64,000 bases of DNA, taken from contig NZ_CP132295.1 of assembly GCF_030734285.1 (NCBI RefSeq), positions 124,001 to 188,000 of the forward strand. Reading direction: 5' to 3'. Position 1 is the first letter of the stretch. Every line of letters begins with the position of its first letter. Of the stretch, positions 1-64,000 are shown in pieces. Below the pieces are notes generated by a model, which saw nothing but the letters and a program-made list of their open reading frames with translations, searched no databases and was not told the DNA's origin. A program made the position numbers and the translations under genes. The DNA comes from Natronococcus sp. AD-5. Lineage in GTDB: Archaea; Halobacteriota; Halobacteria; Halobacteriales; Natrialbaceae.

Positions 1-1080
1 CGTGTCGTCTCGTTCACACCAATCAAGGAACGATCAAAGCACCCCACCTTCAGCTCAGCCTAGCGGGCTTCGAAAGGGCGAGGACGTCTCGGTCGTCCCC
101 CGCCGACGTCTCCGCGAGCGTAGCGAGCGAAGGCCAGCAAGAGCCGCGGCTCTCGCCCGGCAAGCACCGCAACGACCGAGCGTTGCGAGGGAGTGAGGCG
201 CGCAGCGAGGCGCGGGATGCCGAGCGGCCGAGGGCTTTCGGTGGGAGTGTACTCCTCTCTCCCTCTCCTATCGAGTCATCTCCTCAACGACGTTGTCTCC
301 CTCACAACAATTGTCCTGACTCCACCCCTCCGTCACGATCTTCTCCCACCTTCTGCCCTCTTCTCCTTGAGCGTCACCTTCACGTCAGCCCCACTCTGCC
401 CTACGCGATCCGAGCAATTCACATGTCTATCCGCATCCTCGCAACATCATCTTCGTCTCTCTCCCAACGTACCAGTGTACTACCATCCCGCGTGTACTGC
501 CTTCTCGAGTGGTACGTTCACCACCGAAATCGAACCCGTTGATCGTCCACGTCGCCTCCTCTATCAGAATCGTCCACTGTCCAACACTCGGGCTACCGTC
601 GAGGCGAGTATTCCGTCCACCACCTGGTCTCCGTCTCGATCGAGACCCACGACCACCGGCCAGTCCAGCTGTCCAACACTCGGATCGATCTCGAGCAGCA
701 GGACCACCGTCCGAGAGGAGCCAACCTGACACACTGGAAGGGTGTTATAGAACGGTTCGCGTACCAGTTGCGTTGACCCCGACGAGTGTTACGTACAGGT
801 CAAGTAGGTAACGGAGCAGCAATCGATCTCACCGATAGCTGTTAAGAACAGCGTGCTGAAACAGAGGATGCATTCAGTCCAACGATTCGTTTGTTTCTCG
901 TGGAATGTGGTGGACCAACTGCTTTGTAGACCTACGAAGTGAATAGCATAAATTCCACCATCGATAAGTAAATTTCATAAAATTTGTTCAAATTGCTTTT
1001 ATCCTAATTATAACTATCTCAGATTGTTAGTCGATATTATGGACAAGTTTATAATCTAATTACTGGTAGGATATTGGGTC
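1..1080. other. gene-free left flank, GC-rich then AT-rich
   Basis: I see no convincing gene here. The first 250 bases are GC-rich and dense in GCGAGCG/GAGGCGCG-like words, which I have no family for. Bases 250-730 are pyrimidine-rich and open in several frames, but none gives a recognisable protein. From about 900 the sequence becomes AT-rich and acts as the upstream region of the gene starting at 1081. Confidence 0.5.
1046..1058 (+). promoter_or_regulatory. probable TATA box of the cupredoxin/amine-oxidase gene
   Basis: The AT-rich motif GTTTATAATC lies about 28 bases before the ATG at 1081. This is the archaeal TATA-to-start distance, so transcription would begin at or next to the start codon and give a leaderless mRNA, as is common in haloarchaea. 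No Shine-Dalgarno sequence precedes the ATG, which agrees. Confidence 0.45.
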
Positions 1081-3273
1081 ATGGTATCATACACCAATGA
1101 CAGGCGAGAGAGACAAGGGAGGGTGTATCGGCGACGGTTCCTACAAGCGGCGGCAGTTGGCGGGGTGATGATCGGCGGCAGCGGATCAGTAACGGCGCAG
1201 GCGACGGAGATTGAACTCGACGGTGAAACGGCCGGATGGGTCGGGCGAAGTCCATCCGATATCGAGGGTGAGACGAATCCGACACTCACGCTCGAGGCGG
1301 GCCAAGAGTACGCGCTCACGTGGACGAATACCGATGGAGCACCGCATGATTTCGCCATTGAAGATGGCAATGAGGATCTTGTCGGACCGACAGACCAAGT
1401 AACGGAGGAAGGAGAAAGCCAGACCGTCGAATTCACCGCCACTGAGGAAATGACGGAGTACTACTGTTCCGCCCACCCCCAATCGATGCGGGGATCGATC
1501 GAGTTGGTCGGCGAGGAAAACGAGGAAACCGGAGACGCGGACGAAGGGAACGAATTCGAATCACGAATCGCATCAATACGCGATTTCGGCAATGAAAACT
1601 ACGAAATCGCGTACACGTATCGGAAACGTCAGGCAATCGAGACGCTCCTGTCGGACCCGGAGGTCAATGACGTAGTCGGGGACTTCATCTCCAGTTTCGA
1701 GGCATACGATGCTCACACGGAGGACCTCGATTCAATCAGTATTCAGGGGAGCCCTGACGTCGAAATCGAAGGCGGAATCGACGAGGGAGCGTTTGAGGTA
1801 ACCGTCGTCGATAGGCAGGTCGCATACGGATTGATCGACCGCCAGTCCGATGAGATCGTCGCGTTGACGATCACCAAACCGGAAGACGTCACTTGGACAC
1901 CGTGGGAGGTGGAAGAAGAAGGCGAGCGAGCGGTCGATATAGGTGAACAGCGGCTCGAGACGGTTCTCGAGAATTCGGATGTTCAAGACTATCTCGAGGG
2001 GAAGGAGTGGTATCCGCTGTTCAAGGTCGCCGAAGAGATCACGTCGGCCCGAGGCATCGAACACGCTGGCGTGAGCCCGGTCGTGTTGTTCGTAAAAGAA
2101 GACGATGGACTCGCAGCCCTCGCGGCGTATCTCGATGTTCGGGAGGACGACGCCGGCGAACTGATCGACGTTGTTCAGATGGACCGATTCGTCGAGTTTC
2201 CGCCACACGAATTGGCTCACGATGTTAGGGTGGAAGACGAATCCGTCCTCGATTCGGTACCGGACGTTTCCTTCGAGCAGCGACCGTGGTTCACGGCGAA
2301 CAACGGCTTCCACCGACTCGAAGAACCCGATGAGTCGTTCGACCAATCCGGTTGGTCGATCGATTGGGAGCCGCCCGGAACCCATGGTGTCCGAATTGCC
2401 GCCGAGTACGAGGGCTCGCCAGTGTTCGCGAGCCTTGACGCGCCGATCACGTACACGGGCTATAACTTGCCCGAACGGCAAGGGGAAAACACCCTCGAGT
2501 GGTTCTTCCCGGACAACGACCCAGTGTTCGTCGGCGACCTCCTCTTCTGGGACATCCACAGTATTGAGTTCGGCGGTCCTGGTCAAATGGGTGTGATCGA
2601 GTATCCGGAGACGGAAAACCAGCCGGAAGGCTTCCGGTTCCGAACTCACTATCACACTGGCGCTTACGAGCGGGAGAGTCTGGACTTCCACTCGGGACAT
2701 CGTTTCGGACCGTACAACTATGACATCTCATACGAGTTCTTTGAAGATGGTATGCTCGCGCCAATCTGGCGGCGACAGGGTCCCGGATTTATCACCGAGT
2801 ATATTGACGACGATGACGGTCAGAACGGTGAAAACGCTGTCGTTCAACATTACATCTCTGCGATCGCCATGGACGTCACGCCGGGAACCGACGAAGGAGT
2901 CGAGGTACAACTCTTCGACGGAGACGAGTGGCTCACGCCTGAATCGGAGTTCTACGTGGAAGGCGAGCAGGGAATGATTGCCCGGTTTTCGAATCCGGAC
3001 GGCTCTGAGACCATCGATATACCGCTTGACGACGATAAGGAGGTCGTTGTCGTCAGGAGAGCCGAGGGCGAAATCGGCGTCGAGCAGCGCGTCGACGATA
3101 TGGATATTGAATCGGAGTTCTACCATCCCGCGCAGTACGTCAACGATGAACCGATTCAAGGCGAGCGGGTATACGCATGGCTTCTGATGGAGGCTGCGAC
3201 GGATGATGTACCGCATCCATCCGGGATCACGTCCTTCGTGACCCATAACCAGATCCAACTCTCTGGGTACTGA
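1081..3273 (+). CDS. Tat-exported cupredoxin / copper-amine-oxidase-like fusion
   Basis: 730 aa. The N-terminus has a Tat signal (RRRFLQAAAVGG) followed by an Ala-x-Ala-type site. Residues about 40-145 form a cupredoxin domain with blue-copper ligand context (APHDF near the start; YYCSAHPQSM near the end). The rest resembles a copper amine oxidase catalytic region: an NYD motif at 546-548 sits where topaquinone oxidases have N-Y-(D/E), so Tyr547 is the candidate cofactor residue, followed by QHYISA (His590) and VPHPSG (His712). The usual HxH copper pair after the cofactor is reduced to one His (Q589-H590-Y591), so activity may be altered. Expected role is extracytoplasmic amine oxidation or copper redox chemistry. 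The gene stands alone, with remnants of insertion sequences downstream. The cupredoxin call is firm; the amine oxidase call rests on motif resemblance only. Confidence 0.75.
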   Translation: MVSYTNDRRERQGRVYRRRFLQAAAVGGVMIGGSGSVTAQATEIELDGETAGWVGRSPSDIEGETNPTLTLEAGQEYALTWTNTDGAPHDFAIEDGNEDLVGPTDQVTEEGESQTVEFTATEEMTEYYCSAHPQSMRGSIELVGEENEETGDADEGNEFESRIASIRDFGNENYEIAYTYRKRQAIETLLSDPEVNDVVGDFISSFEAYDAHTEDLDSISIQGSPDVEIEGGIDEGAFEVTVVDRQVAYGLIDRQSDEIVALTITKPEDVTWTPWEVEEEGERAVDIGEQRLETVLENSDVQDYLEGKEWYPLFKVAEEITSARGIEHAGVSPVVLFVKEDDGLAALAAYLDVREDDAGELIDVVQMDRFVEFPPHELAHDVRVEDESVLDSVPDVSFEQRPWFTANNGFHRLEEPDESFDQSGWSIDWEPPGTHGVRIAAEYEGSPVFASLDAPITYTGYNLPERQGENTLEWFFPDNDPVFVGDLLFWDIHSIEFGGPGQMGVIEYPETENQPEGFRFRTHYHTGAYERESLDFHSGHRFGPYNYDISYEFFEDGMLAPIWRRQGPGFITEYIDDDDGQNGENAVVQHYISAIAMDVTPGTDEGVEVQLFDGDEWLTPESEFYVEGEQGMIARFSNPDGSETIDIPLDDDKEVVVVRRAEGEIGVEQRVDDMDIESEFYHPAQYVNDEPIQGERVYAWLLMEAATDDVPHPSGITSFVTHNQIQLSGY

Positions 3274-3614
3274 CCGAAAACGAAACAACTGCGATTTTTT
3301 ACTTGCTTTCTGGTGCCGTCTTGTACGACTTGTCTCTTATTGTTACATTCTTCACCTATATGAAGCAGATTGCCGACTACTCTGATTATCCTGAAAAAGA
3401 TGCTACATTCGCGCTTTGTAGGCGGTGGTGCAGAAGTCTTCACACCCCTGAGCTGCCGGATTTCTCTTCTCCTGCGTAAGTATATTCCGTTCTAGCCCTC
3501 CTCGATATAATCTTGGTCTTCGACACTGATTTATGAGTGACATTGTTCAAGATCGAGCGAGTTAGACCTTGAGAACCGTTCTGCACCACCGTCGCTTTGT
3601 ATTCAGCACGGCTC
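3274..3614. other. gene-free stretch with T-run
   Basis: No gene seen. A run of six T at 3295-3300, shortly after the stop of the upstream gene, fits an archaeal poly-T termination signal. The remainder leads into insertion-sequence debris. Confidence 0.4.
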
Positions 3615-3807
3615 TACTAACATCACCGATATCTGATCGAAAAGTGGTTTCACACCCTCAAAATGCGGGTCGACCGCTTCCATAACTCGTGGGTCGGCAG
3701 TCGGGCGAGTGTCAGAGAGAGGCTTGATCAGTTCGTACACTACTATAACACGCAGTGACCGCACCAATCACTCAACGGACAGACGCCAGCGGAGGTGCTA
3801 AACTAGA
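3615..3807 (+). pseudogene. 3' fragment of an IS6-like transposase and right terminal repeat
   Basis: Read on the plus strand this fragment matches the C-terminus of the transposase encoded at 62598-63305: EKWFHTLK, then RVDRFHNSWVGSRAS, then FVHYYN, an in-frame TGA, and PHQSLNGQTPAE, ending CTAAACTAGACAGTGCC. The final bases are the terminal repeat of that element. The 5' part of the gene is missing here; a 5' fragment of the same element type lies at 13051-13350, on the far side of the hydantoinase cluster. It cannot be functional. Confidence 0.75.
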
Positions 3808-3880
3808 CAGTGCCCCTCGCTTGTAGTTGGTGATTGCGACGACGAGTCGAAGACGCAGCGAGAGGAACTAGTGATCGGAC

Positions 3881-3916
3881 GCGCACGCCAGCCTGATCAG
3901 CCAGGCTGGCGTGCGC
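3881..3916. repeat. perfect 15-bp stem hairpin
   Basis: GCGCACGCCAGCCTG at 3881-3895 is followed by a six-base loop (ATCAGC) and its exact reverse complement at 3902-3916. It lies between two broken transposase genes, with no T-run after it. It could be an IS-associated structure, an att-like site or a leftover terminator. Confidence 0.7.
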
Positions 3917-3926
3917 TGCCCATGCC

Positions 3927-4511
3927 GGAGCAGCTTCGTTAGCGGAGTGTCGAGGTCTGTGTGAGTGGTTCGGCGTCAACCGACGCCGAGCCACGATTCA
4001 GCACTGGTACCAAGCCTACGCTGATTATTACGAGCAAGACTTCACAGCTGAACCGGACCGTGTTGCGGTCGATGAGAAACAGATTCAACTCGGAAACGAA
4101 GAGAAAGCATGGCTCTACGCCGCGATTGATGTCGATTCGAAAGTCGTGCATGGAGCACGACTTTCGAAGCACAGAGGCCGAGATCCCGCTGAACAGTTCT
4201 TAGAAGAGCTGAAAGAGAAACACTGCGTCGCAGACGCGGAGTTTCTCGTCGATGGAATGGGGTACCTGACTGCCCTTGCTCGAACTGATCTTAGCGGCGA
4301 TCTCAACTACACTGACCGCAACATCGTTGGGAAGCTCTTTCAGACCTATACGATGTGAATAGAGCGGTTCCACGAAACATGGAACGGCAGTCAGGCCAGC
4401 GCCGAGCGCTGGCTGACTGCCTACACCGCCTACTACAACCACCACCGCAATCATCAAGCACTCGACAATCAACCGCCAGTCGAGGCACTCAAACAGAAGA
4501 TCTCAATCTAG
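3927..4511 (+). pseudogene. IS6-like (DDE) transposase with internal stop and missing N-terminus
   Basis: One reading frame gives a transposase with an HTH-like start (LCEWFGVNRRR), DDE residues in AVDEKQIQLG (first Asp), FLVDGMGYLTAL (second Asp), and then TDRNIVGKLFQTYTM followed by an in-frame TGA at 4356-4358. It resumes as IERFHETWNGSQASAERW and ends at TAG 4509-4511. At the position of the third acid (Glu in the copy at 62.6 kb, NLIEK-type) this copy reads IVGK, so Glu is also lost. The 5' end is absent. GCAGTGCCG directly after the stop is probably the element's terminal repeat, and the hyuB start lies only about 40 bases further on. It is a different element from the 3615-3807 fragment, though related. 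Confidence 0.75.
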
Positions 4512-4554
4512 CAGTGCCGTAACATTGATATGGTTCTCCGATGTTAAACACCCA

Positions 4555-6360
4555 ATGTCAGGAGTTACCACACCACAAGACTCAGAACCGGAGATTGAGC
4601 CGTACTTGATGACGATCTTATCGAAGAAATTTGAGGCTGCGTCGCGCGACATGACCCAATCGCTGCTGAAATCGGCTAGATCGGGTGTAATCAACGTCGC
4701 TCGGGACTTCTCGTCAGGAATTACCCTGTACAACGGACGGCAGTTCATGATTGACGAAGGGTTGCCGGTTCATCTAGGGAATATCCAACTCGCACCGCAA
4801 TACACCTTGGAGCAATTCGAGGACATCAACCCCGGCGACTGTTTTCTGACGAATTCGCCATATGCTGGTAATACCCATCACGCAGATTATACCCTCCACG
4901 TACCTATCTTCTACGATGATGAACCGCTCTTCTGGGCGATCAATCGAGCGCATCAGGCGGACGTGGGAGCGCCCGAGCCATCGACATATCTCGCAGAATC
5001 CGAGAATATTTATCAGGAGGGGCCACATTTTCCTTCAGTCAAAATTCAAGAAGAGTATGAGGATAAGGACGATATCGTCCGGATATGTGAACTGAACATC
5101 CGTCTCGGTGAAGAGCAATGGTACGGCGATTACCGCGCCCAAATCGCCGCCATTCGCGAAGGAGAGCAGCGAATCCAGGAAATCATCGATAAATACGGGA
5201 TAGATGTTGTAAAGGCGTTCACATCCGAGTGGTTGGACTACGGGCACCGGATGATGAAGAACGCCATTCGTGACCTTCCCGAAGCCGAAGTCAAATATAC
5301 CGCGCATCATGACCCCGTTCCCGGAGCAGAGGAAGGTGTCCCCGTCACCGTCCACCTTGTGATCGAACCCGAGGAGCCAAAGATTACGATCGATCTGACG
5401 GAGAACATGGATGCTCTCCCCTGCGGGTTCAACCTGTGTGAGGCAACGACGTTGGCAGGTGCATACTCAGGAGTGTTCAACAACCTCAACGCGAAGATCC
5501 CCCACAACCAGGGCAGTCTTCGTCCCATTGAGGTTAAAATGGATGAGGAAACCGTCGTCGGGAAAGCGGCGTATCCCTCCGGCACCTCTGTTGCGACGAC
5601 GAACGTCTGCGATACGCTGTTTAACGCGGTGCAGGCCGCGTTCGGTGAGTTGGGGAAACCGTACGGCATGGCGGAAGGGAATCCCGGGATGCCGCCGAAC
5701 GTCGGCGTGATCTCCGGGACTGATTTCAGACGTGATGACGCCCCCTACGTCAACCAGATCATCTACAGTGGTGGTGGCGGCCCTGCCGTCTATGGCCACG
5801 ATGGCTGGCTTACGTATGGGATCCCCGTCACGAGCGGTGTGCTCTATTTAGATAGCCTCGAAGTCGACGAACGAAAATACCCAATCCTTTTCGACCGATA
5901 CGAATTACTTACTGATACGGAAGGCGCGGGCGAGTGGCGAGGGGCACCAGGCGTCGAACTGGAGTACGGTCCGCGGCAGGATCCGATGACGGTCGCCTAT
6001 CTTGGGAACGGGGATCAGTTTCCGCCTCAAGGGATTTTAGGGGGTGAAGCCGGCGCGTCAGCGAAAGCAATCAAAGTCACCGATGACGGTGAAGAAATGC
6101 CACTACCGATTATCAGTGTCGAAGAGATCGGTCCAGAAGAACGGATTGTTGGCCGGATTGCCGGCGGTGGGGGATATGGTGATCCTGGAGACCGGGATCC
6201 CGCCGCCGTCAAAGAAGATGTCCAAAAGGGAGTCATCTCTCGAGAACGGGCCGAAGACGTGTATGGTGTCGTCTTTGAAGAGTCCTCGTCGGAGCTGACG
6301 GTTGATGAATCGGCAACAGATGCTCGTCGCGACCAACTCACCACAGAGGGATCCCAATGA
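4555..6360 (+). CDS. hyuB: hydantoinase B / oxoprolinase family subunit (HyuB)
   Basis: 601 aa, the usual size for HyuB. ATP-dependent hydantoinases, 5-oxoprolinases and acetone/acetophenone carboxylases share this subunit, which forms the active complex with HyuA. Recognisable family stretches are GDCFLTNSPYAGNTHHADYT (about residues 94-113), INRAHQADVGA, and a glycine-rich C-terminal region (IYSGGGGPAVYG; RIAGGGGYGDPGDRDP). I start at ATG 4555 because the upstream TTG at 4525 adds only ten residues next to IS debris. The stop overlaps the hyuA start (ATGA), so the two are translationally coupled. Substrate cannot be told from sequence; amide-ring opening or ATP-dependent carboxylation are both possible. 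Confidence 0.9.
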   Translation: MSGVTTPQDSEPEIEPYLMTILSKKFEAASRDMTQSLLKSARSGVINVARDFSSGITLYNGRQFMIDEGLPVHLGNIQLAPQYTLEQFEDINPGDCFLTNSPYAGNTHHADYTLHVPIFYDDEPLFWAINRAHQADVGAPEPSTYLAESENIYQEGPHFPSVKIQEEYEDKDDIVRICELNIRLGEEQWYGDYRAQIAAIREGEQRIQEIIDKYGIDVVKAFTSEWLDYGHRMMKNAIRDLPEAEVKYTAHHDPVPGAEEGVPVTVHLVIEPEEPKITIDLTENMDALPCGFNLCEATTLAGAYSGVFNNLNAKIPHNQGSLRPIEVKMDEETVVGKAAYPSGTSVATTNVCDTLFNAVQAAFGELGKPYGMAEGNPGMPPNVGVISGTDFRRDDAPYVNQIIYSGGGGPAVYGHDGWLTYGIPVTSGVLYLDSLEVDERKYPILFDRYELLTDTEGAGEWRGAPGVELEYGPRQDPMTVAYLGNGDQFPPQGILGGEAGASAKAIKVTDDGEEMPLPIISVEEIGPEERIVGRIAGGGGYGDPGDRDPAAVKEDVQKGVISRERAEDVYGVVFEESSSELTVDESATDARRDQLTTEGSQ

Positions 6361-8414
6361 GCTACCAGCTTGCGATCGATATCGGCGGCACGTTCACGGA
6401 TTTGTACCTTCGCGATACCGACGGCGGAGTCAATTCCATTAAGGTTCCCACGACTGAAGCCGATCTGACCGAGGGGTTGATGAATGCGATTACTGCCGCT
6501 GCGGAAGCCGAGAGGATGGACACGGAAGCTCTCCTCTCGGAAGCCGATCGACTCGTGCATGGCACGACGGTCTCCACGAACGCGATCATTGAGGACGATG
6601 TCTCGACGACGGCGTTGATCTGTACCGACGGGTTCCGGGACACGCTGTGGTTCCGCGAAGGTGGCAAAGAAAAACCGTACGACTGGGACACTGACTATCC
6701 GGATCCGTACATTTCGCGATCGCTGACGTATGGCGTCGACGAGCGGGTGAACGCCGAAGGTGAGGTCGTTAGCCCGCTCGATGAGGAGCAGGCCCGGGAG
6801 GTCGTCCAGGAACTCGCCGAGTCCGATGTCGATGCAGTCGCTGTTTCGTTGCTCTGGTCACACACGAATCCCGTGCATGAGCGCACGATCGGCGAGATCA
6901 TCGAGGATCTCGCCCCCGGACTTCACTATTCGCTCAGTCATGAGATCAATCCCGTCATTAGAGAGTACCGGCGGACCTCGTCGACCGCGATCGACGCCTC
7001 GTTATTTAATCTCGTGAGTGATTATCTCGCAAACCTTGACGCCGCGTTTACCGACGTCGGATACGAGGGTGACCCGCTCATCATCACCTCAAACGGTGGG
7101 GTTATGGAGGCAGCCGAGATCTCCCGGACCCCGATCTGGACGGTTGATTCAGGGCCGACGATGCTGCCCGTTGGTACGCATTCCTTTACGCAGGCTGAAC
7201 TCGACGAAGATAACGTGATCGCACTCGATATGGGTGGCACGAGTCTTGATATGGGTGTCGTCAGAGACGGTGATATCTCCCGCAGTCGGGAAGCCGAGGT
7301 CGGCGACGACTATATGTTGGGCATTGAGAAAGTCGAGGTCGAGAGTATCGGCTCCGGCGGGGGAAGTATCGCGTGGGTTGACGAAGGCGGCCTGTTACAC
7401 GTCGGTCCGGAAAGCGCCGGGGCGGATCCGGGCCCCGTGTGTTACATGCAAGGCGGTGACGAGCCGACGCTGACGGACGCCGCGCTCGTACTCGGCTATC
7501 TCAACGAGGAGTACTTCCTCGGTGGCGAGATGGACATCGACAAAGCGGCAGCCGAAGCAGCGATCGAGCGCGAGATCGCGGACGAGTTGGGCGTCGGCGT
7601 GCAAGAGGCGGCATATTCGATCTATGCGACCGCCAACCAGGATATCGTCAATGGTATCGAGGGCGTTACCATCGAACGGGGTATCGACCCCCGTAACTAC
7701 GTCCTTTCGGGCGGTGGTGGTGCGCTTGGAGTCCACGCCGTCGAAGTCGCTCGTGAACTCCAGATCGACGAAATACTCCTCCCACGTGGGGCGGGAGTGA
7801 TCAGTTCGATCGGGGGTGTCGTCTCAGATATCCGCCGTGACTTTTCGGGCAGCCACTTCACGACCGGGTCAGATTTCGATCACGACGAAGTCAACGAACT
7901 GCTGGCCTCACTGGAAGACCAAGCACAGGAGTTCCTCGACCGAACGGCAATCCCCGACGAAGATCAATCACTCACCTTCTACACTGAGGCTCGGTATCCA
8001 CACCAGGTCTGGGAACTCGAGGTTGAACTCCCGTTCGAGCGGCTCGATGACGGCAATGAACAGGAACTCATGGATCGCTTCCGGGAGACCCATGAGGAGA
8101 CGTACGGCTTCAAAACCGAGGAAGATGTCGAATTCCTCTACTGGCGGGTCGAAGCAAAGGGGGAAACGGGACAGACGGTACACACGACACAGCCAGAACC
8201 GGCGGCCGATGAGTCCGTAGCTCCTCATTCCGAGCGTGACGCGTTCATCGATCACGAGCGAGTGTCAACACCGGCCTATCGAGCTGCTGCGCTCGCACCC
8301 GGCGTGGAGCTTGACGGTCCTGCCTTCGTTGACGCCGATAACATGACGGTTGTGCTTCCGCCGGACAGCGAACTAACAGTCACAGAACGCGGGAACTACC
8401 ACATTCGAACCTAA
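6357..8414 (+). CDS. hyuA: hydantoinase A / oxoprolinase family subunit (HyuA)
   Basis: 685 aa. The N-terminus has the phosphate-binding motif of the ASKHA-type HyuA fold (DIGGTFTD, residues 8-15), then VHGTTVSTNAI (residues about 68-78), and the second nucleotide-binding segment ALDMGGTSLDMGVV (about 292-305) followed by SIGSGGGSIAWVD. It is expected to provide the ATP-binding half of the HyuAB enzyme. The gene overlaps hyuB by four bases and is followed after 26 bases by an acyl-CoA synthetase gene, which suggests an operon that opens a cyclic amide or carboxylates a ketone and activates the acid produced. That pathway is inference. Confidence 0.9.
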   Translation: MSYQLAIDIGGTFTDLYLRDTDGGVNSIKVPTTEADLTEGLMNAITAAAEAERMDTEALLSEADRLVHGTTVSTNAIIEDDVSTTALICTDGFRDTLWFREGGKEKPYDWDTDYPDPYISRSLTYGVDERVNAEGEVVSPLDEEQAREVVQELAESDVDAVAVSLLWSHTNPVHERTIGEIIEDLAPGLHYSLSHEINPVIREYRRTSSTAIDASLFNLVSDYLANLDAAFTDVGYEGDPLIITSNGGVMEAAEISRTPIWTVDSGPTMLPVGTHSFTQAELDEDNVIALDMGGTSLDMGVVRDGDISRSREAEVGDDYMLGIEKVEVESIGSGGGSIAWVDEGGLLHVGPESAGADPGPVCYMQGGDEPTLTDAALVLGYLNEEYFLGGEMDIDKAAAEAAIEREIADELGVGVQEAAYSIYATANQDIVNGIEGVTIERGIDPRNYVLSGGGGALGVHAVEVARELQIDEILLPRGAGVISSIGGVVSDIRRDFSGSHFTTGSDFDHDEVNELLASLEDQAQEFLDRTAIPDEDQSLTFYTEARYPHQVWELEVELPFERLDDGNEQELMDRFRETHEETYGFKTEEDVEFLYWRVEAKGETGQTVHTTQPEPAADESVAPHSERDAFIDHERVSTPAYRAAALAPGVELDGPAFVDADNMTVVLPPDSELTVTERGNYHIRT

Positions 8415-8440
8415 GCCCATACTCCCGCTCCACCTGACCA

Positions 8441-10123
8441 ATGACCGATGAAGTCCCCTCGCTCGATACGTATCATCTTCACGAACAGCAGTGGGAGTCC
8501 TATGAGCACATACTCGAAACATTTGAGTGGCAGATTCCGGACCAGTTCAACATTGCTGACTACGTCTGTGATCGGTGGGCGACCGATCAACACCGAGTCG
8601 CCCTCTATGCTGACTCAGCAACCGGTGACGCCCGCAAATTCACCTATGCCGACCTTCAGAAATACACGGACCAACTGGCCGCGTACCTCCGCCAGCATGG
8701 CGTTGACCGCGGGACGCGGATCGGGGTGAACCTCCCCCAGAAACCGGAAGCCGCGATAGCTCATATTGCTGCCTGGAAAGTAGGCGCGATTTCAGTACCG
8801 CTGAGTACGCTGTTCGGACCGGAGGGGCTCGAGTACCGGCTTAAGGACTCGGACGCAGACGTTTGTATTGTCGATCAATCAAATATCGAAGCGTTTCGGG
8901 CTGCGCGCCCCGCATCGACTACGGCCACACTTATCGTTGGGGAGGTTGAGCACCGCGATGTCGAGGTCGACTTCTGGGAGGCTATTACCGGGAGTCCGTC
9001 CGAGTTTGACGCTGTCAGAACAGAGCCAGAAGACGACGCGATCATTATGTATACCAGTGGGACAACGGGCCTGCCAAAAGGAGTCTTACACGGGCATCAG
9101 GTTCTTCTTGGGCACCTGCCCGCATTTGTTGTCACAAATAGTGATCTGAAAATCGGCCTGGAGGAAGTCTACTGGTCACCATCGGAGTGGGCCTGGATCG
9201 CGACACTCTTCGATCTGCTGTTCCCGGCGCTATTCTTCGGCAAGAGCGCCCTTGTGTACTATAGCACGGAATTCGATCCGCGGAAAGCGTTCAGTCTTCT
9301 CGATGACTACGAGGTGACGAAATACCTCGCCCCGCCGACCGCGTTACGGAAGATGATGCAGGTCGACTCGCCAGCGACCACGTTCAATGTCGAAAGTGTC
9401 GATACGATTGTGAGCGGTGGAGAGGCAGTTGGGTCGGAGATCGACCGCTGGATACGCGACGTATTTGACGATACTGCTCTGAACGAAAACTATGGACAGA
9501 CTGAAGCAAACGCAGTCATCGGTGAGTGTACGGCGTTAGAGAGTACCCGTGAGGGCACGATGGGGCGTCAACTCCCCGGTCACGAAGTCCGAGTTCTTGA
9601 TCCCGAGACGTTAACGGAGGTCAACCCCGGGACTGTCGGGGAAATTGCCCTCCGATACGAAACCGATCCGGTATGTTTCAAAAAATACTGGAAGAATCGC
9701 CAGAAGACGGCCGAGAAGATACAGGATGTATGGTTGCTGACCGGTGACCTCGGAACCTGCGATAAGGACGGCTATTTCACGTTTCACAGTCGGAAAGATG
9801 ACGTGATCATTAGCGCCGGATATCGGATCGGGCCCGAAGAGATCGAAGAAACGCTAACCACACACAGTGCGGTTGCTGAAGCCGGCGTCATCGGGATTCC
9901 GGACGACGAGCGGAGTGAAGTTCCGAAGGCGTTCGTTGTACTGACACCAGATCGATCGCCAACGGAGTCGCTCAAAGAGAACCTTCAGCGCTATGTGAAA
10001 GACCGGTTAGCTAAATATGAATATCCACGAGAAATAGAAGTCCTCGATGAGTTACCGATGACCGTAACTGGGAAAGTTCAACGGAGCAAGCTTAAACAGC
10101 GGGAAACTGACGACAAGAAGTGA
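8441..10123 (+). CDS. AMP-forming acyl-CoA synthetase
   Basis: 560 aa. It carries the ATP/AMP signature TSGTTGLPKGV (residues 205-215), the GDLGTCDKDGYF motif of the hinge region, the GYRIGPEEIE motif that marks acetyl- and medium-chain acyl-CoA synthetases, and TGKVQR near the C-terminus with Lys545 as the adenylation lysine. These enzymes convert a carboxylate, ATP and CoA to acyl-CoA, AMP and pyrophosphate. It is co-oriented with hyuBA and probably activates the acid released by them. The next gene converges from the other strand, leaving only three bases between stops. Confidence 0.92.
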   Translation: MTDEVPSLDTYHLHEQQWESYEHILETFEWQIPDQFNIADYVCDRWATDQHRVALYADSATGDARKFTYADLQKYTDQLAAYLRQHGVDRGTRIGVNLPQKPEAAIAHIAAWKVGAISVPLSTLFGPEGLEYRLKDSDADVCIVDQSNIEAFRAARPASTTATLIVGEVEHRDVEVDFWEAITGSPSEFDAVRTEPEDDAIIMYTSGTTGLPKGVLHGHQVLLGHLPAFVVTNSDLKIGLEEVYWSPSEWAWIATLFDLLFPALFFGKSALVYYSTEFDPRKAFSLLDDYEVTKYLAPPTALRKMMQVDSPATTFNVESVDTIVSGGEAVGSEIDRWIRDVFDDTALNENYGQTEANAVIGECTALESTREGTMGRQLPGHEVRVLDPETLTEVNPGTVGEIALRYETDPVCFKKYWKNRQKTAEKIQDVWLLTGDLGTCDKDGYFTFHSRKDDVIISAGYRIGPEEIEETLTTHSAVAEAGVIGIPDDERSEVPKAFVVLTPDRSPTESLKENLQRYVKDRLAKYEYPREIEVLDELPMTVTGKVQRSKLKQRETDDKK

Positions 10124-10126
10124 AGA

Positions 10127-11311
10127 TCACTCGCTCAGATCACGACTGGATTTCTCTTTCCGGGTTTCTGAAATTTCAATCCCCGTTTTGTCGGAAAAGG
10201 AGACCAGGAAGGGATCCGGATCAATGACCGCTTCAGGGGGATACACACCAGACTCCGACAGATTGTTTTCGAGGAGATGGCGGGTACAGAGGGCTGCCGG
10301 TACGGCTGTAGTCTCTTTTACCGAGTCGGCCACCAGATCATAGGTCAATGTGACGTCGGTACCGTCAACGCTACCGGTAACGACGATCCGAAAGCCAGCT
10401 GCACAGCCGTCGTACTCGGTTTCGACTGTTTCCGCTAACTCGGAGAAATAGTCGCGGGAAAAGTATGGCGACGCACGCACCATCCGCACTGCCAGTTGTC
10501 TGAACGGGAGTTCGGTGTCCTCCGTAACCTCGAACAGATCCTGACTGCCGGCCCCAAGTCGGTTGAGATTTCGATAGACATCCATCATACTTGGCGGGAA
10601 TATTGCTCCTTTGATAACCGCTCGCTCGAGGTCAGGGAACGTCCGAGACAGCGTGATCGGTTCCGGATGGCCGGTGTAGACGACATCGAGTTCACCTAGC
10701 GGATTCTGGAACGAGACTGGTTCCGGTTCTGAGAGGCCGGTCCGCATGACCTGTGTGCCATCAATATACATTGGAACATCACCCCAACTGATATGCATCC
10801 AATGGTCAACCGCTGCAGGACCAGTCGGATCAACGGCACTCTCGGCCCAGTAGATCTCAATGCTCGTAACGGACTCGAGTTGCGCGTAGCCGTGTTTACC
10901 GAGGAGGTTTGTTAATCCCGGACTAGCTCCAATTCCGATGATTGCAGTCACATCTTCGTTTTGTGCCTCGGTATGCCGATTGAGGAGTGTCTCCGTCGTG
11001 TCGTAATCGTCGCAGATGTCGAGATAGTTGGTGCCGGATTCGAGACACGCATCAAGAATCCGGGTTCCATGGCGATAAAAGGGGCCAACAGCATTGACTG
11101 CGATATCGGCGGCCTCTAAGACGTTGGCTAAATCATCCTCGTAGATGTCTATCTGTTTAGTGGTAACCCGCTCGGTCGTGTTCTCATCAACCGCCCGTAA
11201 GGGCTCCGTATCGTGATCCGCAACGATGATCGGGGCTTCCGTCTGTCTAAGCAGTTGAGTCATGATTTCTGCCCCCATGACGCCTGCTCCGCCGAATACG
11301 ACTACAGTCAT
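10127..11311 (-). CDS. saccharopine dehydrogenase-like NAD(P)-binding oxidoreductase, copy 1
   Basis: 394 aa. The N-terminal Rossmann motif is GGAGVMG (residues 7-13), followed by VNAVGPFY and a LDICDDYD stretch typical of the saccharopine dehydrogenase/homospermidine synthase superfamily. A GIGASPGLTNLL segment sits at about residues 125-136. It probably oxidises or reduces an amino-acid-like substrate with NAD(P). It converges on the acyl-CoA synthetase and is read in the same direction as its paralogue at 11336-12481, 24 bases upstream of it, so the two form an operon. A true saccharopine pathway role is unlikely, since no lysine genes are nearby. Confidence 0.82.
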   Translation of the reverse strand: MTVVVFGGAGVMGAEIMTQLLRQTEAPIIVADHDTEPLRAVDENTTERVTTKQIDIYEDDLANVLEAADIAVNAVGPFYRHGTRILDACLESGTNYLDICDDYDTTETLLNRHTEAQNEDVTAIIGIGASPGLTNLLGKHGYAQLESVTSIEIYWAESAVDPTGPAAVDHWMHISWGDVPMYIDGTQVMRTGLSEPEPVSFQNPLGELDVVYTGHPEPITLSRTFPDLERAVIKGAIFPPSMMDVYRNLNRLGAGSQDLFEVTEDTELPFRQLAVRMVRASPYFSRDYFSELAETVETEYDGCAAGFRIVVTGSVDGTDVTLTYDLVADSVKETTAVPAALCTRHLLENNLSESGVYPPEAVIDPDPFLVSFSDKTGIEISETRKEKSSRDLSE

Positions 11312-11335
11312 GGTTAAACACTTCTGGTTGGATTG

Positions 11336-12481
11336 TTAGTTTTCGACGATGGAAAGCCGGTACGACTGAGGCGTTTGGGCAAGCGTAAGCCCCCCACCGG
11401 AGAACTCCCGGATGAACTCCTCGGGATCAATACATCCTTCCGGTGCATACGAGCCCGGGGCAACCATTCCATTAGCGACCATTTTAGTAACGGTCATGAG
11501 TGTCCGCGGTGTGCCGCTCATTCCTCGCCCAATACTAGAAAAGACGTATTCAGACCGTTCACCGCCTTCGAGCCCCTGTATCTCGATTTTCGTACCACCG
11601 ATCTCGTATTCAACATCCTGTTCATCCCATACCTCGAGCTTTCCTTCTCGAGTCTGATTTAACAACTTGACCACCGTGTCTTCGACTGTCTCGGATTGGC
11701 CGGTTTCTCCGATCTCATCCGTTATTCGGCGATAAAGTCGCCCTATCTCCTCACCCGCGACGGGGAGTTTCGGATACAATGCACCGGCATTCCGTACCTG
11801 AGTGAGTCCGTCAAAATATTTGGGAAGAGTGTACACCTCTGGGTGATCTGTAAAGGCCATTTCAATCCGCCCGAGTGGGGGTTCGAATTCAACCGTAACC
11901 GTTCCAGTTACCTCCGTGAGAGAGCCATTACGATAGATCCGTGGATGAGCAAACATGTTCACCGCGTGATAGAGCTGTGCGCGGCCGATATCGCTCTGGG
12001 GAGCGATCCAATAGATGTCAATCGACTCAACGTTGTCTAACTGCATAGCGCCGTATTTAGCGATGATATTGGTGAGGCCGGGACTGTCACCCGCACCATT
12101 GACGATCGAGATTCCAGCGTCCTGGGCGTCTTCGTGATAGGAGAGTGCTGCTCGCGCTCCCTTAATATCATCACAGACATCAACACAATCGATACCCGTG
12201 TCTAAACAGGCTTGATACACATTGTCTGCGAATTTATAAAATGGTCCGATAGTGTTCGCGACAACATCTGGTTCAACTGCTTCGATTGTCTGCCGAAGAT
12301 TTACTGTATCACTGACATCAACTTGTCTGGCTGGAATTTGCTGGTCAGTAAGCGACTGGACGGTTTCTTCCGCTTTTTCTACATCAATATCAGCAACGGA
12401 AACGTCGGCATCTGAATATTTCACAAATTGACGAACGGTCCCTTTTCCGATAACACCACATCCCAGAACAAGAATGTGCAT
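11336..12481 (-). CDS. saccharopine dehydrogenase-like NAD(P)-binding oxidoreductase, copy 2
   Basis: 381 aa from ATG 12481 (an upstream TTG at 12490 would add three residues). The Rossmann motif is GCGVIG (7-12), then ANTIGPFYKFA, VDVCDDIKGA and NGAGDSPGLTNI, matching the same landmarks as the adjacent paralogue but with divergent sequence. The pair suggests a heteromer or two successive redox steps in the catabolism served by hyuBA. Upstream lie only IS remnants, so the operon's promoter must sit within the 100 bases before 12481. Confidence 0.82.
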   Translation of the reverse strand: MHILVLGCGVIGKGTVRQFVKYSDADVSVADIDVEKAEETVQSLTDQQIPARQVDVSDTVNLRQTIEAVEPDVVANTIGPFYKFADNVYQACLDTGIDCVDVCDDIKGARAALSYHEDAQDAGISIVNGAGDSPGLTNIIAKYGAMQLDNVESIDIYWIAPQSDIGRAQLYHAVNMFAHPRIYRNGSLTEVTGTVTVEFEPPLGRIEMAFTDHPEVYTLPKYFDGLTQVRNAGALYPKLPVAGEEIGRLYRRITDEIGETGQSETVEDTVVKLLNQTREGKLEVWDEQDVEYEIGGTKIEIQGLEGGERSEYVFSSIGRGMSGTPRTLMTVTKMVANGMVAPGSYAPEGCIDPEEFIREFSGGGLTLAQTPQSYRLSIVEN

Positions 12482-12582
12482 AGGTAACAATACACAACTC
12501 TGTCAAATAAACTTTTCTAGGGTCTGCAGGGCGCTATTTCGTTAAGCGTGAAAAGTGAGGCGGTGCGATTTTGTGCTGACCT

Positions 12583-12651
12583 ATGGCAAAAATCGACCGC
12601 CTCAGCGGACATAGCGATTGGATCGATTGGTCGTGTCTCAAACTCGTCTAG
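12583..12651 (+). pseudogene. start of an IS transposase (22 codons)
   Basis: An ATG opens MAKIDRLSGHSDWIDWSCLK and then a TAG. This is the conserved N-terminal sequence of a haloarchaeal IS6-type transposase, with nothing of the body left. It is a scar of an insertion sequence near the right end of the catabolic cluster. Confidence 0.5.
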
Positions 12652-13050
12652 AGTGAGCGTGCCATAGAATACGTCTCATAGCCCCCATTCACCGCTATGA
12701 ACTGAATTGGGGCTTCTTGATTCACCTCACGAACTAACTATTATTGTAAATTTCCAACTACTTCTCCTTTTTAGCAAGTGGATCGTGGAATGGTTCGGGG
12801 TTTCTGAATTCTATTTCCCTCGACTCTCTTTTGTAGGTATAGATCGGAGGCGCAAAGTCTCGATCGCCATAACGCGGACTACTTATTTTGGACCTAGATA
12901 TTCGTATTTATCCAGTGGATCGTGCATTCCACCTCCGTTATTGAGGTCTTTGAGGATCTAGGCGATATAGGAATATAACTCTTCACCAGGGTTGAGATAT
13001 TTGGACTGGATCTTCTCCAATTCGTCTAATAATTCATCTTCCGTGAACTC
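12652..13050. other. gene-free stretch between IS scars
   Basis: About 400 bases of AT-rich sequence without a supportable gene. A 16-base word GTGGATCGTGGAAT-like is repeated as CAGTGGATCGTGCATTCC (near 12777 and 12914), suggesting a decayed duplication. Confidence 0.35.
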
Positions 13051-13350
13051 GGCACTGTCTAGTTGAGCCAGTTTGAGAAGTGAGCAGGTCATTGAGTGAA
13101 TTGGCTAGAATGCTCGCAGGCCTGCTCAGCGAGAGCTACGAGGCGGATTTAGAAGAATCTTGGGAGAACGAGCGGACGGCGAACGCCTTGACGGGCGTCG
13201 CCGTCCACCTTCATCAGACCGGTTGTTCGCTTCGAGAGACAATAACGATTCTCGCTGAATTGGCGTTGAACGATCTCATGGAGTGGTCTGGAACTGGGTA
13301 CATCGGCTAGCTGACGGTGGATGCGATCCGCTGACGGCGTCGACGTGGAG
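13051..13350 (+). pseudogene. 5' fragment of the IS6-like transposase with left terminal repeat
   Basis: The fragment begins with the terminal repeat GGCACTGTCTAGTTGAGCC, identical to the end of the full element at 63334 read inward. A GTG at 13080 opens SRSLSELARMLAGLLSE and continues ESWENERTA..CSLRETITILAEL, matching the copy at 62.6-63.3 kb. A missing base near 13262 then shifts the frame to a stop at 13310, while nucleotide similarity continues to about 13350. The rest of the gene is absent here, and its 3' portion type is found at 3615-3807. Confidence 0.75.
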
Positions 13351-13405
13351 TTCCACACCAGTAACGTCGAGCCCGACAGCGGCCTTAAGTTGCTACCCGA
13401 GTTCT

Positions 13406-13654
13406 TCACGCTGATCTTCGAACACGTCGGGAAGCGAATCCACTCGGAGTGCTTCCGAACGGATCCATACCAATGTGCTGACGGGGGCGAAACGACTCAC
13501 ATGAGCGATTGTCGTCATGGGTAAACCCACACGTTGAGCACCGCTTCGACGTATTCCGCGGATTAACCTGCATGACGTCGACACCGTGTTTGTCAGCCTT
13601 GTATTCGATGTATTCGTAGAGACGTCGGAACGCCCACAGGTCTTGAAACCTCAA
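13406..13654 (-). pseudogene. remnant of a TnpB (IS200/IS605) gene, zinc-ribbon part
   Basis: The minus strand reads [40 protein letters not shown]. This is the TnpB C-terminal segment with the first CxxC of its zinc ribbon; the second CxxC and the ADYNAAKN-type RuvC end are not found in frame, and a shifted frame follows. It abuts the IS6-like fragment, so one element has landed in or recombined with another. Confidence 0.6.
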
Positions 13655-13829
13655 TCCCAGCCAGCCTGGGTATTCCTACAGTGTGGGGGAGCCCCGGTGT
13701 TCACGCCGGGCAAGGATATCATTTTGCACGCGTTACCGAATCACATGGTGCAGTTGCGACATGGGTTATAGACCGTAATCCGAAGCAATTGCCGGCAGTT
13801 GCAGAGATTCTCTCGATCTGTTCCCACTA

Positions 13830-14342
13830 CTAGTGCTGGCAGCGACACTCGTGAGCGAGTTGCGCGAAGTTCTTGACGTAGTCGTGGACGGTTACTGCGA
13901 GGTCGAACATCGCATCTGCCTGTTGAGCAGCAGCAACCGTGTCGCGATAGTACGCTGCCGCACGATTATCCCGGTACAGTTGCTTCATTCGCCGCGCGGT
14001 TTCTTCTGTGACAAGGCGGAGATCGGCACCGCGGTCGTACGCTCGGTCGTGCCCCTCGCGGAAATCGTCGATCGTGTCGTTGGATGCTGTGAGTGCGTAG
14101 AACTCGAGGGTACGCTCGATGGCCGCGAACGACATCTCAATGACGCTCGTGTGATACCCGTTGTGGTCGCGAAGTAAGCGACACGCATCGAGTAGACGGC
14201 ACGCCTTTCGGAGTTGTATCACGTCGGAGTCATGCGCGTTCGGATCGAGCCCTTCTTCGTAATCGAGTTGGCCCAGTTGGCCGGCAAAGGCATCCTCGGT
14301 GTGTGCAACTGCGTTGATAAGTTCGTCAGGTTCGTCAGGCAT
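13830..14342 (-). CDS. HEPN-like protein, probable toxin of an MNT/HEPN pair
   Basis: 170 aa, mainly helical. HEPN-type proteins of this kind are RNase toxins paired with nucleotidyltransferase antitoxins that AMPylate a tyrosine near the active site. The stretch RDNRAAAYYRDT (about residues 129-140) is in the position of the HEPN active-site helix, but a clear RX4-6H motif is not evident. The start overlaps the last eight bases of the nucleotidyltransferase gene, so the two are translated together. The assignment rests mostly on the partner and on the general HEPN look. Confidence 0.7.
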   Translation of the reverse strand: MPDEPDELINAVAHTEDAFAGQLGQLDYEEGLDPNAHDSDVIQLRKACRLLDACRLLRDHNGYHTSVIEMSFAAIERTLEFYALTASNDTIDDFREGHDRAYDRGADLRLVTEETARRMKQLYRDNRAAAYYRDTVAAAQQADAMFDLAVTVHDYVKNFAQLAHECRCQH

Positions 14343-15015
14343 TGTCCATCACCTCACGCTTGAGATCACGAAGAGTATCGCTGTCCACGAGCGTAATCGC
14401 GTCGGCGAACACCTCTTCGAGGCGGTCGCCCTGGGATCGCGCCGACTCGGGTGTCTCGACGAGAATCTGGAACTCGTAACGGTCGCTATCAAAGCGCTGC
14501 TGTCCGAGTTCCTTCGCGAGTTCGTTGGCACGGTGTTGCTCAGCACGATCGCCTGCAAGCACCCAGAGATCGATGTCGCTTTGGCGGTCGGCGTGACCGC
14601 GAGCGACACTCCCGAACACGAGAATTCCGCTTACCTCTTCGAGATCCTCCTGGATTCGGTTGAGTGCCGCACGGACAGGAGGATGGAAGTCGGATTGTGG
14701 GATACGCAGAACGGCGTCGTCGGGTTTCGATATCCGGGTGCGGTTGATGCCGACGAGCCGGCGGTTGCCCTCGGTATCGACCACGATGATTTCGTTGGCC
14801 TCGAGGACGTCGACGGCCCGCTTCACTGACTGGGCCGCGTTGTCAGTGAGCCGTCCTAACTCACGAATCGTGAACTGCTCGTACGGGTTGTCGAGCAGTA
14901 GCCGGAGGAGGTCGTCGGTAGCCGTGTGACGGAACAAGTCGGGATCGAGTGCCGGTACCGGGACCCCGACCGTGGCTTGCTCCGTTTTATCTGCTGTGCT
15001 CTTCTGTCTCACCAT
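14335..15015 (-). CDS. MNT-type nucleotidyltransferase with N-terminal winged helix, probable antitoxin
   Basis: 226 aa from ATG 15015 (the GTG at 15024 would add three residues). Residues about 30-90 form a winged-helix domain (DLLRLLLDNP, FTIRELGRLT). The catalytic core of the minimal nucleotidyltransferase fold is GSVARGHADRQSDIDL at 135-150, with Asp147 and Asp149 as metal ligands. Such proteins neutralise the adjacent HEPN RNase by nucleotidylation, and the winged helix suggests autoregulation as well. The gene leads the two-gene operon. Confidence 0.82.
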   Translation of the reverse strand: MVRQKSTADKTEQATVGVPVPALDPDLFRHTATDDLLRLLLDNPYEQFTIRELGRLTDNAAQSVKRAVDVLEANEIIVVDTEGNRRLVGINRTRISKPDDAVLRIPQSDFHPPVRAALNRIQEDLEEVSGILVFGSVARGHADRQSDIDLWVLAGDRAEQHRANELAKELGQQRFDSDRYEFQILVETPESARSQGDRLEEVFADAITLVDSDTLRDLKREVMDNA

Positions 15016-15318
15016 ACGGTACACATCTCGTCTTACGGTACAATATTCTTTCGGTGATCTGGAGTCATATCGAGAGTAGAGTGAACTCGGTTGCTGGAAC
15101 GCTCGATCGTTGCCACAGATGGAGTACAGTCACACCCGTTGTGAGGACGGCTGTGATTCCAACCACCGAATCTGCGTTATTCCTCCTGCTACTACTTCTG
15201 AATCGAGGGGTTCTCCTCGGAGTTGTCACTAGTATAGACAGCGACGTCGACCGGGGAGCCGATGACCAAGACCGTTCGTGTTCGTGTTCCTCTCTTGTCT
15301 CTGTCTTTCTCGTCGTTC

Positions 15319-16143
15319 TCACGCGGTTCCGACGGTTGGCTGGGTCACAACGGGTGTGACACCACCAGCACTCGCTGTACTCTCCTCGAGCAGGTCCAGG
15401 TGGCAGTACCGATCCTCAAGGAGTCCAGTTGCGGTCTCGAGATCCATCGCCAGGATCTGCTTCGCTGGCTGTTTTGGACTCACCTGCCGCGTTCGCTCTT
15501 CGAGGTCCGATCCACCGAGTCGTTTCATCGACTCCCAGACGCGCGTGATGGTCGTCCCGTGTGGCTGCTCACCCATAATCGCGGTCAGCGCTTGCCGCAC
15601 GTCGTCGCGGGTGAAAAAGACATCATCGCCGGTGGTGCGTTTGGTCGCGAACTCCTCCCAGCGGGTGACAACCAGCAGCGCACGGTAGGTATTCTGCTCG
15701 TTACGTTCGTCGCCGAAGCGTTGCTTGACCTTGTACTGGCGGCAGTTCGCGAAGAAATCGAGGGGACTCGTCGAGGGCTCGACGTCACCGGGGAGCTGCG
15801 GCGTGCCCTCATTCTCGTTTCCCACCGTATCCTCTTCGAGGGTAGCTTCGACCTGGCAGGCCTTCGCATTTGCAGAACGGGCGATTTCCTTTGCCTCCTC
15901 TGCTTCGGATTTGGCTTGGGTAGTGTTCTTCGCGAGATCCTTTCGGGTCTGGTCGCTTTTGTCGATACGCTCCTCGAGGTCGTCGATGCGTTCGGATTGG
16001 GTTTCGACCTGGCGTTTGAGACTCTGATTTTCGGTCTCGAGAGACTCGACTCTCGTGCGAAGCTCCTGGAGTTCGTTCGTCAGCGTCTGGATCGTAGTGG
16101 ACTGTGCGTCGTCGCTGTCAGTGGTGGTGTCTTCAGTAGTCAT
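15319..16143 (-). CDS. haloarchaeal plasmid-type coiled-coil protein
   Basis: 274 aa from ATG 16143. Residues about 15-90 form a long coiled coil rich in Glu, Arg, Lys and Gln (LTNELQELRTRVESLE, then SERIDDLEERIDK). The C-terminal half is a compact domain with LDFFANCRQYKVKQRFG, a basic/aromatic segment, and DVRQALTAIMGE. I know of no assigned function; similar proteins occur on haloarchaeal plasmids and integrated elements. A decayed piece of a homologous gene lies at 48424-48490. Neighbours at 16306-17444 are read the same way and probably belong to the same unit. Confidence 0.75.
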   Translation of the reverse strand: MTTEDTTTDSDDAQSTTIQTLTNELQELRTRVESLETENQSLKRQVETQSERIDDLEERIDKSDQTRKDLAKNTTQAKSEAEEAKEIARSANAKACQVEATLEEDTVGNENEGTPQLPGDVEPSTSPLDFFANCRQYKVKQRFGDERNEQNTYRALLVVTRWEEFATKRTTGDDVFFTRDDVRQALTAIMGEQPHGTTITRVWESMKRLGGSDLEERTRQVSPKQPAKQILAMDLETATGLLEDRYCHLDLLEESTASAGGVTPVVTQPTVGTA

Positions 16144-16305
16144 TGTGGCTTGGTGGTCGCGAAAAGTCGATGAGCGAGCGATACGCGCCGCTGTGCGCGT
16201 TGGTGGTCGACGTCGTCGATTCGGAGACTCCAAGCTCCGGAAGCGGTGGTGTCTCCGTACGCGTGGCCTGTAGGCGGGTGTCCGACATCGAGGAGTGGGC
16301 CGGGC

Positions 16306-16851
16306 TTATTCGGCGCTGCCGTCGGACTGGACGGATTGCTCCTCAGATCCGGAAGCGGGTTCGTGTGAACTGCCAGTTGCCGGATGGCGGTGGCTGGCAG
16401 GCACGCTGAGATGAGGTGGAAGTGTTTCGATCTCAACGCCTGCGGATTCGTCCGGGTTCGGAGACGTAGGTTGCGTCTCCGCGTTTGGGTCTGCGTCGTC
16501 GGTGGTCTCGAGGGTGGACTGACTCTCGGCGGGTTCGCTCGTGTCGATGAGTTCGGGCTCAAGTGTAACCAGTTCGGTTTGCTGGGTGGCGAGGTCAGCG
16601 CGGGTGCCGAGTCGACAGCGTGCGAGGAGTTCTGTACAGCCGAGTGTCGGGCCGGCGATCGCCGAGGGATCGCAGGCTGCACAGTAGGCGCGGTGGATTG
16701 CCCAACGGTCGGTGTCGGCTGGTCGTGAGACCAAGATGGTGGCGATATCGCCTTCGTAGAACTCATGGTCACACCACTGGCAGTGGGTGGTGCCTTGGGT
16801 CCCAACGGTGAGCCCCTCAAGGAGTTGGTCGGGGGTCGCCGTGAGCCTCAT
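16306..16851 (-). CDS. small haloarchaeal protein with two CxxC zinc motifs
   Basis: 181 aa. The N-terminal 75 residues carry HCQWCDHEF and YCAACDPSA, two CxxC pairs that would bind one zinc ion. The remainder is Ser/Thr/Pro/Glu-rich and looks disordered. Its start overlaps the stop of the upstream gene by four bases (ATGA), so it is coupled to it. Function is not recognised. Context is a plasmid-like group of conserved haloarchaeal hypothetical genes. Confidence 0.75.
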   Translation of the reverse strand: MRLTATPDQLLEGLTVGTQGTTHCQWCDHEFYEGDIATILVSRPADTDRWAIHRAYCAACDPSAIAGPTLGCTELLARCRLGTRADLATQQTELVTLEPELIDTSEPAESQSTLETTDDADPNAETQPTSPNPDESAGVEIETLPPHLSVPASHRHPATGSSHEPASGSEEQSVQSDGSAE

Positions 16852-17165
16852 CGGTCGGCACCTCCAGACAATGGGGTGACTAGCTCGAGGCGAGCGCGTG
16901 GAACGGGGTACGTAAGGAGGTCGGTGAGTTCAGTTATTGTTGGCTGTGGGTGGGCGACCAGGAAGATCTCGTTGTCCGGGTCATACTCCGGGTGGATGTC
17001 GGCGACGGTCGTGGTGGTTTCGCCAATGGTGTAGGTGTGTGCGGGGGTTGTGGTGCGTTCGGCGACCAGCAGGGTCTGGACTGGGTTTTCCACGTCGTGG
17101 ACGTGGTCGCCGACGTAGGGAGTTGGTTGGGTATCGGTATTCGCTGATAAGTTGGTCAACGCCAT
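16848..17165 (-). CDS. conserved haloarchaeal hypothetical protein
   Basis: 105 aa, acidic, predicted mostly beta-strand (DHVHDVENPVQTLLVAER, TYTIGETTTTVADIHPEY). No motif that I recognise. It sits between the 92-aa and 181-aa genes with no gap to the first and a four-base overlap with the second, so the three are cotranscribed. It may be part of a plasmid maintenance or regulatory set. Confidence 0.65.
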   Translation of the reverse strand: MALTNLSANTDTQPTPYVGDHVHDVENPVQTLLVAERTTTPAHTYTIGETTTTVADIHPEYDPDNEIFLVAHPQPTITELTDLLTYPVPRARLELVTPLSGGADR

Positions 17166-17444
17166 TTAGATCGCCTCCTCTGCTTGAGTGACGATTGCGT
17201 CGGCCATCGTATGGAACATGTCCCGAGTCGTCCAGCCGCGGCGCTCGGCGATGTAGTCCATGTAGACGTTGATCGAGCGTCCCTCGAGACTCTCGTGGTA
17301 AGCTACGTTGGTGTCCTCAATCGTGTAGACGCTCTCTGTCGGCGTATGATAAACGTGCGAGCCGCCTTCGGTATCGACGCCCAGATGGATGTAATCCGGA
17401 CGTGGGTCGGTGCGCTTTTTAGCGGGTGGGTTGTAGTCTCTCAT
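17166..17444 (-). CDS. conserved haloarchaeal hypothetical protein, first gene of the operon
   Basis: 92 aa. Landmarks are DYIHLGVDTEGGSHVYHTP and a helical C-terminus (DYIAERRGWTTRDMFHTMAD). I recognise no catalytic motif. The stop codon directly abuts the start of the next gene. Upstream, 180 bases separate it from the divergent winged-helix gene at 17624. Confidence 0.65.
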   Translation of the reverse strand: MRDYNPPAKKRTDPRPDYIHLGVDTEGGSHVYHTPTESVYTIEDTNVAYHESLEGRSINVYMDYIAERRGWTTRDMFHTMADAIVTQAEEAI

Positions 17445-17623
17445 TGTCCTGCTCTAGGACACAGGTCGGGTGTGCCAGCACCCGGCCGAGAACGAGTTTT
17501 CCGGCCATCCTGTGTCTCTATCCTACAGTATGAGTCACTTCTACTTATAGTTAACGTATTGCAAGCTACTTAGTGTCGCAACTCAAAGCAAGCTATAATA
17601 CATTTCCGATATATTGTTACTAC

Positions 17624-17863
17624 ATGGCGGTGAAAAACGTAGTCGTGCTTACGCCAGATAAGCTAAATAGTACAGATAAACGGTTACTCAATGTGCTCCA
17701 AGATGGCCGGGTAACACCACAATATGCTGCAGACCAACTTGAAATCTCACGGACATACGCCAGTGAGCGATTAAAACGACTCGTCGAGCACGGCCATGTT
17801 GAGAAGCTTGCGCCTGGTCTTTACGAACTTGTCGATGATCCTCGAAAAAAGGATAATTCTTAG
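17624..17863 (+). CDS. winged-helix DNA-binding protein
   Basis: 79 aa from ATG 17624. The central part is an HTH: LNVLQDGRVTPQYAADQLEISRT followed by YASERLKRLVEHGHVEKL, the typical recognition helix plus wing of MarR/ArsR-like archaeal regulators. It is divergently oriented from the plasmid-like operon ending at 17444, with an AT-rich shared upstream region (CTACTTATAGTTAACG near 17540), so it could control that operon. Confidence 0.75.
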   Translation: MAVKNVVVLTPDKLNSTDKRLLNVLQDGRVTPQYAADQLEISRTYASERLKRLVEHGHVEKLAPGLYELVDDPRKKDNS

Positions 17864-18032
17864 GGAGGGTCTCGAAGAGCACTCTCGATAATAATACTCA
17901 TAATCAGGACATATTGGACAAGTGAGTTTAGGATCAATGTTGTCTTCTGAGATTGAGATAATTAGTTTCGGGTGGCTTTCCTGATTTCTGGAGGAATTGT
18001 AGGAGTCATATCAATTCTATGCCAAAATTTGG

Positions 18033-18084
18033 ACCCGGGCCATGAGCTTGGAAGGCTCAGGTCCTACCACTAGACCATCCGCGC
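18033..18084 (-). tRNA. truncated tRNA-Gly (TCC anticodon), lacking the 3' end
   Basis: Read on the minus strand, 18084 to 18033 gives GCGCGGATGG, TCTAGTGGTAGGA (D-arm), CTGAGCCTTCCAAGCTCA (anticodon stem-loop, TCC), then GGCCCGGGT, which is the 5' half of the T-arm. The TTCGAAT loop and the rest of the 3' end are replaced by unrelated AT-rich sequence. It cannot make a tRNA. It may be the scar of an integration into a tRNA-Gly gene, and it marks the right edge of the plasmid-like genes at 13.8-17.9 kb. Confidence 0.7.
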
Positions 18085-18299
18085 TGAAGACCCGAAATTC
18101 CGGGCCGTCTCGCGATTTTCTTCCGTCCGTATCAGACTCAATGAGTCGATTCTATAAAAAGACCCGGAACATGAGCACCTGTATCATCGTGGTTCGTTGT
18201 AGTCTCACAGCTGTTATCACAGGATCATTAGTCTATTTCTTATATAGCCACTCACATCCTGGCAGTGCCCCTACAAGGGTAGATAGAGAAACGTGGCCA

Positions 18300-18952
18300 A
18301 TGAGTATCGTAGCGGAGTTCACCATACCAACGAATGCGCTCCCTGCCGGAGACACGCTCGCGAAGAACCCTGATGTCCAAATCGAGATCGAACGAATCGT
18401 GCCGACGCAAGAATCTGCATTGCCGTTCTTTTGGGTGTGGGGCCCCGATCCGGAGACGTTTATGGAACGCGTCGAACAGGAGCCTAACGTAGCGGAGGTT
18501 GATCTGCTGGCGCGGGTTGACGATGGTGCGTTATTTCGAGCCGACTGGGCACCTGATGCAGAGATCATTCAGGGAATCAAACGCCTGAACGCAGTCATTA
18601 TTGAAGCGATAGGTACCTCAGAACAGTGGCGGTTCCAAGTAAGAACTCAGGAACGTGAGGCCTTCAACGAGTTCCGGGAACTGTTCCTCCAACAGGGGAT
18701 CACTGTTCACCTGGATCGTCTCTATAGCCTTTCCGAACTAGTGGAAGGGGACGCTAAGTCGATAACACCACTGCAACGGGATACCTTGATCGCGGCCTAC
18801 CGAGGGGGGTACTTTGAGCAACCCCGACAGACGACACAAGAGGAGATAGCCAAACAGTTCAACGTCTCACCTCGTGCTGTTTCAGACCGGATTCGCCGGG
18901 TGTTCGAAACCTCATCGCTACCTCGCTCCTCCCTTCCGGGGAGCAAACGTGA
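18300..18952 (+). pseudogene. bacterio-opsin-activator-type HTH regulator, frameshifted near the C-terminus
   Basis: The protein begins MSIVAEFTIPTNALPAGDTL, the usual N-terminus of haloarchaeal bacterio-opsin activator-like regulators. It has the C-terminal HTH_10 segment (LTPLQRDTLIAAYRGGYFE, then EEIAKQFNVSPRAVSDRIRR, residues about 159-201). After RIRR the frame runs on to 19070 with an unrelated Pro/Ser-rich tail. Adding one G in the GGG at 18898-18900 restores GVRNLIATSLLPSGEQT and a stop at 18950-18952, the length expected for the family. So there is a one-base deletion (or a sequencing error). The HTH itself is intact. Confidence 0.75.
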
Positions 18953-19050
18953 ACACTTGGCATACCGGTGGTCCGCTACTCTACCCCATATATACCCCTG
19001 CCACATAGAACCCTTGGCGTTAGGGACGACATCGGCGTACCGTCCACAGA

Positions 19051-19344
19051 ATGCATGTGATAGAAGATAGAGACGCAGTAACTACATTTGATCTGACAGA
19101 CTTTTGTTCAACGGGCCTTGCAGTGGTAACGGTTGTTGCTGAAGAATCCGATGAAGATCCGCTCTCCCTCGAGCCGCTGTATAATACGATAGACCCGGAA
19201 TGTTTGGACCGTATCTGTTCTACTAATTCTTCTCAGTCTACAGATAAGAGTGTTAAGTTTACGTATCAGAATTATGTGGTAGTCGTCAAAGCAAACGGTC
19301 GGGGGAACCTCTATGAACCCGTTGACCGATTATCCGCTAACTGA
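19051..19344 (+). CDS. HalOD1 output-domain protein
   Basis: 97 aa. It follows the pattern of the halobacterial output domain HalOD1: VTVVAEESDEDPLSLEPLYNTIDPECLD, then a strand VKFTYQNYVVVVKANGRG. These small proteins are presumed signalling outputs that accompany receiver or PAS proteins. Its start lies inside the frameshifted tail of the preceding gene, which supports the earlier stop for that gene. A second HalOD1 protein lies at 20144. Confidence 0.75.
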   Translation: MHVIEDRDAVTTFDLTDFCSTGLAVVTVVAEESDEDPLSLEPLYNTIDPECLDRICSTNSSQSTDKSVKFTYQNYVVVVKANGRGNLYEPVDRLSAN

Positions 19345-19477
19345 GCTTACGGCCATTGACTGTGTAGAATTACTTGACATCTCCCCCTATCAAGCAACTG
19401 TGAGATTACTTCAATTGAATAGCGGTGCGTGCTGCATTCCCACCCTGTATTCAGCACATCTGTGTGAGTATCATTGA
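19313..19477 (+). CDS. possible 54-aa ORF overlapping the HalOD1 gene
   Basis: An ATG inside the end of the HalOD1 gene opens a 54-codon frame (NPLTDYPLTELTAIDCVELL, DISPYQATVRLLQ, SGACCIPTLY). The DISPYQATVRLLQ part has an HTH-like feel, but no family is recognised. It could equally be chance. Confidence 0.25.
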   Translation: MNPLTDYPLTELTAIDCVELLDISPYQATVRLLQLNSGACCIPTLYSAHLCEYH

Positions 19478-19608
19478 TAACTAATAGAAGTTCTACTATC
19501 AAGTTCGCATCTCAACGTCACGAATCGGCCGATTTAGAAGTCTCTTCTGAATAAAGATTAGATTACTAACTAATTGGCAAGAAATGGCGAATGCATGAGG
19601 GTACGCCG

Positions 19609-19758
19609 CTAGAAGCCGTCGTACTCTGCGATTTCGATCGAACCACAAGAAGGACATTTCCACTCGGTAGGCGCGAGTGCTGTCCCGCATACCCGGCATT
19701 CGTAGACTACGTCATCGTCGGTAACCAACCACCGTCGAACCGCGGTGGTGAGTGACAT
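19609..19758 (-). CDS. 49-aa double CxxC zinc-ribbon protein
   Basis: The minus strand encodes MSLTTAVRRWLVTDDD, then VYECRVCGTAL, then WKCPSCGSIEIAEYDGF. The two CxxCG knuckles eleven residues apart make a classical zinc ribbon. Tiny proteins of this kind are abundant in haloarchaea, and some are known to affect growth, biofilm and motility. This one has no known role. It is an isolated gene pointing away from the next promoter region. Confidence 0.75.
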   Translation of the reverse strand: MSLTTAVRRWLVTDDDVVYECRVCGTALAPTEWKCPSCGSIEIAEYDGF

Positions 19759-19833
19759 ACGTTCTGACCTTGTAAAAGCATCACAAAGGCTGTTCGCCTT
19801 TCACCTGCTTGTATTGATTAAACGGGTGGCCAC

Positions 19834-20043
19834 TTAATAGCCTCCCGCGTCTTCGAAACATCGACCACACCGATCCATACTAACCGATGTTTGGGCTCCG
19901 TCGTCAGTTACTATTGGGGGATCTGCCATTACTACCTCCGTGTCCGACCTGTGTCCAGAGGCGCCACATTTCGTCGCTCGGAAATCATCTTTTTCACGGG
20001 GCTTATGCACCGTATTCGTGTGTCTGTTCACTACTCGTGTCAT
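19834..20043 (-). CDS. possible small cysteine-containing protein
   Basis: 69 aa at most. The part TKCGASGHRSDTE and the C-terminal DRCGRCFEDAGGY could form a zinc site, and small haloarchaeal proteins ending this way are plausible. There is no partner or conserved start, so this is only a suggestion. If it is not a gene, then the 19760-20140 interval is non-coding. Confidence 0.35.
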   Translation of the reverse strand: MTRVVNRHTNTVHKPREKDDFRATKCGASGHRSDTEVVMADPPIVTDDGAQTSVSMDRCGRCFEDAGGY

Positions 20044-20143
20044 TGACCAGGCTCACGCAACGTCTATCCCTAAATCTACTTCCAAAGTGATTTGCACTTG
20101 CTAACGCAGCACAGCCCTCTTACGGTCGGATCAATCAGGCCCG

Positions 20144-20479
20144 ATGAAGATCACTATGAGCACTACCAACACGGCACTCCACGGACTCGTCTCGGAAGGG
20201 GATCCAAAGACCGTCGAACACGAGTTTGATGATGAGACGCCGGCTAGTATCGCCGTGGTCCAGGCGATCTGTGCCCTCAAGGACGTCGATCCAACGAGAG
20301 CGCAGACCGAGCTCGGACTCGTCCTCCACGAGCACATCGATCCGGAGGCACTCGATACTATACTCGCCGACGGGACCGGGGATGGTGAGACAGTCATCTT
20401 GTTCGAGATTTCGAACGGCGACACGTACTCGGTCGAAGTAGCTGATGATGGCCGTATCAAAGCCCAGCAAGTCACCTAG
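20144..20479 (+). CDS. HalOD1 output-domain protein
   Basis: 111 aa from ATG 20144; ATG 20156 would give a 107-aa form. The sequence SIAVVQAICALKDVDPTRAQTELGLVL, HIDPEALDTIL, then VILFEISNGDTYSVEVADDGRI, fits HalOD1. It is one of two such genes within 1.4 kb. No sensor protein is adjacent, though a stand-alone receiver lies at 23.3 kb. Confidence 0.75.
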   Translation: MKITMSTTNTALHGLVSEGDPKTVEHEFDDETPASIAVVQAICALKDVDPTRAQTELGLVLHEHIDPEALDTILADGTGDGETVILFEISNGDTYSVEVADDGRIKAQQVT

Positions 20480-20560
20480 AGACGATAAATCGGACTACGG
20501 TATGTGGTCGGTATTCCTCATAACTGATCTTTGGTACCAATCACCTCGCTCTTTTGGGTG

Positions 20561-20947
20561 TCACCCATCCGTAGAGACAATGGCACTCTCGGTAATCGCC
20601 TCTAAGAACGATTCGAATTCCGTTCTCTGATCCATAAGGAAGATCTCTCCTGACGCTCTATCGTATTCGATGATGGATTCATCCTCGAGTTTCGGTAAGT
20701 GCACGTGATAAAGCGTTGTGCGTATCTGATCGGCATCCTCTTGTGAGATCTGATTGACGGGCCTTTCTTTTTCTCGAGCGGCAATTTCGGTTGCCAACTG
20801 ATCGATTGGCATTGGACACTCGGCGATCCGAAGTCGCTGGACGATATAGCGGCGATAGCGGTGCTCGAGCAGAGAAAGTAACCGATCGACCCGTTCCCCT
20901 CCGGTAGTAATCGACTGGGAGGGGTGCTGCGAATCGGTTCGGTCCAT
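20561..20947 (-). CDS. DUF7344-like winged-helix protein
   Basis: 128 aa from ATG 20947. Core sequence: RVDRLLSLLEHRYRRYIVQRL, MPIDQLATEI, then RTTLYHVHLPKLEDESIIEYD. This is the ArsR-like winged helix common in haloarchaeal DUF7344 proteins. The upstream region on the minus strand has TTTAAAACAACATATATAG, a clear TATA-like segment around 20970-20995. A GTG at 20968 is an alternative start that would sit almost on the expected transcription start. Confidence 0.78.
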   Translation of the reverse strand: MDRTDSQHPSQSITTGGERVDRLLSLLEHRYRRYIVQRLRIAECPMPIDQLATEIAAREKERPVNQISQEDADQIRTTLYHVHLPKLEDESIIEYDRASGEIFLMDQRTEFESFLEAITESAIVSTDG

Positions 20948-21122
20948 ATTTGTGCCTACTCCAGCCACCTCTATATATGTTGTTTTAAATATATATTAGG
21001 GGTTGTGGCTATCGGCATTTAGCCGACTACTTGTGCTGAAGCCACAATTTCGGATACCGAACAATTATAAATAATTGTGGGGAATAATATGATTTATTAT
21101 ACTACGAGTGACTACACCTCGT

Positions 21123-21605
21123 TTAATTTTTGTCGGTAGCTCCGAGTGCCTCACTAAAAAGCGCAAGCGGTTGTATTCGTCGCTGCTTTACAAGTTCTGC
21201 TCGATCTATATTCACGCCCAATTCGTGGAGACGATCTGTGATCCGGGTGACGTGGTTGTTATTTCCTGCAACAGCCTCAACAAAGATATTCTGTTGGCTG
21301 GTGAGCACCTCACGGACACTAATCACACCCTGAATGTTGAGAAGATCCTCAGCAATCTCATCTTGCTCGGTCGGGGACGCTGAGATAACAAAGAATAGTC
21401 GGTGCAAGTGGTTTATGTTCCCATAGTTGATGAGTGGCCGGTACCCCTCGAGAACTTCGCTTTCTTCGAGTTGCTCGATTCGGTTTCGGATAGTGCTGGC
21501 AGAGACATCGAGTTTGTTCGCCATCTCCTGCGCAGTCATATTTCTAGCATCTTGCTGAAGAAAGAATAGTACTCCCTGATCAACTGTATCTAACTCATCC
21601 CCCAT
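21123..21605 (-). CDS. Lrp/AsnC-family transcriptional regulator
   Basis: 160 aa. HTH at residues about 22-45 (MTAQEMANKLDVSASTIRNR, then IEQLEESEVLEGYRPLINY). This is followed by a RAM-type effector domain (LFFVISASPTEQDEIAEDLL, VREVLTSQQNIFVEAV). It lacks close similarity to the two near-identical Lrp proteins at 47.1 and 51.7 kb. Upstream on the minus strand, CACATATATCG lies about 25-35 bases before the start and could be its TATA box. Confidence 0.85.
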   Translation of the reverse strand: MGDELDTVDQGVLFFLQQDARNMTAQEMANKLDVSASTIRNRIEQLEESEVLEGYRPLINYGNINHLHRLFFVISASPTEQDEIAEDLLNIQGVISVREVLTSQQNIFVEAVAGNNNHVTRITDRLHELGVNIDRAELVKQRRIQPLALFSEALGATDKN

Positions 21606-23271
21606 GTAACATGGGAACCAGATGACGATATATGTGCTAAGTGGTCGCCATCACCATTCACTATTTCCCCCAACGCTTAAATTGCACTTGCAAAAGGCTC
21701 GCCCGATAACCGCTTTAGCGACAGTAACTCCAAACTGGCGCCTCCGACTGAAAAATAAAAAACGGCGAAAATTGGCGAATCGGCGTTCGAAAGAGACACT
21801 GACAGGGGGCTTAACATGAATCGTAGTACAGTGGGATTTCATCTAACTCTCCACCTACCCGTGATCACCGATACTCACCATATAAGTTTTATAAGCAGTT
21901 TTACGGTTCGAAATTGACCGATTTGATGCTGAAATCACAGAGCGAGGGAAGCGGTGCTTACAGTCCAAAACCCGTCTAGCACTTTCAGTGGTTGAGTTGA
22001 GGGATAGCACCCCCTTTTCACTGAAAATCGAGCTGACCTGATCGTTGTAGGGATCACGGCCGCTCTTCACTGAAAATTCCTGTAGGGATTCGCAGGGCCT
22101 TTTCACTGAAAATCGAGTCACCGGCGCTACAGTACAGACGATTTCAGCCCGCAGTCAATCTATTTGGAGCGTTTCGTCGGGTTGCAATCGTCAACTCAAG
22201 TATTCGCGATAGATGTGGGAGGTGTCGATCCTTCGAGTATACTTTTCCGACACGTCTATCGATATCATTCCTCGACTCGTAGGCGGAATTCACCCTACAG
22301 TTCGTCTTCCCCCGGTGTCTCTCTATGCTCGAGCTCGAGTCGGTCGAGTCGGTAGGATCGAATCCACGGCCGTAGAACGGTCGCTACGACCGCCGATCTC
22401 CTCTCGAGTATGATTCCCCATACGTCGCGAAAACGTCCTCACGCCCCTATCTGCACCATCTGTACGATCCGAATAGCGGTCTTCCCGTCTCGGTCTGGGA
22501 CCCTTCGATAGCTTTCGAGAGACGCCATAGACGAGAAGGCGGATCTACCGCCGTGAGTAGCCCCTCTGTCGGTTACTCGAGGAAACGGACTACGAGGAAG
22601 GGAGCGATCTATCATCGGGTGAATGGCCGCGTAGCGCGTCTCTCGTAGGTCGAGCCGGACGTATCCGAGTCCCATCTCCGAGAGTCCACCATTGATCGAC
22701 GATTCCACACCCTGTCTTTCGGGTAGGTGCGGGAGAGAAGGGATAGAGAGCGTTCAATGACGGACGATCGCTGTACATGTCAAGATAAGCGATCTGGCTA
22801 CGGACAGTGCCGACCCTCCCTCGAAACAGTCCGGGACTCAAATCGAAGCAAGGATCGGAATTGAACGACGTACCGTTTGCTCGGCTGACGAGGATTAGAT
22901 AACGACAGTAGAGTATCCCAGTTCTCGAGCAACGCGAGTCAGTCGAGAACCTAAGGCCGATCACTGACTCTATCAGATATCATCACCGATCGTGTCCAGA
23001 TCGGGATCAACGGTAGTCAGGGGAGCGTTCAGGGGTCAAGCTTGTATCGGGCACTGCTCGAGATCAACTGTAGTCAGTGAGCGATGCTGAGCGAGAGACA
23101 GCCGGGTTAGTAATCCGACTCAACTCGAGACAGCGCCTTCATCACTGACCGACCTTGTCTCATATTTGACCTCGATGATTGAGCGAGACAGATCCCGAAA
23201 CAAGACGCACACAGAAGTCCCATACTGATGCTTTCTGTGTTCATTACAAACTGAGATCTGTCGATCGATGA
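21606..23271. other. 1.6-kb gene-free interval
   Basis: No reading frame here looks like a protein. It contains the repeated CACTGAAAAT motif (separate entry) and, from 22150 to 23250, stop-rich sequence crowded with CGATCGAGAC-type words. It may be an origin-like or decayed region. Confidence 0.45.
22009..22117. repeat. three-copy CTTTTCACTGAAAATCGAG repeat, possible initiator-protein sites
   Basis: CCTTTTCACTGAAAATCGAG occurs at about 22012-22032 and 22098-22117, with a variant CTCTTCACTGAAAATTCC at about 22063-22080. A degenerate inverted copy (CTTTCAGTGG) is at about 21982. Between copies TGTAGGGAT recurs (near 22046 and 22081). The first copy is preceded by ACCCCC; its reverse complement is a short dyad followed by a G-run, a layout like archaeal origin-recognition boxes. 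No orc1/cdc6 gene is in the window, so the identity is open. Confidence 0.5.
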
Positions 23272-23679
23272 TTACGTGATCGGGTGACCGAAAGCAAATT
23301 CATCAGCGATATCAAGGAATTCGTCTGCTTCGATCGGTTTCACGGTGTATACCTCTGCTTGGGGACTTTTCGATTGTAGGGTCTCTAACTCCGGCTGGCA
23401 CCCCGTCAACACAATTACGGGGATCCGAGCAAGACTCTCGTCGCTCTTTAGTTCCGCCAGCACCTCTTTCCCACTCTTCTTTGGTAAATACCAGTCGAGC
23501 AGGACGATGTCTGGTCGGGGAGCATCGACATAGTCGCCACACTGATAGAGAAAATCCAACGCCTCGAGGCCATTGGAAACGACGTAACAGGTCCCACGAA
23601 ATCCTGCTTCCTTGAGCATCTCCTTCGTGAGACGAACGTCCCCTGGATTATCCTCGACGAGGAGGATTTTCTCTAACAT
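23272..23679 (-). CDS. stand-alone response-regulator receiver domain
   Basis: 135 aa, a complete CheY-like receiver and nothing else. Acidic pocket Glu9-Asp10, phospho-acceptor Asp62 in VLLDWYLP, Thr92 in VLTG and Lys114 in TVKPIEA are all present, so it should be phosphorylated. The DWYLPKKSGKEVL stretch is typical of Rcp1-like single-domain regulators fed by phytochrome-like or PAS histidine kinases. No kinase is adjacent; the only kinase in the window is at 55.9 kb. Confidence 0.9.
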   Translation of the reverse strand: MLEKILLVEDNPGDVRLTKEMLKEAGFRGTCYVVSNGLEALDFLYQCGDYVDAPRPDIVLLDWYLPKKSGKEVLAELKSDESLARIPVIVLTGCQPELETLQSKSPQAEVYTVKPIEADEFLDIADEFAFGHPIT

Positions 23680-24017
23680 ACGTTAGCACCCAACATAGGC
23701 TCTTGTACTTGAATGTAATAAATATGTATTTAATATACCCTGGCTATAGTTAACAGGTACCAATATGTGTACTGACCGAAGGCGTAAGTCTCACAGGGGC
23801 TGCCGCAAATGGACGTTGTTTAACACTCGTAGCCGATATTGGGCCACTTGTTACCGGCATTCACGGCTATTGGCGACTCTAAGTATTTCAGCGATTCACG
23901 AAGATGATCCATCTTGTAATCTCTCCATGGAAGACTCCGATTCCGGAAATTACGTCTATAGATATTAGGAGGGAGAGTTCCGGAACTCGCAACGATAGTC
24001 TGGAAGGTATCTCGGCG
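23680..24017. other. gene-free stretch
   Basis: About 340 bases with no supportable gene. AT-rich sequence at 23715-23745 (TTTAATATACCC-like) is probably the promoter zone of the receiver gene read on the minus strand. Confidence 0.4.
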
Positions 24018-24782
24018 TTACGTACTTGTCTTGTTTTCAGGAAGGCGTTTCTGGAAATACCCGTGAGCAAATTTAAGAAGCTCCTCTTCCATATTGGTTT
24101 CGTACGAATCTGATCTAAAATGGAATATTTTGTTCCGGATCTGATCCACCTCTGAAAGAAGACGGCGGAGAAAGTCACCGTTCTCCTCAAAGTATTCCCC
24201 GAAATATTGCCGATTTTCAGACACAAATTGTGAATAATGTCCAAAGCTACAATCATTAATTCCCTCTGGTGTTCTGATGTCTTTACTCTCAAAGAACTCA
24301 CTCAGTTCTTCATCTAGGTTATCAGGAAATGCATTTTGAATGAGTTTACGAGTAGAACGTTCAATATCTTCTATTAATAGAAAGGGTTCGATCGAGTCGC
24401 GTAGATAGTGGAGAAGATCATAGTTTGTTATGATCTCTAATGACTGATCTTCGTCACCTTTTACAAGAACATAGGGATTTTCGCTTAGTAAATCGAAAAG
24501 AACAATTAAATCTGCATCTGGTTCGACAAGTGGGCTAATTTCCTCAATTGCAATATCTACTCGACGTCCAGAGAGATTCTTATCTGCACCTAATTTCCGT
24601 AAGATTGAGAGTACACGCGATATTGATCGATAAGAGACCATCCCCACGACTTTCCCATCTCTTTCGATCCCTAATTGGGTGTAATCATTCTCAAACATAA
24701 CCTCTATCGCCGAAATAAGCGTATCTTGCGCGTCTACTGTCTCGAGTTCGTGACTAGGAACCTCCGCAACGATATGGGACAT
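24018..24782 (-). CDS. CBS-domain protein with HEPN-like C-terminus
   Basis: 254 aa from ATG 24782. Residues 1-130 are a CBS pair (DAQDTLISAIEVMFENDYTQLG, RDGKVVGMVSYRSISR; then VLVKGDEDQSLEIITNYDLL), which binds adenosyl ligands. The C-terminal 110 residues are helical and contain QIRNKIFHFR, where Arg216 and His221 form an RX4H pair typical of HEPN RNases. Adenosine-nucleotide sensing coupled to an RNase-like domain would suit a stress or defence switch. The HEPN call is by motif only. It neighbours a PD-(D/E)XK nuclease gene read the same way, 165 bases upstream. Confidence 0.7.
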   Translation of the reverse strand: MSHIVAEVPSHELETVDAQDTLISAIEVMFENDYTQLGIERDGKVVGMVSYRSISRVLSILRKLGADKNLSGRRVDIAIEEISPLVEPDADLIVLFDLLSENPYVLVKGDEDQSLEIITNYDLLHYLRDSIEPFLLIEDIERSTRKLIQNAFPDNLDEELSEFFESKDIRTPEGINDCSFGHYSQFVSENRQYFGEYFEENGDFLRRLLSEVDQIRNKIFHFRSDSYETNMEEELLKFAHGYFQKRLPENKTST

Positions 24783-24947
24783 AGATACCAATAGAGAATA
24801 TCTTCCTGTTAGAATTTTACTTTTTGTTATGAGAGAGAAAGAGTTCTGGAGCTTAAGAAGAGAGGGGCGTTTATTCGAGATACCTCTGTTTGATCATAGA
24901 GAAGGGACGATGCAACCAATTAGACTCGAAAAAGCGTATGAATGCAG

Positions 24948-26204
24948 TTAGTCGTTTGCATAGTCCACTGCTTCACTGAAGATTCGCATAACTTCCCGAT
25001 GATCCTCAAGTGCTTGTTCTAGGGTCCCGTAGTATCCTTCCCCGTTCTTCCACTCAATCGGATAAGTAGCCTTCGTGAATCGAGTGTAAGTTCGATCGTC
25101 TCTCGACGGCAGTTGAACCTCACACCCGGGCCGTTCCTCGATCTTAGTAGCCATCTTCTGAAGCCGCTCCTGCACTTCTATATTATACACATAGTCCTGG
25201 AAGTCCTGCCGAAGTCGAGAATCCGAACCGGTTAGCTGTGTTTTCAAATAAAGTTCGTTATTCGCAATTCGGTCTTTGCTCATCACGTGCTGGAAATAAG
25301 GACGGAGGGGATCACTAGCATCAACGTCTTCGTCCTGTTGGACGTACGCTACTGTCCATGATCGCTTGTAGAAGGTTAGCTTCTTTTTCCCTGTGTGATA
25401 GTGCCACGACTCTTTCCAACTCTCTGGAGCATAGGGTTCGAACCGTACCGGCCACTCTTCTTTATGCTCCTTCAGAACCTTCTCGAAGGCATCATCCACA
25501 TCTCTAATCGAATCGTAGTACTCGATTGCTAACTGCACTTTCTCTTGTCGGTCTTCTTCGTGCTTTGTCATCTGTGTCTCATTGTGAATCGTATCGAGAA
25601 AATCGACGAACTGAGCATAGCTTCGGAAGGGCTGTTCTTTGCTTCCTGTCTGCTGGATGGAACGTAGGTCATCAACGACCGAGGACCAGTCGAGGTTTAC
25701 GAATTCGCTAGCATTCGCTTCGTTTCCCTCTGGAGCAAGATAGACATAGAACTGGTTTCTTTCGTCGAATTCGCTTTTCCTTACGTCGCCCACATACTCA
25801 TCCCGAACGTACCTGTCTGTCTGTCTATCTCCTTCCGTCGCCCGGACCTTCATTTCGATCCAGACAAACCACTCCGTCTCGTACCGTAATACGATATCTG
25901 CCCGGTTATCGCTCGGTGTTCCTACTTCACGGTCGACTCGCACCTCGTCAACGCAGTACCGGTCGAAATCGAAGTCACTACAGCGACGTTCGAGGAGTTC
26001 TAGGAAGTGTCTTAGAACCGTCGTTTCGAATCCATGTGGTTTGGTTGGATCAAGAAAATATTTCAGAAAACGGTTCCAGTAATTCTCGTCGTAGTGCTTT
26101 TTGAGTATTTCAAGCGTTGTTTTCGGAGGGGTATCCACCTGGTCGATCGCCGCATAAGCCGTGTGGAACTTCGCTAATCGTTGATGCTCATCACCTACAC
26201 CCAT
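24948..26204 (-). CDS. PD-(D/E)XK superfamily nuclease-like protein
   Basis: 418 aa. The core is RADIVLRYETEWFVWIEMKV, with Asp103, then Glu117 and Lys119 (D-x13-ExK), preceded by DEVRVDREV, the usual beta-strand arrangement of this fold. The N-terminal 60 residues (YWNRFLKYFLDPTKPHG) match a family of PD-(D/E)XK proteins found in prokaryotic defence islands. The C-terminal 200 residues are a separate uncharacterised domain. Its target, host or foreign DNA or RNA, cannot be told. It is probably cotranscribed with the CBS-HEPN-like gene. Confidence 0.8.
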   Translation of the reverse strand: MGVGDEHQRLAKFHTAYAAIDQVDTPPKTTLEILKKHYDENYWNRFLKYFLDPTKPHGFETTVLRHFLELLERRCSDFDFDRYCVDEVRVDREVGTPSDNRADIVLRYETEWFVWIEMKVRATEGDRQTDRYVRDEYVGDVRKSEFDERNQFYVYLAPEGNEANASEFVNLDWSSVVDDLRSIQQTGSKEQPFRSYAQFVDFLDTIHNETQMTKHEEDRQEKVQLAIEYYDSIRDVDDAFEKVLKEHKEEWPVRFEPYAPESWKESWHYHTGKKKLTFYKRSWTVAYVQQDEDVDASDPLRPYFQHVMSKDRIANNELYLKTQLTGSDSRLRQDFQDYVYNIEVQERLQKMATKIEERPGCEVQLPSRDDRTYTRFTKATYPIEWKNGEGYYGTLEQALEDHREVMRIFSEAVDYAND

Positions 26205-26303
26205 ATCATAGGTCGTTTCTTATCATAAGTAAATTTGACTATTTATAAAATAGTCATGACAATATCCTAGCCATTTATATCAATACGGAATACTCTATCC
26301 ATC

Positions 26304-26456
26304 ATGGCTACTAACATTGTGAGGATTCTCGGTCTTGGAATCTTGGCAGTAGTGGGGGTCTCGTTAGTAATCCCAACCGGTTTTACATCACTACTACTCA
26401 CCGGAATCGCAATTATCGGAATCGTCATAGTCACGCTCTTGTCCATCATCCGATGA
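26304..26456 (+). CDS. 50-aa hydrophobic membrane protein
   Basis: The ORF reads MATNIVRILGLGILAVVGVS, LVIPTGFTSLLLTG, IAIIGIVIVTLLSIIR. It has two strongly hydrophobic segments (about residues 5-22 and 27-48) separated by PTGF, so it should be a small hairpin membrane protein. Its stop overlaps the start of the next ORF (ATGA). It lies between the nuclease gene (divergent) and a 166-aa gene. No family is recognised. Confidence 0.6.
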   Translation: MATNIVRILGLGILAVVGVSLVIPTGFTSLLLTGIAIIGIVIVTLLSIIR

Positions 26457-26527
26457 CTGAGGAGAAGGATTCGCCCCGGTCGTTTGAGGCTATTGTCGAC
26501 GGCCTGAATAACGACGACGGGATCTAA
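26453..26527 (+). CDS. 24-aa acidic peptide coupled to the membrane protein
   Basis: The ATG overlaps the preceding TGA, giving MTEEKDSPRSFEAIVDGLNN, DDGI. The four-base overlap is the sort of coupling seen in this window between real partners (hyuB-hyuA, hsdS-hsdR), which is why I list it. The peptide is soluble and acidic. Coding status is not proven. Confidence 0.4.
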   Translation: MTEEKDSPRSFEAIVDGLNNDDGI

Positions 26528-26616
26528 GCGTTGTCTTAGATGCACTCAAACAAACTCCGGTAAATTATTTCGATCTGTTAAAAGAGTGTAGCACGCTTAT
26601 TAAGGAACTGACGCTA

Positions 26617-27117
26617 ATGGAAGTGCCGGACGACCCGGAGAAGATCCAGAGTCTCGATAAAGACGAAGTCATCTTCGCCACCTACCGTACGAACTTCTTC
26701 GAGCGGATTCGGATGCCGGCACTCGACGACGATCAACTCGAGCATCTTCTCGCCCGCACACATCAATTGTGGGGCGAGCATCCAACCGAACCGATCGGTC
26801 GATGGGTAGACTGGTGCCTATGGACGCACCTGAATAGACGTCGGAATGGCATTCCGATTACGGAGGTTATCGCGGGGGACAAGTCTGCAGAGGACATGAA
26901 AGAGGCGTGGATTAAGCGTCATCAAGTACGCGAAGATCGTCGCCGTCTACAAAAAGTCAACAACTATGATCGATACGACACGCCAGAAGATGTCCCAAAA
27001 TCGATGCGGCGGCTTATTATGAGTCCGTTTATCGAAGACCCTGAAATGGCAAATATCGAAATCGACGTTCGAGAATCAACACTCACGGATGACGACCCGC
27101 CCCATTACGAAAACTAA
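26617..27117 (+). CDS. unrecognised 166-aa protein
   Basis: A clean acidic haloarchaeal ORF starting MEVPDDPEKIQSLDKDEVIF. Predicted helical with segments ERIRMPALDDDQLEHLLART, GRWVDWCLWTHLNRRRNG and HQVREDRRRLQKVNNYDRYD. The basic Arg-rich stretch in the middle could contact nucleic acid, but I find no known domain. It is co-oriented with the two small ORFs upstream and converges on the glycosylase-like gene, so it belongs to the accessory block. Confidence 0.7.
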   Translation: MEVPDDPEKIQSLDKDEVIFATYRTNFFERIRMPALDDDQLEHLLARTHQLWGEHPTEPIGRWVDWCLWTHLNRRRNGIPITEVIAGDKSAEDMKEAWIKRHQVREDRRRLQKVNNYDRYDTPEDVPKSMRRLIMSPFIEDPEMANIEIDVRESTLTDDDPPHYEN

Positions 27118-27131
27118 GTAGAGTAGAACCC

Positions 27132-27796
27132 TCACTTAGGTGACTCGACTAACTCGGCGATCGCCGCCTGAATCTCGGGAACCCACTCATCCTCGTCGAT
27201 CGTCCGCTGTGCCCAGTGAAGGGAGATGACGACCGGGTAGGGCGTGTCGAACGAGCTCTTCCATATTCCTTTGTGACACAGATCCGCTCCGCCTCCCACT
27301 TGGGTACGCCGAGCGCTTCGAGTGTTCGACTCGTCGCCTGCTTTCCGAGCGTAACGATTCCGATCGGATCACTTGCCTCGATCTCTGCGCGGAGGTAGGT
27401 GCGGCAACACTCGAACGATTGTCTCGTATTCGCCCCGGGAATGCCTCGACCTTGGTCGTGCTTCGTCGGGCATTTAATCGAATCTACAACCCAGACATCG
27501 TCGAGCTCGAGCGTCGTGTGAGCGAGTAACCGATCGATCATCCGGCCACCAGCCGCCTGTGCGAAGCGTGACGTCCATTTCTCCGCATACTCCCGCCAGT
27601 TCTCGTACTCGTCCCAGTCGATGATGTGACGTGGCTCTTCGGTGACGAATATTAGTTCGCCCTCCGGATTCCCGAGTCCCGGATTTACGAGCCTACCCCC
27701 ATGTGTTTCGTGTGCAGAGCAATCAGCACACGTGCCTATTCCCTGCTGTGCGTTCTCTCTAATGGTGTCTGGTCGGTGCATGGATCGCCGCCCCAT
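27132..27796 (-). pseudogene. Fe-S uracil-DNA-glycosylase-like gene with C-terminal frameshift
   Basis: Read from ATG 27796 (or ATG 27781). It has four conserved cysteines in the layout of family 4/5 uracil-DNA glycosylases: GTCADCS near the start, then DSIKCPT and FECCRTYL. It also has the strands LIFVTEEP and IGIVTLGKQAT. After VTKEYG the open frame turns into an Arg/Ser-rich tail ending at 27149. Adding one A in the GGAAGAG at about 27261 restores KSSFDTPYPVVISLHWAQRT, then EDEWVPEIQAAIAELVES with a stop at 27132-27134. So one base has been lost, or the assembly has an error. The active-site loop is VTEEPR rather than a GE(A/S)PG form, so base specificity is uncertain. Confidence 0.7.
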
Positions 27797-27955
27797 ACAA
27801 GGGTACGTTAGCGAGCTACAAAAATATGTTGTATAATATACCATTATTATATTACACATGGAGGGAGTTCCGTAAATTCATGATCGAAATGGTGGGTTCC
27901 AGTTCTCTAATCCAAATCGCATGGAGTTATCCTAATTGAATAACTAATACGGAAT

Positions 27956-28654
27956 ATGACGGCTTACGTTGGTATCGATGCTTGTTCTGCCGGTTGGTTC
28001 GCGTCGATTCTCGAAGACGGCGAATTCGAAACGACACGCTATCAAACCTTCGACGACGTCTGGGAGGTTCATTCGAGCGCAGACCGGATCCTCGTCGATA
28101 TTCCGATCGGCCTTCCCGAAGAGGGAACACGAACGTGTGATACGGACGCACGCGCACTTCTGGGATGTCGTGGCGTCTCCGTCTTCGATACAATTTGTCG
28201 CCCGCTCCTCGCACTCGAGGACTATGAGACGGCGAATGAGCGATACCGAGAACTCGCGGGGAAGGGGCTTACGAAGCAGGCGTGGTATCTCCGTGAGAAA
28301 ATTGAGCAGGTAGATGCGGTCGTGAGAAACGACGAGCGAACAATCGATGTAATCTACGAGAGCCATCCCGAGCTCTGCTTCTATAGCCTAAACGATCGAA
28401 ATCCGGTCGCCTACTCGAAATCATCCGACCGTGGACGATCGAAGCGGCTCGGCCTTCTCTCAGAGTCGTTCGAGCACGCCGAGCCGATGTACGAGAACGC
28501 GGAGGTGGAGTATTTACGGAAAAACGTCGCACGGGACGATATCCTCGATTCGATGGTGCTTGCAGTTGCAGCACGATCCGATCTCGTTTCCCTCCCTACG
28601 GATGGTACTGACAGAGATCCATGGATGAAGATCTGGTATCCCAAACCAGAGTAA
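27956..28654 (+). CDS. DUF429-family protein
   Basis: 232 aa. Typical landmarks are GIDACSAGWFASIL at the N-terminus, VDIPIGLPE (about residues 47-55), CRGVSVFDT, YESHPELCFYSL and a C-terminal DDILDSMVLAVAA. The fold is RNase-H-like with acidic residues at Asp8, Asp48 and Asp194 or so. Family members are conserved in haloarchaea, but their substrate is unknown. It is a single gene, convergent with nothing and followed by an AT-rich gap. Confidence 0.85.
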   Translation: MTAYVGIDACSAGWFASILEDGEFETTRYQTFDDVWEVHSSADRILVDIPIGLPEEGTRTCDTDARALLGCRGVSVFDTICRPLLALEDYETANERYRELAGKGLTKQAWYLREKIEQVDAVVRNDERTIDVIYESHPELCFYSLNDRNPVAYSKSSDRGRSKRLGLLSESFEHAEPMYENAEVEYLRKNVARDDILDSMVLAVAARSDLVSLPTDGTDRDPWMKIWYPKPE

Positions 28655-28870
28655 TCGAAAAGCGAAGAGAGGATGAGACGATTCCCGTTCGGTTATCTTG
28701 CGATAGATTCAAAATGTTGATGATTTCTTATGTTTTGTGATAGTCATAGATTAGTATATAATATGAACGGTAGCAAGAAGAGATAAATAATAGGAAAGAA
28801 TACAAAAATAGCATGTGGTTTGAGATTGGTTTAGTATCGATCGTAGCATTTTCTTTTTTTTCTTATAGGA

Positions 28871-29065
28871 GTGAGTAGGACTCCTATTAAGGTAGCAGCA
28901 ATACTCACAGTTTTTGACACCATGGTGGCCGCTCTTATTGAAAATACTATTGGATTTCCGCGAGAATACTTCGGCCAAGTCATCATTCTCGCTGTAATAG
29001 TTGCGGTGGTTAGCCTATTCGTTGGTGTGAAGATTAAAGAAATATGGATTAATGATTTTGACTAA
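28871..29065 (+). CDS. small two-helix membrane protein
   Basis: 64 aa from GTG 28871. The upstream GGAG touches the GTG, so the start is uncertain and ATG 28922 would give a 48-aa form. Segments IKVAAILTVFDTMVAALIE and GQVIILAVIVAVVSLFVGV are membrane-spanning, with a short polar loop (FPREYF) and a charged tail (KIKEIWINDFD). The gene lies in a markedly AT-rich island preceded by a T-run at 28850-28863, suggesting separate origin. Function unknown. Confidence 0.55.
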   Translation: MSRTPIKVAAILTVFDTMVAALIENTIGFPREYFGQVIILAVIVAVVSLFVGVKIKEIWINDFD

Positions 29066-29646
29066 ATTTATAGAATGAATCATTCAACACGAAGACCTCG
29101 AATATAAAATCCGGATGAATATCGTGGACTACACGGGTATGATTCCTATCTCGCGGAGGCAGAGCCGCTTCTTATCGGCCTCGCACAGGATGCGTAACCA
29201 TCTACTCTCTTCAATCATTCAGGTGCACCGGAGGATGCGCCGATCAAACTAAAAGACCGTCAATTCGAAACGTTATCAGAGTAGCTTCCGTTCCTAACTC
29301 GTACGTACTAGAGCTCTATACGTGGGAATGAAGAATAGACCGCGTTCGATGGTGCCATTCTGATTTCAGTTCATTCAAACTCTAAATTTCATTCGAATAT
29401 ATTACCATTCATTTTATGACTGTCTATAGACCAGAAACTGATATCGGCGATGTCGGTCGCTACACTCACTACCTCACTAAAGGCGGATTCCCAGTCGAAA
29501 TCGGGTCGTAAAATCTCGTATTCTTCTTCGGCAAACTCCTGAATGTCCGAAATTCTGCCTCACAGGGCGGAATCCATCTTGTTCCTATATCCTCATTACT
29601 CAAAGAAAGATTATAAAGGTTAGAACACTCTGTGTCAGATATCATT
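29066..29646. other. gene-poor gap before the PIN-fusion gene
   Basis: Nothing convincing in 580 bases. A 31-codon frame at 29416-29511 (MTVYRPETDIGDVGRY, THYLTKGGFPVEIG) and a short frame near 29148 (YDSYLAEAEPLLIGLAQDA) look like leftovers of genes. The last 30 bases are AT-rich and probably hold the next gene's promoter. Confidence 0.4.
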
Positions 29647-31143
29647 ATGGATGTTCTCGTAGACACGAATATTCTAATTCATCGGGAGAGCGACGATGTC
29701 GTTCCTGAGCCCCTCCGAGAATTAGAGCGATCGCTTAACGAGGAGGGCCATAGAAAACTTGTCCACCCGCTGTCCGTAAGAGAAATCCGGCAAGATCCAA
29801 ATGAGGAGCGACGAGAGAAGGCTGAGTCTAGAGTTGAGACGTATGTCCAACTCTCGTATCCTCCGACACCGAGTGGCAGTAATTCGCAATTCCGAGAAAT
29901 CATTCCAAAGGCGTCTAACTCTAACGATCAAGTAGATAATATGCTGCTCTTCGCAGTCTATGATGACGCCGTTGACTTTCTCATTACCGAAGATCGGGAA
30001 ATGCATCGAAAGGCACTAGAACTCGGGATCCAGGATCGCACCTTTACCATCGAAGAAGGTAAAGAGTACTTTGCAGAGGATCGCCCGCAAATTCGTGGCC
30101 CTATGGCAATTCATCGTACAACCTTTGGTGATCTTGATCTCGATGACCCGCTCTTTGATTCGCTCAAAGAGGAATATGAGGAATTCATCTCATGGGCACA
30201 ATCAAAGGGGGATCGCCCGGCGTGGGTTAATTATACCGAGGATGGATCACTCGGCGCGATTCTCATCTTGAAGCCACGCGAAACTGAAAACATAGGCACT
30301 GACCCACCACTCGGACGAGACACTCGTCTGAAGATATCGACACTAAAGGTCGGAGAGGCTCGCTGGGGATCGAAGGTAGGGGAGCTACTCATCTCTATCG
30401 CGATTCGAGAGACAATTAACTCAGAACTTGATCAGGTATATCTCACCCACTATATTCACGAAGAGGATTACCTTGTTGATCTCATTGAGTCGTATGGATT
30501 TGAACATGCCTCGAATAAGGATGATGGCGAAGCGATTTTTCTTAAGCGCCTCACACCGCCTATCGGTGCTGATCCGGATCCGCTCGAAATGGCGAGTCGA
30601 TACTATCCATCTTTCTACGATGGGCCGAATATCGAGAAGTTCATCGTTCCAATCCGACCTACGTATCACAACAAGCTCTTCACTAGTTACCAGAAACGCC
30701 AACCACCACTACATGAGTTTTCTGGAGAGTCCCACTCCGAGGGGAACGCTATCAGAAAAGCGTATCTTAGTAACTCTACAACTAGAAGGATTGACCCGGG
30801 TGATCTCCTTTTATTCTACCGGTCAGTAGATCACCAAGAAGTAACTTCACTTGGGATCTGTGAGCAGGTGGAATATGGATTAACTGATCCGGATGAAGTC
30901 TCTAGAATAGTTGGAAAGCGGTCCGTTTTCTCAGAACGAGAAGTTGAGGAGCTAGCAACATCACCTACGACGGTCTTACTATTCTCATGGCACTTCGACT
31001 TGCCGAATCCTATCTCGTATGAACGACTACGTGAAAACGACGTGTTAGCTGGCCCGCCGCAAGTCATGCAGAAACTGGATGAACAGGGTTATAGGTACAT
31101 ACAGGAACAAGGAAATATCGATGAACGCTTTGCTCGCCATTAA
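29647..31143 (+). CDS. PIN domain - GNAT-like - EVE/ASCH-like fusion protein
   Basis: 498 aa from ATG 29647 (GTG 29632 is possible). Residues 1-125 are a PIN nuclease domain: DVLVDTNILIHR with Asp6, HPLSVREIRQD, NDQVDNMLLFAVYD and DFLITEDREMHRKA provide the acidic cluster. Residues about 190-290 resemble a GNAT acetyltransferase (LKISTLKVGEARWGSKVGELL, QVYLTHYIHEEDYLVDLIES, YGFEH). The C-terminal 150 residues contain GDLLLFYRSVDHQEVTSLGI and a following strand/helix pattern like EVE or ASCH reader folds. The start of the ASCH gene lies inside the last 23 bases, so they are coupled. It may be a toxin, an RNA-modifying nuclease or a defence effector. Confidence 0.72.
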   Translation: MDVLVDTNILIHRESDDVVPEPLRELERSLNEEGHRKLVHPLSVREIRQDPNEERREKAESRVETYVQLSYPPTPSGSNSQFREIIPKASNSNDQVDNMLLFAVYDDAVDFLITEDREMHRKALELGIQDRTFTIEEGKEYFAEDRPQIRGPMAIHRTTFGDLDLDDPLFDSLKEEYEEFISWAQSKGDRPAWVNYTEDGSLGAILILKPRETENIGTDPPLGRDTRLKISTLKVGEARWGSKVGELLISIAIRETINSELDQVYLTHYIHEEDYLVDLIESYGFEHASNKDDGEAIFLKRLTPPIGADPDPLEMASRYYPSFYDGPNIEKFIVPIRPTYHNKLFTSYQKRQPPLHEFSGESHSEGNAIRKAYLSNSTTRRIDPGDLLLFYRSVDHQEVTSLGICEQVEYGLTDPDEVSRIVGKRSVFSEREVEELATSPTTVLLFSWHFDLPNPISYERLRENDVLAGPPQVMQKLDEQGYRYIQEQGNIDERFARH

Positions 31144-31597
31144 GCCAGAATTCGCGGAGAAGATTCTATCTGGCAAGAAACAATATGAGTTTCGCCGTAC
31201 AGTCTTCCGCGATACGGCAGAGATTGAGCTAATATATCTCTATGCGTCCTCTCCGCTCAAAGAAATTGTGGGGCTATTTACGAGCGAACGAATCATTGAA
31301 GCACCACCGGAAGAGCTCTGGGAACTCTATGGATCAGAGTCCGGGATCGAAAATCGTGATCGATTTATGACTTATTTCGATGGTGTCGATACTGGATTTG
31401 CCATTGAGGTCAATGATACGCATCGATTCCAGCAGTCGGTCGATCCAAATATAGATTTTAACGGCTTCTCTCCTCCGATGTCTTTCAACTATCTTGATGA
31501 TAGGGAGAACGAAATCCTCCGGCAGCACGTTCCAAGATCATTTCGGGAAAAAACCGCACCGACGAAGCTAACACGATATACCTCGGACCAAGCTTGA
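31121..31597 (+). CDS. ASCH-domain protein coupled to the PIN fusion
   Basis: 158 aa from ATG 31121. The start LLAIKPEFAEKILSGKKQYEFRR carries the GxKxxExR signature of ASCH domains (around residues 19-26), and IYLYASSPLKEIVGLF is the following strand pair. ASCH proteins bind or hydrolyse modified nucleosides or RNA. The gene overlaps the PIN-GNAT gene by 23 bases, so the products are made together. The type I restriction operon begins 270 bases downstream in the same direction. Confidence 0.8.
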   Translation: MNALLAIKPEFAEKILSGKKQYEFRRTVFRDTAEIELIYLYASSPLKEIVGLFTSERIIEAPPEELWELYGSESGIENRDRFMTYFDGVDTGFAIEVNDTHRFQQSVDPNIDFNGFSPPMSFNYLDDRENEILRQHVPRSFREKTAPTKLTRYTSDQA

Positions 31598-31866
31598 AAA
31601 AGTCTAATCGAGTACCTCGGTTGTAATTCGACTACAGTTACACAGTTCTGATGCTCTAGCGAGATAGTAAACAGACACTTTATTAATTGAAGCAGGATTC
31701 CTGCATTAGATTCGTTGAGGTGCCTTTGAGGAATATCTTAGTGAAGAATCTTAGTAAAGACTCCTTACGCTCTCCTCCACGTCTCATAGCCCTCCGAACC
31801 CGGTATGCTAACCTCTGATAGGAAGTCCGCATCACTTATCAATCTCAATTGCCATCCCTGGTATAG

Positions 31867-33855
31867 ATGGTCGAGAATTTCAACGAGAAGGCTGATTTTA
31901 TCTGGTCTATTGCAGACCTTCTCCGGGGAGACTACAAGCAGTCCGAGTATCAAAAAGTCATTCTACCGCTAACGGTCCTTCGTCGGCTCGACTGCGTGAC
32001 CGAGCCGAATAAAGAGAAAGTGCTCGAACGACACGAGCAGCTCCAAGAGCAAGGGATCGCGAACGTCGCGCCACTACTAAAGAAAGCGTCGGGAGAGAGG
32101 GTATACAACACTAGCGAGTACACGTTCGAGTCGCTATGCAACGATCCTGATCAGATCGCGAGCAATCTTCAGTACTATATCAACTCGTACGACGAGGAGA
32201 CGAAGGCAATCTTCGACAAGTTCGATTTCGATCACCAGATCCGACGCCTTGACGAGGCTGACCTTCTCTACAAGGTAGTCCGGCAATTCGCGGAGATCGA
32301 TCTTCATCCCGACGAAGTACCAAACGAAGAGATGGGGTATATCTATGAAGAGCTCATCCGGAAATTCAATGAACTCAGTAACGAGACCGCCGGGGAGCAC
32401 TTCACACCTCGCGAAGTAATCGAGCTGATGGTGAACCTCATCTTCGACGAGGACGACGAAGTGTTGACCGAGGAAGGCGCAGTCCGCACGGTCTACGACC
32501 CGGCCTGTGGGACCGGTGGGATGCTCAGCGTCGCAGAGGACCATGTCCGGAGATTCAACGAAGAAGCGAACCTCCACGTTTTCGGTCAGGAGCTGAACCC
32601 GGAGAGTTACGCCGTTTGCAATTCCGACATGCTGATCAAGGGCCAGGAACCCGAGAACATCGCCTACGGAAACTCCTTTACCGAAGATGGGTTCCCGAAT
32701 AAGAAGTTCGACTATATGTTGTCGAATCCTCCGTTCGGCGTCTCTTGGAAGAAAGTCAAGGACGAAATCGAGAGAGAACATGAAGAACAGGGGTTCGCCG
32801 GTCGATTTGGAGCGGGTACTCCACGTGTCAACGACGGGGCGTTCCTCTTCCTCCAGCACATGATCAGTAAGATGAAGCCCCCAGAGGAGGGGGGATCTCG
32901 GATTGCAATCGTGTTCAATGGATCGCCGCTGTTCAATGGCGGTCCGAATAGCGGTGAATCGGCAATTCGGCGATGGATTATTGAGAACGACTGGCTAGAG
33001 GGTATCGTCGGTCTACCTGAGAACCTATTCTATAACACGGGCATCCGAACGTACATCTGGGTGCTCTCAAATAATAAGCCCGAGCACCGTGAAGGCAAAG
33101 TCCAGCTCATCGATGCACGGGATCTGTACGAGGAGATGGACGAGAGCCTCGGCGACAAGCGCCACAGGCTTACTGAGGACCATATCAAGGAGATTACTCG
33201 TATCTTTGGCGACCTCGAAGCTAATGGACGGTCAAAAGTAGTCGATAACGAAGAATTCGGATATCGCCGTATCGTCATCGATCAACCGCTTCAACTCCGG
33301 TTCCAAGTTAGTGAAGAGCGTATCGACGATCTCGACGACGAACGGGCATTTTCGAATCGTGACGAGGAGGTTCAAGGGCGTATCAAAGAAGCACTTTCAG
33401 AGATGGACACGGAAAAGGTTTGGATGGACCGAGAGTCGTTCCTCAACGATGTCGAGCTTCAGTTGAACATGGCTGGGCTTGATGTTCGGGACAGCGTGTA
33501 CAACGCTATTGAGCGCGTAATGGGCGAGCGTGATCCGGACGCAGAAATCTGTCGTGATGGGAATGGGAACCCCGAACACGATAGTGATTTGCGTGAACGT
33601 GAACGAATACCTCTCGGAACAAATCCTCAAGAATATTTTGAGAAGGAGGTGTCTCCGTATTTAGAGAACGCCTGGGTTAATGAGAGTGGCAAATACCATG
33701 ATGAGAAAGACGGAAAGCTAGGAGTTGTAGGTTATGAAATCAACTTCGATAGGCATTTTTTCGAATATGAAGAACCACGATCTATTGACGCAATTGATAA
33801 GGAGATACAGAACTTGGAGAACGAGATGTCAGAATTAATTCAAAACATAGTATAA
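31867..33855 (+). CDS. hsdM: type I restriction-modification DNA methyltransferase subunit
   Basis: 662 aa. An HsdM N-terminal helical domain (IWSIADLLRGDYKQSEYQKV, LPLTVLRRLDC) precedes the N6-adenine methyltransferase core with the SAM motif DPACGTGGM (211-219) and the catalytic NPPFG (287-291). The stop overlaps the hsdS start by one base (TAATG). The last 85 codons are far richer in A/T than the rest and continue the composition of hsdS, so the C-terminus may have been exchanged together with the specificity subunit. The complex methylates adenine in the bipartite target chosen by HsdS. Confidence 0.95.
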   Translation: MVENFNEKADFIWSIADLLRGDYKQSEYQKVILPLTVLRRLDCVTEPNKEKVLERHEQLQEQGIANVAPLLKKASGERVYNTSEYTFESLCNDPDQIASNLQYYINSYDEETKAIFDKFDFDHQIRRLDEADLLYKVVRQFAEIDLHPDEVPNEEMGYIYEELIRKFNELSNETAGEHFTPREVIELMVNLIFDEDDEVLTEEGAVRTVYDPACGTGGMLSVAEDHVRRFNEEANLHVFGQELNPESYAVCNSDMLIKGQEPENIAYGNSFTEDGFPNKKFDYMLSNPPFGVSWKKVKDEIEREHEEQGFAGRFGAGTPRVNDGAFLFLQHMISKMKPPEEGGSRIAIVFNGSPLFNGGPNSGESAIRRWIIENDWLEGIVGLPENLFYNTGIRTYIWVLSNNKPEHREGKVQLIDARDLYEEMDESLGDKRHRLTEDHIKEITRIFGDLEANGRSKVVDNEEFGYRRIVIDQPLQLRFQVSEERIDDLDDERAFSNRDEEVQGRIKEALSEMDTEKVWMDRESFLNDVELQLNMAGLDVRDSVYNAIERVMGERDPDAEICRDGNGNPEHDSDLRERERIPLGTNPQEYFEKEVSPYLENAWVNESGKYHDEKDGKLGVVGYEINFDRHFFEYEEPRSIDAIDKEIQNLENEMSELIQNIV

Positions 33856-35216
33856 TGACTAGCAGGTACCAAGAAGAAATGGTTGAGTCTAGCGTGGACT
33901 GGATAGGTAAAATTCCAATCCATTGGGACACAGTTCGGATTCGGCTAGTTGCTAGACTGGAATCAGGCCATACTCCAAGTCGATCAGTTGATGAATACTG
34001 GGAAGGCTGTGATATCCCATGGGTCACTACATCGGACATCAAGAAATTTCGCTCATCTCATAAGATGTATCTCAAAGACACCGAAAATAAAATCAACGGA
34101 TTAGGTCTAGAAGATTCAGGGGCTCGTCTATTACCTGAGGGTACTGTGTTCTTATCAAGAACAGCATCCGTTGGTTTCTCTGGAATTATGGACAAGGAAA
34201 TGGCAACTTCTCAAGATTTCGCCAATTGGGTTTGTGGAGATCAAGTAGTCTCGGAATATTTGGTATATATTTTTCGTTCTATGGATCAGGAATTTTCACG
34301 CCTTATGCAAGGGTCAACCCATCAAACTATCTATATGCCTGATATTGAGTCCCTGCAAATGCCTCTTCCCCCAGTGGAAGAACAACAGAAGATCGCATCC
34401 TACCTGAATGATAATGTTAAGAAAATATACGATTTAATACAGAAGAAGGAAAGTTTGATGGATATTTTAGAGGAAAAGCAACAAGCCGTTATTACACAAA
34501 CAGTGACAGAAGGTGTTGATAGTGATTTAGGAATGGAAGATTCTGAAATAGAATGGTTGGATGAAGTTCCTATTCCTTGTGATGTGACCAAATTAAAATA
34601 TATTGTTCAAAGTGATACACCAGTATATGGTATTCTAAAACCAGGTCCTGAAGTTGAGGATGGTATTCCATATATCGGAGCAGGTGATATTGTCCAAGGG
34701 AGACTTTCTATTGACGAACTCCCAAGAACATCTCCTGAAATTGCGGAAGAATATCAACGCACAAAAATGAACTCAGGGGAGTTAGTCTATGCAATTAGAG
34801 GAAGTTACGGAGATGTAGAAGTCCTTCCAGAAGAGTTATCGGGTGTGAATCTGTCTCGTGATGCGGCGAGGATTTCACCTAAGGATAATATTGATTCAGA
34901 ATGGCTTTGTTGGGCCCTCAAATCAGAGATAGCACAACAACAAGTTGAACTTAGTGCTACTGGATCTGCGGTCAATGGCGTAAACATCGGCGACCTAAAA
35001 CAATTAATACTCCCAGTCCCGCCAATAAAAGAACAAAAAGAAATAGCAGCCTATCTCAATGATTTTGAATCTAAAATTTCTCAGTTAAGAGATGCTATTG
35101 AGGAGGAAATCACTCTCCTCCAGGAAAAGCGACAAGCTCTTATTTGGAAGACGGTCACCGGGAAAATCGATTTAGCAGAGTGGCAACAACATGACTCTAT
35201 AGATATTTCATTATGA
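33855..35216 (+). CDS. hsdS: type I restriction-modification specificity subunit
   Basis: 453 aa with the two-repeat architecture of HsdS: target-recognition domain 1 (about 10-175) beginning WIGKIPIHWDTVRI, conserved helix LPPVEEQQKIASYLNDNVKK (about 176-195), then domain 2 (about 230-395) beginning WLDEVPIPCDVTKL, and conserved helix VPPIKEQKEIAAYLND (about 395-410). Each TRD reads one half of the recognition site, which cannot be predicted here. The gene is much more AT-rich than hsdR and overlaps it by four bases (ATGA). Confidence 0.93.
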   Translation: MTSRYQEEMVESSVDWIGKIPIHWDTVRIRLVARLESGHTPSRSVDEYWEGCDIPWVTTSDIKKFRSSHKMYLKDTENKINGLGLEDSGARLLPEGTVFLSRTASVGFSGIMDKEMATSQDFANWVCGDQVVSEYLVYIFRSMDQEFSRLMQGSTHQTIYMPDIESLQMPLPPVEEQQKIASYLNDNVKKIYDLIQKKESLMDILEEKQQAVITQTVTEGVDSDLGMEDSEIEWLDEVPIPCDVTKLKYIVQSDTPVYGILKPGPEVEDGIPYIGAGDIVQGRLSIDELPRTSPEIAEEYQRTKMNSGELVYAIRGSYGDVEVLPEELSGVNLSRDAARISPKDNIDSEWLCWALKSEIAQQQVELSATGSAVNGVNIGDLKQLILPVPPIKEQKEIAAYLNDFESKISQLRDAIEEEITLLQEKRQALIWKTVTGKIDLAEWQQHDSIDISL

Positions 35217-38179
35217 GTAAGATCCACGACGAGGAAAGCTTTGAAAACTTCATCTCATCCCACCTCATAGAGTACAGTGGCTACGAGTATTTGTCGTCCG
35301 AGGAGTTCGACCGGGAGCGCGGGATCTTCCCCGATGTCGTCGTGTCCTTTGTTAAGGAGACGCAGCCGAAGAAGTGGGAAAAGCTCGAAACCGCATACAA
35401 GGGCAACGCACGGAAGCGCTTCCTGCAAGACCTCACAAGCGCGATGGAGGGACGAGGAACGCTGGAAATTCTCCGCCACGGCCTACGGACTACCGGAACG
35501 AAGATCGACCTCACGGCCTTCAAGCCGAACACTGGGTTGAACCCTGAAGTACAGGAACGGTACGAGGCAAACCGTCTGGGAGTCACACAGCAGTTCTATT
35601 ACTCGACGACCGATCCGAAGAAAAGCATCGACCTCGCGTTGAGCGTCAACGGAATTCCGGTGGCCACCGCGGAGTTGAAGAATAATTTCACTGACCAAAG
35701 TGTCATCGACGCAAAGGCCCAATATAAGTCCGACCGCGATCCCGGTGAACCTGCACTAAAGTTCAAGCGAGGCGCACTGGTGCACTTCGCCGTTGACCAG
35801 AACGAGGTCGAGTACACGACCGAATTAGACGGCGACGATACACACTTCCTCCCCTTTAATAAGGGCCACGACGGCGGAGCAGGGAACCCTCCACGAGAGG
35901 ATAGTCACCGGACTGCCTACCTCTGGGAAGAGGTCTGGGAGAAGGATAGCTGGATGGAGATCATTCAGCGCTTCATCGATATCGACGTAGAGGAGATTAA
36001 GAAAGACGGCATCAAGGTAGATGAGGAGGAGACGATGATTTTCCCGCGCTACCATCAGCTAGAGTGTGTCCGGCAGCTCGTAGAAAGCGCGCGGGAGAAC
36101 GGAGCCGGCGAAGACTACCTCATTCAGCACTCTACCGGGAGTGGGAAGAGTAAGTCCATTGCTTGGCTCGTCCATCGACTCGTCTCACTTCATAATGACG
36201 ACGATGAAGCGGTTTTCGATGGGGTCGTTGTCGTTACCGATCGAACGGTACTCGACGAACAGCTCCGGAATACGATCTACGAGCTCGATCATAAGACCGG
36301 TGTCGTCCACGGTATCAAGGGCGAACAGGGCTCGAAATCTGAGGAGCTCGCCGAGGCATTAGAGGCGGGTAAGCCGGTTATCATCACCACTCTTCAGACG
36401 TTCCCACACGTTATCGAACACACGCAGGGACTACCCGAGCGCGACTATGCGGTCGTGGTAGACGAGGCCCATAGTAGCCAGACCGGCGAGATGGCGAAAG
36501 AGATGAAACAGATTCTCGCAGGCCAAGATATCGATGAGGACGATGACTGGGAAGATCTCCTCGCAAAGAGCGCCGAAGCACGTGGCCAACAGGAGAATCT
36601 CAGTTTCTTCGCATTCACCGCGACACCGAAGGGGAAGACGCTCGAAGCGTTCGGTCACACTCCAGAAGATGGCGATAAGCCCGAACCGTTCCATCTCTAC
36701 TCGATGCGACAGGCTATCGAGGAGGGATTCATTCTCGACGTACTCCAGCACTACACGACCTACGATACCTTCTATAACGTCGCGAAGCTCATCGAGGAGG
36801 ATCCGCAGGTTCCACAGAAGAAGGCAGTCAAGGCCGTATCGCGCTTCTTAAAGCTTCATCCTCACAATATCTCTCAGAAGGTCGAGATCATCGTCGAGCA
36901 CTTCCGGAATCACACACAGCATAAGATCGGCGGAAAGGCAAAGGCGATGGTCGTTACGTCCTCGCGCGTCCACGCAGTTCGGTACAAGAAGGCGATCGAC
37001 GAGTACATCGACGAGAACGGGTACGATCTCAACTCGTTAGTCGCCTTTAGTGGGACCGTCGAAGACGATGGCTTCGAGTACACCGAACAGGAGATGAACG
37101 ATGGGATCAAAGAATCCGAGCTCCCGAGTAAGTTCAACACACCGGAATATCAGATCCTCGTCGTCGCCGATAAGTATCAGACGGGATTCGATCAGCCCCT
37201 CCTTCATACGATGTATGTCGATAAGAAGCTCTCCGGCATACAGGCTGTCCAGACCCTCTCTCGGCTAAACCGTACCCATCCGGGGAAGGACGATACGTTC
37301 GTGCTCGACTTCGAGAACGACAAGGAAGATATCTACGACGCGTTCCAGCCCTATTACGAGAAAACGACAGTCGAGGAGACGAGCGACCCACAACACATCT
37401 ACCAACTTGAATCAGAGCTCAATGCCTTCCAGATATATACACAGCAGGAGGTAGATCGGTTCGCGGAGGCGTTCTTTAGTCCGGAGAATAAGGGAACGGA
37501 GCAGGCCCACGCGAAGCTTAGTAGCCACATTCAGCCAGCACGCGATCGATTCATGGTCGCGAATGAGGAGACCCAGGACGAATTCCGATCGAAACTCCGC
37601 TCCTTCCTTCGCCTCTACAAATTCCAATCGCAGGTCGTCAACTACGCCGATACGACACTAGAGAAGCTCTACACGTTTGGTCGATTCCTCTACAAGGAAC
37701 TCCCAAGGGACTCGCAATCATCGCGAGTAGAGTTCAACGACGAACTCGCGCTTCAGTATTATCGGCTAGAAAAGGCGGAAGAGGGGGAAATCAAACTCAA
37801 TTCGAGTACCAGTGGAGTATCCATGCCGACGGAAACGGGTACCGGAAGTCAGGATGATGAAGAGGTAGAGCTCTCCACGATCGTCGATAAAATAAACGAA
37901 AAGCTAGGTACCGATTTCACGGAGGCCGACCAGCTCTTCCTCGATCAACTCAAAGAAGATGCGTTAGAAGACGACCATCTCCGTCGGTCGGCACAGGTAA
38001 ACAGTCGGGAGAACTTCGCGCTCGAGTTCGACGACGCTTTAACCGAGATGTTCATCGATCGAATGGACCAGAATCAGGAGCTCTTCGCTAAGTTCATGGA
38101 CAACGACGAGGTCCAAGAAGCGATCACTAAGCATCTGCGGCGGGCTGTCTACGAAGAAAGTCAAACCGCTGAGGCCTAA
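35213..38179 (+). CDS. hsdR: type I restriction-modification restriction subunit
   Basis: 988 aa. The N-terminal nuclease domain has the ELK motif (Glu154, Lys156) after SIDLALSVNG, the PD-(D/E)XK arrangement of HsdR. The SF2 translocase has Walker A STGSGKS (307-313), DEAH at 417-420, FTATPKG (motif III) and YQTGFDQPLL with SRLNRTHPG (motifs V and VI). A C-terminal helical region (from about 740) contacts the methyltransferase. The subunit translocates and cleaves unmodified DNA. All motifs look intact, so the three-gene system is probably functional. Confidence 0.95.
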   Translation: MSKIHDEESFENFISSHLIEYSGYEYLSSEEFDRERGIFPDVVVSFVKETQPKKWEKLETAYKGNARKRFLQDLTSAMEGRGTLEILRHGLRTTGTKIDLTAFKPNTGLNPEVQERYEANRLGVTQQFYYSTTDPKKSIDLALSVNGIPVATAELKNNFTDQSVIDAKAQYKSDRDPGEPALKFKRGALVHFAVDQNEVEYTTELDGDDTHFLPFNKGHDGGAGNPPREDSHRTAYLWEEVWEKDSWMEIIQRFIDIDVEEIKKDGIKVDEEETMIFPRYHQLECVRQLVESARENGAGEDYLIQHSTGSGKSKSIAWLVHRLVSLHNDDDEAVFDGVVVVTDRTVLDEQLRNTIYELDHKTGVVHGIKGEQGSKSEELAEALEAGKPVIITTLQTFPHVIEHTQGLPERDYAVVVDEAHSSQTGEMAKEMKQILAGQDIDEDDDWEDLLAKSAEARGQQENLSFFAFTATPKGKTLEAFGHTPEDGDKPEPFHLYSMRQAIEEGFILDVLQHYTTYDTFYNVAKLIEEDPQVPQKKAVKAVSRFLKLHPHNISQKVEIIVEHFRNHTQHKIGGKAKAMVVTSSRVHAVRYKKAIDEYIDENGYDLNSLVAFSGTVEDDGFEYTEQEMNDGIKESELPSKFNTPEYQILVVADKYQTGFDQPLLHTMYVDKKLSGIQAVQTLSRLNRTHPGKDDTFVLDFENDKEDIYDAFQPYYEKTTVEETSDPQHIYQLESELNAFQIYTQQEVDRFAEAFFSPENKGTEQAHAKLSSHIQPARDRFMVANEETQDEFRSKLRSFLRLYKFQSQVVNYADTTLEKLYTFGRFLYKELPRDSQSSRVEFNDELALQYYRLEKAEEGEIKLNSSTSGVSMPTETGTGSQDDEEVELSTIVDKINEKLGTDFTEADQLFLDQLKEDALEDDHLRRSAQVNSRENFALEFDDALTEMFIDRMDQNQELFAKFMDNDEVQEAITKHLRRAVYEESQTAEA

Positions 38180-38322
38180 CCTTAAAACCCGTCCTCACTC
38201 TTGAGAGATACCATGAATTTCAATTTTCTCATCTCATATCTATCTCTTTATTCAATCAAATAGCATTCCCTATATAATGGTTATCTTATTGTACTGGTAT
38301 TGCTATATGCTAGATATACTCT

Positions 38323-38964
38323 ATGCCGAAGCTCCACAAATATGCCGCGTCTAATCCGAAAGATGGCTTCTACATCTACGCGCGGCACAATGGACAGAAC
38401 GTTACTTATCAAGTGACCGCTCTTGCGAGACGTATTTTCGATCGACTCGGCTATGGCGATAATACGGAAATCACCGGCGAGATGCTCTATACGCTTCACA
38501 GACTCCGCCTCATCTATACGAATAAGTCCGGTGTCGAGCCACCGACGTCGTTCGACGAAATTACTAACGAGGTAGACGATCCTTCCTCCGCAAAACCCGA
38601 TCGGGAGCGGTTCTTCCAGACGCTTCTCGACGAGGGGAGTCTCGATCAGGAGGAGCACGAGGATCTAACGCAGTATCTCGAATCACAGGATCTCGCTTCG
38701 ACAACCGAAGACGATACTTCGGGACCATCGCCGGCAGAAGAGTGGCGACCGACGGATCCCGAGGCGACGGACGTCTACCGTGGTACAGTCGACTTCTTCA
38801 ATGACACCGGTGGTTACGGCTTCATCGACTGTCCACTTCTCGAGGAGGACGTATTTTACCACATGGAGGATATCGGAGGGCGCGATATCCAGGAAGGCAC
38901 CTCGCTCGAGTTCGTTTGGAAAAAGCGGAAAAAGGACCGCGAGCGACGCATATTTGTCGGCTAG
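38323..38964 (+). CDS. protein with C-terminal cold-shock domain
   Basis: 213 aa. The N-terminal 90 residues (PKLHKYAASNPKDGFYIYAR, then TYQVTALARRIFDRLGYGDN) are an unrecognised, probably helical DNA- or RNA-binding module. An acidic linker follows, then a cold-shock domain from about 147: YRGTVDFFNDTGGYGFIDC, DVFYHMEDIGG, the RNP motifs of haloarchaeal CspA. A basic tail (KKRKKDRERR) ends it. The next gene, a tRNase-Z-like protein, follows closely. The cold-shock part suggests RNA binding. It starts 143 bases after hsdR, in the same direction. Confidence 0.78.
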   Translation: MPKLHKYAASNPKDGFYIYARHNGQNVTYQVTALARRIFDRLGYGDNTEITGEMLYTLHRLRLIYTNKSGVEPPTSFDEITNEVDDPSSAKPDRERFFQTLLDEGSLDQEEHEDLTQYLESQDLASTTEDDTSGPSPAEEWRPTDPEATDVYRGTVDFFNDTGGYGFIDCPLLEEDVFYHMEDIGGRDIQEGTSLEFVWKKRKKDRERRIFVG

Positions 38965-39068
38965 ATGATGAGACGATAACCGAGTACAAACGGACACTTT
39001 CAAGGAATCCACTCGAGGGACGACCACCACTCGAAGCGTTTCAAGAGGCAAGATCGTATAATGGAGAT

Positions 39069-40412
39069 GTGAATATCACCTTCCTCGGGACCGGTAGCCA
39101 TTGGGCCACCGAAGAGCGTGTACCGAATACCGTCATGATCAAACGGGACTCGGAATTATTCCTCTTCGATGTGGGTGAAGGTGCACACCGTCAAATGCAT
39201 ACTCATAGTACCGGCTTTGCCATTGACGCAATCTTTCTCACCGCAACAGAAACGGATCACATCGGCGGACTCGGACCACTTTTAAAGGCACTCTCGTTAC
39301 AGGGGCGCACGAAGCGACTCGACCTCTACGTTCCCGAGAAGGGGATCGACACGATTGAATCGCTCCTCGAACTCTACGGCGACTACGAGTTTTCTATCGA
39401 CGTAGAGCCGGTCGAGGAGGGCGTCGCGTACGAGGGCGACTTATACACCATCGAAGCGTTTCGGACCGATGCAGACGGCCGTCGGCGCGGCTACGTCGTA
39501 ACAGAACCGCCACGACGAGGTGCATTTAATCGTCCCCTCGCGGAAGAGCTCGGTGTCCTACCGGGTCCCGATTTCGGTCGGCTCTGTGATGGCGAAATAG
39601 TAACAACCGAAGATGGGCAGGAAATCGATCCACGATTAGTCGTCGGCGATCCGACGCCAGGACGAAAGCTCGTCTATACCGGCGATGTCGCGACTCCGGA
39701 GGAAATTCCAGAAGTAGCACGAGATGCCGATCTCCTCATTCATGAAGCGGCCTACCTCGATGGGCAGACCGATGTCTCCGATCATGCAACCGCGAAGGTC
39801 GCCGGCGAAATAGCGCAGAAGGCAGGGGTAGATGAGCTCGTCCTTACAAATATCGCGCCGATATCCGAGATGTGGACGAGTCAGCTCGAGAAGCAAGCAG
39901 CGACGAAATTCGATGGCGAGATTCAACTCGCAACCGATGGGGCCTCGCTGAGTCTACCCGCTCCGGAATCACCGGATCCGCCGGTAGTAGGTTCGACTAT
40001 TGATTACGGGGATTCAGTAGGTCCATCCGATCTTCAGGAAGGAATGTATATTCGGCTAACCGTCGATCGGGACAAAAGCTCGGGCGAGGGGCTTTCCAAA
40101 AATGCCTCAGTTCATATCCAAGATGGCGGAAATAATGTCAATGAGGAAACAACAGTAAAAGTAGTGTCCGAGGAAGCGGGCTATGTGAAAGCCGAGATCG
40201 AAACCCCTCCGCCCGGCGAGACGGTACATCCATTCAACCCTACGTCATCCGAATCGAGTAAATCAAAGCGACGCTCCTCACGGTCACGAAAAGGTTCCTC
40301 AACCAAATCACAGAAGAGGTCATCGAATCAAAAGCGCATTCAAAGCGGATCGAATCCATTCAAAAGTGGGAGTTCAGAGCATCTCCGTAACTTAGTCCGA
40401 AAAAAGCAGTGA
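39069..40412 (+). CDS. tRNase-Z-like metallo-beta-lactamase protein with lost metal ligands and TRAM-like tail
   Basis: 447 aa from GTG 39069; a TTG at 38916 would overlap the cold-shock gene. The fold reads as RNase Z: NITFLGTGSHW, LFLFDVGEGAHRQM, GRKLVYTGDVATP, LLIHEAAYLDG, SDHATAK. The canonical HxHxDH is AxExDH (ATETDH, codons 39243-39260), and the LTH motif is LTN (Asn at 39849), so three His ligands are missing while Asp, the remaining His residues and the lactamase scaffold are kept. Residues about 320-385 look TRAM-like (GPSDLQEGMYIRLTVDRD), followed by a Ser/Lys/Arg-rich tail. It may bind RNA without cutting, or use another chemistry. Confidence 0.75.
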   Translation: MNITFLGTGSHWATEERVPNTVMIKRDSELFLFDVGEGAHRQMHTHSTGFAIDAIFLTATETDHIGGLGPLLKALSLQGRTKRLDLYVPEKGIDTIESLLELYGDYEFSIDVEPVEEGVAYEGDLYTIEAFRTDADGRRRGYVVTEPPRRGAFNRPLAEELGVLPGPDFGRLCDGEIVTTEDGQEIDPRLVVGDPTPGRKLVYTGDVATPEEIPEVARDADLLIHEAAYLDGQTDVSDHATAKVAGEIAQKAGVDELVLTNIAPISEMWTSQLEKQAATKFDGEIQLATDGASLSLPAPESPDPPVVGSTIDYGDSVGPSDLQEGMYIRLTVDRDKSSGEGLSKNASVHIQDGGNNVNEETTVKVVSEEAGYVKAEIETPPPGETVHPFNPTSSESSKSKRRSSRSRKGSSTKSQKRSSNQKRIQSGSNPFKSGSSEHLRNLVRKKQ

Positions 40413-40460
40413 ACTCTTCGGGGATAATGAATAAGCATATTGAAAATAGAGTGGACTGTA

Positions 40461-40877
40461 ATGGCCGCCTCGAAAGTCTTCACGCAGACACAGCCAACAT
40501 CCCATGAACTCGCACAAGTAATTACGGCGCTCGACGAAACACAGCCCGAGCTCTACCACGTGCAATGGGAGAGCGAGGATCGAAATCACAATACTACGTA
40601 TGATGTCGAGGAGTTTCGGTTCGGGAATGGACCGAAGATTAAAATTCGGGGGCAGATCGAACGGGCGGGTGGACGAGCAGAGTATCTTATCGATTCGAAT
40701 CCATCGGGTCAACCGCAGGTCGTGCATCTCCGGAAAGACGGCTATCAGGATCGAAGTCGCCTCGTCGAGATTCGCATTCTCTCGGACGATGTTCATTGGC
40801 GGCATAAGCTACAGTATGTGAGCGACGAGATCCGACAGAAGTTGAATTTCCCGACACCCGGACTTGAACGGTCGTAG
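40461..40877 (+). CDS. unrecognised 138-aa protein downstream of the tRNase-Z-like gene
   Basis: 138 aa from ATG 40461. Sequence pieces: TQPTSHELAQVITALDE, QPELYHVQWESEDRN, DRSRLVEIRILSDDVHWRH, KLQYVSDEIRQKL. It appears alpha/beta with no motif I know. It follows the tRNase-Z-like gene by about 50 bases in the same direction and could be the third member of that group. Confidence 0.6.
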   Translation: MAASKVFTQTQPTSHELAQVITALDETQPELYHVQWESEDRNHNTTYDVEEFRFGNGPKIKIRGQIERAGGRAEYLIDSNPSGQPQVVHLRKDGYQDRSRLVEIRILSDDVHWRHKLQYVSDEIRQKLNFPTPGLERS

Positions 40878-41078
40878 CAGAGGTGCCGATATAGAGTAAA
40901 CATCGATCACCTTGAGAGTAAATAAAGATCTACTGTCGTTCTTAACGCGCACGTACTAAGCCTTTCTACGTCGGAGGTAGGAACAACGAGATCGATACTA
41001 TCGAACCGAGGAATCGTATGCAAGGAAGGGAGTAGTAATCTATGGCACTACCCTAACTAATCTCTCGTCATTACCGAT

Positions 41079-41324
41079 TCAATTCGAGTTCCGGAAATCC
41101 CACCTATAGATACTAGTAGACTCGATTTCCGGAATCGTGCTCACCTCGAGTCCCTCTTCGATTACGTTCTGTAGTCCGGTATTTTGCCAGCGGTAGCCGC
41201 GCCCCTCTCGAGATTTATCGACACAGCCTCGATCGACGAGATCGGTGAGAACGTTTCGAATTTGCCGTTCGCCGATCTCGATCTCGGGATGGTCGACGAG
41301 CTCCGTCGTTCGCCAGGAGTCCAT
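41079..41324 (-). pseudogene. winged-helix fragment
   Basis: An 81-codon frame (ELVDHPEIEIGERQIRNVLT, LVDRGCVDKSREGRGYRW) has the recognition helix and wing of a MarR-like protein. Upstream, in another frame on the same strand, VYVHTNTLPDWVPIADEP reads like the missing N-terminal part, so the gene probably carries a frameshift near 41325-41345. Identity beyond HTH is not known. Confidence 0.45.
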
Positions 41325-41444
41325 CTCGGTTCGTCTGCGATCGGGACCCAGTCCGGAAGCGTGTTCGTATGGACATAGACGGTCGCCCCGCCGCCATCGC
41401 GTCCGAATCGCCCTCAAGCTTGGCTAGCTCCGCTCATCCTCTCG

Positions 41445-41711
41445 ATGCTCGACTACACGGAGAAGATGTGTATCGACGGGAACGCACTCCGGGTACTTGA
41501 ACTGGACGCCTACCCGTCGATGGACGACGTCCACCAGTACGAACAACTGTGCCGAGACGTTCGCGCCGAGTTTCCAACCCTGAGCGAGGAACTCGACCCA
41601 TTCCATCTCCACTGGGTGGTGTTCGATTGGCAGCGCTCGAGCACCCAGAACGGAGACACGGCGGTAGAATCTCAAACACAACCCAGTCAGGTTACTCGCC
41701 ACGAAGCCTAG
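41445..41711 (+). CDS. small hypothetical protein
   Basis: 88 aa, starting MLDYTEKMCIDGNALRVLEL. The pattern DAYPSMDDVHQYEQLCRDV and DPFHLHWVVFDWQR suggests a real folded haloarchaeal protein, but I do not recognise it. The C-terminal 25 residues are low-complexity. It is divergent from the winged-helix fragment. Confidence 0.45.
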   Translation: MLDYTEKMCIDGNALRVLELDAYPSMDDVHQYEQLCRDVRAEFPTLSEELDPFHLHWVVFDWQRSSTQNGDTAVESQTQPSQVTRHEA

Positions 41712-42107
41712 TTCGATGCTGCATTGCGCGATGTCATTGAGATCGAGTCGGTAGTCGATTCGCTCGTGTAAGAGTCAACCAAGAAGCAATCTGAGAATAG
41801 CCGTTTTGCTAAGGGGTGAGAATAGATCGTGTTTACCGCTGCAACCGCTCTCTGATACAGTCACGTATTCGCAGTTCTGGAGATCGTCACGTGTGATCTC
41901 TTGAGGCGACGCTAGAGATATAACACCGCACACTCTCCGTCATAGTGTCACTTATCAAATGATGAACGCGGAGGATGGCAGTACTTTTACGATGTACGGA
42001 ATCGACTACGACACTACTTTATCCAAGACAACTGAGAGAATCTATAATCATCTGATAAAAATATAACAAGAGATACTTTTTTATGGATTTCCTGTATCTA
42101 AGTAGCC
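41712..42107. other. intergenic, AT-rich upstream region
   Basis: No gene found. The last 60 bases (ATAAAAATATAAC, then ACTTTTTTATGG) contain A/T boxes suitable for the promoter of the gene at 42108. Confidence 0.4.
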
Positions 42108-42881
42108 ATGACACGAATTCGACAGATTGACGATCTTGTGGTGCTTGGACGTGCAGCACCGGAGCCTATTTCCGACGGACGGCACACAGTCTGCCTCGGT
42201 GGATACTCAGATACATTGGGATATGTCCGTCTCTACCCGACACAAAAGCGGATGAAAGAATTACAGCGCTGGAATGTCGTTTCAGTCCCTGTTGAGTCTG
42301 CTGCCCCGAACGATACACGCGATGAGAGCTACAAAATCGCTGGATCAAAAGACGAGTGGGACATCCTGCACCGGAAGATTGAGAAGATTGGTAGTTTGAC
42401 AAAATCTGAGCAAATACAACTCTGCGAGAAACTTGGTGTCGATTGTCGACATCGACTGAATGAGAATCACATCAGTCTCGGGATGGTTAAACCAGCGGCC
42501 ATTCACGGCTGTCAGCTGAAACCTCAAGACGATCCAACGTATCAGGTGACTCTGACTGGTGAGCGCCAAGAGGGAAAGTCCGAGTATCCATACAAGCTAT
42601 ATATCGAATACGAATGTGAGAATTGCCTCGCGAAGAATCCCCACAACCAATCGTGTATTGAATGGGGCGTGTATCAGTATTGGAATAAGAACGATGATCC
42701 AGAGGGCGTCATTGATGCACTTTGGCTCAATGATGATGATGCTCACCACTATTTTTTCATCGGGAACCTCAACCATCACCGAACTACGTATATAATCATA
42801 AGCGTGCTTCGATTCAAGGAGCAAGATATGTTGATTGCAGGTGTGAATACCCCCTCTCAGCCCGGGTTAGATTCGTTTTGA
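42108..42881 (+). CDS. unrecognised 257-aa protein with cysteine cluster
   Basis: Begins MTRIRQIDDLVVLGRAAPEP, then ISDGRHTVCLGGYSDTLG and YVRLYPTQKRMKELQRWNVV. A segment CENCLAKNPHNQSC (about residues 170-183) gives C-x2-C-x10-C, a possible zinc site. The C-terminus has HHYFFIGNLNHHRTTYIIIS. The pattern SDGRHTVCLGGY near the start looks conserved, but I cannot name the family. It is an intact gene in an AT-rich setting and followed by an ASCH-like gene in the same direction. Confidence 0.65.
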   Translation: MTRIRQIDDLVVLGRAAPEPISDGRHTVCLGGYSDTLGYVRLYPTQKRMKELQRWNVVSVPVESAAPNDTRDESYKIAGSKDEWDILHRKIEKIGSLTKSEQIQLCEKLGVDCRHRLNENHISLGMVKPAAIHGCQLKPQDDPTYQVTLTGERQEGKSEYPYKLYIEYECENCLAKNPHNQSCIEWGVYQYWNKNDDPEGVIDALWLNDDDAHHYFFIGNLNHHRTTYIIISVLRFKEQDMLIAGVNTPSQPGLDSF

Positions 42882-42944
42882 TCCCTTCGATCTAAGATTT
42901 CCGATACATAGGAATTATCATGCCCCGGCTAGGTGGATAACATA

Positions 42945-43280
42945 ATGACAGAAGCTACATCATCCGGGATAGTTGGTCCCATCATCTTCGCAAACCAGAT
43001 CGCCCGGAATCAACTCATTGAACACGGTGAGGTCGTAACGTTCCGGAAATCACAGCGAACGACCGGCGATACCTGGTGGCGTGAGTCACGCCTCGGTCCA
43101 AAACAGGGTGATGTCCTAGTTGAAGAGATTGGCCGGGTAGATCCGCGTGAAGTCGCTGATCTTGATCAATACCTAGGTCTGAGCGGCTTCGAGTCGGTTT
43201 CAGCTTGGCAGACCGCGATGAAGGATCTGAACGGTTCACTCCCCGCTCAGGGGTATCTCTACAAGGTCACTCAGTCATAA
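42945..43280 (+). CDS. ASCH-like small protein
   Basis: 111 aa from ATG 42945. The pattern VVTFRKSQRTTGDTWWRESR, GDVLVEEIGRVDP, then SGFESVSAWQTAMKDLNG and GYLYKV follows the ASCH fold: a TxRk start, a beta core and a helix with a G(F)xS-W motif. ASCH proteins read or process modified nucleotides. It follows the cysteine-containing gene by 63 bases and may be its partner. Confidence 0.55.
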   Translation: MTEATSSGIVGPIIFANQIARNQLIEHGEVVTFRKSQRTTGDTWWRESRLGPKQGDVLVEEIGRVDPREVADLDQYLGLSGFESVSAWQTAMKDLNGSLPAQGYLYKVTQS

Positions 43281-43380
43281 CTGCAACGCTCTTGTGGAGG
43301 AGATTGTTAGTAGCGATAGCCCGTCCCGTTCTGGACCAACTGAAGCACCATCGCAGCTGATGATGACTGCTTTCTCCGCG

Positions 43381-43665
43381 TACCATAGTCGGTCAGTATG
43401 ACAGCAAAATCAGTGGAGGGGTCTCCACCAACAATGTGCTTTCAAAGAGCATAGCGGATAATATTGGCCACTACATCACTGAATCCCGGCAATACTAACT
43501 CATCCAGACAGCCCTCACCCAACTGCTCGCCTTGGTACGTCCGATTCTTATCGTTGATAGCAACGTGAACGTCGTACCCATGCTGCTGTCCTAGCTGCAC
43601 GAGATACCACGGAATCTACGTATGTACCCGTCCATCATCGGCATCACTCACTTACTCAGTATCAG
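43381..43665 (-). pseudogene. decayed restriction-nuclease-like gene
   Basis: On the minus strand one frame reads DDGRVHT, stop, IPWYLVQLGQQHGYDVHVAIND, then KNRTYQGEQLGEGCLDELVL and PGFSDVV. The pairing of an H-T-x-I-x-W-x-L-x-x-L-G-x-x-x-G-Y-D-V start with a later acidic motif is typical of restriction-type nucleases of plasmid and phage origin. Stops interrupt it, so it is a remnant. Confidence 0.4.
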
Positions 43666-43804
43666 TCTCTGTTCAGAATGACCCACAACCGATTCCTCAG
43701 CCTGGAGGTCCTGAAACGCCTCCTCGTCAGAGTTGTATTCCGTAAGTAGCGAACTCCTCAGTTTGTGAGATCTATGGGCTTCGTTCTACTGTGCGACCGT
43801 TATC

Positions 43805-43933
43805 TTAGGGAAAATATAAATTCTGAGGGACTACTTTTTGGTGGCTTATTCGGAGATGAAGTCGGAATTCTTCACCATGAGGAGCCGTGAATTCACACAT
43901 TGGACAGGTGTATTCCTGTTGATCGGTCGCCAT
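43805..43933 (-). CDS. 42-aa C2H2 zinc-finger protein
   Basis: From ATG 43933: MATDQQEYTCPMCEFTAPHG, EEFRLHLRISHQKV. The C-x2-C-x12-H-x4-H spacing is a C2H2 zinc finger. The preceding in-frame codons to 44005 look non-coding. Small single-finger proteins like this are common in haloarchaea and usually unassigned. Confidence 0.6.
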   Translation of the reverse strand: MATDQQEYTCPMCEFTAPHGEEFRLHLRISHQKVVPQNLYFP

Positions 43934-44143
43934 CCTCAACTCGGATGCTTCTGAACTGAATAGCAGTCCAGAGTTCGTGGTTTCACCGGAATACTGGGGC
44001 ATCATCGTAGTGCTTGATGCTTGATAGTAAATCTATTTCTAGGAGGGCTGAGTAGAGGTTTCTATCAGTATCGACCGGTATATAGCGGAATCGAGTAGAG
44101 ATGTACTTGCCGTTAAGAGCGACAAAATGTTCTCTCCTGCCGT

Positions 44144-44611
44144 TTACGGGTAAGAGGAACGCGATGATGTCCAAAATCCTTCCTGCCGAGCTTCGATTTC
44201 CTGGAGTACCATCGAGAGGACGTCGCGCCAATCCGGGGCATGTGATGCATCGTCGCCGGGCGTTGGTGCATCGGGCCCAGGATGAACGTGATCACGCGTA
44301 TTGTGATCCGAAGGGTGTCGATCCCACCGGTGATCGAACATTCCCTCATCGTGCTCTTCGTGGTAGTGGAGCGAGAAGTCCCCGTTCTCGAACCACACGA
44401 TCTCCAGGCGGGCCGTCTGAACACTACTCGGATAGAAGCGAAGATCATAGACACACACCAATCGATCCGGTGCGAACTCTGGTTGCGCTTCGATCTGATC
44501 GAATCGATCGTCAGTAGACAGGCGGCTCGCGATGACGTCGAGCCGATCAAAATCAACCGGCGCACCGCCGATGTCGTCAGGCGTTTCTGTTCCGTCGCTC
44601 CCGTCGGTCAT
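44144..44611 (-). CDS. TumE/DUF6516-like protein, possible toxin
   Basis: 155 aa. The central motif HYHEEHDEGMFDHRWDRHPS, then DHNTRDHVHP matches the pattern of TumE-like (DUF6516) proteins, a YH motif, RWD and a final H-x-H. It follows with four bases of overlap the winged-helix gene on the same strand, an arrangement shared with TumE/TumA-type pairs. Catalytic chemistry is not known to me. Confidence 0.65.
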   Translation of the reverse strand: MTDGSDGTETPDDIGGAPVDFDRLDVIASRLSTDDRFDQIEAQPEFAPDRLVCVYDLRFYPSSVQTARLEIVWFENGDFSLHYHEEHDEGMFDHRWDRHPSDHNTRDHVHPGPDAPTPGDDASHAPDWRDVLSMVLQEIEARQEGFWTSSRSSYP

Positions 44612-45183
44612 ACGGCAGTCCGTTGATCTGCGGAATCATCAGAGCCGGTCGTCAACGCCCGCTCGAGGAGGGCGATCCGACGGCGAGTCGTCTTCCAGGT
44701 GGAAACGTCTTCCCACACTGCTTCCACCGAGCGGTCGGTCTCGGATGCGTGTGCAGCGATCGAAACCGCATCCGGTGAGTCGACGTCAAACGTCTCGGCG
44801 TAGGTCTCGTTACGCTCCGTCTCATCCTTCAGGAAGTCAAGGAGCCTCTCGGTCGCGTACTGCTCCCGGAGTTGCTGGACGCGACGCCAGTTCAGGTACT
44901 CCTGGTTTCGCCTGTACGTCGCCGGCGACTCGGTGACCTGCGTGACAATCCCCATTCGGTCGAACCACTCAAGGTATTCCCTCGCAGCATCCACCCCGTG
45001 GCCAGCGAGATCAGCAACTTCACCTGCGGTGGCTGGACTATCCAGCGCGAGGACTGCGTCGAAGAAATCGTCGCGTGTGCGGTCACCGCGAACGAGCTCT
45101 TCGGGTGGCGTCAGCGCGTCGAAATCCGGTGATTCGGCGCGCTCGTCGGTGTCCGCCTTCAGTCCTGGATCCGGTTCTTCCAT
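44608..45183 (-). CDS. winged-helix protein paired with the TumE-like gene, possible antitoxin
   Basis: 191 aa. Central winged helix about residues 45-85 (VLALDSPATAGEVADLAGHG, DAAREYLEWFDRMGIV). The second half is helical, rich in Glu and Arg. Its stop overlaps the TumE-like start (ATGA). The HTH would allow operon autoregulation. It is also similar in layout to haloarchaeal DUF7342 proteins. Confidence 0.7.
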   Translation of the reverse strand: MEEPDPGLKADTDERAESPDFDALTPPEELVRGDRTRDDFFDAVLALDSPATAGEVADLAGHGVDAAREYLEWFDRMGIVTQVTESPATYRRNQEYLNWRRVQQLREQYATERLLDFLKDETERNETYAETFDVDSPDAVSIAAHASETDRSVEAVWEDVSTWKTTRRRIALLERALTTGSDDSADQRTAV

Positions 45184-45558
45184 GTTCGAAAATTGATCAC
45201 GAGACGGAATAAACCTTTGTATCCACGGAATATGCCATCAACTGATCGCATCTAGAGTAAAAAGCGGGCCGAGTGCCTCGGGGTCGTTCGGAAGACAGGT
45301 CTTCCATGACTGAGCGAATCGGGGATTCGTGATGTCCGCGAAATCGTCGGTTTCGCTTGATGACGAGAGAGCGGCTCGCTCGATCCACTTGACCTCAAGG
45401 CGGTTCACAGGATTGCGAGTCGGATGTCACGGGCTTGATCCCGAGGCGGTTCACTGAAAGAGGCAAATGGGAGAGTTTCTGCCGTCAAAGAAAGGAGATG
45501 AGTTCAGAGAGCTCCTAGTGCCGCACGAGCTCGCCACAACCATCCACACGATCGACGA
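45184..45558. other. gene-poor gap with gene tail
   Basis: No full gene. A plus-strand 32-codon frame at about 45468-45566 (MGEFLPSKKGDEFRELLVPH, ELATTIHTIDDY) looks like the tail of a lost gene. The word GGCGGTTCAC recurs at about 45402 and 45443. Confidence 0.4.
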
Positions 45559-46035
45559 CTATTGATATCGGGGATGATCCTCGAGTGAATACTGGTCGAC
45601 TGGATCGCCCTTCTCGTTGACAACTTCGGGACGCCTGTCGCTCGGTTCATCATCAGCAATCTCCTTCAGGATCCCATAGAACTGCCACTCGTCACCGTAA
45701 TCGAAGAGGTAGCAAATCCGGTCACCGACCTCGAGATCCAGCTGACTCGCCAACTCAGTAATCGTCGTCTCACCTGCGTTGGAGACCGTCTCGTCCCACC
45801 GCATCGACTCACCACTCGGAAGATCCTCATCCTCTTCCGGTCGCTGGTACTTCACGTCGCTTTGCCAGTAGTCCTGATCAGCGCCGAAAAACCAGAGATG
45901 GGCCTGATTGAGCCCTATCGACTCGTTGATGACGGCCTGAAACTCCGCTAGCGTTCGGTTCTCTCCGACGACGATATCACGCCACAGTGCGGTCGGATCC
46001 CACTCGAGTTTAACGCGAAAGCGATAGGCCGTCAT
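45559..46035 (-). CDS. pRiA4b ORF-3-like protein
   Basis: 158 aa from ATG 46035 (two bases before the upstream gene's stop). MTAYRFRVKLEWDPTALWRD, FQAVINESIGLNQAHLWFFG, then YLFDYGDEWQFYGIL are the hallmarks of the plasmid pRiA4b ORF-3 family, which is of unknown function and common on mobile elements. It is cotranscribed with the frameshifted gene upstream. Confidence 0.85.
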   Translation of the reverse strand: MTAYRFRVKLEWDPTALWRDIVVGENRTLAEFQAVINESIGLNQAHLWFFGADQDYWQSDVKYQRPEEDEDLPSGESMRWDETVSNAGETTITELASQLDLEVGDRICYLFDYGDEWQFYGILKEIADDEPSDRRPEVVNEKGDPVDQYSLEDHPRYQ

Positions 46036-46036
46036 C

Positions 46037-47003
46037 TCACACCTCCGCACCGGATCGAAAGCTCGTGAGGTCGTTGATCCGTCCTTCCAACTCCTCGATC
46101 TCTTCGCGTAGCTCCTCGGCCTCGTCGCCCTCCGTCGCAGCCAGGCGGTCCTTGAGGCCCTGGAGCCGCGTCTCCTTCTCCGCTTCGTCGACCTCGGCCT
46201 TACGGACGTACTCGCGCTCTTCGATTTCGTAGACGTCCGCCGGTGCTACCTCGGTTACCTCGAGTGCCTCGTCGACTTTCGTCGAGTCGACGCTGGTGAT
46301 CCGTTCGCGAGGAATGCCGGCTTCCTCGAGTGTCTCGAGGACCTCCTCCTCATCCCGGAGCGATCGATATGTCCGACCGGTCCGCTGGACAGAGCCGAAC
46401 TGCCCGTGAACGGGCTGATCCGTGATGCACGCGATCGAGGAGGACGATGGCAACGTCCCCACGGAGATCATCGGTATCTCGCTGCACATCTGAAAGCAGC
46501 GTATACAGGTTGACCAGTGAGGCGGTTTCCAGGTCCTCGAGTTCGGAAACGTCGTAGCGCTCGAGGGCATCGACCAGTAACAGCGCGTCCGAGTAGACCG
46601 CGAGATCGGGTTCCGTCCGGTCCTCGTCACTACCAGAAGAAGAGCTGCCTCGAACAAACTGCGATGGCGTTGGGTCATCGGTTTCGCGGAGCGTTTCAGC
46701 TTGCTTATCGATCTCGAAACGCGGGTGGAGACTCAATACCGCTGGATACGGATCAGCTTCTGGCGGAAGGCGATCGAGTTCGAATGCAGCTATACCGCTC
46801 CGAACTCGGTCGACGAGCGTTTCGAACTGCTCTCGCTGAAGCGGGCGTGACTCCTCTGAGTCGACAAACTCGACGATGATACGATGCTCTTGGACGTCCG
46901 TAATTCGAAACCGCTGCTCGGACAACGGCGTGATGAGTGTCGCGTCGTCCTCGAGTGCCTCACACTCGGAGAGCAAATTATCCCACGTGGACGCGAAGGT
47001 CAT
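46037..47003 (-). pseudogene. haloarchaeal hypothetical gene split by a one-base insertion
   Basis: From ATG 47003 the first frame reads MTFASTWDNLLSECEALEDD, LQREQFETLVDRV, LPPEADPYPAVLSLHPRFE, LALLVDALERYD-type, ending VLLDRVHH before nonsense. The C-terminal part is in another frame: DQPVHGQFGSVQRTGRTYRS, then EEVLETLEEAGIPRERI and a coiled coil to 46037. Dropping one C of the CC at 46420-46421 (plus strand) rejoins them as RVHH-DQPVHG. So the ancestral product is about 320 aa. Unknown function; it precedes the pRiA4b-like gene by one base. Confidence 0.75.
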
Positions 47004-47082
47004 GGATAAAGTATGCACTTGGCACGGTAAAACCGTTCGTGGCAGCTCTATTGTGCCCTTTTTCAGGTACTTACTAGAAACG

Positions 47083-47600
47083 CCAAAATTGGTCATCCAG
47101 AAACGATATCTACTCGGAGATTATCACATCACATAATGACCTACGAACACTTGGACGAAGACTTAGTGAACGAACTGCTGGGCGATGGGCGTGCGAGTCT
47201 GCGGAGTCTCGCCGAAGAACTCGATGTCTCCGTTACTACCGTCTCGAACCATCTTTCCGATCTCGAGGAAAACGGGGTCATCAAAGGATACACGCCAAGA
47301 GTCGATTACGATGCTGCCGGATACGATGTCACCGCCGTGATGCAGCTCAAAGCCGAAGGGAATGCACTCCCCGAAATCACGGAGACACTGAAGGATCACC
47401 GGCAGATGATCTCGATCTATGAGGTCACCGGTGACTACGACGTGATCGCGATCGGCAAATTCGAAGACACCGAGGATATGAACGACCAGATCAAGTCGTT
47501 GATCACTGATCCAGATATCAATCAGTCGAACACCAGTATTGTTCTCAATGCCGTCGCTGAAAACGAACAGTTCGAACTCGAAACCGACGATAACAGCTGA
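47083..47600 (+). repeat. copy 1 of the duplicated Lrp gene and promoter
   Basis: Bases from CCAAAATTGG.CATCC through ATGACCTACGAACACTTGGA are closely matched at 51644-52164. Both copies keep CCAAAATT, CATCC, TACTCGGA and CACATCA.ATAATG before the start codon. The conserved upstream block is a candidate operator read by the regulator itself. Confidence 0.75.
47136..47600 (+). CDS. Lrp/AsnC-family regulator, copy 1
   Basis: 154 aa. HTH at about 22-45 ([20 protein letters not shown]), then the C-terminal RAM domain ([33 protein letters not shown]). It differs from the protein at 51697-52164 at only 16 of the first 148 residues, mostly conservative, so it is a recent duplicate. Such haloarchaeal Trh-like proteins act locally on nearby promoters. 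The next gene reads the other way. Confidence 0.9.
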
Positions 47601-47650
47601 TTCACAACCACGATTGCAGAAGTTCAGTGAACCGAGACTGCGTTACCGGT

Positions 47651-47962
47651 CTAGCTGCTGTTCTTGCGGCCAGATACGCCGTAATCGACGTGAACATCCG
47701 GTGTGCTCGGTGACTCTGGCGCGGCGACCCCGTTCCAATCGACGACGTGTACGTTTGCCATCTGGCCGGAGAACCGGAACCGCATGACATCAGTCTCGAT
47801 CGCACCTTCGGCGGCGTGGTCTGTGACGACTGTTGCTTCCTCGAGCGGATCGGCACCGACCAATTCGATGGAGCCGTTAACAGTGATTTCGTAGTTCGAC
47901 GGGACGCCCCTGCCAACAATCGTAACGAGATTGGGCAGAGTCTCTTCGGTCTCGGGCGGCAT
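47651..47962 (-). CDS. haloarchaeal hypothetical protein
   Basis: 103 aa from ATG 47962. It is beta-rich: LVTIVGRGVPSNYEITVNGS, IELVGADPLEEATVVTDHAA, MRFRFSGQMANVHVVDWNGV. The pattern resembles small haloarchaeal proteins encoded near Lrp and PadR regulators, of unknown function. Convergent with the Lrp gene. Confidence 0.65.
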   Translation of the reverse strand: MPPETEETLPNLVTIVGRGVPSNYEITVNGSIELVGADPLEEATVVTDHAAEGAIETDVMRFRFSGQMANVHVVDWNGVAAPESPSTPDVHVDYGVSGRKNSS

Positions 47963-48057
47963 GCTTTGATGAGCCAAGTCTGCCGGTATAAGCCTTCTTA
48001 TCGTCTAAATAGTAGGAATACGTGACCGTGTCGAGCAGACGAATACAGTTTGGCTTC

Positions 48058-48333
48058 TTACACGTCGACGTACTGGTGCTCCCACTCCCGCCGTTCCTCG
48101 ATTTCTTCCTCACCGGCGTCGGTGATGGCATAGTAGTTCGTCCGTCGGTCGAGTTGGCCCTTCTCGACTAGTTCTTTGTTGACGAGCGTGTCGAGGTTGG
48201 GGTACAGCCGGCCGTGATTGATCTCGCTCTCGTAATATCCCTCGATTTCATCCTTGACGTTTTGGCCAGACGGTTGGTCGGTACCTGCGATGACGTACAG
48301 GAGGTCACGTTGGAAGCCGGTGAGGTCGTCCAT
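48058..48333 (-). CDS. PadR-type regulator, copy 1
   Basis: 91 aa from ATG 48333. DDLTGFQRDLLYVIAG, YYESEINHGRLYPNLDTLVN, LDRRTNYYAITDAGEEEI is the haloarchaeal PadR-type winged helix, recognition helix followed by wing. A paralogue is at 52953-53234. Each lies about 1 kb from a copy of the duplicated Lrp regulator. Confidence 0.88.
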   Translation of the reverse strand: MDDLTGFQRDLLYVIAGTDQPSGQNVKDEIEGYYESEINHGRLYPNLDTLVNKELVEKGQLDRRTNYYAITDAGEEEIEERREWEHQYVDV

Positions 48334-48423
48334 CTTACGAGAGTATTCAACGATGCTGTATTTGACTTCTTTCCCACCTTGAATTGTAAGTTGAGAAGCT
48401 ATGAGAGTATAACATAGATGAAC

Positions 48424-48490
48424 TGCTTGATCTTGTACTGACGGCAATTTGCGAAGAAGCCCAGCGGATTCGCCGACGGGACAGTATCCT
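48424..48490 (-). pseudogene. fragment homologous to the 15319-16143 coiled-coil gene
   Basis: The minus strand reads DTVPSANPLGFFANCRQYKI, KQF, matching LDFFANCRQYKVKQRF of the plasmid-type gene, at nucleotide level as well. It sits just upstream of the PadR gene and is too short to function, so a plasmid-like module once existed here too. Confidence 0.6.
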
Positions 48491-48571
48491 TGTGTATCTG
48501 TTATACTAATATAACCTAGTTACTTCTGTGTTACCTGAATTATAGGTGCGTCCAGACTAAACTATCGCCTG

Positions 48572-49057
48572 ATGCCTTCTGAAAACATCCGCGACGGACA
48601 AAGCTCAACACCAAATAATCAATTGAAAGATAATATGCATACTCTACTTGGTCACCACGTGAAATCATATGAAGAACACATTTATTTTGTATTTCGCGTT
48701 CTGGTTGGGCTATTATTTATGCAACATGGTGCCCAGAAGCTATTCGGTCTCTTCGGTGGTGTAGATGGAAGTGGAAGCACTGCGTCATTGCTCAGCATAT
48801 ATGGTGTTGCTGGCGTTATTGAGCTAATTGGAGGCCTCCTTCTTGTCATCGGTGTGCTGACTCGCCTTGTCGCACTTATTGCAACTGGACAAATGGTTGT
48901 CGCTCAGTTCATTGCTCATCTCCCAGAAGGGGTCATCCCAATTCAGAATGACGGAGAACTCGGTTTACTCTATATCGCAGCATTCCTCGTCCTTATTCTA
49001 TATGGGAGTGGACGTTATAGTCTTGAACGCCTATTTCTCGATCGTGATATTATTTAG
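48572..49057 (+). CDS. DoxX-family membrane protein
   Basis: 161 aa. Four membrane helices: about 38-55 (FVFRVLVGLLFMQHG), 72-95 (LLSIYGVAGVIELIGGLLLV), 97-117 and 128-148. The motif HGAQKLFGLFGG at the end of helix 1 is typical of DoxX/DoxD-like proteins, which are linked to quinone, sulfur or oxidative stress metabolism. The gene is AT-rich relative to neighbours. A 24-residue hydrophilic N-terminus precedes helix 1; ATG at MHTLLG would also be possible. Confidence 0.85.
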   Translation: MPSENIRDGQSSTPNNQLKDNMHTLLGHHVKSYEEHIYFVFRVLVGLLFMQHGAQKLFGLFGGVDGSGSTASLLSIYGVAGVIELIGGLLLVIGVLTRLVALIATGQMVVAQFIAHLPEGVIPIQNDGELGLLYIAAFLVLILYGSGRYSLERLFLDRDII

Positions 49058-49197
49058 TGAATTGTAGGCGGACAAGCCCCCTTCCTCAACGAGCGACCAA
49101 AGGGAAGGGGTAAAGACAATTGAGAACGTACTGGAGGATCTGCCGATTTTCTGGAAGTCTCCAAGTATTTTTGCTGGTTGTTCGCTAACAAGAGGGT

Positions 49198-49638
49198 ATG
49201 ACTAGATCAGACACGTCTGCGATGACTGAAACGGAGATTGCCGATTTCTTGGCTAGGGAAGGTACGGGAGTCCTCTCTTTCGCCTTGGAGAACGAATCAT
49301 ACTCAATTCCGGTATCATACGGGTACGATCCCGATGAAAATGTATTCTATATGCAGTTGGAAGTTTCTGAAAGCAGTGGAAAATCACGATTCATCAAAGC
49401 AACTGAGAAAGCTTCGTTCGTGGTGTACAACCAAATCGAGGGTGTTTGGAGGAGTGTCGTTGCAAGAGGCACGTTAAAACCGATTTCTGTAGAACAGGTT
49501 GATCAGGAGATTGTGAAGGGGTTACAACGTGCTGATGCACCTTTGGCAGCGATATTTGAGGAAGATAAGAACGACCTCTCGTTCCAGATTCACAGGCTTG
49601 CCGTGCATGAGTTGAATGGAAGGAAGGCTAATCAATAA
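49198..49638 (+). CDS. pyridoxamine 5'-phosphate oxidase-like flavin-binding protein
   Basis: 146 aa. The N-terminal FLAREGTGVLSFALENESYS, IPVSYGYDPDENVFYMQ is the split-barrel start, then KATEKASFVVYNQIEGVWRS and VVARGTLKPIS. These proteins bind FMN, F420 or haem. Enzyme specificity is not predictable. It lies between DoxX and UspA genes, a stress-related set. Confidence 0.85.
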   Translation: MTRSDTSAMTETEIADFLAREGTGVLSFALENESYSIPVSYGYDPDENVFYMQLEVSESSGKSRFIKATEKASFVVYNQIEGVWRSVVARGTLKPISVEQVDQEIVKGLQRADAPLAAIFEEDKNDLSFQIHRLAVHELNGRKANQ

Positions 49639-49686
49639 GTGAGGGATCGAATAAGAAGAGATGATGATTCTTGTTTATGTATTTAC

Positions 49687-50199
49687 TCATCCGATATATC
49701 GTTGTTGCTCTTTCGGTAGATCATCATCTTCCGACTCATCATCTTCGAGTTGTAGAAATTGAACTCCCTTCTTGGTCAGCCGCACGGTCATTACAGGAAT
49801 TGAAGCATTTCGTACCACTTCCTCTGTAACGCTTCCCAAGACTCGTTTTTCCTCACCGCTTCGACCATGGGTACCCATTATGATGAGGTCAATTTCCTGG
49901 TCTTGAGCGTAGGTGAGAATTGTGTCATGAGGTACGCCTTGCTTGAGTGCTGTGACACACTCGATAGCATGTTCTTTAGCGATGGTATGGATATGCTCGA
50001 CTGCTCGGTGACCTTCTTCCCTCAGTAGTTCGACTACCTTTTTCTGTGTAGCGTCTGGCAGCATAATGTGCGTACGGCTGTCGATGATGTACAGTACGTG
50101 GACCGTTGCATCGTTTTGCTTTGCTTGCATCATGCATTGCTCGACAGCACTCCCAATCCCTGGGCTCCCATCAGTTGGAATTAAAATATTGTCATACAT
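49687..50199 (-). CDS. UspA-family universal stress protein
   Basis: 170 aa. MYDNILIPTDGSPG at the start and the ATP-binding loop GTHGRSGEEKRVLGSVTEEV (G-x2-G-x9-G-S) are both present, so it should bind ATP. The C-terminal 30 residues are an acidic extension (DDESEDDDLPKEQQRY). Convergent with the flavin-binding protein gene, so it has its own promoter upstream of 50199. Confidence 0.92.
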   Translation of the reverse strand: MYDNILIPTDGSPGIGSAVEQCMMQAKQNDATVHVLYIIDSRTHIMLPDATQKKVVELLREEGHRAVEHIHTIAKEHAIECVTALKQGVPHDTILTYAQDQEIDLIIMGTHGRSGEEKRVLGSVTEEVVRNASIPVMTVRLTKKGVQFLQLEDDESEDDDLPKEQQRYIG

Positions 50200-51116
50200 T
50201 ACCTTGGGGAACTCTCACGCTCCACATAGGTGTTAGGGAGGCAAGCCTATTCATAGATTGGTTGCTGTTACCTCGAAGATTTGGGCTGGATTCCATTAGA
50301 ATCCCAGAAGGTAGAAAATCGGAAAGGATCTCAAGCGAAAAATTCTGCAGGCATTGTACTCTCTCGAGTAGTACTAGATCGTACCCAAAGATCGAGTCGT
50401 GTTAGTGGATACAAAGGGCAGTATCTCGTCGTCTATAGGGGAAGCGAATACCTCGTGACGCTCGTCTCGGCGCGTTTGAGTTCGACGACCAATAGAATTT
50501 GGCGAGTCGCTTTTACTCGAGATTTTTGAGAAATCCTAAAACAACCACATCAACTCACAACTCGGTGCACACGTCAAAATATCTGACACCACTACAGTGA
50601 CACCCGAGTGGCCGGGCAATTACCGACGGAGGTGTGGCCCTCTACGAAGCCAGCGACTGCGATGTAATTAGAACGGACGACGTGGTATAGAGCTTGTTCC
50701 CCGAGTATGACAAGTACAGCACTCCGGCGGACAAGTACCACAAGCGCTTTCGTGGGTGCTTGATCGAAGTCCTCGGGGACACACCCGCTCACGCAGTCAC
50801 ACATCGTAACGGCTGTTGATACACTGGTAATGAGTAAGATGCGGTCGCCGATGACGACCACGAGTTTGTCGCTGATCTCGACAAGACGTGTAGCAGAGAT
50901 CCTCACTTCGTATCGCGATAGTCGCTGCTGGGCCACACGCGCATGCTAAAAACAGTGCATTGCCACCGAACGTCTTCTCATGGCGACGCAGCCGCCCAGT
51001 AAACGCCGTCATCTCACCGAGACACGCCAGTACTTTTTCGTCTAGAATCGTCGCGTATACAAATGCTGCATGCATATCGGTACCGATAAACATCTTCGTT
51101 ACAACGGGAAAACGAA
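50200..51116. other. gene-poor interval
   Basis: Frames of 80-115 codons exist on both strands, but none is recognisable and several read through the neighbouring gene's complement. Part of 50640-51080 on the minus strand (VEISDKLVVVIGDRILLITS; LVVLVRRSAVLVIL) is hydrophobic and could be a decayed membrane-protein gene. Confidence 0.35.
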
Positions 51117-51490
51117 TGGTCCGGGATCGGGTCACCTCGCAATCATCACCGTCACCGGAAATAGTCTGTTCCGCACTTGATGACCCCGACTGCCGGAAGA
51201 TTATCCGGAACCTCGAGGAACCGATGACGGCGTCGGAGCTCAATGATCGATGTGAGATCCCTGAATCGACGTTGTATCGAAAGCTCGAAACACTAACTGA
51301 CTCGACGCTACTCGAAGAGTCGGTCGAGAGTCGGCAGGGTAGCCACAACGCAAAAAAATATTCGGTCATGTTCAATGAGATTACGTTTGCGCTCGACAAC
51401 AACCAGACACTGTCGGTTCAGGTTGAACACCGCGATCAGAGACCACACGAACGGCTAACCGAGCTGTGGTCTGGGATTCAAAAGAAGTAA
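51117..51490 (+). CDS. winged-helix regulator
   Basis: 124 aa from ATG 51117. ALDDPDCRKIIRNLEEPMTA, SELNDRCEIPESTLYRKLET and LTDSTLLEESV form a clear ArsR/MarR-like HTH; the remainder (YSVMFNEITFALDNNQTLSV) is a short C-terminal module. Such haloarchaeal HTH proteins often pair with small membrane proteins, which may explain the hydrophobic frames upstream. It ends 150 bases before the conserved upstream block of the second Lrp gene. Confidence 0.78.
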
Positions 51491-51643
51491 TAAGGTTTCC
51501 AATAAGATCGGGTAGCTTGAGACGCTACTCCAGGACAATTTCGCCACAACTCCGGAGGAATTCATGAGTGCGGAGTGATTAAACTCTGCCATAGGCTCTC
51601 TAAAATCGCTCAACCTAACGCTATATGGCGGTTCGCCAAAGCC

Positions 51644-52164
51644 CCAAAATTGAACATCCGTAAATAATACTTACTCGGAAGTTTTCACATCATATAATGA
51701 CCTACGAACACTTGGACGAAGAATTAGTGAACGAACTGCTTGGTAATGGGCGTGCGAGTCTGCGGAGTCTCGCCGAAGAACTTGATGTCTCTGTTACCAC
51801 AGTTTCGAATCACCTCTCGGATCTCGAGGAGAACGGTGTTATTCAAGGGTATACGCCGAAAGTCGATTACGACGCTCTTGGATACGACGTCACCGCAGTA
51901 ATACAGCTCAAGACCGAAGGCAGCGCACTTCCCGAGATTACTGAGACGCTCCAAGATCATCAGCAAATGATCTCTGTCTACGAGGTCACAGGAGACTACG
52001 ACGTGATCGCGATCGGCAAGTTCAAAGACACAGATGATATGAACGAGCAGATCAAGTCGCTGATCACTAATCCAGACATCAATCAGTCGAACACTAGTAT
52101 TGTTCTCAATGCTGCCGCTGAAAACGAGCAGTTCGAACTCAACGCCGACGAGAGCGAAATCTAA
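51644..52164 (+). repeat. copy 2 of the duplicated Lrp gene and promoter
   Basis: Matches 47083-47600, including the upstream words CCAAAATT, CATCCG, TACTCGGAAG and TCACATCATATAATGACC. Between the copies lie 4.1 kb of unrelated genes in no matching order. Confidence 0.75.
51697..52164 (+). CDS. Lrp/AsnC-family regulator, copy 2
   Basis: 155 aa. Same HTH ([20 protein letters not shown]) and RAM domain as the protein at 47136-47600. The substitutions are scattered outside the HTH (for example K50Q, R55K, A61L, E110K) and at the acidic C-terminus. The recognition helix is unchanged, so both proteins should bind the same sites and could form heteromers. Confidence 0.9.
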
Positions 52165-52437
52165 ACGAAAAACAGCGCGAGTTCCCCGCCAAGAAAAAGC
52201 CTCGGGCCACTGCGTCCGAGGTCGTTTACTGATACCAATCCTATAGGGGTACCACATTTCCCTGTGTCCCTCTGAGACGATCTGATGGAAGATCATAGCT
52301 CCACATCGCGAACTAACAGACAACACCGGGTAGTGAAAGCCATATTTCACTCTGTCGATCACTGGGAACTAAATCGGATAAGCCGGCGGTTACGGCAAAG
52401 AGAGGAACTATGAGGCGAGAACTAATACAGTTCCTTG

Positions 52438-52755
52438 ATGGTTGACAGTCCAGATGTCTCTCGAGAGTATGTTTTCACGCCCTCAGTTGATTTGCCGTCA
52501 ACCTTAGAGTCCTTGAATATCCAGTATTTGAACGTCAACGAGTCACAGGTGCTCGTTATCTTCAACACTGCAATTCTTAATCTCGAAAGTGTTGAAGGGA
52601 AACTCTCTAATCTTCATAGTACCGAAATCATGGTTTATGAACTGTCTCGTGATACCACTACTGCTAAGCCAGAAAGCAACGCGCTCACACTCATTACTGA
52701 TTTCATCGATCAAATAGCATCAACCGAGAAAACGACAGTATCACTCCATGAATAG
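52438..52755 (+). CDS. hypothetical protein
   Basis: 105 aa from ATG 52438. VDSPDVSREYVFTPSVDLPS, LNIQYLNVNESQVLVIFNTA and IASTEKTTVSLHE suggest a folded alpha/beta protein, but I recognise no family. It stands alone between the Lrp copy and the second PadR gene. Confidence 0.5.
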   Translation: MVDSPDVSREYVFTPSVDLPSTLESLNIQYLNVNESQVLVIFNTAILNLESVEGKLSNLHSTEIMVYELSRDTTTAKPESNALTLITDFIDQIASTEKTTVSLHE

Positions 52756-52952
52756 TTATGTCTTCAATACACTAATTGATATTATGAAGATTCTCATAGC
52801 TTTTAGACGTCTAAGATCCTTAATAAGGAATCGAAGACAATTAATACTATTTATAAATTTTGGGAACCTCTGTCCAGAGAAGTGGTGATATATTGAGAAA
52901 TTCGCCGTATAGATGAGAAGTGTTAATAGGAACCTCCACACAAGTATCTGAT

Positions 52953-53234
52953 ATGTACGATCTCACAGGGTTCCAGCGTGATTTGCTCTACGCAGTGGTT
53001 GGCCTTGATGAACCGCACGGGCTTGCAATTAAAGAGGACCTCGAGGATTACTACGAAAAGGAAGTCCACCACGGACGACTTTATCCCAATCTCGATACGC
53101 TCGTTGATAAGGGACTTCTCGAGAAAAGCCAAGCTGACCGTCGAACAAACGTATATTCGGTGACTCGGCGGGGAAAACGTGAAATCGAAGCGCGTCGCGA
53201 GTGGGAACAACAGTACGTGAGGGACCTTCTGTAA
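52953..53234 (+). CDS. PadR-type regulator, copy 2
   Basis: 93 aa. MYDLTGFQRDLLYAVVGLDE, GLAIKEDLEDYYEKEVHHGR, LYPNLDTLVDKG, ADRRTNVYSVTRRGKREIE. Clearly the paralogue of the protein at 48058-48333. Upstream AT-rich sequence ends in AGTATCTGATATG, with no Shine-Dalgarno. Confidence 0.88.
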   Translation: MYDLTGFQRDLLYAVVGLDEPHGLAIKEDLEDYYEKEVHHGRLYPNLDTLVDKGLLEKSQADRRTNVYSVTRRGKREIEARREWEQQYVRDLL

Positions 53235-53346
53235 ACTACGGAGTCTAAAACTTCTTATTCAGACCTATTAGGTGATTTCTGATTGAAGTTTAACACTTAG
53301 TAATAGCTTGTATCAAAACACACATACACGCCACTATCACGTTGAA

Positions 53347-53999
53347 ATGAGTATGAGTGAGTTTGGAGATGACGAACGAGAGCTGTTTACAAAGCGATCT
53401 ACGCACAACAAGATATCAGACGATTCGACGATGACAGCATTTCTGCCGAGAAACTCGCGCGTATTCTGGATGCTCTACATCATGCACCTAGTGTTGGATT
53501 CTCCCAGCCGTGGGACTTCCTTGTCGTCGAGAACGACGAGACCAAATCCCAGATTGCTTCGATTGCCGAACGAGCGATTGCCGCCGCACGAAAAGGCTAT
53601 CAAGAACCGCGGAAATCAGATTTTGGGCAATTGAAATTAGAAAGGATCACCGATGCATCAGTGAACATTTGTGTTACGTGTGATCCCACTCGAGATGTGC
53701 CGCACGTTCTTAGCCGGAACACAATGCAGCGGATGGACGTCTACTTGATGTGTCTGGCTGTTCAGAACCTCTGGCTTGCCGCACGTACCGAAGGTCTCGG
53801 TGTCGGGTGGGTCTCCTTTCTCTATCCACATGAACTGCGTACCGTCTTGAACCTCCCCCATCATATCCATCCGATTACCTATCTCTGTATTGGCTATCCC
53901 GAGGAAGGCTTCCCTGAATAGCCACCTCTTCAACAAGAGGGATGGTGTGAGCGCCTCGAGACAGACGAACTCATCCATACTGAAGCATGGAACAAGTAG
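53347..53999 (+). pseudogene. bluB: decayed BluB / nitroreductase-like gene
   Basis: MSEFGDDERE is followed by a lost G at about 53381, after which the true frame continues AVYKAIYAQQDIRRFDDDSI, ARILDALHHAPSVGFSQPWD, FLVVENDETKSQ and MQRMDVYLMCLAVQNLWLAA. It then meets a TAG at 53919-53921 and carries on PPLQQEGWCERLETDELIHT, EAWNK to a second TAG at 53997-53999. The sequence matches 5,6-dimethylbenzimidazole synthase of cobalamin synthesis (RRF, S-QPWDF, GVGWVS) and related nitroreductases. Two independent lesions make it a real pseudogene rather than a sequencing error. Confidence 0.75.
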
Positions 54000-54019
54000 C
54001 TGAGCCAGTAGCCGATTCA

Positions 54020-54151
54020 AATCCGCTCGTTCTTGTTGGAGTCACATCGAGTAGATGTATCCGTGCGGCGGCTGTCGATAGTCTCCAACACGGCTACCGT
54101 ACTCTCGTCCCAGCTAACGCGATTAGCGATCGAGCCGAAGGCCCGTACTAA
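54020..54151 (+). pseudogene. tail of an isochorismatase-family hydrolase
   Basis: The frame reads NPLVLVGVTSSRCIRAAAVD, SLQHGYRTLVPANAISDRAE, GPY, stop. The V-T-x-x-x-C-x-R-A-A-x-D motif with catalytic Cys is the C-terminal signature of the isochorismatase/N-carbamoyl hydrolase fold. The N-terminal two-thirds are absent. Confidence 0.6.
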
Positions 54152-54265
54152 GCAAACTCTGCGACATCGCCGTACTTTGTGTCGATGTCGTCACGACCGG
54201 TAGAACTCTGACAACGTACGAACCGCATCGATACCGATCTCTCTATGCCTGATAAGTGATCGGCT

Positions 54266-54484
54266 ATGCCCAACTCGGGTACTGCACTCCAAAAGCAACT
54301 TGACCGTGAGGCGCTCTCGGTCTATCCCAGCGTTCACGACCTATTAGCTGTCGACGTCGCCGACGCCATTGGCTTCGACGCAATCTACATGACCGAGGTT
54401 GTAATTACATTGATTAGCTACAATCACCGACAGCATGAGCCGAATCCGGCGACTATTCCTCTTGAGTGGAATTACTCGTCTTAG
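54266..54484 (+). pseudogene. truncated PEP mutase / isocitrate lyase-like gene
   Basis: MPNSGTALQKQLDREALSVY, PSVHDLLAVDVADAIGFDAI, YMTE matches the N-terminus of oxaloacetate decarboxylase/PEP-mutase family proteins (L-R-x-L..P-G-V-x-D-x-L-S-A..G-F-D-A-V-Y). After 44 residues the frame becomes unrelated and ends at 54484. The rest of the barrel is lost. Confidence 0.55.
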
Positions 54485-55915
54485 AATTATTGAACAGTGA
54501 AAATTTTGGTTCTATTTTTGGAAAGTCAATATGCCTGTATGCTACTGAAGCGAATGAGGTGTCGGAAATGAATTGAAATAAACGAGATCGTCGTCCTGAA
54601 CTCATCTATTCTTTCAGAACAAGAATTTTAAAACATATCATGCACGTCATATTCCCTAACGCTACATCATTAACCTGTACGCAACGGAATTTTCACGTGG
54701 TGTTCTAAATAAAGAAATGCCTTATTATCTACCACTATCGAATGTAGTCACTATTTGAGTGAAGTTCGTTTCGAAAACCGTAACGGTTGGTTAGGGCAAC
54801 CGGTCACAGTGCGAATGATGGAATAAGGGCCGACCACCAGCCGGCCGGAAATGGCCGTATAATCCTCTCGAGAGGGGATCTCGAGGCACTAACTGCACTC
54901 GAGAGAGACGGCATCAGCTTTGTGGAAACGACACACGAAAGAAGAGGCCGCGTTCGGTTCTGTCTTCCGATCCACAACCGACACTCCTCTAAGAATCACC
55001 GGTGAGCGCCCCGCACTGTCGACCTCGAGGACGACCGCCCTGCGAGCGAGCCAGCACGTACGTGCGATGTCTTCTTAAAGTTCTGCTCGAGTGAATGGAC
55101 GCATCGCGTCGCCGCCTTCGAGCAGTATGAGCACCTCGACGTCGTCGTTCGGTCGGTTTCCAGGAATTAGCGGCTCATGAGTCGTAGGGGTGACCGACCT
55201 ACGACCTAAGGGTAGGATCTATCTTCGACGAGCGAGAGGGGTGTCCCAGGATCGGATCGAGATTTGCTACTTAGGTTGTTTTACCCTGGGACAGGGCCAT
55301 TATCGGAGTCGAAAGCAAAAAATGGTGTGGTAACAGTTAGCATTTGAGAAGTGGAGCTGAAAACGTTAATCAGTTTCTACTGAAAGCCCCGAAGTGGGGA
55401 AGGCTTCGGAGGTGATGTCCACGCCTGTGCAAGTTTACCAGGACAAGCACTACGCCATTGAATGCTGTCCTGCATTAATTTACACAATTTGTTCATATAT
55501 AAATATTTTTTATTTTATCGGTGAAAGAATGATGCTAGTCAATCTTGAGATCGCCTCGTACTAACGACCATCTCACGGGCGAACCAGCAACTCAGTTGCG
55601 TTTTGTCAGTAGTCGCGCCTTATGCGCAAATTAGCCATTATCGCACAGCACCTAGAAGCACCCAAGAAGGATCATGGGCTACACAGCGCGGATACCCGCG
55701 CCTTCCGGCGCAGGAGGATGTCAAACCACTTTTAGATTCACTTTGATCTCCACGATCGCCTGCCGCAGAAAAGAGTCTCTGCGGTCCTCACTGACACATA
55801 TAGTGGAACAGATAGTTCTTCCAGTAACACTATTACAATCTTCTTTTCAAAAAAGCGCGCAGCGAATCTCCCTCAACACAAAAAGACTATTGATTCTCGT
55901 CACCGAATCGCATTG
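54485..55915. other. 1.4-kb gene-free interval
   Basis: No supportable gene. It holds an inverted repeat TGTCCCAGG (55241-55249) / CCTGGGACA (about 55297-55305) and a strongly AT-rich block at 55490-55530. Another hairpin-like segment (GCGCGG..CCGCGC) lies near 55683. These look like decay products of mobile elements. Confidence 0.4.
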
Positions 55916-57061
55916 ATGACTCGTTGGAGTCCGTCCATGTCCACCCTTGGAGGGAAACACGTCATAATCACCCTCGGAGGTCTCTACATCGCACTTGCTG
56001 CCGGATGGGGACTTGTCCAAGCCTCTTTGGGGACGTTTCTTCCAAGTATTTTAGTTGGTTCTTCTTTTATAGGCGGTTTTGGTTTCATCATTTTTGCTGG
56101 CGGATATAGATTGCCAGAGACTGATATTCATCCAGATTTTTATTCTTTTATTGCAGTTCGCTGTCTCGGTGGGCTTGGTCTGATAATTCTCATTCTTCTT
56201 CTCTACGAACTCCAACCCGCTGTGGGAGTTGAAAATACTGACCGGTCTGTCCTGATACTCACGGGATTCGGTGCTGCTGCCGGCTTCGGTGTGGGTAGAT
56301 ATGATGCGCAGGCAAAATCACGTGCCCGTGAAATTGAACTCCAAAACCAGAAACTACAGCGAATACAGGACGAGCTCGAAGAATCGAACAAGCGGCTCGA
56401 GCAGTTCGCCTATGCTGCGTCCCACGACTTACAGGAACCTTTGCGAATGATCTCGAGCTATCTGCAACTCATTGGGAATCGCTATGCTGATGAACTCGAC
56501 GAAGATGGTGAGGAATTCCTCGAGTACGCGATCGACGGCTCGGAGCGAATGAAAGAGATGATTGACGGACTGCTCGAATACTCGCGCGTCAATACACAAG
56601 GGAAACCGCTCGAACCTGTCGATCTCAACGAAATAGTTACCGAAGCTTGCAAAAACCTCGAGATACAGATCACGGAAAGCAACGCTGACATCGAATCTGA
56701 TGAGTTGCCCCGTGTTAACGGCGATGCGAGCCAATTACACCAACTTTTTCAGAACCTCCTTTCTAACGCGATCGAGTATAGTGGCGATCAGCCTCCGCGG
56801 ATCGAAATCTTTGCCGAACGGACTGGCAAGAAGTGGAAACTCTCGGTCCGTGACGAGGGAATCGGGATTGACCCAGAGGATCAAGCTCACATCTTCGATG
56901 TGTTCGAACGACTCCATAGCCACGAAGAGCACGCTGGAACCGGCATCGGACTGGCGCTCTGCAAGCGAATCGTCGAGCGCCACGACGGTGAGATGTGGGT
57001 TGACTCCGAACCTGGTGAGGGTGCAACGTTCTCGTTTATGCTACCGGCTGTGACTGAGTAA
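55916..57061 (+). CDS. membrane-bound histidine kinase
   Basis: 381 aa from ATG 55916. The N-terminal 125 residues have four hydrophobic segments (about 15-33, 37-62, 76-98, 110-128). A coiled coil (about 133-160) leads to a HisKA domain with the phospho-accepting His170 in AYAASHDLQEPLRMISSYLQ. The HATPase domain has the N box LFQNLLSNAIEYS, G1 DEGIGID, the F box IFDVFERL and G2 GTGIGLAL, all present. It probably phosphorylates a receiver such as the stand-alone one at 23.3 kb; no receiver is adjacent. Confidence 0.9.
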   Translation: MTRWSPSMSTLGGKHVIITLGGLYIALAAGWGLVQASLGTFLPSILVGSSFIGGFGFIIFAGGYRLPETDIHPDFYSFIAVRCLGGLGLIILILLLYELQPAVGVENTDRSVLILTGFGAAAGFGVGRYDAQAKSRAREIELQNQKLQRIQDELEESNKRLEQFAYAASHDLQEPLRMISSYLQLIGNRYADELDEDGEEFLEYAIDGSERMKEMIDGLLEYSRVNTQGKPLEPVDLNEIVTEACKNLEIQITESNADIESDELPRVNGDASQLHQLFQNLLSNAIEYSGDQPPRIEIFAERTGKKWKLSVRDEGIGIDPEDQAHIFDVFERLHSHEEHAGTGIGLALCKRIVERHDGEMWVDSEPGEGATFSFMLPAVTE

Positions 57062-57102
57062 ACGACCTCGGGCGCGGTGGCCTGAGGCTTTTGTTGGTTC
57101 CC

Positions 57103-58434
57103 TCAGCCGTGCTGTAGCACTCCCTGCTCGGCGAGCGAGCGGGATGAGGGTGGGCGGCTTACGCGCCCCGATCCGGACAGACGCACCAACCTAACTTGCG
57201 GTTGGGTTTTGTGAGTCCGGTAATTCGTGTTGTTCCCGTCGAGTTTCGCCTTCTCGCGCCACGCAACGTTCACCGACGCATTCCGGTCTGCGTGGTCTTG
57301 CACCACGTCACACTCGTCGTTCGTACAGCGGAACCGACGCCCCTGCCGATAGCCGCGTTCGCTACAGCACGAACACGTCTTCGAGTTGTAGTAGGCATCC
57401 ACCGTGTCCGTGGGGATCTCCCGCCACAACGCCTTGTACGACACGAACGTTTCAAACTTGTGGAACGGCAGTTTGTGCAACCGCCGATTCATATATGATC
57501 CGTACTGCATCTCCTCACGGATGCCGCTCATATCCTCGAACACGATGACCGGATTCGAGAACTGTTCCGCGAACACCACAACGACACGAGAAAGGCGGTG
57601 CAACACCCACTCGGTGAACCGTTCTTCCTTGTTACCGAGTTTCCGATGGATGCTCGTCTTGCCGTGTTCCTGACAACGGGTGGTGATGGTGTGGTAGCGT
57701 TGTCGCTCCTGCTTCACTCGCCCGTAGTCAAAGACGAGCGTGCCTTTCGTCCGCACCGTCGTGCGATCGAGGGCAGTGAGTGCGACGTTGCGTTCGTTGA
57801 TGTCCACGCCGACGAGCGTTTCCGCTTGGTCGGGTTCGGGCACGTTGAACTCGCGTGTGACCGTGACGTGTAGGTAGTACACGCCACCGCGGTACAGCAG
57901 TTCGGCCTGCCCTACATCCGCCTCATCTGACGTGATGGCTTCTCGAAGTTCGTTCATCAAGTCCGGTTCGCCACGCAGATGACCCTTCACTTTCTTGTAG
58001 GGTTTCGGACTAACACGGAACTGGACACGGTTCGTATCCTCGTCTACGGTGAGGCGGTACCCCTCCGTGTGCGCCATCACGAGCGGGTATGCACCGTTCT
58101 TGTTGGTACTCGGTGGTGTCGGCTTCCCTCCATCAGGGCCGTCTTGTTCGTGCCACCAATCGAGAAGGGATTGGTAGGAGTCCCACGTTTGGAGGGCTTT
58201 GCCGACGACCGCGCACTTGTTGTTACGGAGGAAGTCGTCGCGGTCAACCTCGCGCTGTATCTCGGTGCGGGTGTACCCTCGTTGTTTGAGGCGGATGGTT
58301 TGGTTGAATATCTCGCGTGACGCGAGGCGGGCATCGTGAAGCCACGACCGTTCACCAGGCGCTACGTGCAGGCGCGTCTGGATCGTCTTCGTGGCTTCTT
58401 CACCCATATCCTGACATTCATTCCGATTAGTCAT
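57103..58434 (-). CDS. tnpB: TnpB, RNA-guided RuvC nuclease of the IS605 element
   Basis: 443 aa from ATG 58434. RuvC acids are Asp211 (GVDINERN), Glu300 (VFEDMSG) and Asp383 (DHADRNASVNVA). A zinc ribbon has CSCCSERG and CTNDECD. All catalytic residues are present, so it should be active. TnpB proteins use an RNA derived from the transposon end to cut double-stranded DNA next to a motif related to the element's target. The end of the gene lies next to the left hairpin where that RNA would be encoded. Confidence 0.92.
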   Translation of the reverse strand: MTNRNECQDMGEEATKTIQTRLHVAPGERSWLHDARLASREIFNQTIRLKQRGYTRTEIQREVDRDDFLRNNKCAVVGKALQTWDSYQSLLDWWHEQDGPDGGKPTPPSTNKNGAYPLVMAHTEGYRLTVDEDTNRVQFRVSPKPYKKVKGHLRGEPDLMNELREAITSDEADVGQAELLYRGGVYYLHVTVTREFNVPEPDQAETLVGVDINERNVALTALDRTTVRTKGTLVFDYGRVKQERQRYHTITTRCQEHGKTSIHRKLGNKEERFTEWVLHRLSRVVVVFAEQFSNPVIVFEDMSGIREEMQYGSYMNRRLHKLPFHKFETFVSYKALWREIPTDTVDAYYNSKTCSCCSERGYRQGRRFRCTNDECDVVQDHADRNASVNVAWREKAKLDGNNTNYRTHKTQPQVRLVRLSGSGRVSRPPSSRSLAEQGVLQHG

Positions 58435-58451
58435 AACTGTAGGGATTGGGG

Positions 58452-58859
58452 ATGGAAGAGTACCGTAGTCATGCACATTCCGTTAGTTCCTGCAAGTATC
58501 ACTTCGTGTGGTGTCCGAAGTACCGCTACCCGGTTCTCGACGTGGTTGAGGACGATATGCGGGAGTTGTTTGGAGAGACTGCCAACCACTTCGGGCACAG
58601 TATTCTCGCCTTGGAAATTGCGGACGACCACGTACACTTGTTCGTCCAGAGCGACCCGAAACACAGTCCAGCTGATATTGCTCGGCAGTTCAAGTCGTAC
58701 TCGGGCAAGCACTTGCTAGAACGGTACCCGAAGATTCGTGAGTCGTATTTTTGGGGTGGCGGGTTCTGGAAGGTTGGGTACTACGTGGGAACGACGGGCG
58801 CAGTGGCGGAGGAAGTGGTTGAACGGTACATCGAGGAAACGGAACACACGCCGGAGTGA
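58452..58859 (+). CDS. tnpA: TnpA, Y1 HUH transposase of the IS605 element
   Basis: 135 aa from ATG 58452. HUH motif His60-Val-His62 in ALEIADDHVHLFV, and the C-terminal helix has Tyr126 in VVERYIEETE as the likely nucleophile. KYHFVWCPKYRYPVLD is the conserved start. It catalyses single-strand excision and insertion at the hairpin ends. Full length. Confidence 0.92.
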   Translation: MEEYRSHAHSVSSCKYHFVWCPKYRYPVLDVVEDDMRELFGETANHFGHSILALEIADDHVHLFVQSDPKHSPADIARQFKSYSGKHLLERYPKIRESYFWGGGFWKVGYYVGTTGAVAEEVVERYIEETEHTPE

Positions 58860-58910
58860 CGCACTTCACCCCCGCCCACGGTGGGGCGGGGAACTCGCGC
58901 TTCCTTTCGT

Positions 58911-60689
58911 TTAGAATCCGATTGCTTGGCCGTCCCGTCGCGGTTCCGACGCTCCGATCAGTGTCCCGTCCTCATTACGGTAAATGAACTGCGCACCGCC
59001 GTAATGACCCGCATCCGGTTCAAAGTACGCTTCCTCGGTGAGTACATCGTGTCCGCGTGCTCGCAACTCGTCGATCGTTTCGGACGGAAGTCGCGTCGTT
59101 TCCAGCGTCACCTCGTGATCCTCGATAAACCGGAACCGTGGAGCATCGAGTGCTGCCTGTGGGTTAAGCCCGGAATCGATTAGATTTGCGACCACCTGTA
59201 CGTGCCCCTGCGGTTGCATATCGCCGCCCATGACGCCAAATGAAGCGCGGAATTTTCCATCTTCGGCGAGCATCGCAGGAACGAGCGTGTGGAACGGACG
59301 TTTACGGGGTTCCAATGCGTTCGCATCACCCGGACACAGACTGAACGACGATCCCCGGTTCTGTAGGGGGAATCCGCCGACAACGATTCCGCTTGCGAAC
59401 GGCCAGTATCCACTATTAATCAACGAAACCGCGTTCCCGTCGCCGTCGACCACCGTGAGATAGACGGTATCGCTCTGTCGGTCAGCCCGCGGTTCGTAGT
59501 TACCGACCTCGGGACCGATCTCGGTTGCACGCTGTTCTCCGTACTTCGGGGAGAGCATCGTCTCGATTGGGATATCAACCTTCTCCGGGTCACTAACATA
59601 TTCGTAGGCGTCTGCGAAAGCGATTTTCACTGCCTCGATCAAGCGATGAAGCCGGTCAGGATCAGCGGTACTTGTCGAGATATCGAAGTTCTCGAGGATA
59701 TTGAGCGCTTGGAGTGCGACGACGCCCTGGGTATTCGGCGGATGCTCGAGGACTTCGATCCCGCGGTACTCGGTACTAATTGGATCGCCCCACGTACTCT
59801 CGTGGTTTTCGAGGTCCGAAAGCTCGAGCACGCCGTCGTGCGCTTGGACCGCCTCGACGATTTCAGCGCCGAATTCGCCACCGTAGACCGTTTCGATTCC
59901 CTCGGACGCGATCCGCTCGAGTGAGTCGGCAAAATCGGGATTCGTAAACGTCTGCTCCGGCTTCGGGGGCTCGCCGTTGATGAGGAATGTCTCGGCAAAA
60001 CTCTCGAATTCACTGACTCGCGGTGCAGCAGCCTCCCATTGGGCAGCGACGTACTCGGAGACCGGAACGCCGTCTCTCGCATACTCGATCGCAGGCTGAA
60101 GTAGGTCTTCGAACTCGAGGGTCCCGTACCGATCCGACAATTGATAGAACCCGTCTAACGCTCCGGGGACGGTAACCGGAAGTCCGCCTTCGGTCGGCAC
60201 AATCGGCTCGCCATCCTCTGACTCCTCAGTCCGTTGGCGATACGTATCGATATCCGCTGCTGCGGAGGAACGCCCGCTCCCATTTAACGCTTTGTACTCA
60301 CCGTCGAAGTGAGTAAGTGCGAACATGTCGCCCGCGATGCTGGTCATGTGCGGTTCAACGAGATTCAGCATTACGGCAGTAGCAATTGCCGCATCGACGG
60401 CGTTCCCTCCATCGCGAAGCGTCTGCACACCGACCTGAGCCGCGAGCGGATGGCTCGTTGCGACCATTCCGTTGTTCGCCATTACAGCCGAGCGGCGACT
60501 GATGAACTGCCACGGATAGGCGAATTCCGTTTGAGCTCCAACGCCGTTCTCGTTCTCGATCACTTCCTCTTCTTCAACGTACTCGTTTTCGTTCGCCTCT
60601 TGGCTCGTACTCGCCCGAGTTGCTCCAATAGCGCCTGCTGCAGTCGCCGTTAATCCAATCTGTTTCATGAATGTGCGCCGCTGTGACAT
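58911..60689 (-). CDS. ggt: Tat-exported gamma-glutamyltransferase
   Basis: 592 aa. The signal starts SQRRTFMKQIGLTATAAGAI (Tat), followed by an acidic low-complexity stretch. The enzyme core has the conserved VDAAIATAVMLNLVEPHMTS, IAGDMFALTHF and the autoprocessing site DTVYLTVVDGDGNAVSL, with Thr408 as the N-terminal nucleophile of the small subunit. It cleaves gamma-glutamyl amide bonds, for example of glutathione-like or gamma-glutamylcysteine compounds. The IS605 element ends six bases from its stop, so its 3' flank may have been displaced. The upstream region has AT-rich promoter-like sequence around 60720-60750. Confidence 0.93.
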   Translation of the reverse strand: MSQRRTFMKQIGLTATAAGAIGATRASTSQEANENEYVEEEEVIENENGVGAQTEFAYPWQFISRRSAVMANNGMVATSHPLAAQVGVQTLRDGGNAVDAAIATAVMLNLVEPHMTSIAGDMFALTHFDGEYKALNGSGRSSAAADIDTYRQRTEESEDGEPIVPTEGGLPVTVPGALDGFYQLSDRYGTLEFEDLLQPAIEYARDGVPVSEYVAAQWEAAAPRVSEFESFAETFLINGEPPKPEQTFTNPDFADSLERIASEGIETVYGGEFGAEIVEAVQAHDGVLELSDLENHESTWGDPISTEYRGIEVLEHPPNTQGVVALQALNILENFDISTSTADPDRLHRLIEAVKIAFADAYEYVSDPEKVDIPIETMLSPKYGEQRATEIGPEVGNYEPRADRQSDTVYLTVVDGDGNAVSLINSGYWPFASGIVVGGFPLQNRGSSFSLCPGDANALEPRKRPFHTLVPAMLAEDGKFRASFGVMGGDMQPQGHVQVVANLIDSGLNPQAALDAPRFRFIEDHEVTLETTRLPSETIDELRARGHDVLTEEAYFEPDAGHYGGAQFIYRNEDGTLIGASEPRRDGQAIGF

Positions 60690-60980
60690 GGTTGTAACTC
60701 CTGATTGTATGAGTTAAATCTTTTTCCAGAATAAGTTATTTTGATGAAATCCAATATATAAGGCAAATCTAGTAGTGGAATTATATAATAAGGGTAGTAC
60801 TTAGCAGTCAACATCAATCAGTGAAAGGAGGACTGAGATTCGAAAGACGTTAATAGATGTTATTTCACACGTCCCTAAAGGGAGGCAACACAAGTTCCAC
60901 GGATCTCCTGATCTGTGGATAGTTATGTTGAGTGATTACAAGGGTCGAGTCGATTCATTCTCCCGGGAACACTTCAAGTT
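60690..60980. other. intergenic, ggt promoter side
   Basis: Nothing coding. AT-rich on the ggt side (ATCCAATATATAAGG-like near 60750), with a purine-rich block at 60820-60890. Confidence 0.4.
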
Positions 60981-61202
60981 AACCGCGTTGAACTCTCGTT
61001 CGCGGATGTTGGTATCAGCATTAAACAGGTAAGCGAAGCTAAATTGAGTAGCGAGTGTCCCGAATGCGAGAGCGACAATATGTCCCGGAATGGTGATTCG
61101 TTCCGCTGTTACGACTGCAAGCTGGACGCACACAGTGACATCGCAGCAGTAGTTGAGATCTGTGCTCTCAATGCATACGGTGTGAGCTTCCCCGTGGTTT
61201 AA
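60981..61202 (+). pseudogene. TnpB C-terminal remnant
   Basis: The plus strand reads FADVGISIKQVSEAKLSSEC, PECESDNMSRNGDSFRCYDC, KLDAHSDIAAVVEICA and stops at 61200-61202. The two CxxC pairs and the DAHSD-A motif are those of a TnpB zinc ribbon and last RuvC segment. The first three quarters of the gene are gone. Confidence 0.7.
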
Positions 61203-61294
61203 TTCAGAGAGCTGTTGGCTGGATCAGTTACTCAGTGGGTCTGCTTATCTTGCACTGTGATGTTTTGGATATGGTGGTACCTACACAGCTACGG

Positions 61295-62093
61295 TCAGTC
61301 GACGACCCCGTATCGCGTGAGTTCTGCCCGAATCTCCCGGCGTTTCATCAGTGCGAACCCCATCATTACGATGAGAAATCCGCCGATCATGGAGACCGTG
61401 ACGGACTCACCGAACAGAAGCCACCCAGCAGTCGTAGCGACGACAGGAGCCAGATACATCATGAGTGTTACCTCGATCGAAGGGCGACGCTGGAGCAGTG
61501 AAAAATAGAGCAAATACGCAACGACTGTTGAGATGATGCCGAGATACTCGACTGTCATGCCAGCACTCACTGGCACCTCGCCACTCCATGTCTCCCCAAG
61601 CAGCGGGCTCAAGACGCGCAAGCGGACTGCACCTAGGGCCGCTGACCAAGCTGTTTGTACTGGACTGGAGAGTGACGTATCGGCGTAGCGAATCAGCACA
61701 CTCGATAGCGCGATGCCAGCCGCTCCTCCGAAGAGAATAGTCTTGCCCAGCAGCCCCTCGGTGAACGTAATTGCTCCGGACGGAATCAGCATAATCACCG
61801 CACCGATGAATCCGATGCTCAAGCCAGCGATCGAGAGGGGCCAAAGCCGCTCAGTGGGAAGGAGCACCCATGCGACCCCGGCCGTGAACACCGGAATGAG
61901 ACTGGTCGCTAGGCCCGAGAAGACGCTGGTGGTCAGGTCCTGATATACCAGACCCCGTTGCCGATGACAGTCCACAACACGCCACCAGCGACGATTGCTA
62001 GTACGTCACCTCGTGAACGTGGCACCAGTCCTTACCCAGCAAAACGACGTATCCGATCATCACCAAGCTGGCCACGTCGAACCGCAACGCCAT
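61295..62093 (-). pseudogene. decayed EamA-type transporter
   Basis: The minus strand frame from about 61950 has hydrophobic segments typical of the EamA/DMT fold: TSLIPVFTAGVAWVLLPTER, IAGLSIGFIGAVIMLIPSG, VEYLGIISTVVAYLLYFSLL, TLMMYLAPVVATTAGWLLFG. The N-terminal half is broken: MALRFDVASLVMIGYVVLLG at 62093 runs to a stop, and the pieces connect only by shifting frame twice. It is not functional. Confidence 0.65.
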
Positions 62094-62269
62094 CAACAGG
62101 AGCGCTGGTCGCCGAGGTGCCGTAAGCGCTCGACGACGGTGTTGACCGTCTCAGCGAGCGGGGCAGGCATGGCGGATCGCACGTAACAGTCGACCCGGAG
62201 CTCACCCTCGATATCGGTATTCACAACTGGAGCCTGGATTTCGGTGTCCGCGGACTTACTGACTGGCAT
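62093..62269 (-). CDS. short conserved-looking haloarchaeal ORF, probably truncated
   Basis: 58 aa from ATG 62269, with a strong GGAGG Shine-Dalgarno. MPVSKSADTEIQAPVVNTDI, EGELRVDCYVRSAMPAPLAE, TVNTVVERLRHLGDQRS. The TGA overlaps the first ATG of the EamA pseudogene. The LRVDCYVRS-type start is familiar from small haloarchaeal regulators, but the rest is missing, so a deletion has probably fused the two genes. Confidence 0.45.
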   Translation of the reverse strand: MPVSKSADTEIQAPVVNTDIEGELRVDCYVRSAMPAPLAETVNTVVERLRHLGDQRSC

Positions 62270-62589
62270 ATCCCTCCTCCATCCGCTGGGCGAGCCTCTT
62301 CGAAACGAGCGACGTGAGTATCGACAGGAGCGTCAGTTTGGGCATCCTCAGTAGCTGCTACGTTTGGTCAGTGTTGGCTCCTCGGTTGCGAGGAGTATCA
62401 GATATACTAGTTTAGCCTGTGGTGATCTAAGCTCATAAGGCAGTGTCGGTTTCTGTTCGCTCATGGACATCATTCGTGAAAGAAGCCCCAACGAGGTGAA
62501 TTATAAATTTTGGTGCAAACAATACTCACGAAATAAAGTGACCCAGTACCAATTACCAGGTAATATTACTGACAACAATAGAGGTATAC

Positions 62590-63334
62590 GGCACTATCTA
62601 GTCGAGCACCTCGTCGGCTGGCGTTCGTCCATCGAGCGATTGGTGCGGTCTTTGATGGTTATAGTAATGCACGAACTGTTCAATCCATTCGCCTGCGCTC
62701 GCCCGACTGTCCACCCATGAATTATGAAAACGGTCGACTCGAATTTTAAGGGTGTGAAACCACTTCTCGATGAGGTATCGGTCGGTGTAGTTCACTTGAC
62801 CGTTCAACCCTAATCGAGCAAGTGCAGTACGATAGCTGAATTGATTGATGAGAAACTCAGCCGCGGAGAGATCGTGTTTCTCACGAAGTCCATACAAAAA
62901 TGCAGCCGCCGAATCGGTACCATGCCGATCAAATAACGCGACATCGAGGATCAACTTTAACTCAATGTCTATTGCAGCGTACAACCAAGACCACTCGCCG
63001 TTAATCTTGGTAGCGGTCTCGTCAACAGCGAACCACGACGGCGACGCCGTTGGCGGGTCGCGTCCGCTGTCAGCCAGCCGATACACCCAGTTCCAGACCG
63101 CTCCGTGAGGGCGTTCAACGCCTAATTCAGCGAGAATCGTTGTTGTCTCCCGAAGAGAACAATCGGTCTGATGGAGACGGACGGCGAACGCCCTGACGGG
63201 CGTCGCCGTCCATTCGTTCTCCCAAGATTCTTCTAAACCCGCATCGTAGCTATCGCTGAGCAGGTTTGCAAGCGTTAGTCCAAATCGACTCAACGGCCTG
63301 TTCACTTTGCAAACTGGCTCAACTAGACAGTGCC
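62590..63334. mobile_element. full-length IS6-like element
   Basis: About 745 bp bounded by GGCACTATCTAGTCGAGC (left) and AACTAGACAGTGCC (right, reading GGCACTGTCTAGTTGAGCC inward). The eight bases on either side (AGGTATAC and GTCGAAAA) do not match, so no target duplication is visible. It interrupts the C-terminal part of a sugar-kinase-like gene on the right. Fragments of close relatives are at 3615-3807 and 13051-13350. Confidence 0.8.
62598..63305 (-). CDS. IS6-like transposase, second catalytic Asp replaced
   Basis: 235 aa from GTG 63305, the start equivalent to the GTG of the 13080 fragment; a longer frame would run outside the element. HTH region LRETTTILAELGVERPHGAV. First Asp in FAVDETATKI, final Glu in YLIEKWFHTL. 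At the second Asp, where the related copy at 4.25 kb has FLVDG, this one reads FLINQFSY. Asp to Asn at a catalytic acid usually kills DDE transposases, so this copy may be inactive despite full length. Confidence 0.85.
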   Translation of the reverse strand: MNRPLSRFGLTLANLLSDSYDAGLEESWENEWTATPVRAFAVRLHQTDCSLRETTTILAELGVERPHGAVWNWVYRLADSGRDPPTASPSWFAVDETATKINGEWSWLYAAIDIELKLILDVALFDRHGTDSAAAFLYGLREKHDLSAAEFLINQFSYRTALARLGLNGQVNYTDRYLIEKWFHTLKIRVDRFHNSWVDSRASAGEWIEQFVHYYNHQRPHQSLDGRTPADEVLD

Positions 63335-63586
63335 GTCGAAAAGAGGGCAACGAATCCTCCACCGAGCGCTCCGAGAATGTCGATACACACGATACAGCTC
63401 GTCGTAGACCTCCGTAATCTCCGCATCTGGCGTATAGTAATCCCGCTCGCCGGCGAGTTGCGCGACGGCATCCTCGAGAGTAGGCGCGACATCGAGCGCA
63501 ACCGCAAGAAGCGTCACGACGCCTTTCGCCGCAGAGTAGTCGTTCTGTGGAACTACCAACTCAATGCTAACGCAATCCGCGAGCAA
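63335..63586 (-). pseudogene. C-terminal remnant of an FGGY-type sugar kinase
   Basis: MLADCVSIELVVPQNDYSAA, KGVVTLLAVALDVAPTLEDA, ITEVYDELYRVYRHS follows the ending of glycerol/xylulokinase-type FGGY kinases, in which a helix begins with the conserved A-x-G and the tail has Y-x-x-L-Y-x-x-Y. The IS6-like element is inserted at its end, and upstream no kinase body is found. Confidence 0.5.
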
Positions 63587-63777
63587 CCCGCACCACTATA
63601 AGAATCTTGAGGCGGTTGAATATCGTGAAACCGCTCGCTTGACAAGGTTAAATGCTTCCTCGACAAATCGGCGTAACTGTGACTTTGGGCGGGTTGTATC
63701 CACTCACGCTACCGGCTGAAATTGCAAGTCTCCAAGGATTTTAGCAGAGCCCCCGCTACAAGAGTAGATGAAATGTT

Positions 63778-64000
63778 CTATGTTCTCTCCGCATTTATTT
63801 CAAAGGGGAATTCATCCATACTTTCCTCGTTAGATTCTGGAAGCAAATATTGTTTCCATTCTCTAGTGTTGGGATCACCATAATTACCAATGTCAGGATG
63901 AGATGCAACATCATCATAGTCCTCTAACCGATCTCTAATGACCGAGCGAGCCCGCTGGCCTTCTATCGTATCTCCGGTAATATCGTCAAGGATTCTCCGT
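63778..64000 (-). CDS. partial gene at the right window edge
   Basis: The C-terminal 73 residues of a minus-strand gene that starts beyond the window: RILDDITGDTIEGQRARSVI, DRLEDYDDVASHPDIGNYGD, PNTREWKQYLLPESNEESMD, stop 63778-63780. It is AT-rich compared with the neighbouring kinase piece. No family recognised. Confidence 0.5.
   Translation of the reverse strand, partial: RRILDDITGDTIEGQRARSVIRDRLEDYDDVASHPDIGNYGDPNTREWKQYLLPESNEESMDEFPFEINAERT

Follow-up and report, generated by a model that had tools for sequence, protein, structure and literature searches.

A tRNase Z-derived protein that has lost four metal-ligand histidines is encoded by a split multidomain gene next to haloarchaeal restriction genes

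INTRODUCTION

Downstream from the type I restriction-modification genes of a haloarchaeon lies an open reading frame with the scaffold of tRNase Z and an altered metal-binding site, which raises the question of what such a protein could do in a region of defense genes, and which of the neighboring genes belong with it. The locus is located in the window, which is the 64,000-nt stretch of DNA analyzed here (G000:C2:124001-188000), on the smaller of the two contigs of a 5.17-Mb genome. An earlier note, made from the sequence alone, described a cold-shock gene, a tRNase Z-like gene and a gene without assignment, all pointing in one direction after hsdR in a defense island, and proposed a non-cleaving or re-tooled RNA-binding complex, possibly representing a new conflict system.

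The arrangement agrees with this description, because the three open reading frames (38323-38964, 38916-40412, and 40440-40877) are all on the plus strand 3′ of hsdR (35213-38179), with 143 bases between the end of hsdR and the first of them. The designation of the region as a defense island is also well founded, since a complete type I system composed of hsdM, hsdS, and hsdR (31867-38179, plus strand) is the upstream neighbor, and a candidate defense gene adjoins. This 503-aa gene (29632-31143), which is located further upstream on the same strand, is covered from end to end by a match to the PADLOC candidate defense family PDC-M11A (E=2e-158), and it also gave weak PIN and EVE matches. Its end is overlapped by a short open reading frame, also upstream and on the same strand, which has a sub-threshold match to ASCH.

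RESULTS

Two open reading frames of the window are the halves of one gene

Class-wide searches with each of the first two frames led to a common locus in one further genome (G250:C7). There, both halves lie in one uninterrupted frame of 703 codons, which encodes a protein of 697 aa. The order of regions in this protein is an N-terminal domain (residues 1-125), a cold-shock domain (153-212), a tRNase Z-like domain (254-555), a TRAM-like region, and a basic tail. Because one frame of G250 covers both window frames, these frames are the halves of one protein. Hence, by sequence comparison, the cold-shock part and the tRNase Z part form one polypeptide, and positions 38323-40412 are one gene with a single frame offset in this assembly.

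The frame crossing is located approximately at 38911-38934 (plus strand), where the cold-shock frame diverges, and where the fused G250 protein has overlapping matches in two frames. The cold-shock frame of the window has unrelated residues at its end, and the last strand of the domain is cut off, while the next frame holds the sequence KAEKGPRATH, which corresponds to TAEKGPRATH of G250, the last strand of its cold-shock domain. This second frame (38916-40412, plus strand; 498 aa) contains the end of the cold-shock domain, the tRNase Z-like domain, the TRAM-like region and the tail, and past the crossing it is open to the end, with no further stop in ~495 codons and with coding-like GC content by codon position. 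The offset may be real, it may be a sequencing error, or it may be bridged in translation, although no downstream RNA structure that would favor programmed frameshifting was found (z = 0.08). The full-length protein product of the split window copy could be absent.

The fused gene was not found in the eight other genomes of the genus, which is expected of an acquired accessory gene. Pattern scans of genome and viral contig collections gave no relatives, and the plasmid and phage collections contained no further fused protein; the members of the pseudo-tRNase Z fusion found are therefore two only, those of the window and of G250. Haloarchaeal plasmids were seen to carry extra intact, ordinary rnz genes (L187:5148-6071 and L188:4995-5924), in both cases with macro-domain and aCPSF1 genes nearby.

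The tRNase Z-like domain has lost four ligand histidines

The tRNase Z scaffold recognized in the earlier note is well supported. The domain (39069-39968, plus strand) matched the NCBIfam model TIGR02651 over residues 53-343 of the frame (204.8 bits, E=1.5e-60) and Bacillus subtilis RNase Z (1y44; E=3.4e-34), and RNase Z proteins are its best solved relatives. For the G250 protein, the structure prediction was likewise closest to tRNA-bound RNase Z (4gcw and 2fk6), while the full-length model had a mean pLDDT of 63.7 and was weak outside the tRNase Z part. The scores of the window (204.8 bits) and of G250 (224.8 bits) are below the TIGR02651 equivalog cut-off of 292.95 bits, while the housekeeping copy, at 342 bits, is above it. 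This copy, a second tRNase Z of the genome (C1 3357343-3358257) of the kind that the earlier note had thought worth looking for, is standard and contains every ligand.

Motif II (39243-39260, plus strand), which is HxHxDH in the intact enzymes, reads ATETDH in the window (in the context TATETDH, with A110, E112, D114, and H115 of the 498-aa frame) and SVAIDH in G250. The ligand histidine of motif III (39471-39473, plus strand; H140 in B. subtilis) is replaced by alanine (A186) in the window and by serine in G250, and that of motif V (39849-39851, plus strand; H269) is replaced by asparagine in both proteins, so that LTH reads LTN (N312) in the window. The equivalents of B. subtilis H63, H65, H140, and H269 in the window are A, E, A, and N, and the equivalents of D67, H68, E208, D211, and H247 are kept in both proteins, with D257, E277, and H290 among the retained residues in the numbering of the 498-aa frame. 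The data confirmed the AxExDH and LTN readings of the earlier note, to which the loss in motif III is an addition. No other alignment gave an intact metal site, which the note had named as a possible refutation; the losses were the same with BLAST, MAFFT, and phmmer.

The window and G250 proteins are ~40% identical in the tRNase Z part, and the same four histidines are lost in both. Since the losses recur in an independent homologue, their pattern is not due to chance, and since the G250 protein is unbroken, they do not reflect decay of the window copy. Hence, the alignments indicate that the ligand loss is old and is shared by two divergent homologues. Motifs II and V were intact in all of the 28 other rnz loci and further copies that were compared, and among the copies whose motifs were inspected only the window and G250 have non-canonical ones. 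In a phylogenetic tree these two form a clade outside the housekeeping rnz with support of 99/96, though the long branches weaken the tree. The region corresponding to the flexible arm that grips tRNA (39489-39674, plus strand) aligned without gaps to 1y44, and the GP motif is present in the window but not in G250.

Accessory domains and the downstream gene

The cold-shock domain (PF00313; 38779-38937, plus strand), which is cut short in its frame and has its last strand in the other one, scored 38.4 bits in the window and 49.1 bits in G250, where the match runs through the last strand, compared to a gathering cut-off of 27. The earlier proposal of a cold-shock domain therefore holds for the domain itself, but not for a separate upstream gene. 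The TRAM-like region (39969-40226, plus strand) aligned with G250 and resembles the C-terminus of a G281 protein. The assignment is plausible but weak, because the Pfam TRAM model (PF01938) had no match in the window or in G250, and reached only 18.9 bits in G281, below the cut-off of 21. The basic tail (40227-40409, plus strand) was correctly recognized before; its net charge is +15, and that of the G250 tail is +21, compared to −28 for the housekeeping enzyme.

The adjacent downstream gene (40440-40877, plus strand; 145 aa) has homologues in 12 other haloarchaea, and in none of these genomes is the cold-shock/tRNase Z pair, or either partner, nearby. For this reason the gene is not counted as a component, and the three-gene operon or complex, for which co-occurrence elsewhere had been suggested as a check, is ruled out. 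Some further genes were noted around relatives of this gene. Two overlapping genes at 44144-45183 (minus strand) of the window have likely homologues ~2-3 kb from a relative of the 145-aa gene in G068 (L022:11388-12430). Homologous proteins of ~456 aa, which appear GIY-YIG-like by eye, are encoded at L095:6678-8048 and L026:13456-14823, the L095 copy having no Pfam match; one gene of this kind adjoins the fused gene of G250, and in G375 one is located a few kilobases from a relative of the 145-aa gene.

The N-terminal domain belongs to a family found near defense genes

The first ~125 aa of the fused protein (38323-38697, plus strand) form a new domain, which has no Pfam family and is common to the window, G250, G281, and G033. 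A four-row HMM detected the domain in 44 of 391 haloarchaeal genomes (about one in nine), while a 17-row HMM, applied to 197 genomes sampled from the phylum, had matches only in the window's own order. The AlphaFold model is a confident small fold (pLDDT 87.8), for which Foldseek and VIA-align found no convincing match among solved structures, although a new fold is not thereby proven. The N-terminal domain is followed by diverse C-terminal parts, which are a cold-shock domain with a TRAM-like region (G281), with a macro domain (G180; L137:8986-10794), or with a weak zinc finger (G183), a ribbon–helix–helix domain (G040), and the pseudo-tRNase Z (window and G250), while others are unassigned.

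Near the N-terminal domain, 206 PADLOC families were matched at 20 loci, compared to 16 at 20 control loci from mostly the same genomes; these are counts of models and not of proteins, which inflates the ratio, but the direction is clear. As judged by shared sequence clusters rather than by names, type I restriction-modification genes are near the domain in L138, L143, L151, L155, and the window, and McrB-like genes in L095, L104, and L148. The family of a large protein also recurs near the N-domain genes (L097:10520-13081, L142:10841-13273, L147:5117-7510, and L153:10479-12851), and its L097 member appears by eye to have a metallo-beta-lactamase-like fold with an HxHxDH motif.

The neighborhood of the fused gene itself is similar in its two occurrences. 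In G250 it is located directly downstream from an McrB-like gene (MrcB_N and AAA_5 domains) and a PD-(D/E)XK McrC-like gene, and hence restriction genes are directly upstream in two of two cases, hsdMSR in the window and McrBC in G250. This adjacency is suggestive, but it is not proof of a functional link.

DISCUSSION

The fused protein may be a non-cleaving, RNA-binding accessory of restriction loci, encoded by one multidomain gene that is split in the window; taken as a whole, we consider this reading evenly balanced between right and wrong. Its parts differ in strength. The loss of ligands makes it likely that the tRNase Z-derived domain does not cleave, and the domain composition suggests that the protein probably binds tRNA or other RNA. 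A role in defense, to which the location points, is slightly favored, while the sensing or guarding of a restriction system is improbable. In such an accessory protein, the OB folds and the retained arm of the tRNase Z domain would grasp tRNA or some other structured RNA, with additional affinity for RNA from the basic tail. The N-terminal domain could serve as the common attachment, tying the protein to the defense locus, type I in the window and McrBC in G250, where the protein would act as a sensor or adaptor. The flexible arm of tRNase Z is known to grip the tRNA elbow (PMC3714273). Alteration of a metal ligand need not prevent an RNase Z from binding tRNA in a crystal, since the sequence of 2fk6 has alanine at one motif II histidine. 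Thus, the degenerate tRNase Z, the RNA-binding accessory domains and the probable lack of cleavage remain of the complex proposed in the earlier note, while its three-gene composition does not, and the new conflict system is possible on the basis of location and architecture. The support for the preferred reading is limited by the two known members, the split window copy, the part of the metal site that is retained, and the long tree branches.

The strongest of the other explanations, although it is still rather unlikely, is decay of the window copy into a pseudogene: the gene would have been acquired and then broken by the frame offset, and would no longer work. The offset itself, the missing last strand in the cold-shock frame, the occurrence of a single copy in the genus, and the lack of an RNA structure for programmed frameshifting are consistent with decay, but the long open frame with its coding-like composition is not, the offset is at a single homopolymer-rich site that could be a sequencing error, and the ligand loss is common to the unbroken G250 protein. 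It is less probable, although not by much, that the protein is an ordinary RNA chaperone or regulator located in a defense island by chance. Among the RNA binders of haloarchaea, cold-shock and TRAM-like domains are common, and proteins with the N-terminal domain also carry ribbon–helix–helix or zinc-finger domains, but the patchy spread of the N-terminal domain (44 of 391 genomes, with the fusion in 2) and its defense-rich neighborhoods argue against such a role.

The retained part of the metal site makes an altered one-metal enzyme conceivable. In this case the remaining Asp, His, Asp, and Glu/His residues would coordinate one metal only, or a different one, and hydrolyze another phosphodiester, in a nucleotide, an AMP-protein or RNA. 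The conservation of the D67, H68, D211, E208, and H247 equivalents in both proteins, together with the shared replacement of the distal histidine by asparagine, fits this explanation, as does the fact that RNase Z has deAMPylation as a second activity (PMC12663964). However, one metal site has lost three of its four ligands, and mutation of HxHxDH is reported to have abolished both known activities of RNase Z (PMC12663964), which makes such a re-tooled enzyme quite unlikely. Equally doubtful is a PrrC-like guard, which would be silenced by the restriction enzyme, or watch it, and, once restriction is blocked, would act through tRNA to stop translation; among the versions of the restriction-accessory model, it is the most specific and the least supported. 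The adjacency to type I and McrBC genes and the precedent of PrrC (PMC3874165) are in its favor, but Pfam, NCBIfam, and PADLOC found no nuclease domain, there are two cases only, and the link to Hsd or Mcr subunits is putative.

If the non-cleaving accessory reading is true, a tRNA-processing enzyme of archaea has become a binder that no longer cleaves and has been added to restriction loci. To our knowledge, no prokaryotic counterpart of the inactive tRNase Z domain in eukaryotic ELAC2 has been described. The wider N-domain family is possibly a more valuable lead than the fused protein, and through it antiviral systems of archaea might become accessible. Its members could be modular defense adaptors of haloarchaea, in which the N-terminal domain docks and the cold-shock, macro, zinc-finger, ribbon–helix–helix, and pseudo-tRNase Z parts are swappable sensors, the last sensing tRNA that either triggers a response linked to restriction or is its target; this is a speculative proposal, which we regard as unlikely.

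Among known systems, the fused protein resembles the short form of tRNase Z (TIGR02651; 1y44, 2fk6, and 4gcw) in its fold, its ~40% identity to haloarchaeal copies, the arm region, and the D211- and H247-type motifs, but it differs in the loss of four ligand histidines, in the score below the equivalog cut-off, and in the fused N-terminal, cold-shock, TRAM-like, and tail regions. A natural parallel is the N-domain of eukaryotic tRNase ZL (ELAC2), which also derives from tRNase Z and retains the arm but no longer the metal ligands (PMC3714273; PMC12663964); ELAC2, however, joins this domain covalently to an active tRNase Z, while the fused protein has no active domain and its partners are OB folds. 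With type V retron effectors it shares a cold-shock domain in a defense-island protein, and PADLOC CSD_V was a weak best match (E=5.7e-6 for the window and E=9.4e-10 for G250), but the architecture is different, and the model of the retron Se72 effector (NF038236) scored 22.5 in the window and 36.7 in G250 against an 82-bit cut-off. The PrrC anticodon nuclease of EcoprrI, a tRNA nuclease held silent by the type I enzyme (PMC3874165), is similar as a possible tRNA-directed accessory beside type I genes, but since the fused protein has no detected nuclease domain, the comparison is one of how they may work. The anti-Pycsar protein Apyc1 shares the metallo-beta-lactamase fold, with a weak match over 75 residues, but its 18.9 bits are far under the 50-bit cut-off, and the tRNase Z models fit much better. 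In terms of its domains, the fused protein joins a new N-terminal domain of haloarchaea to OB folds and a pseudoenzyme derived from tRNase Z.
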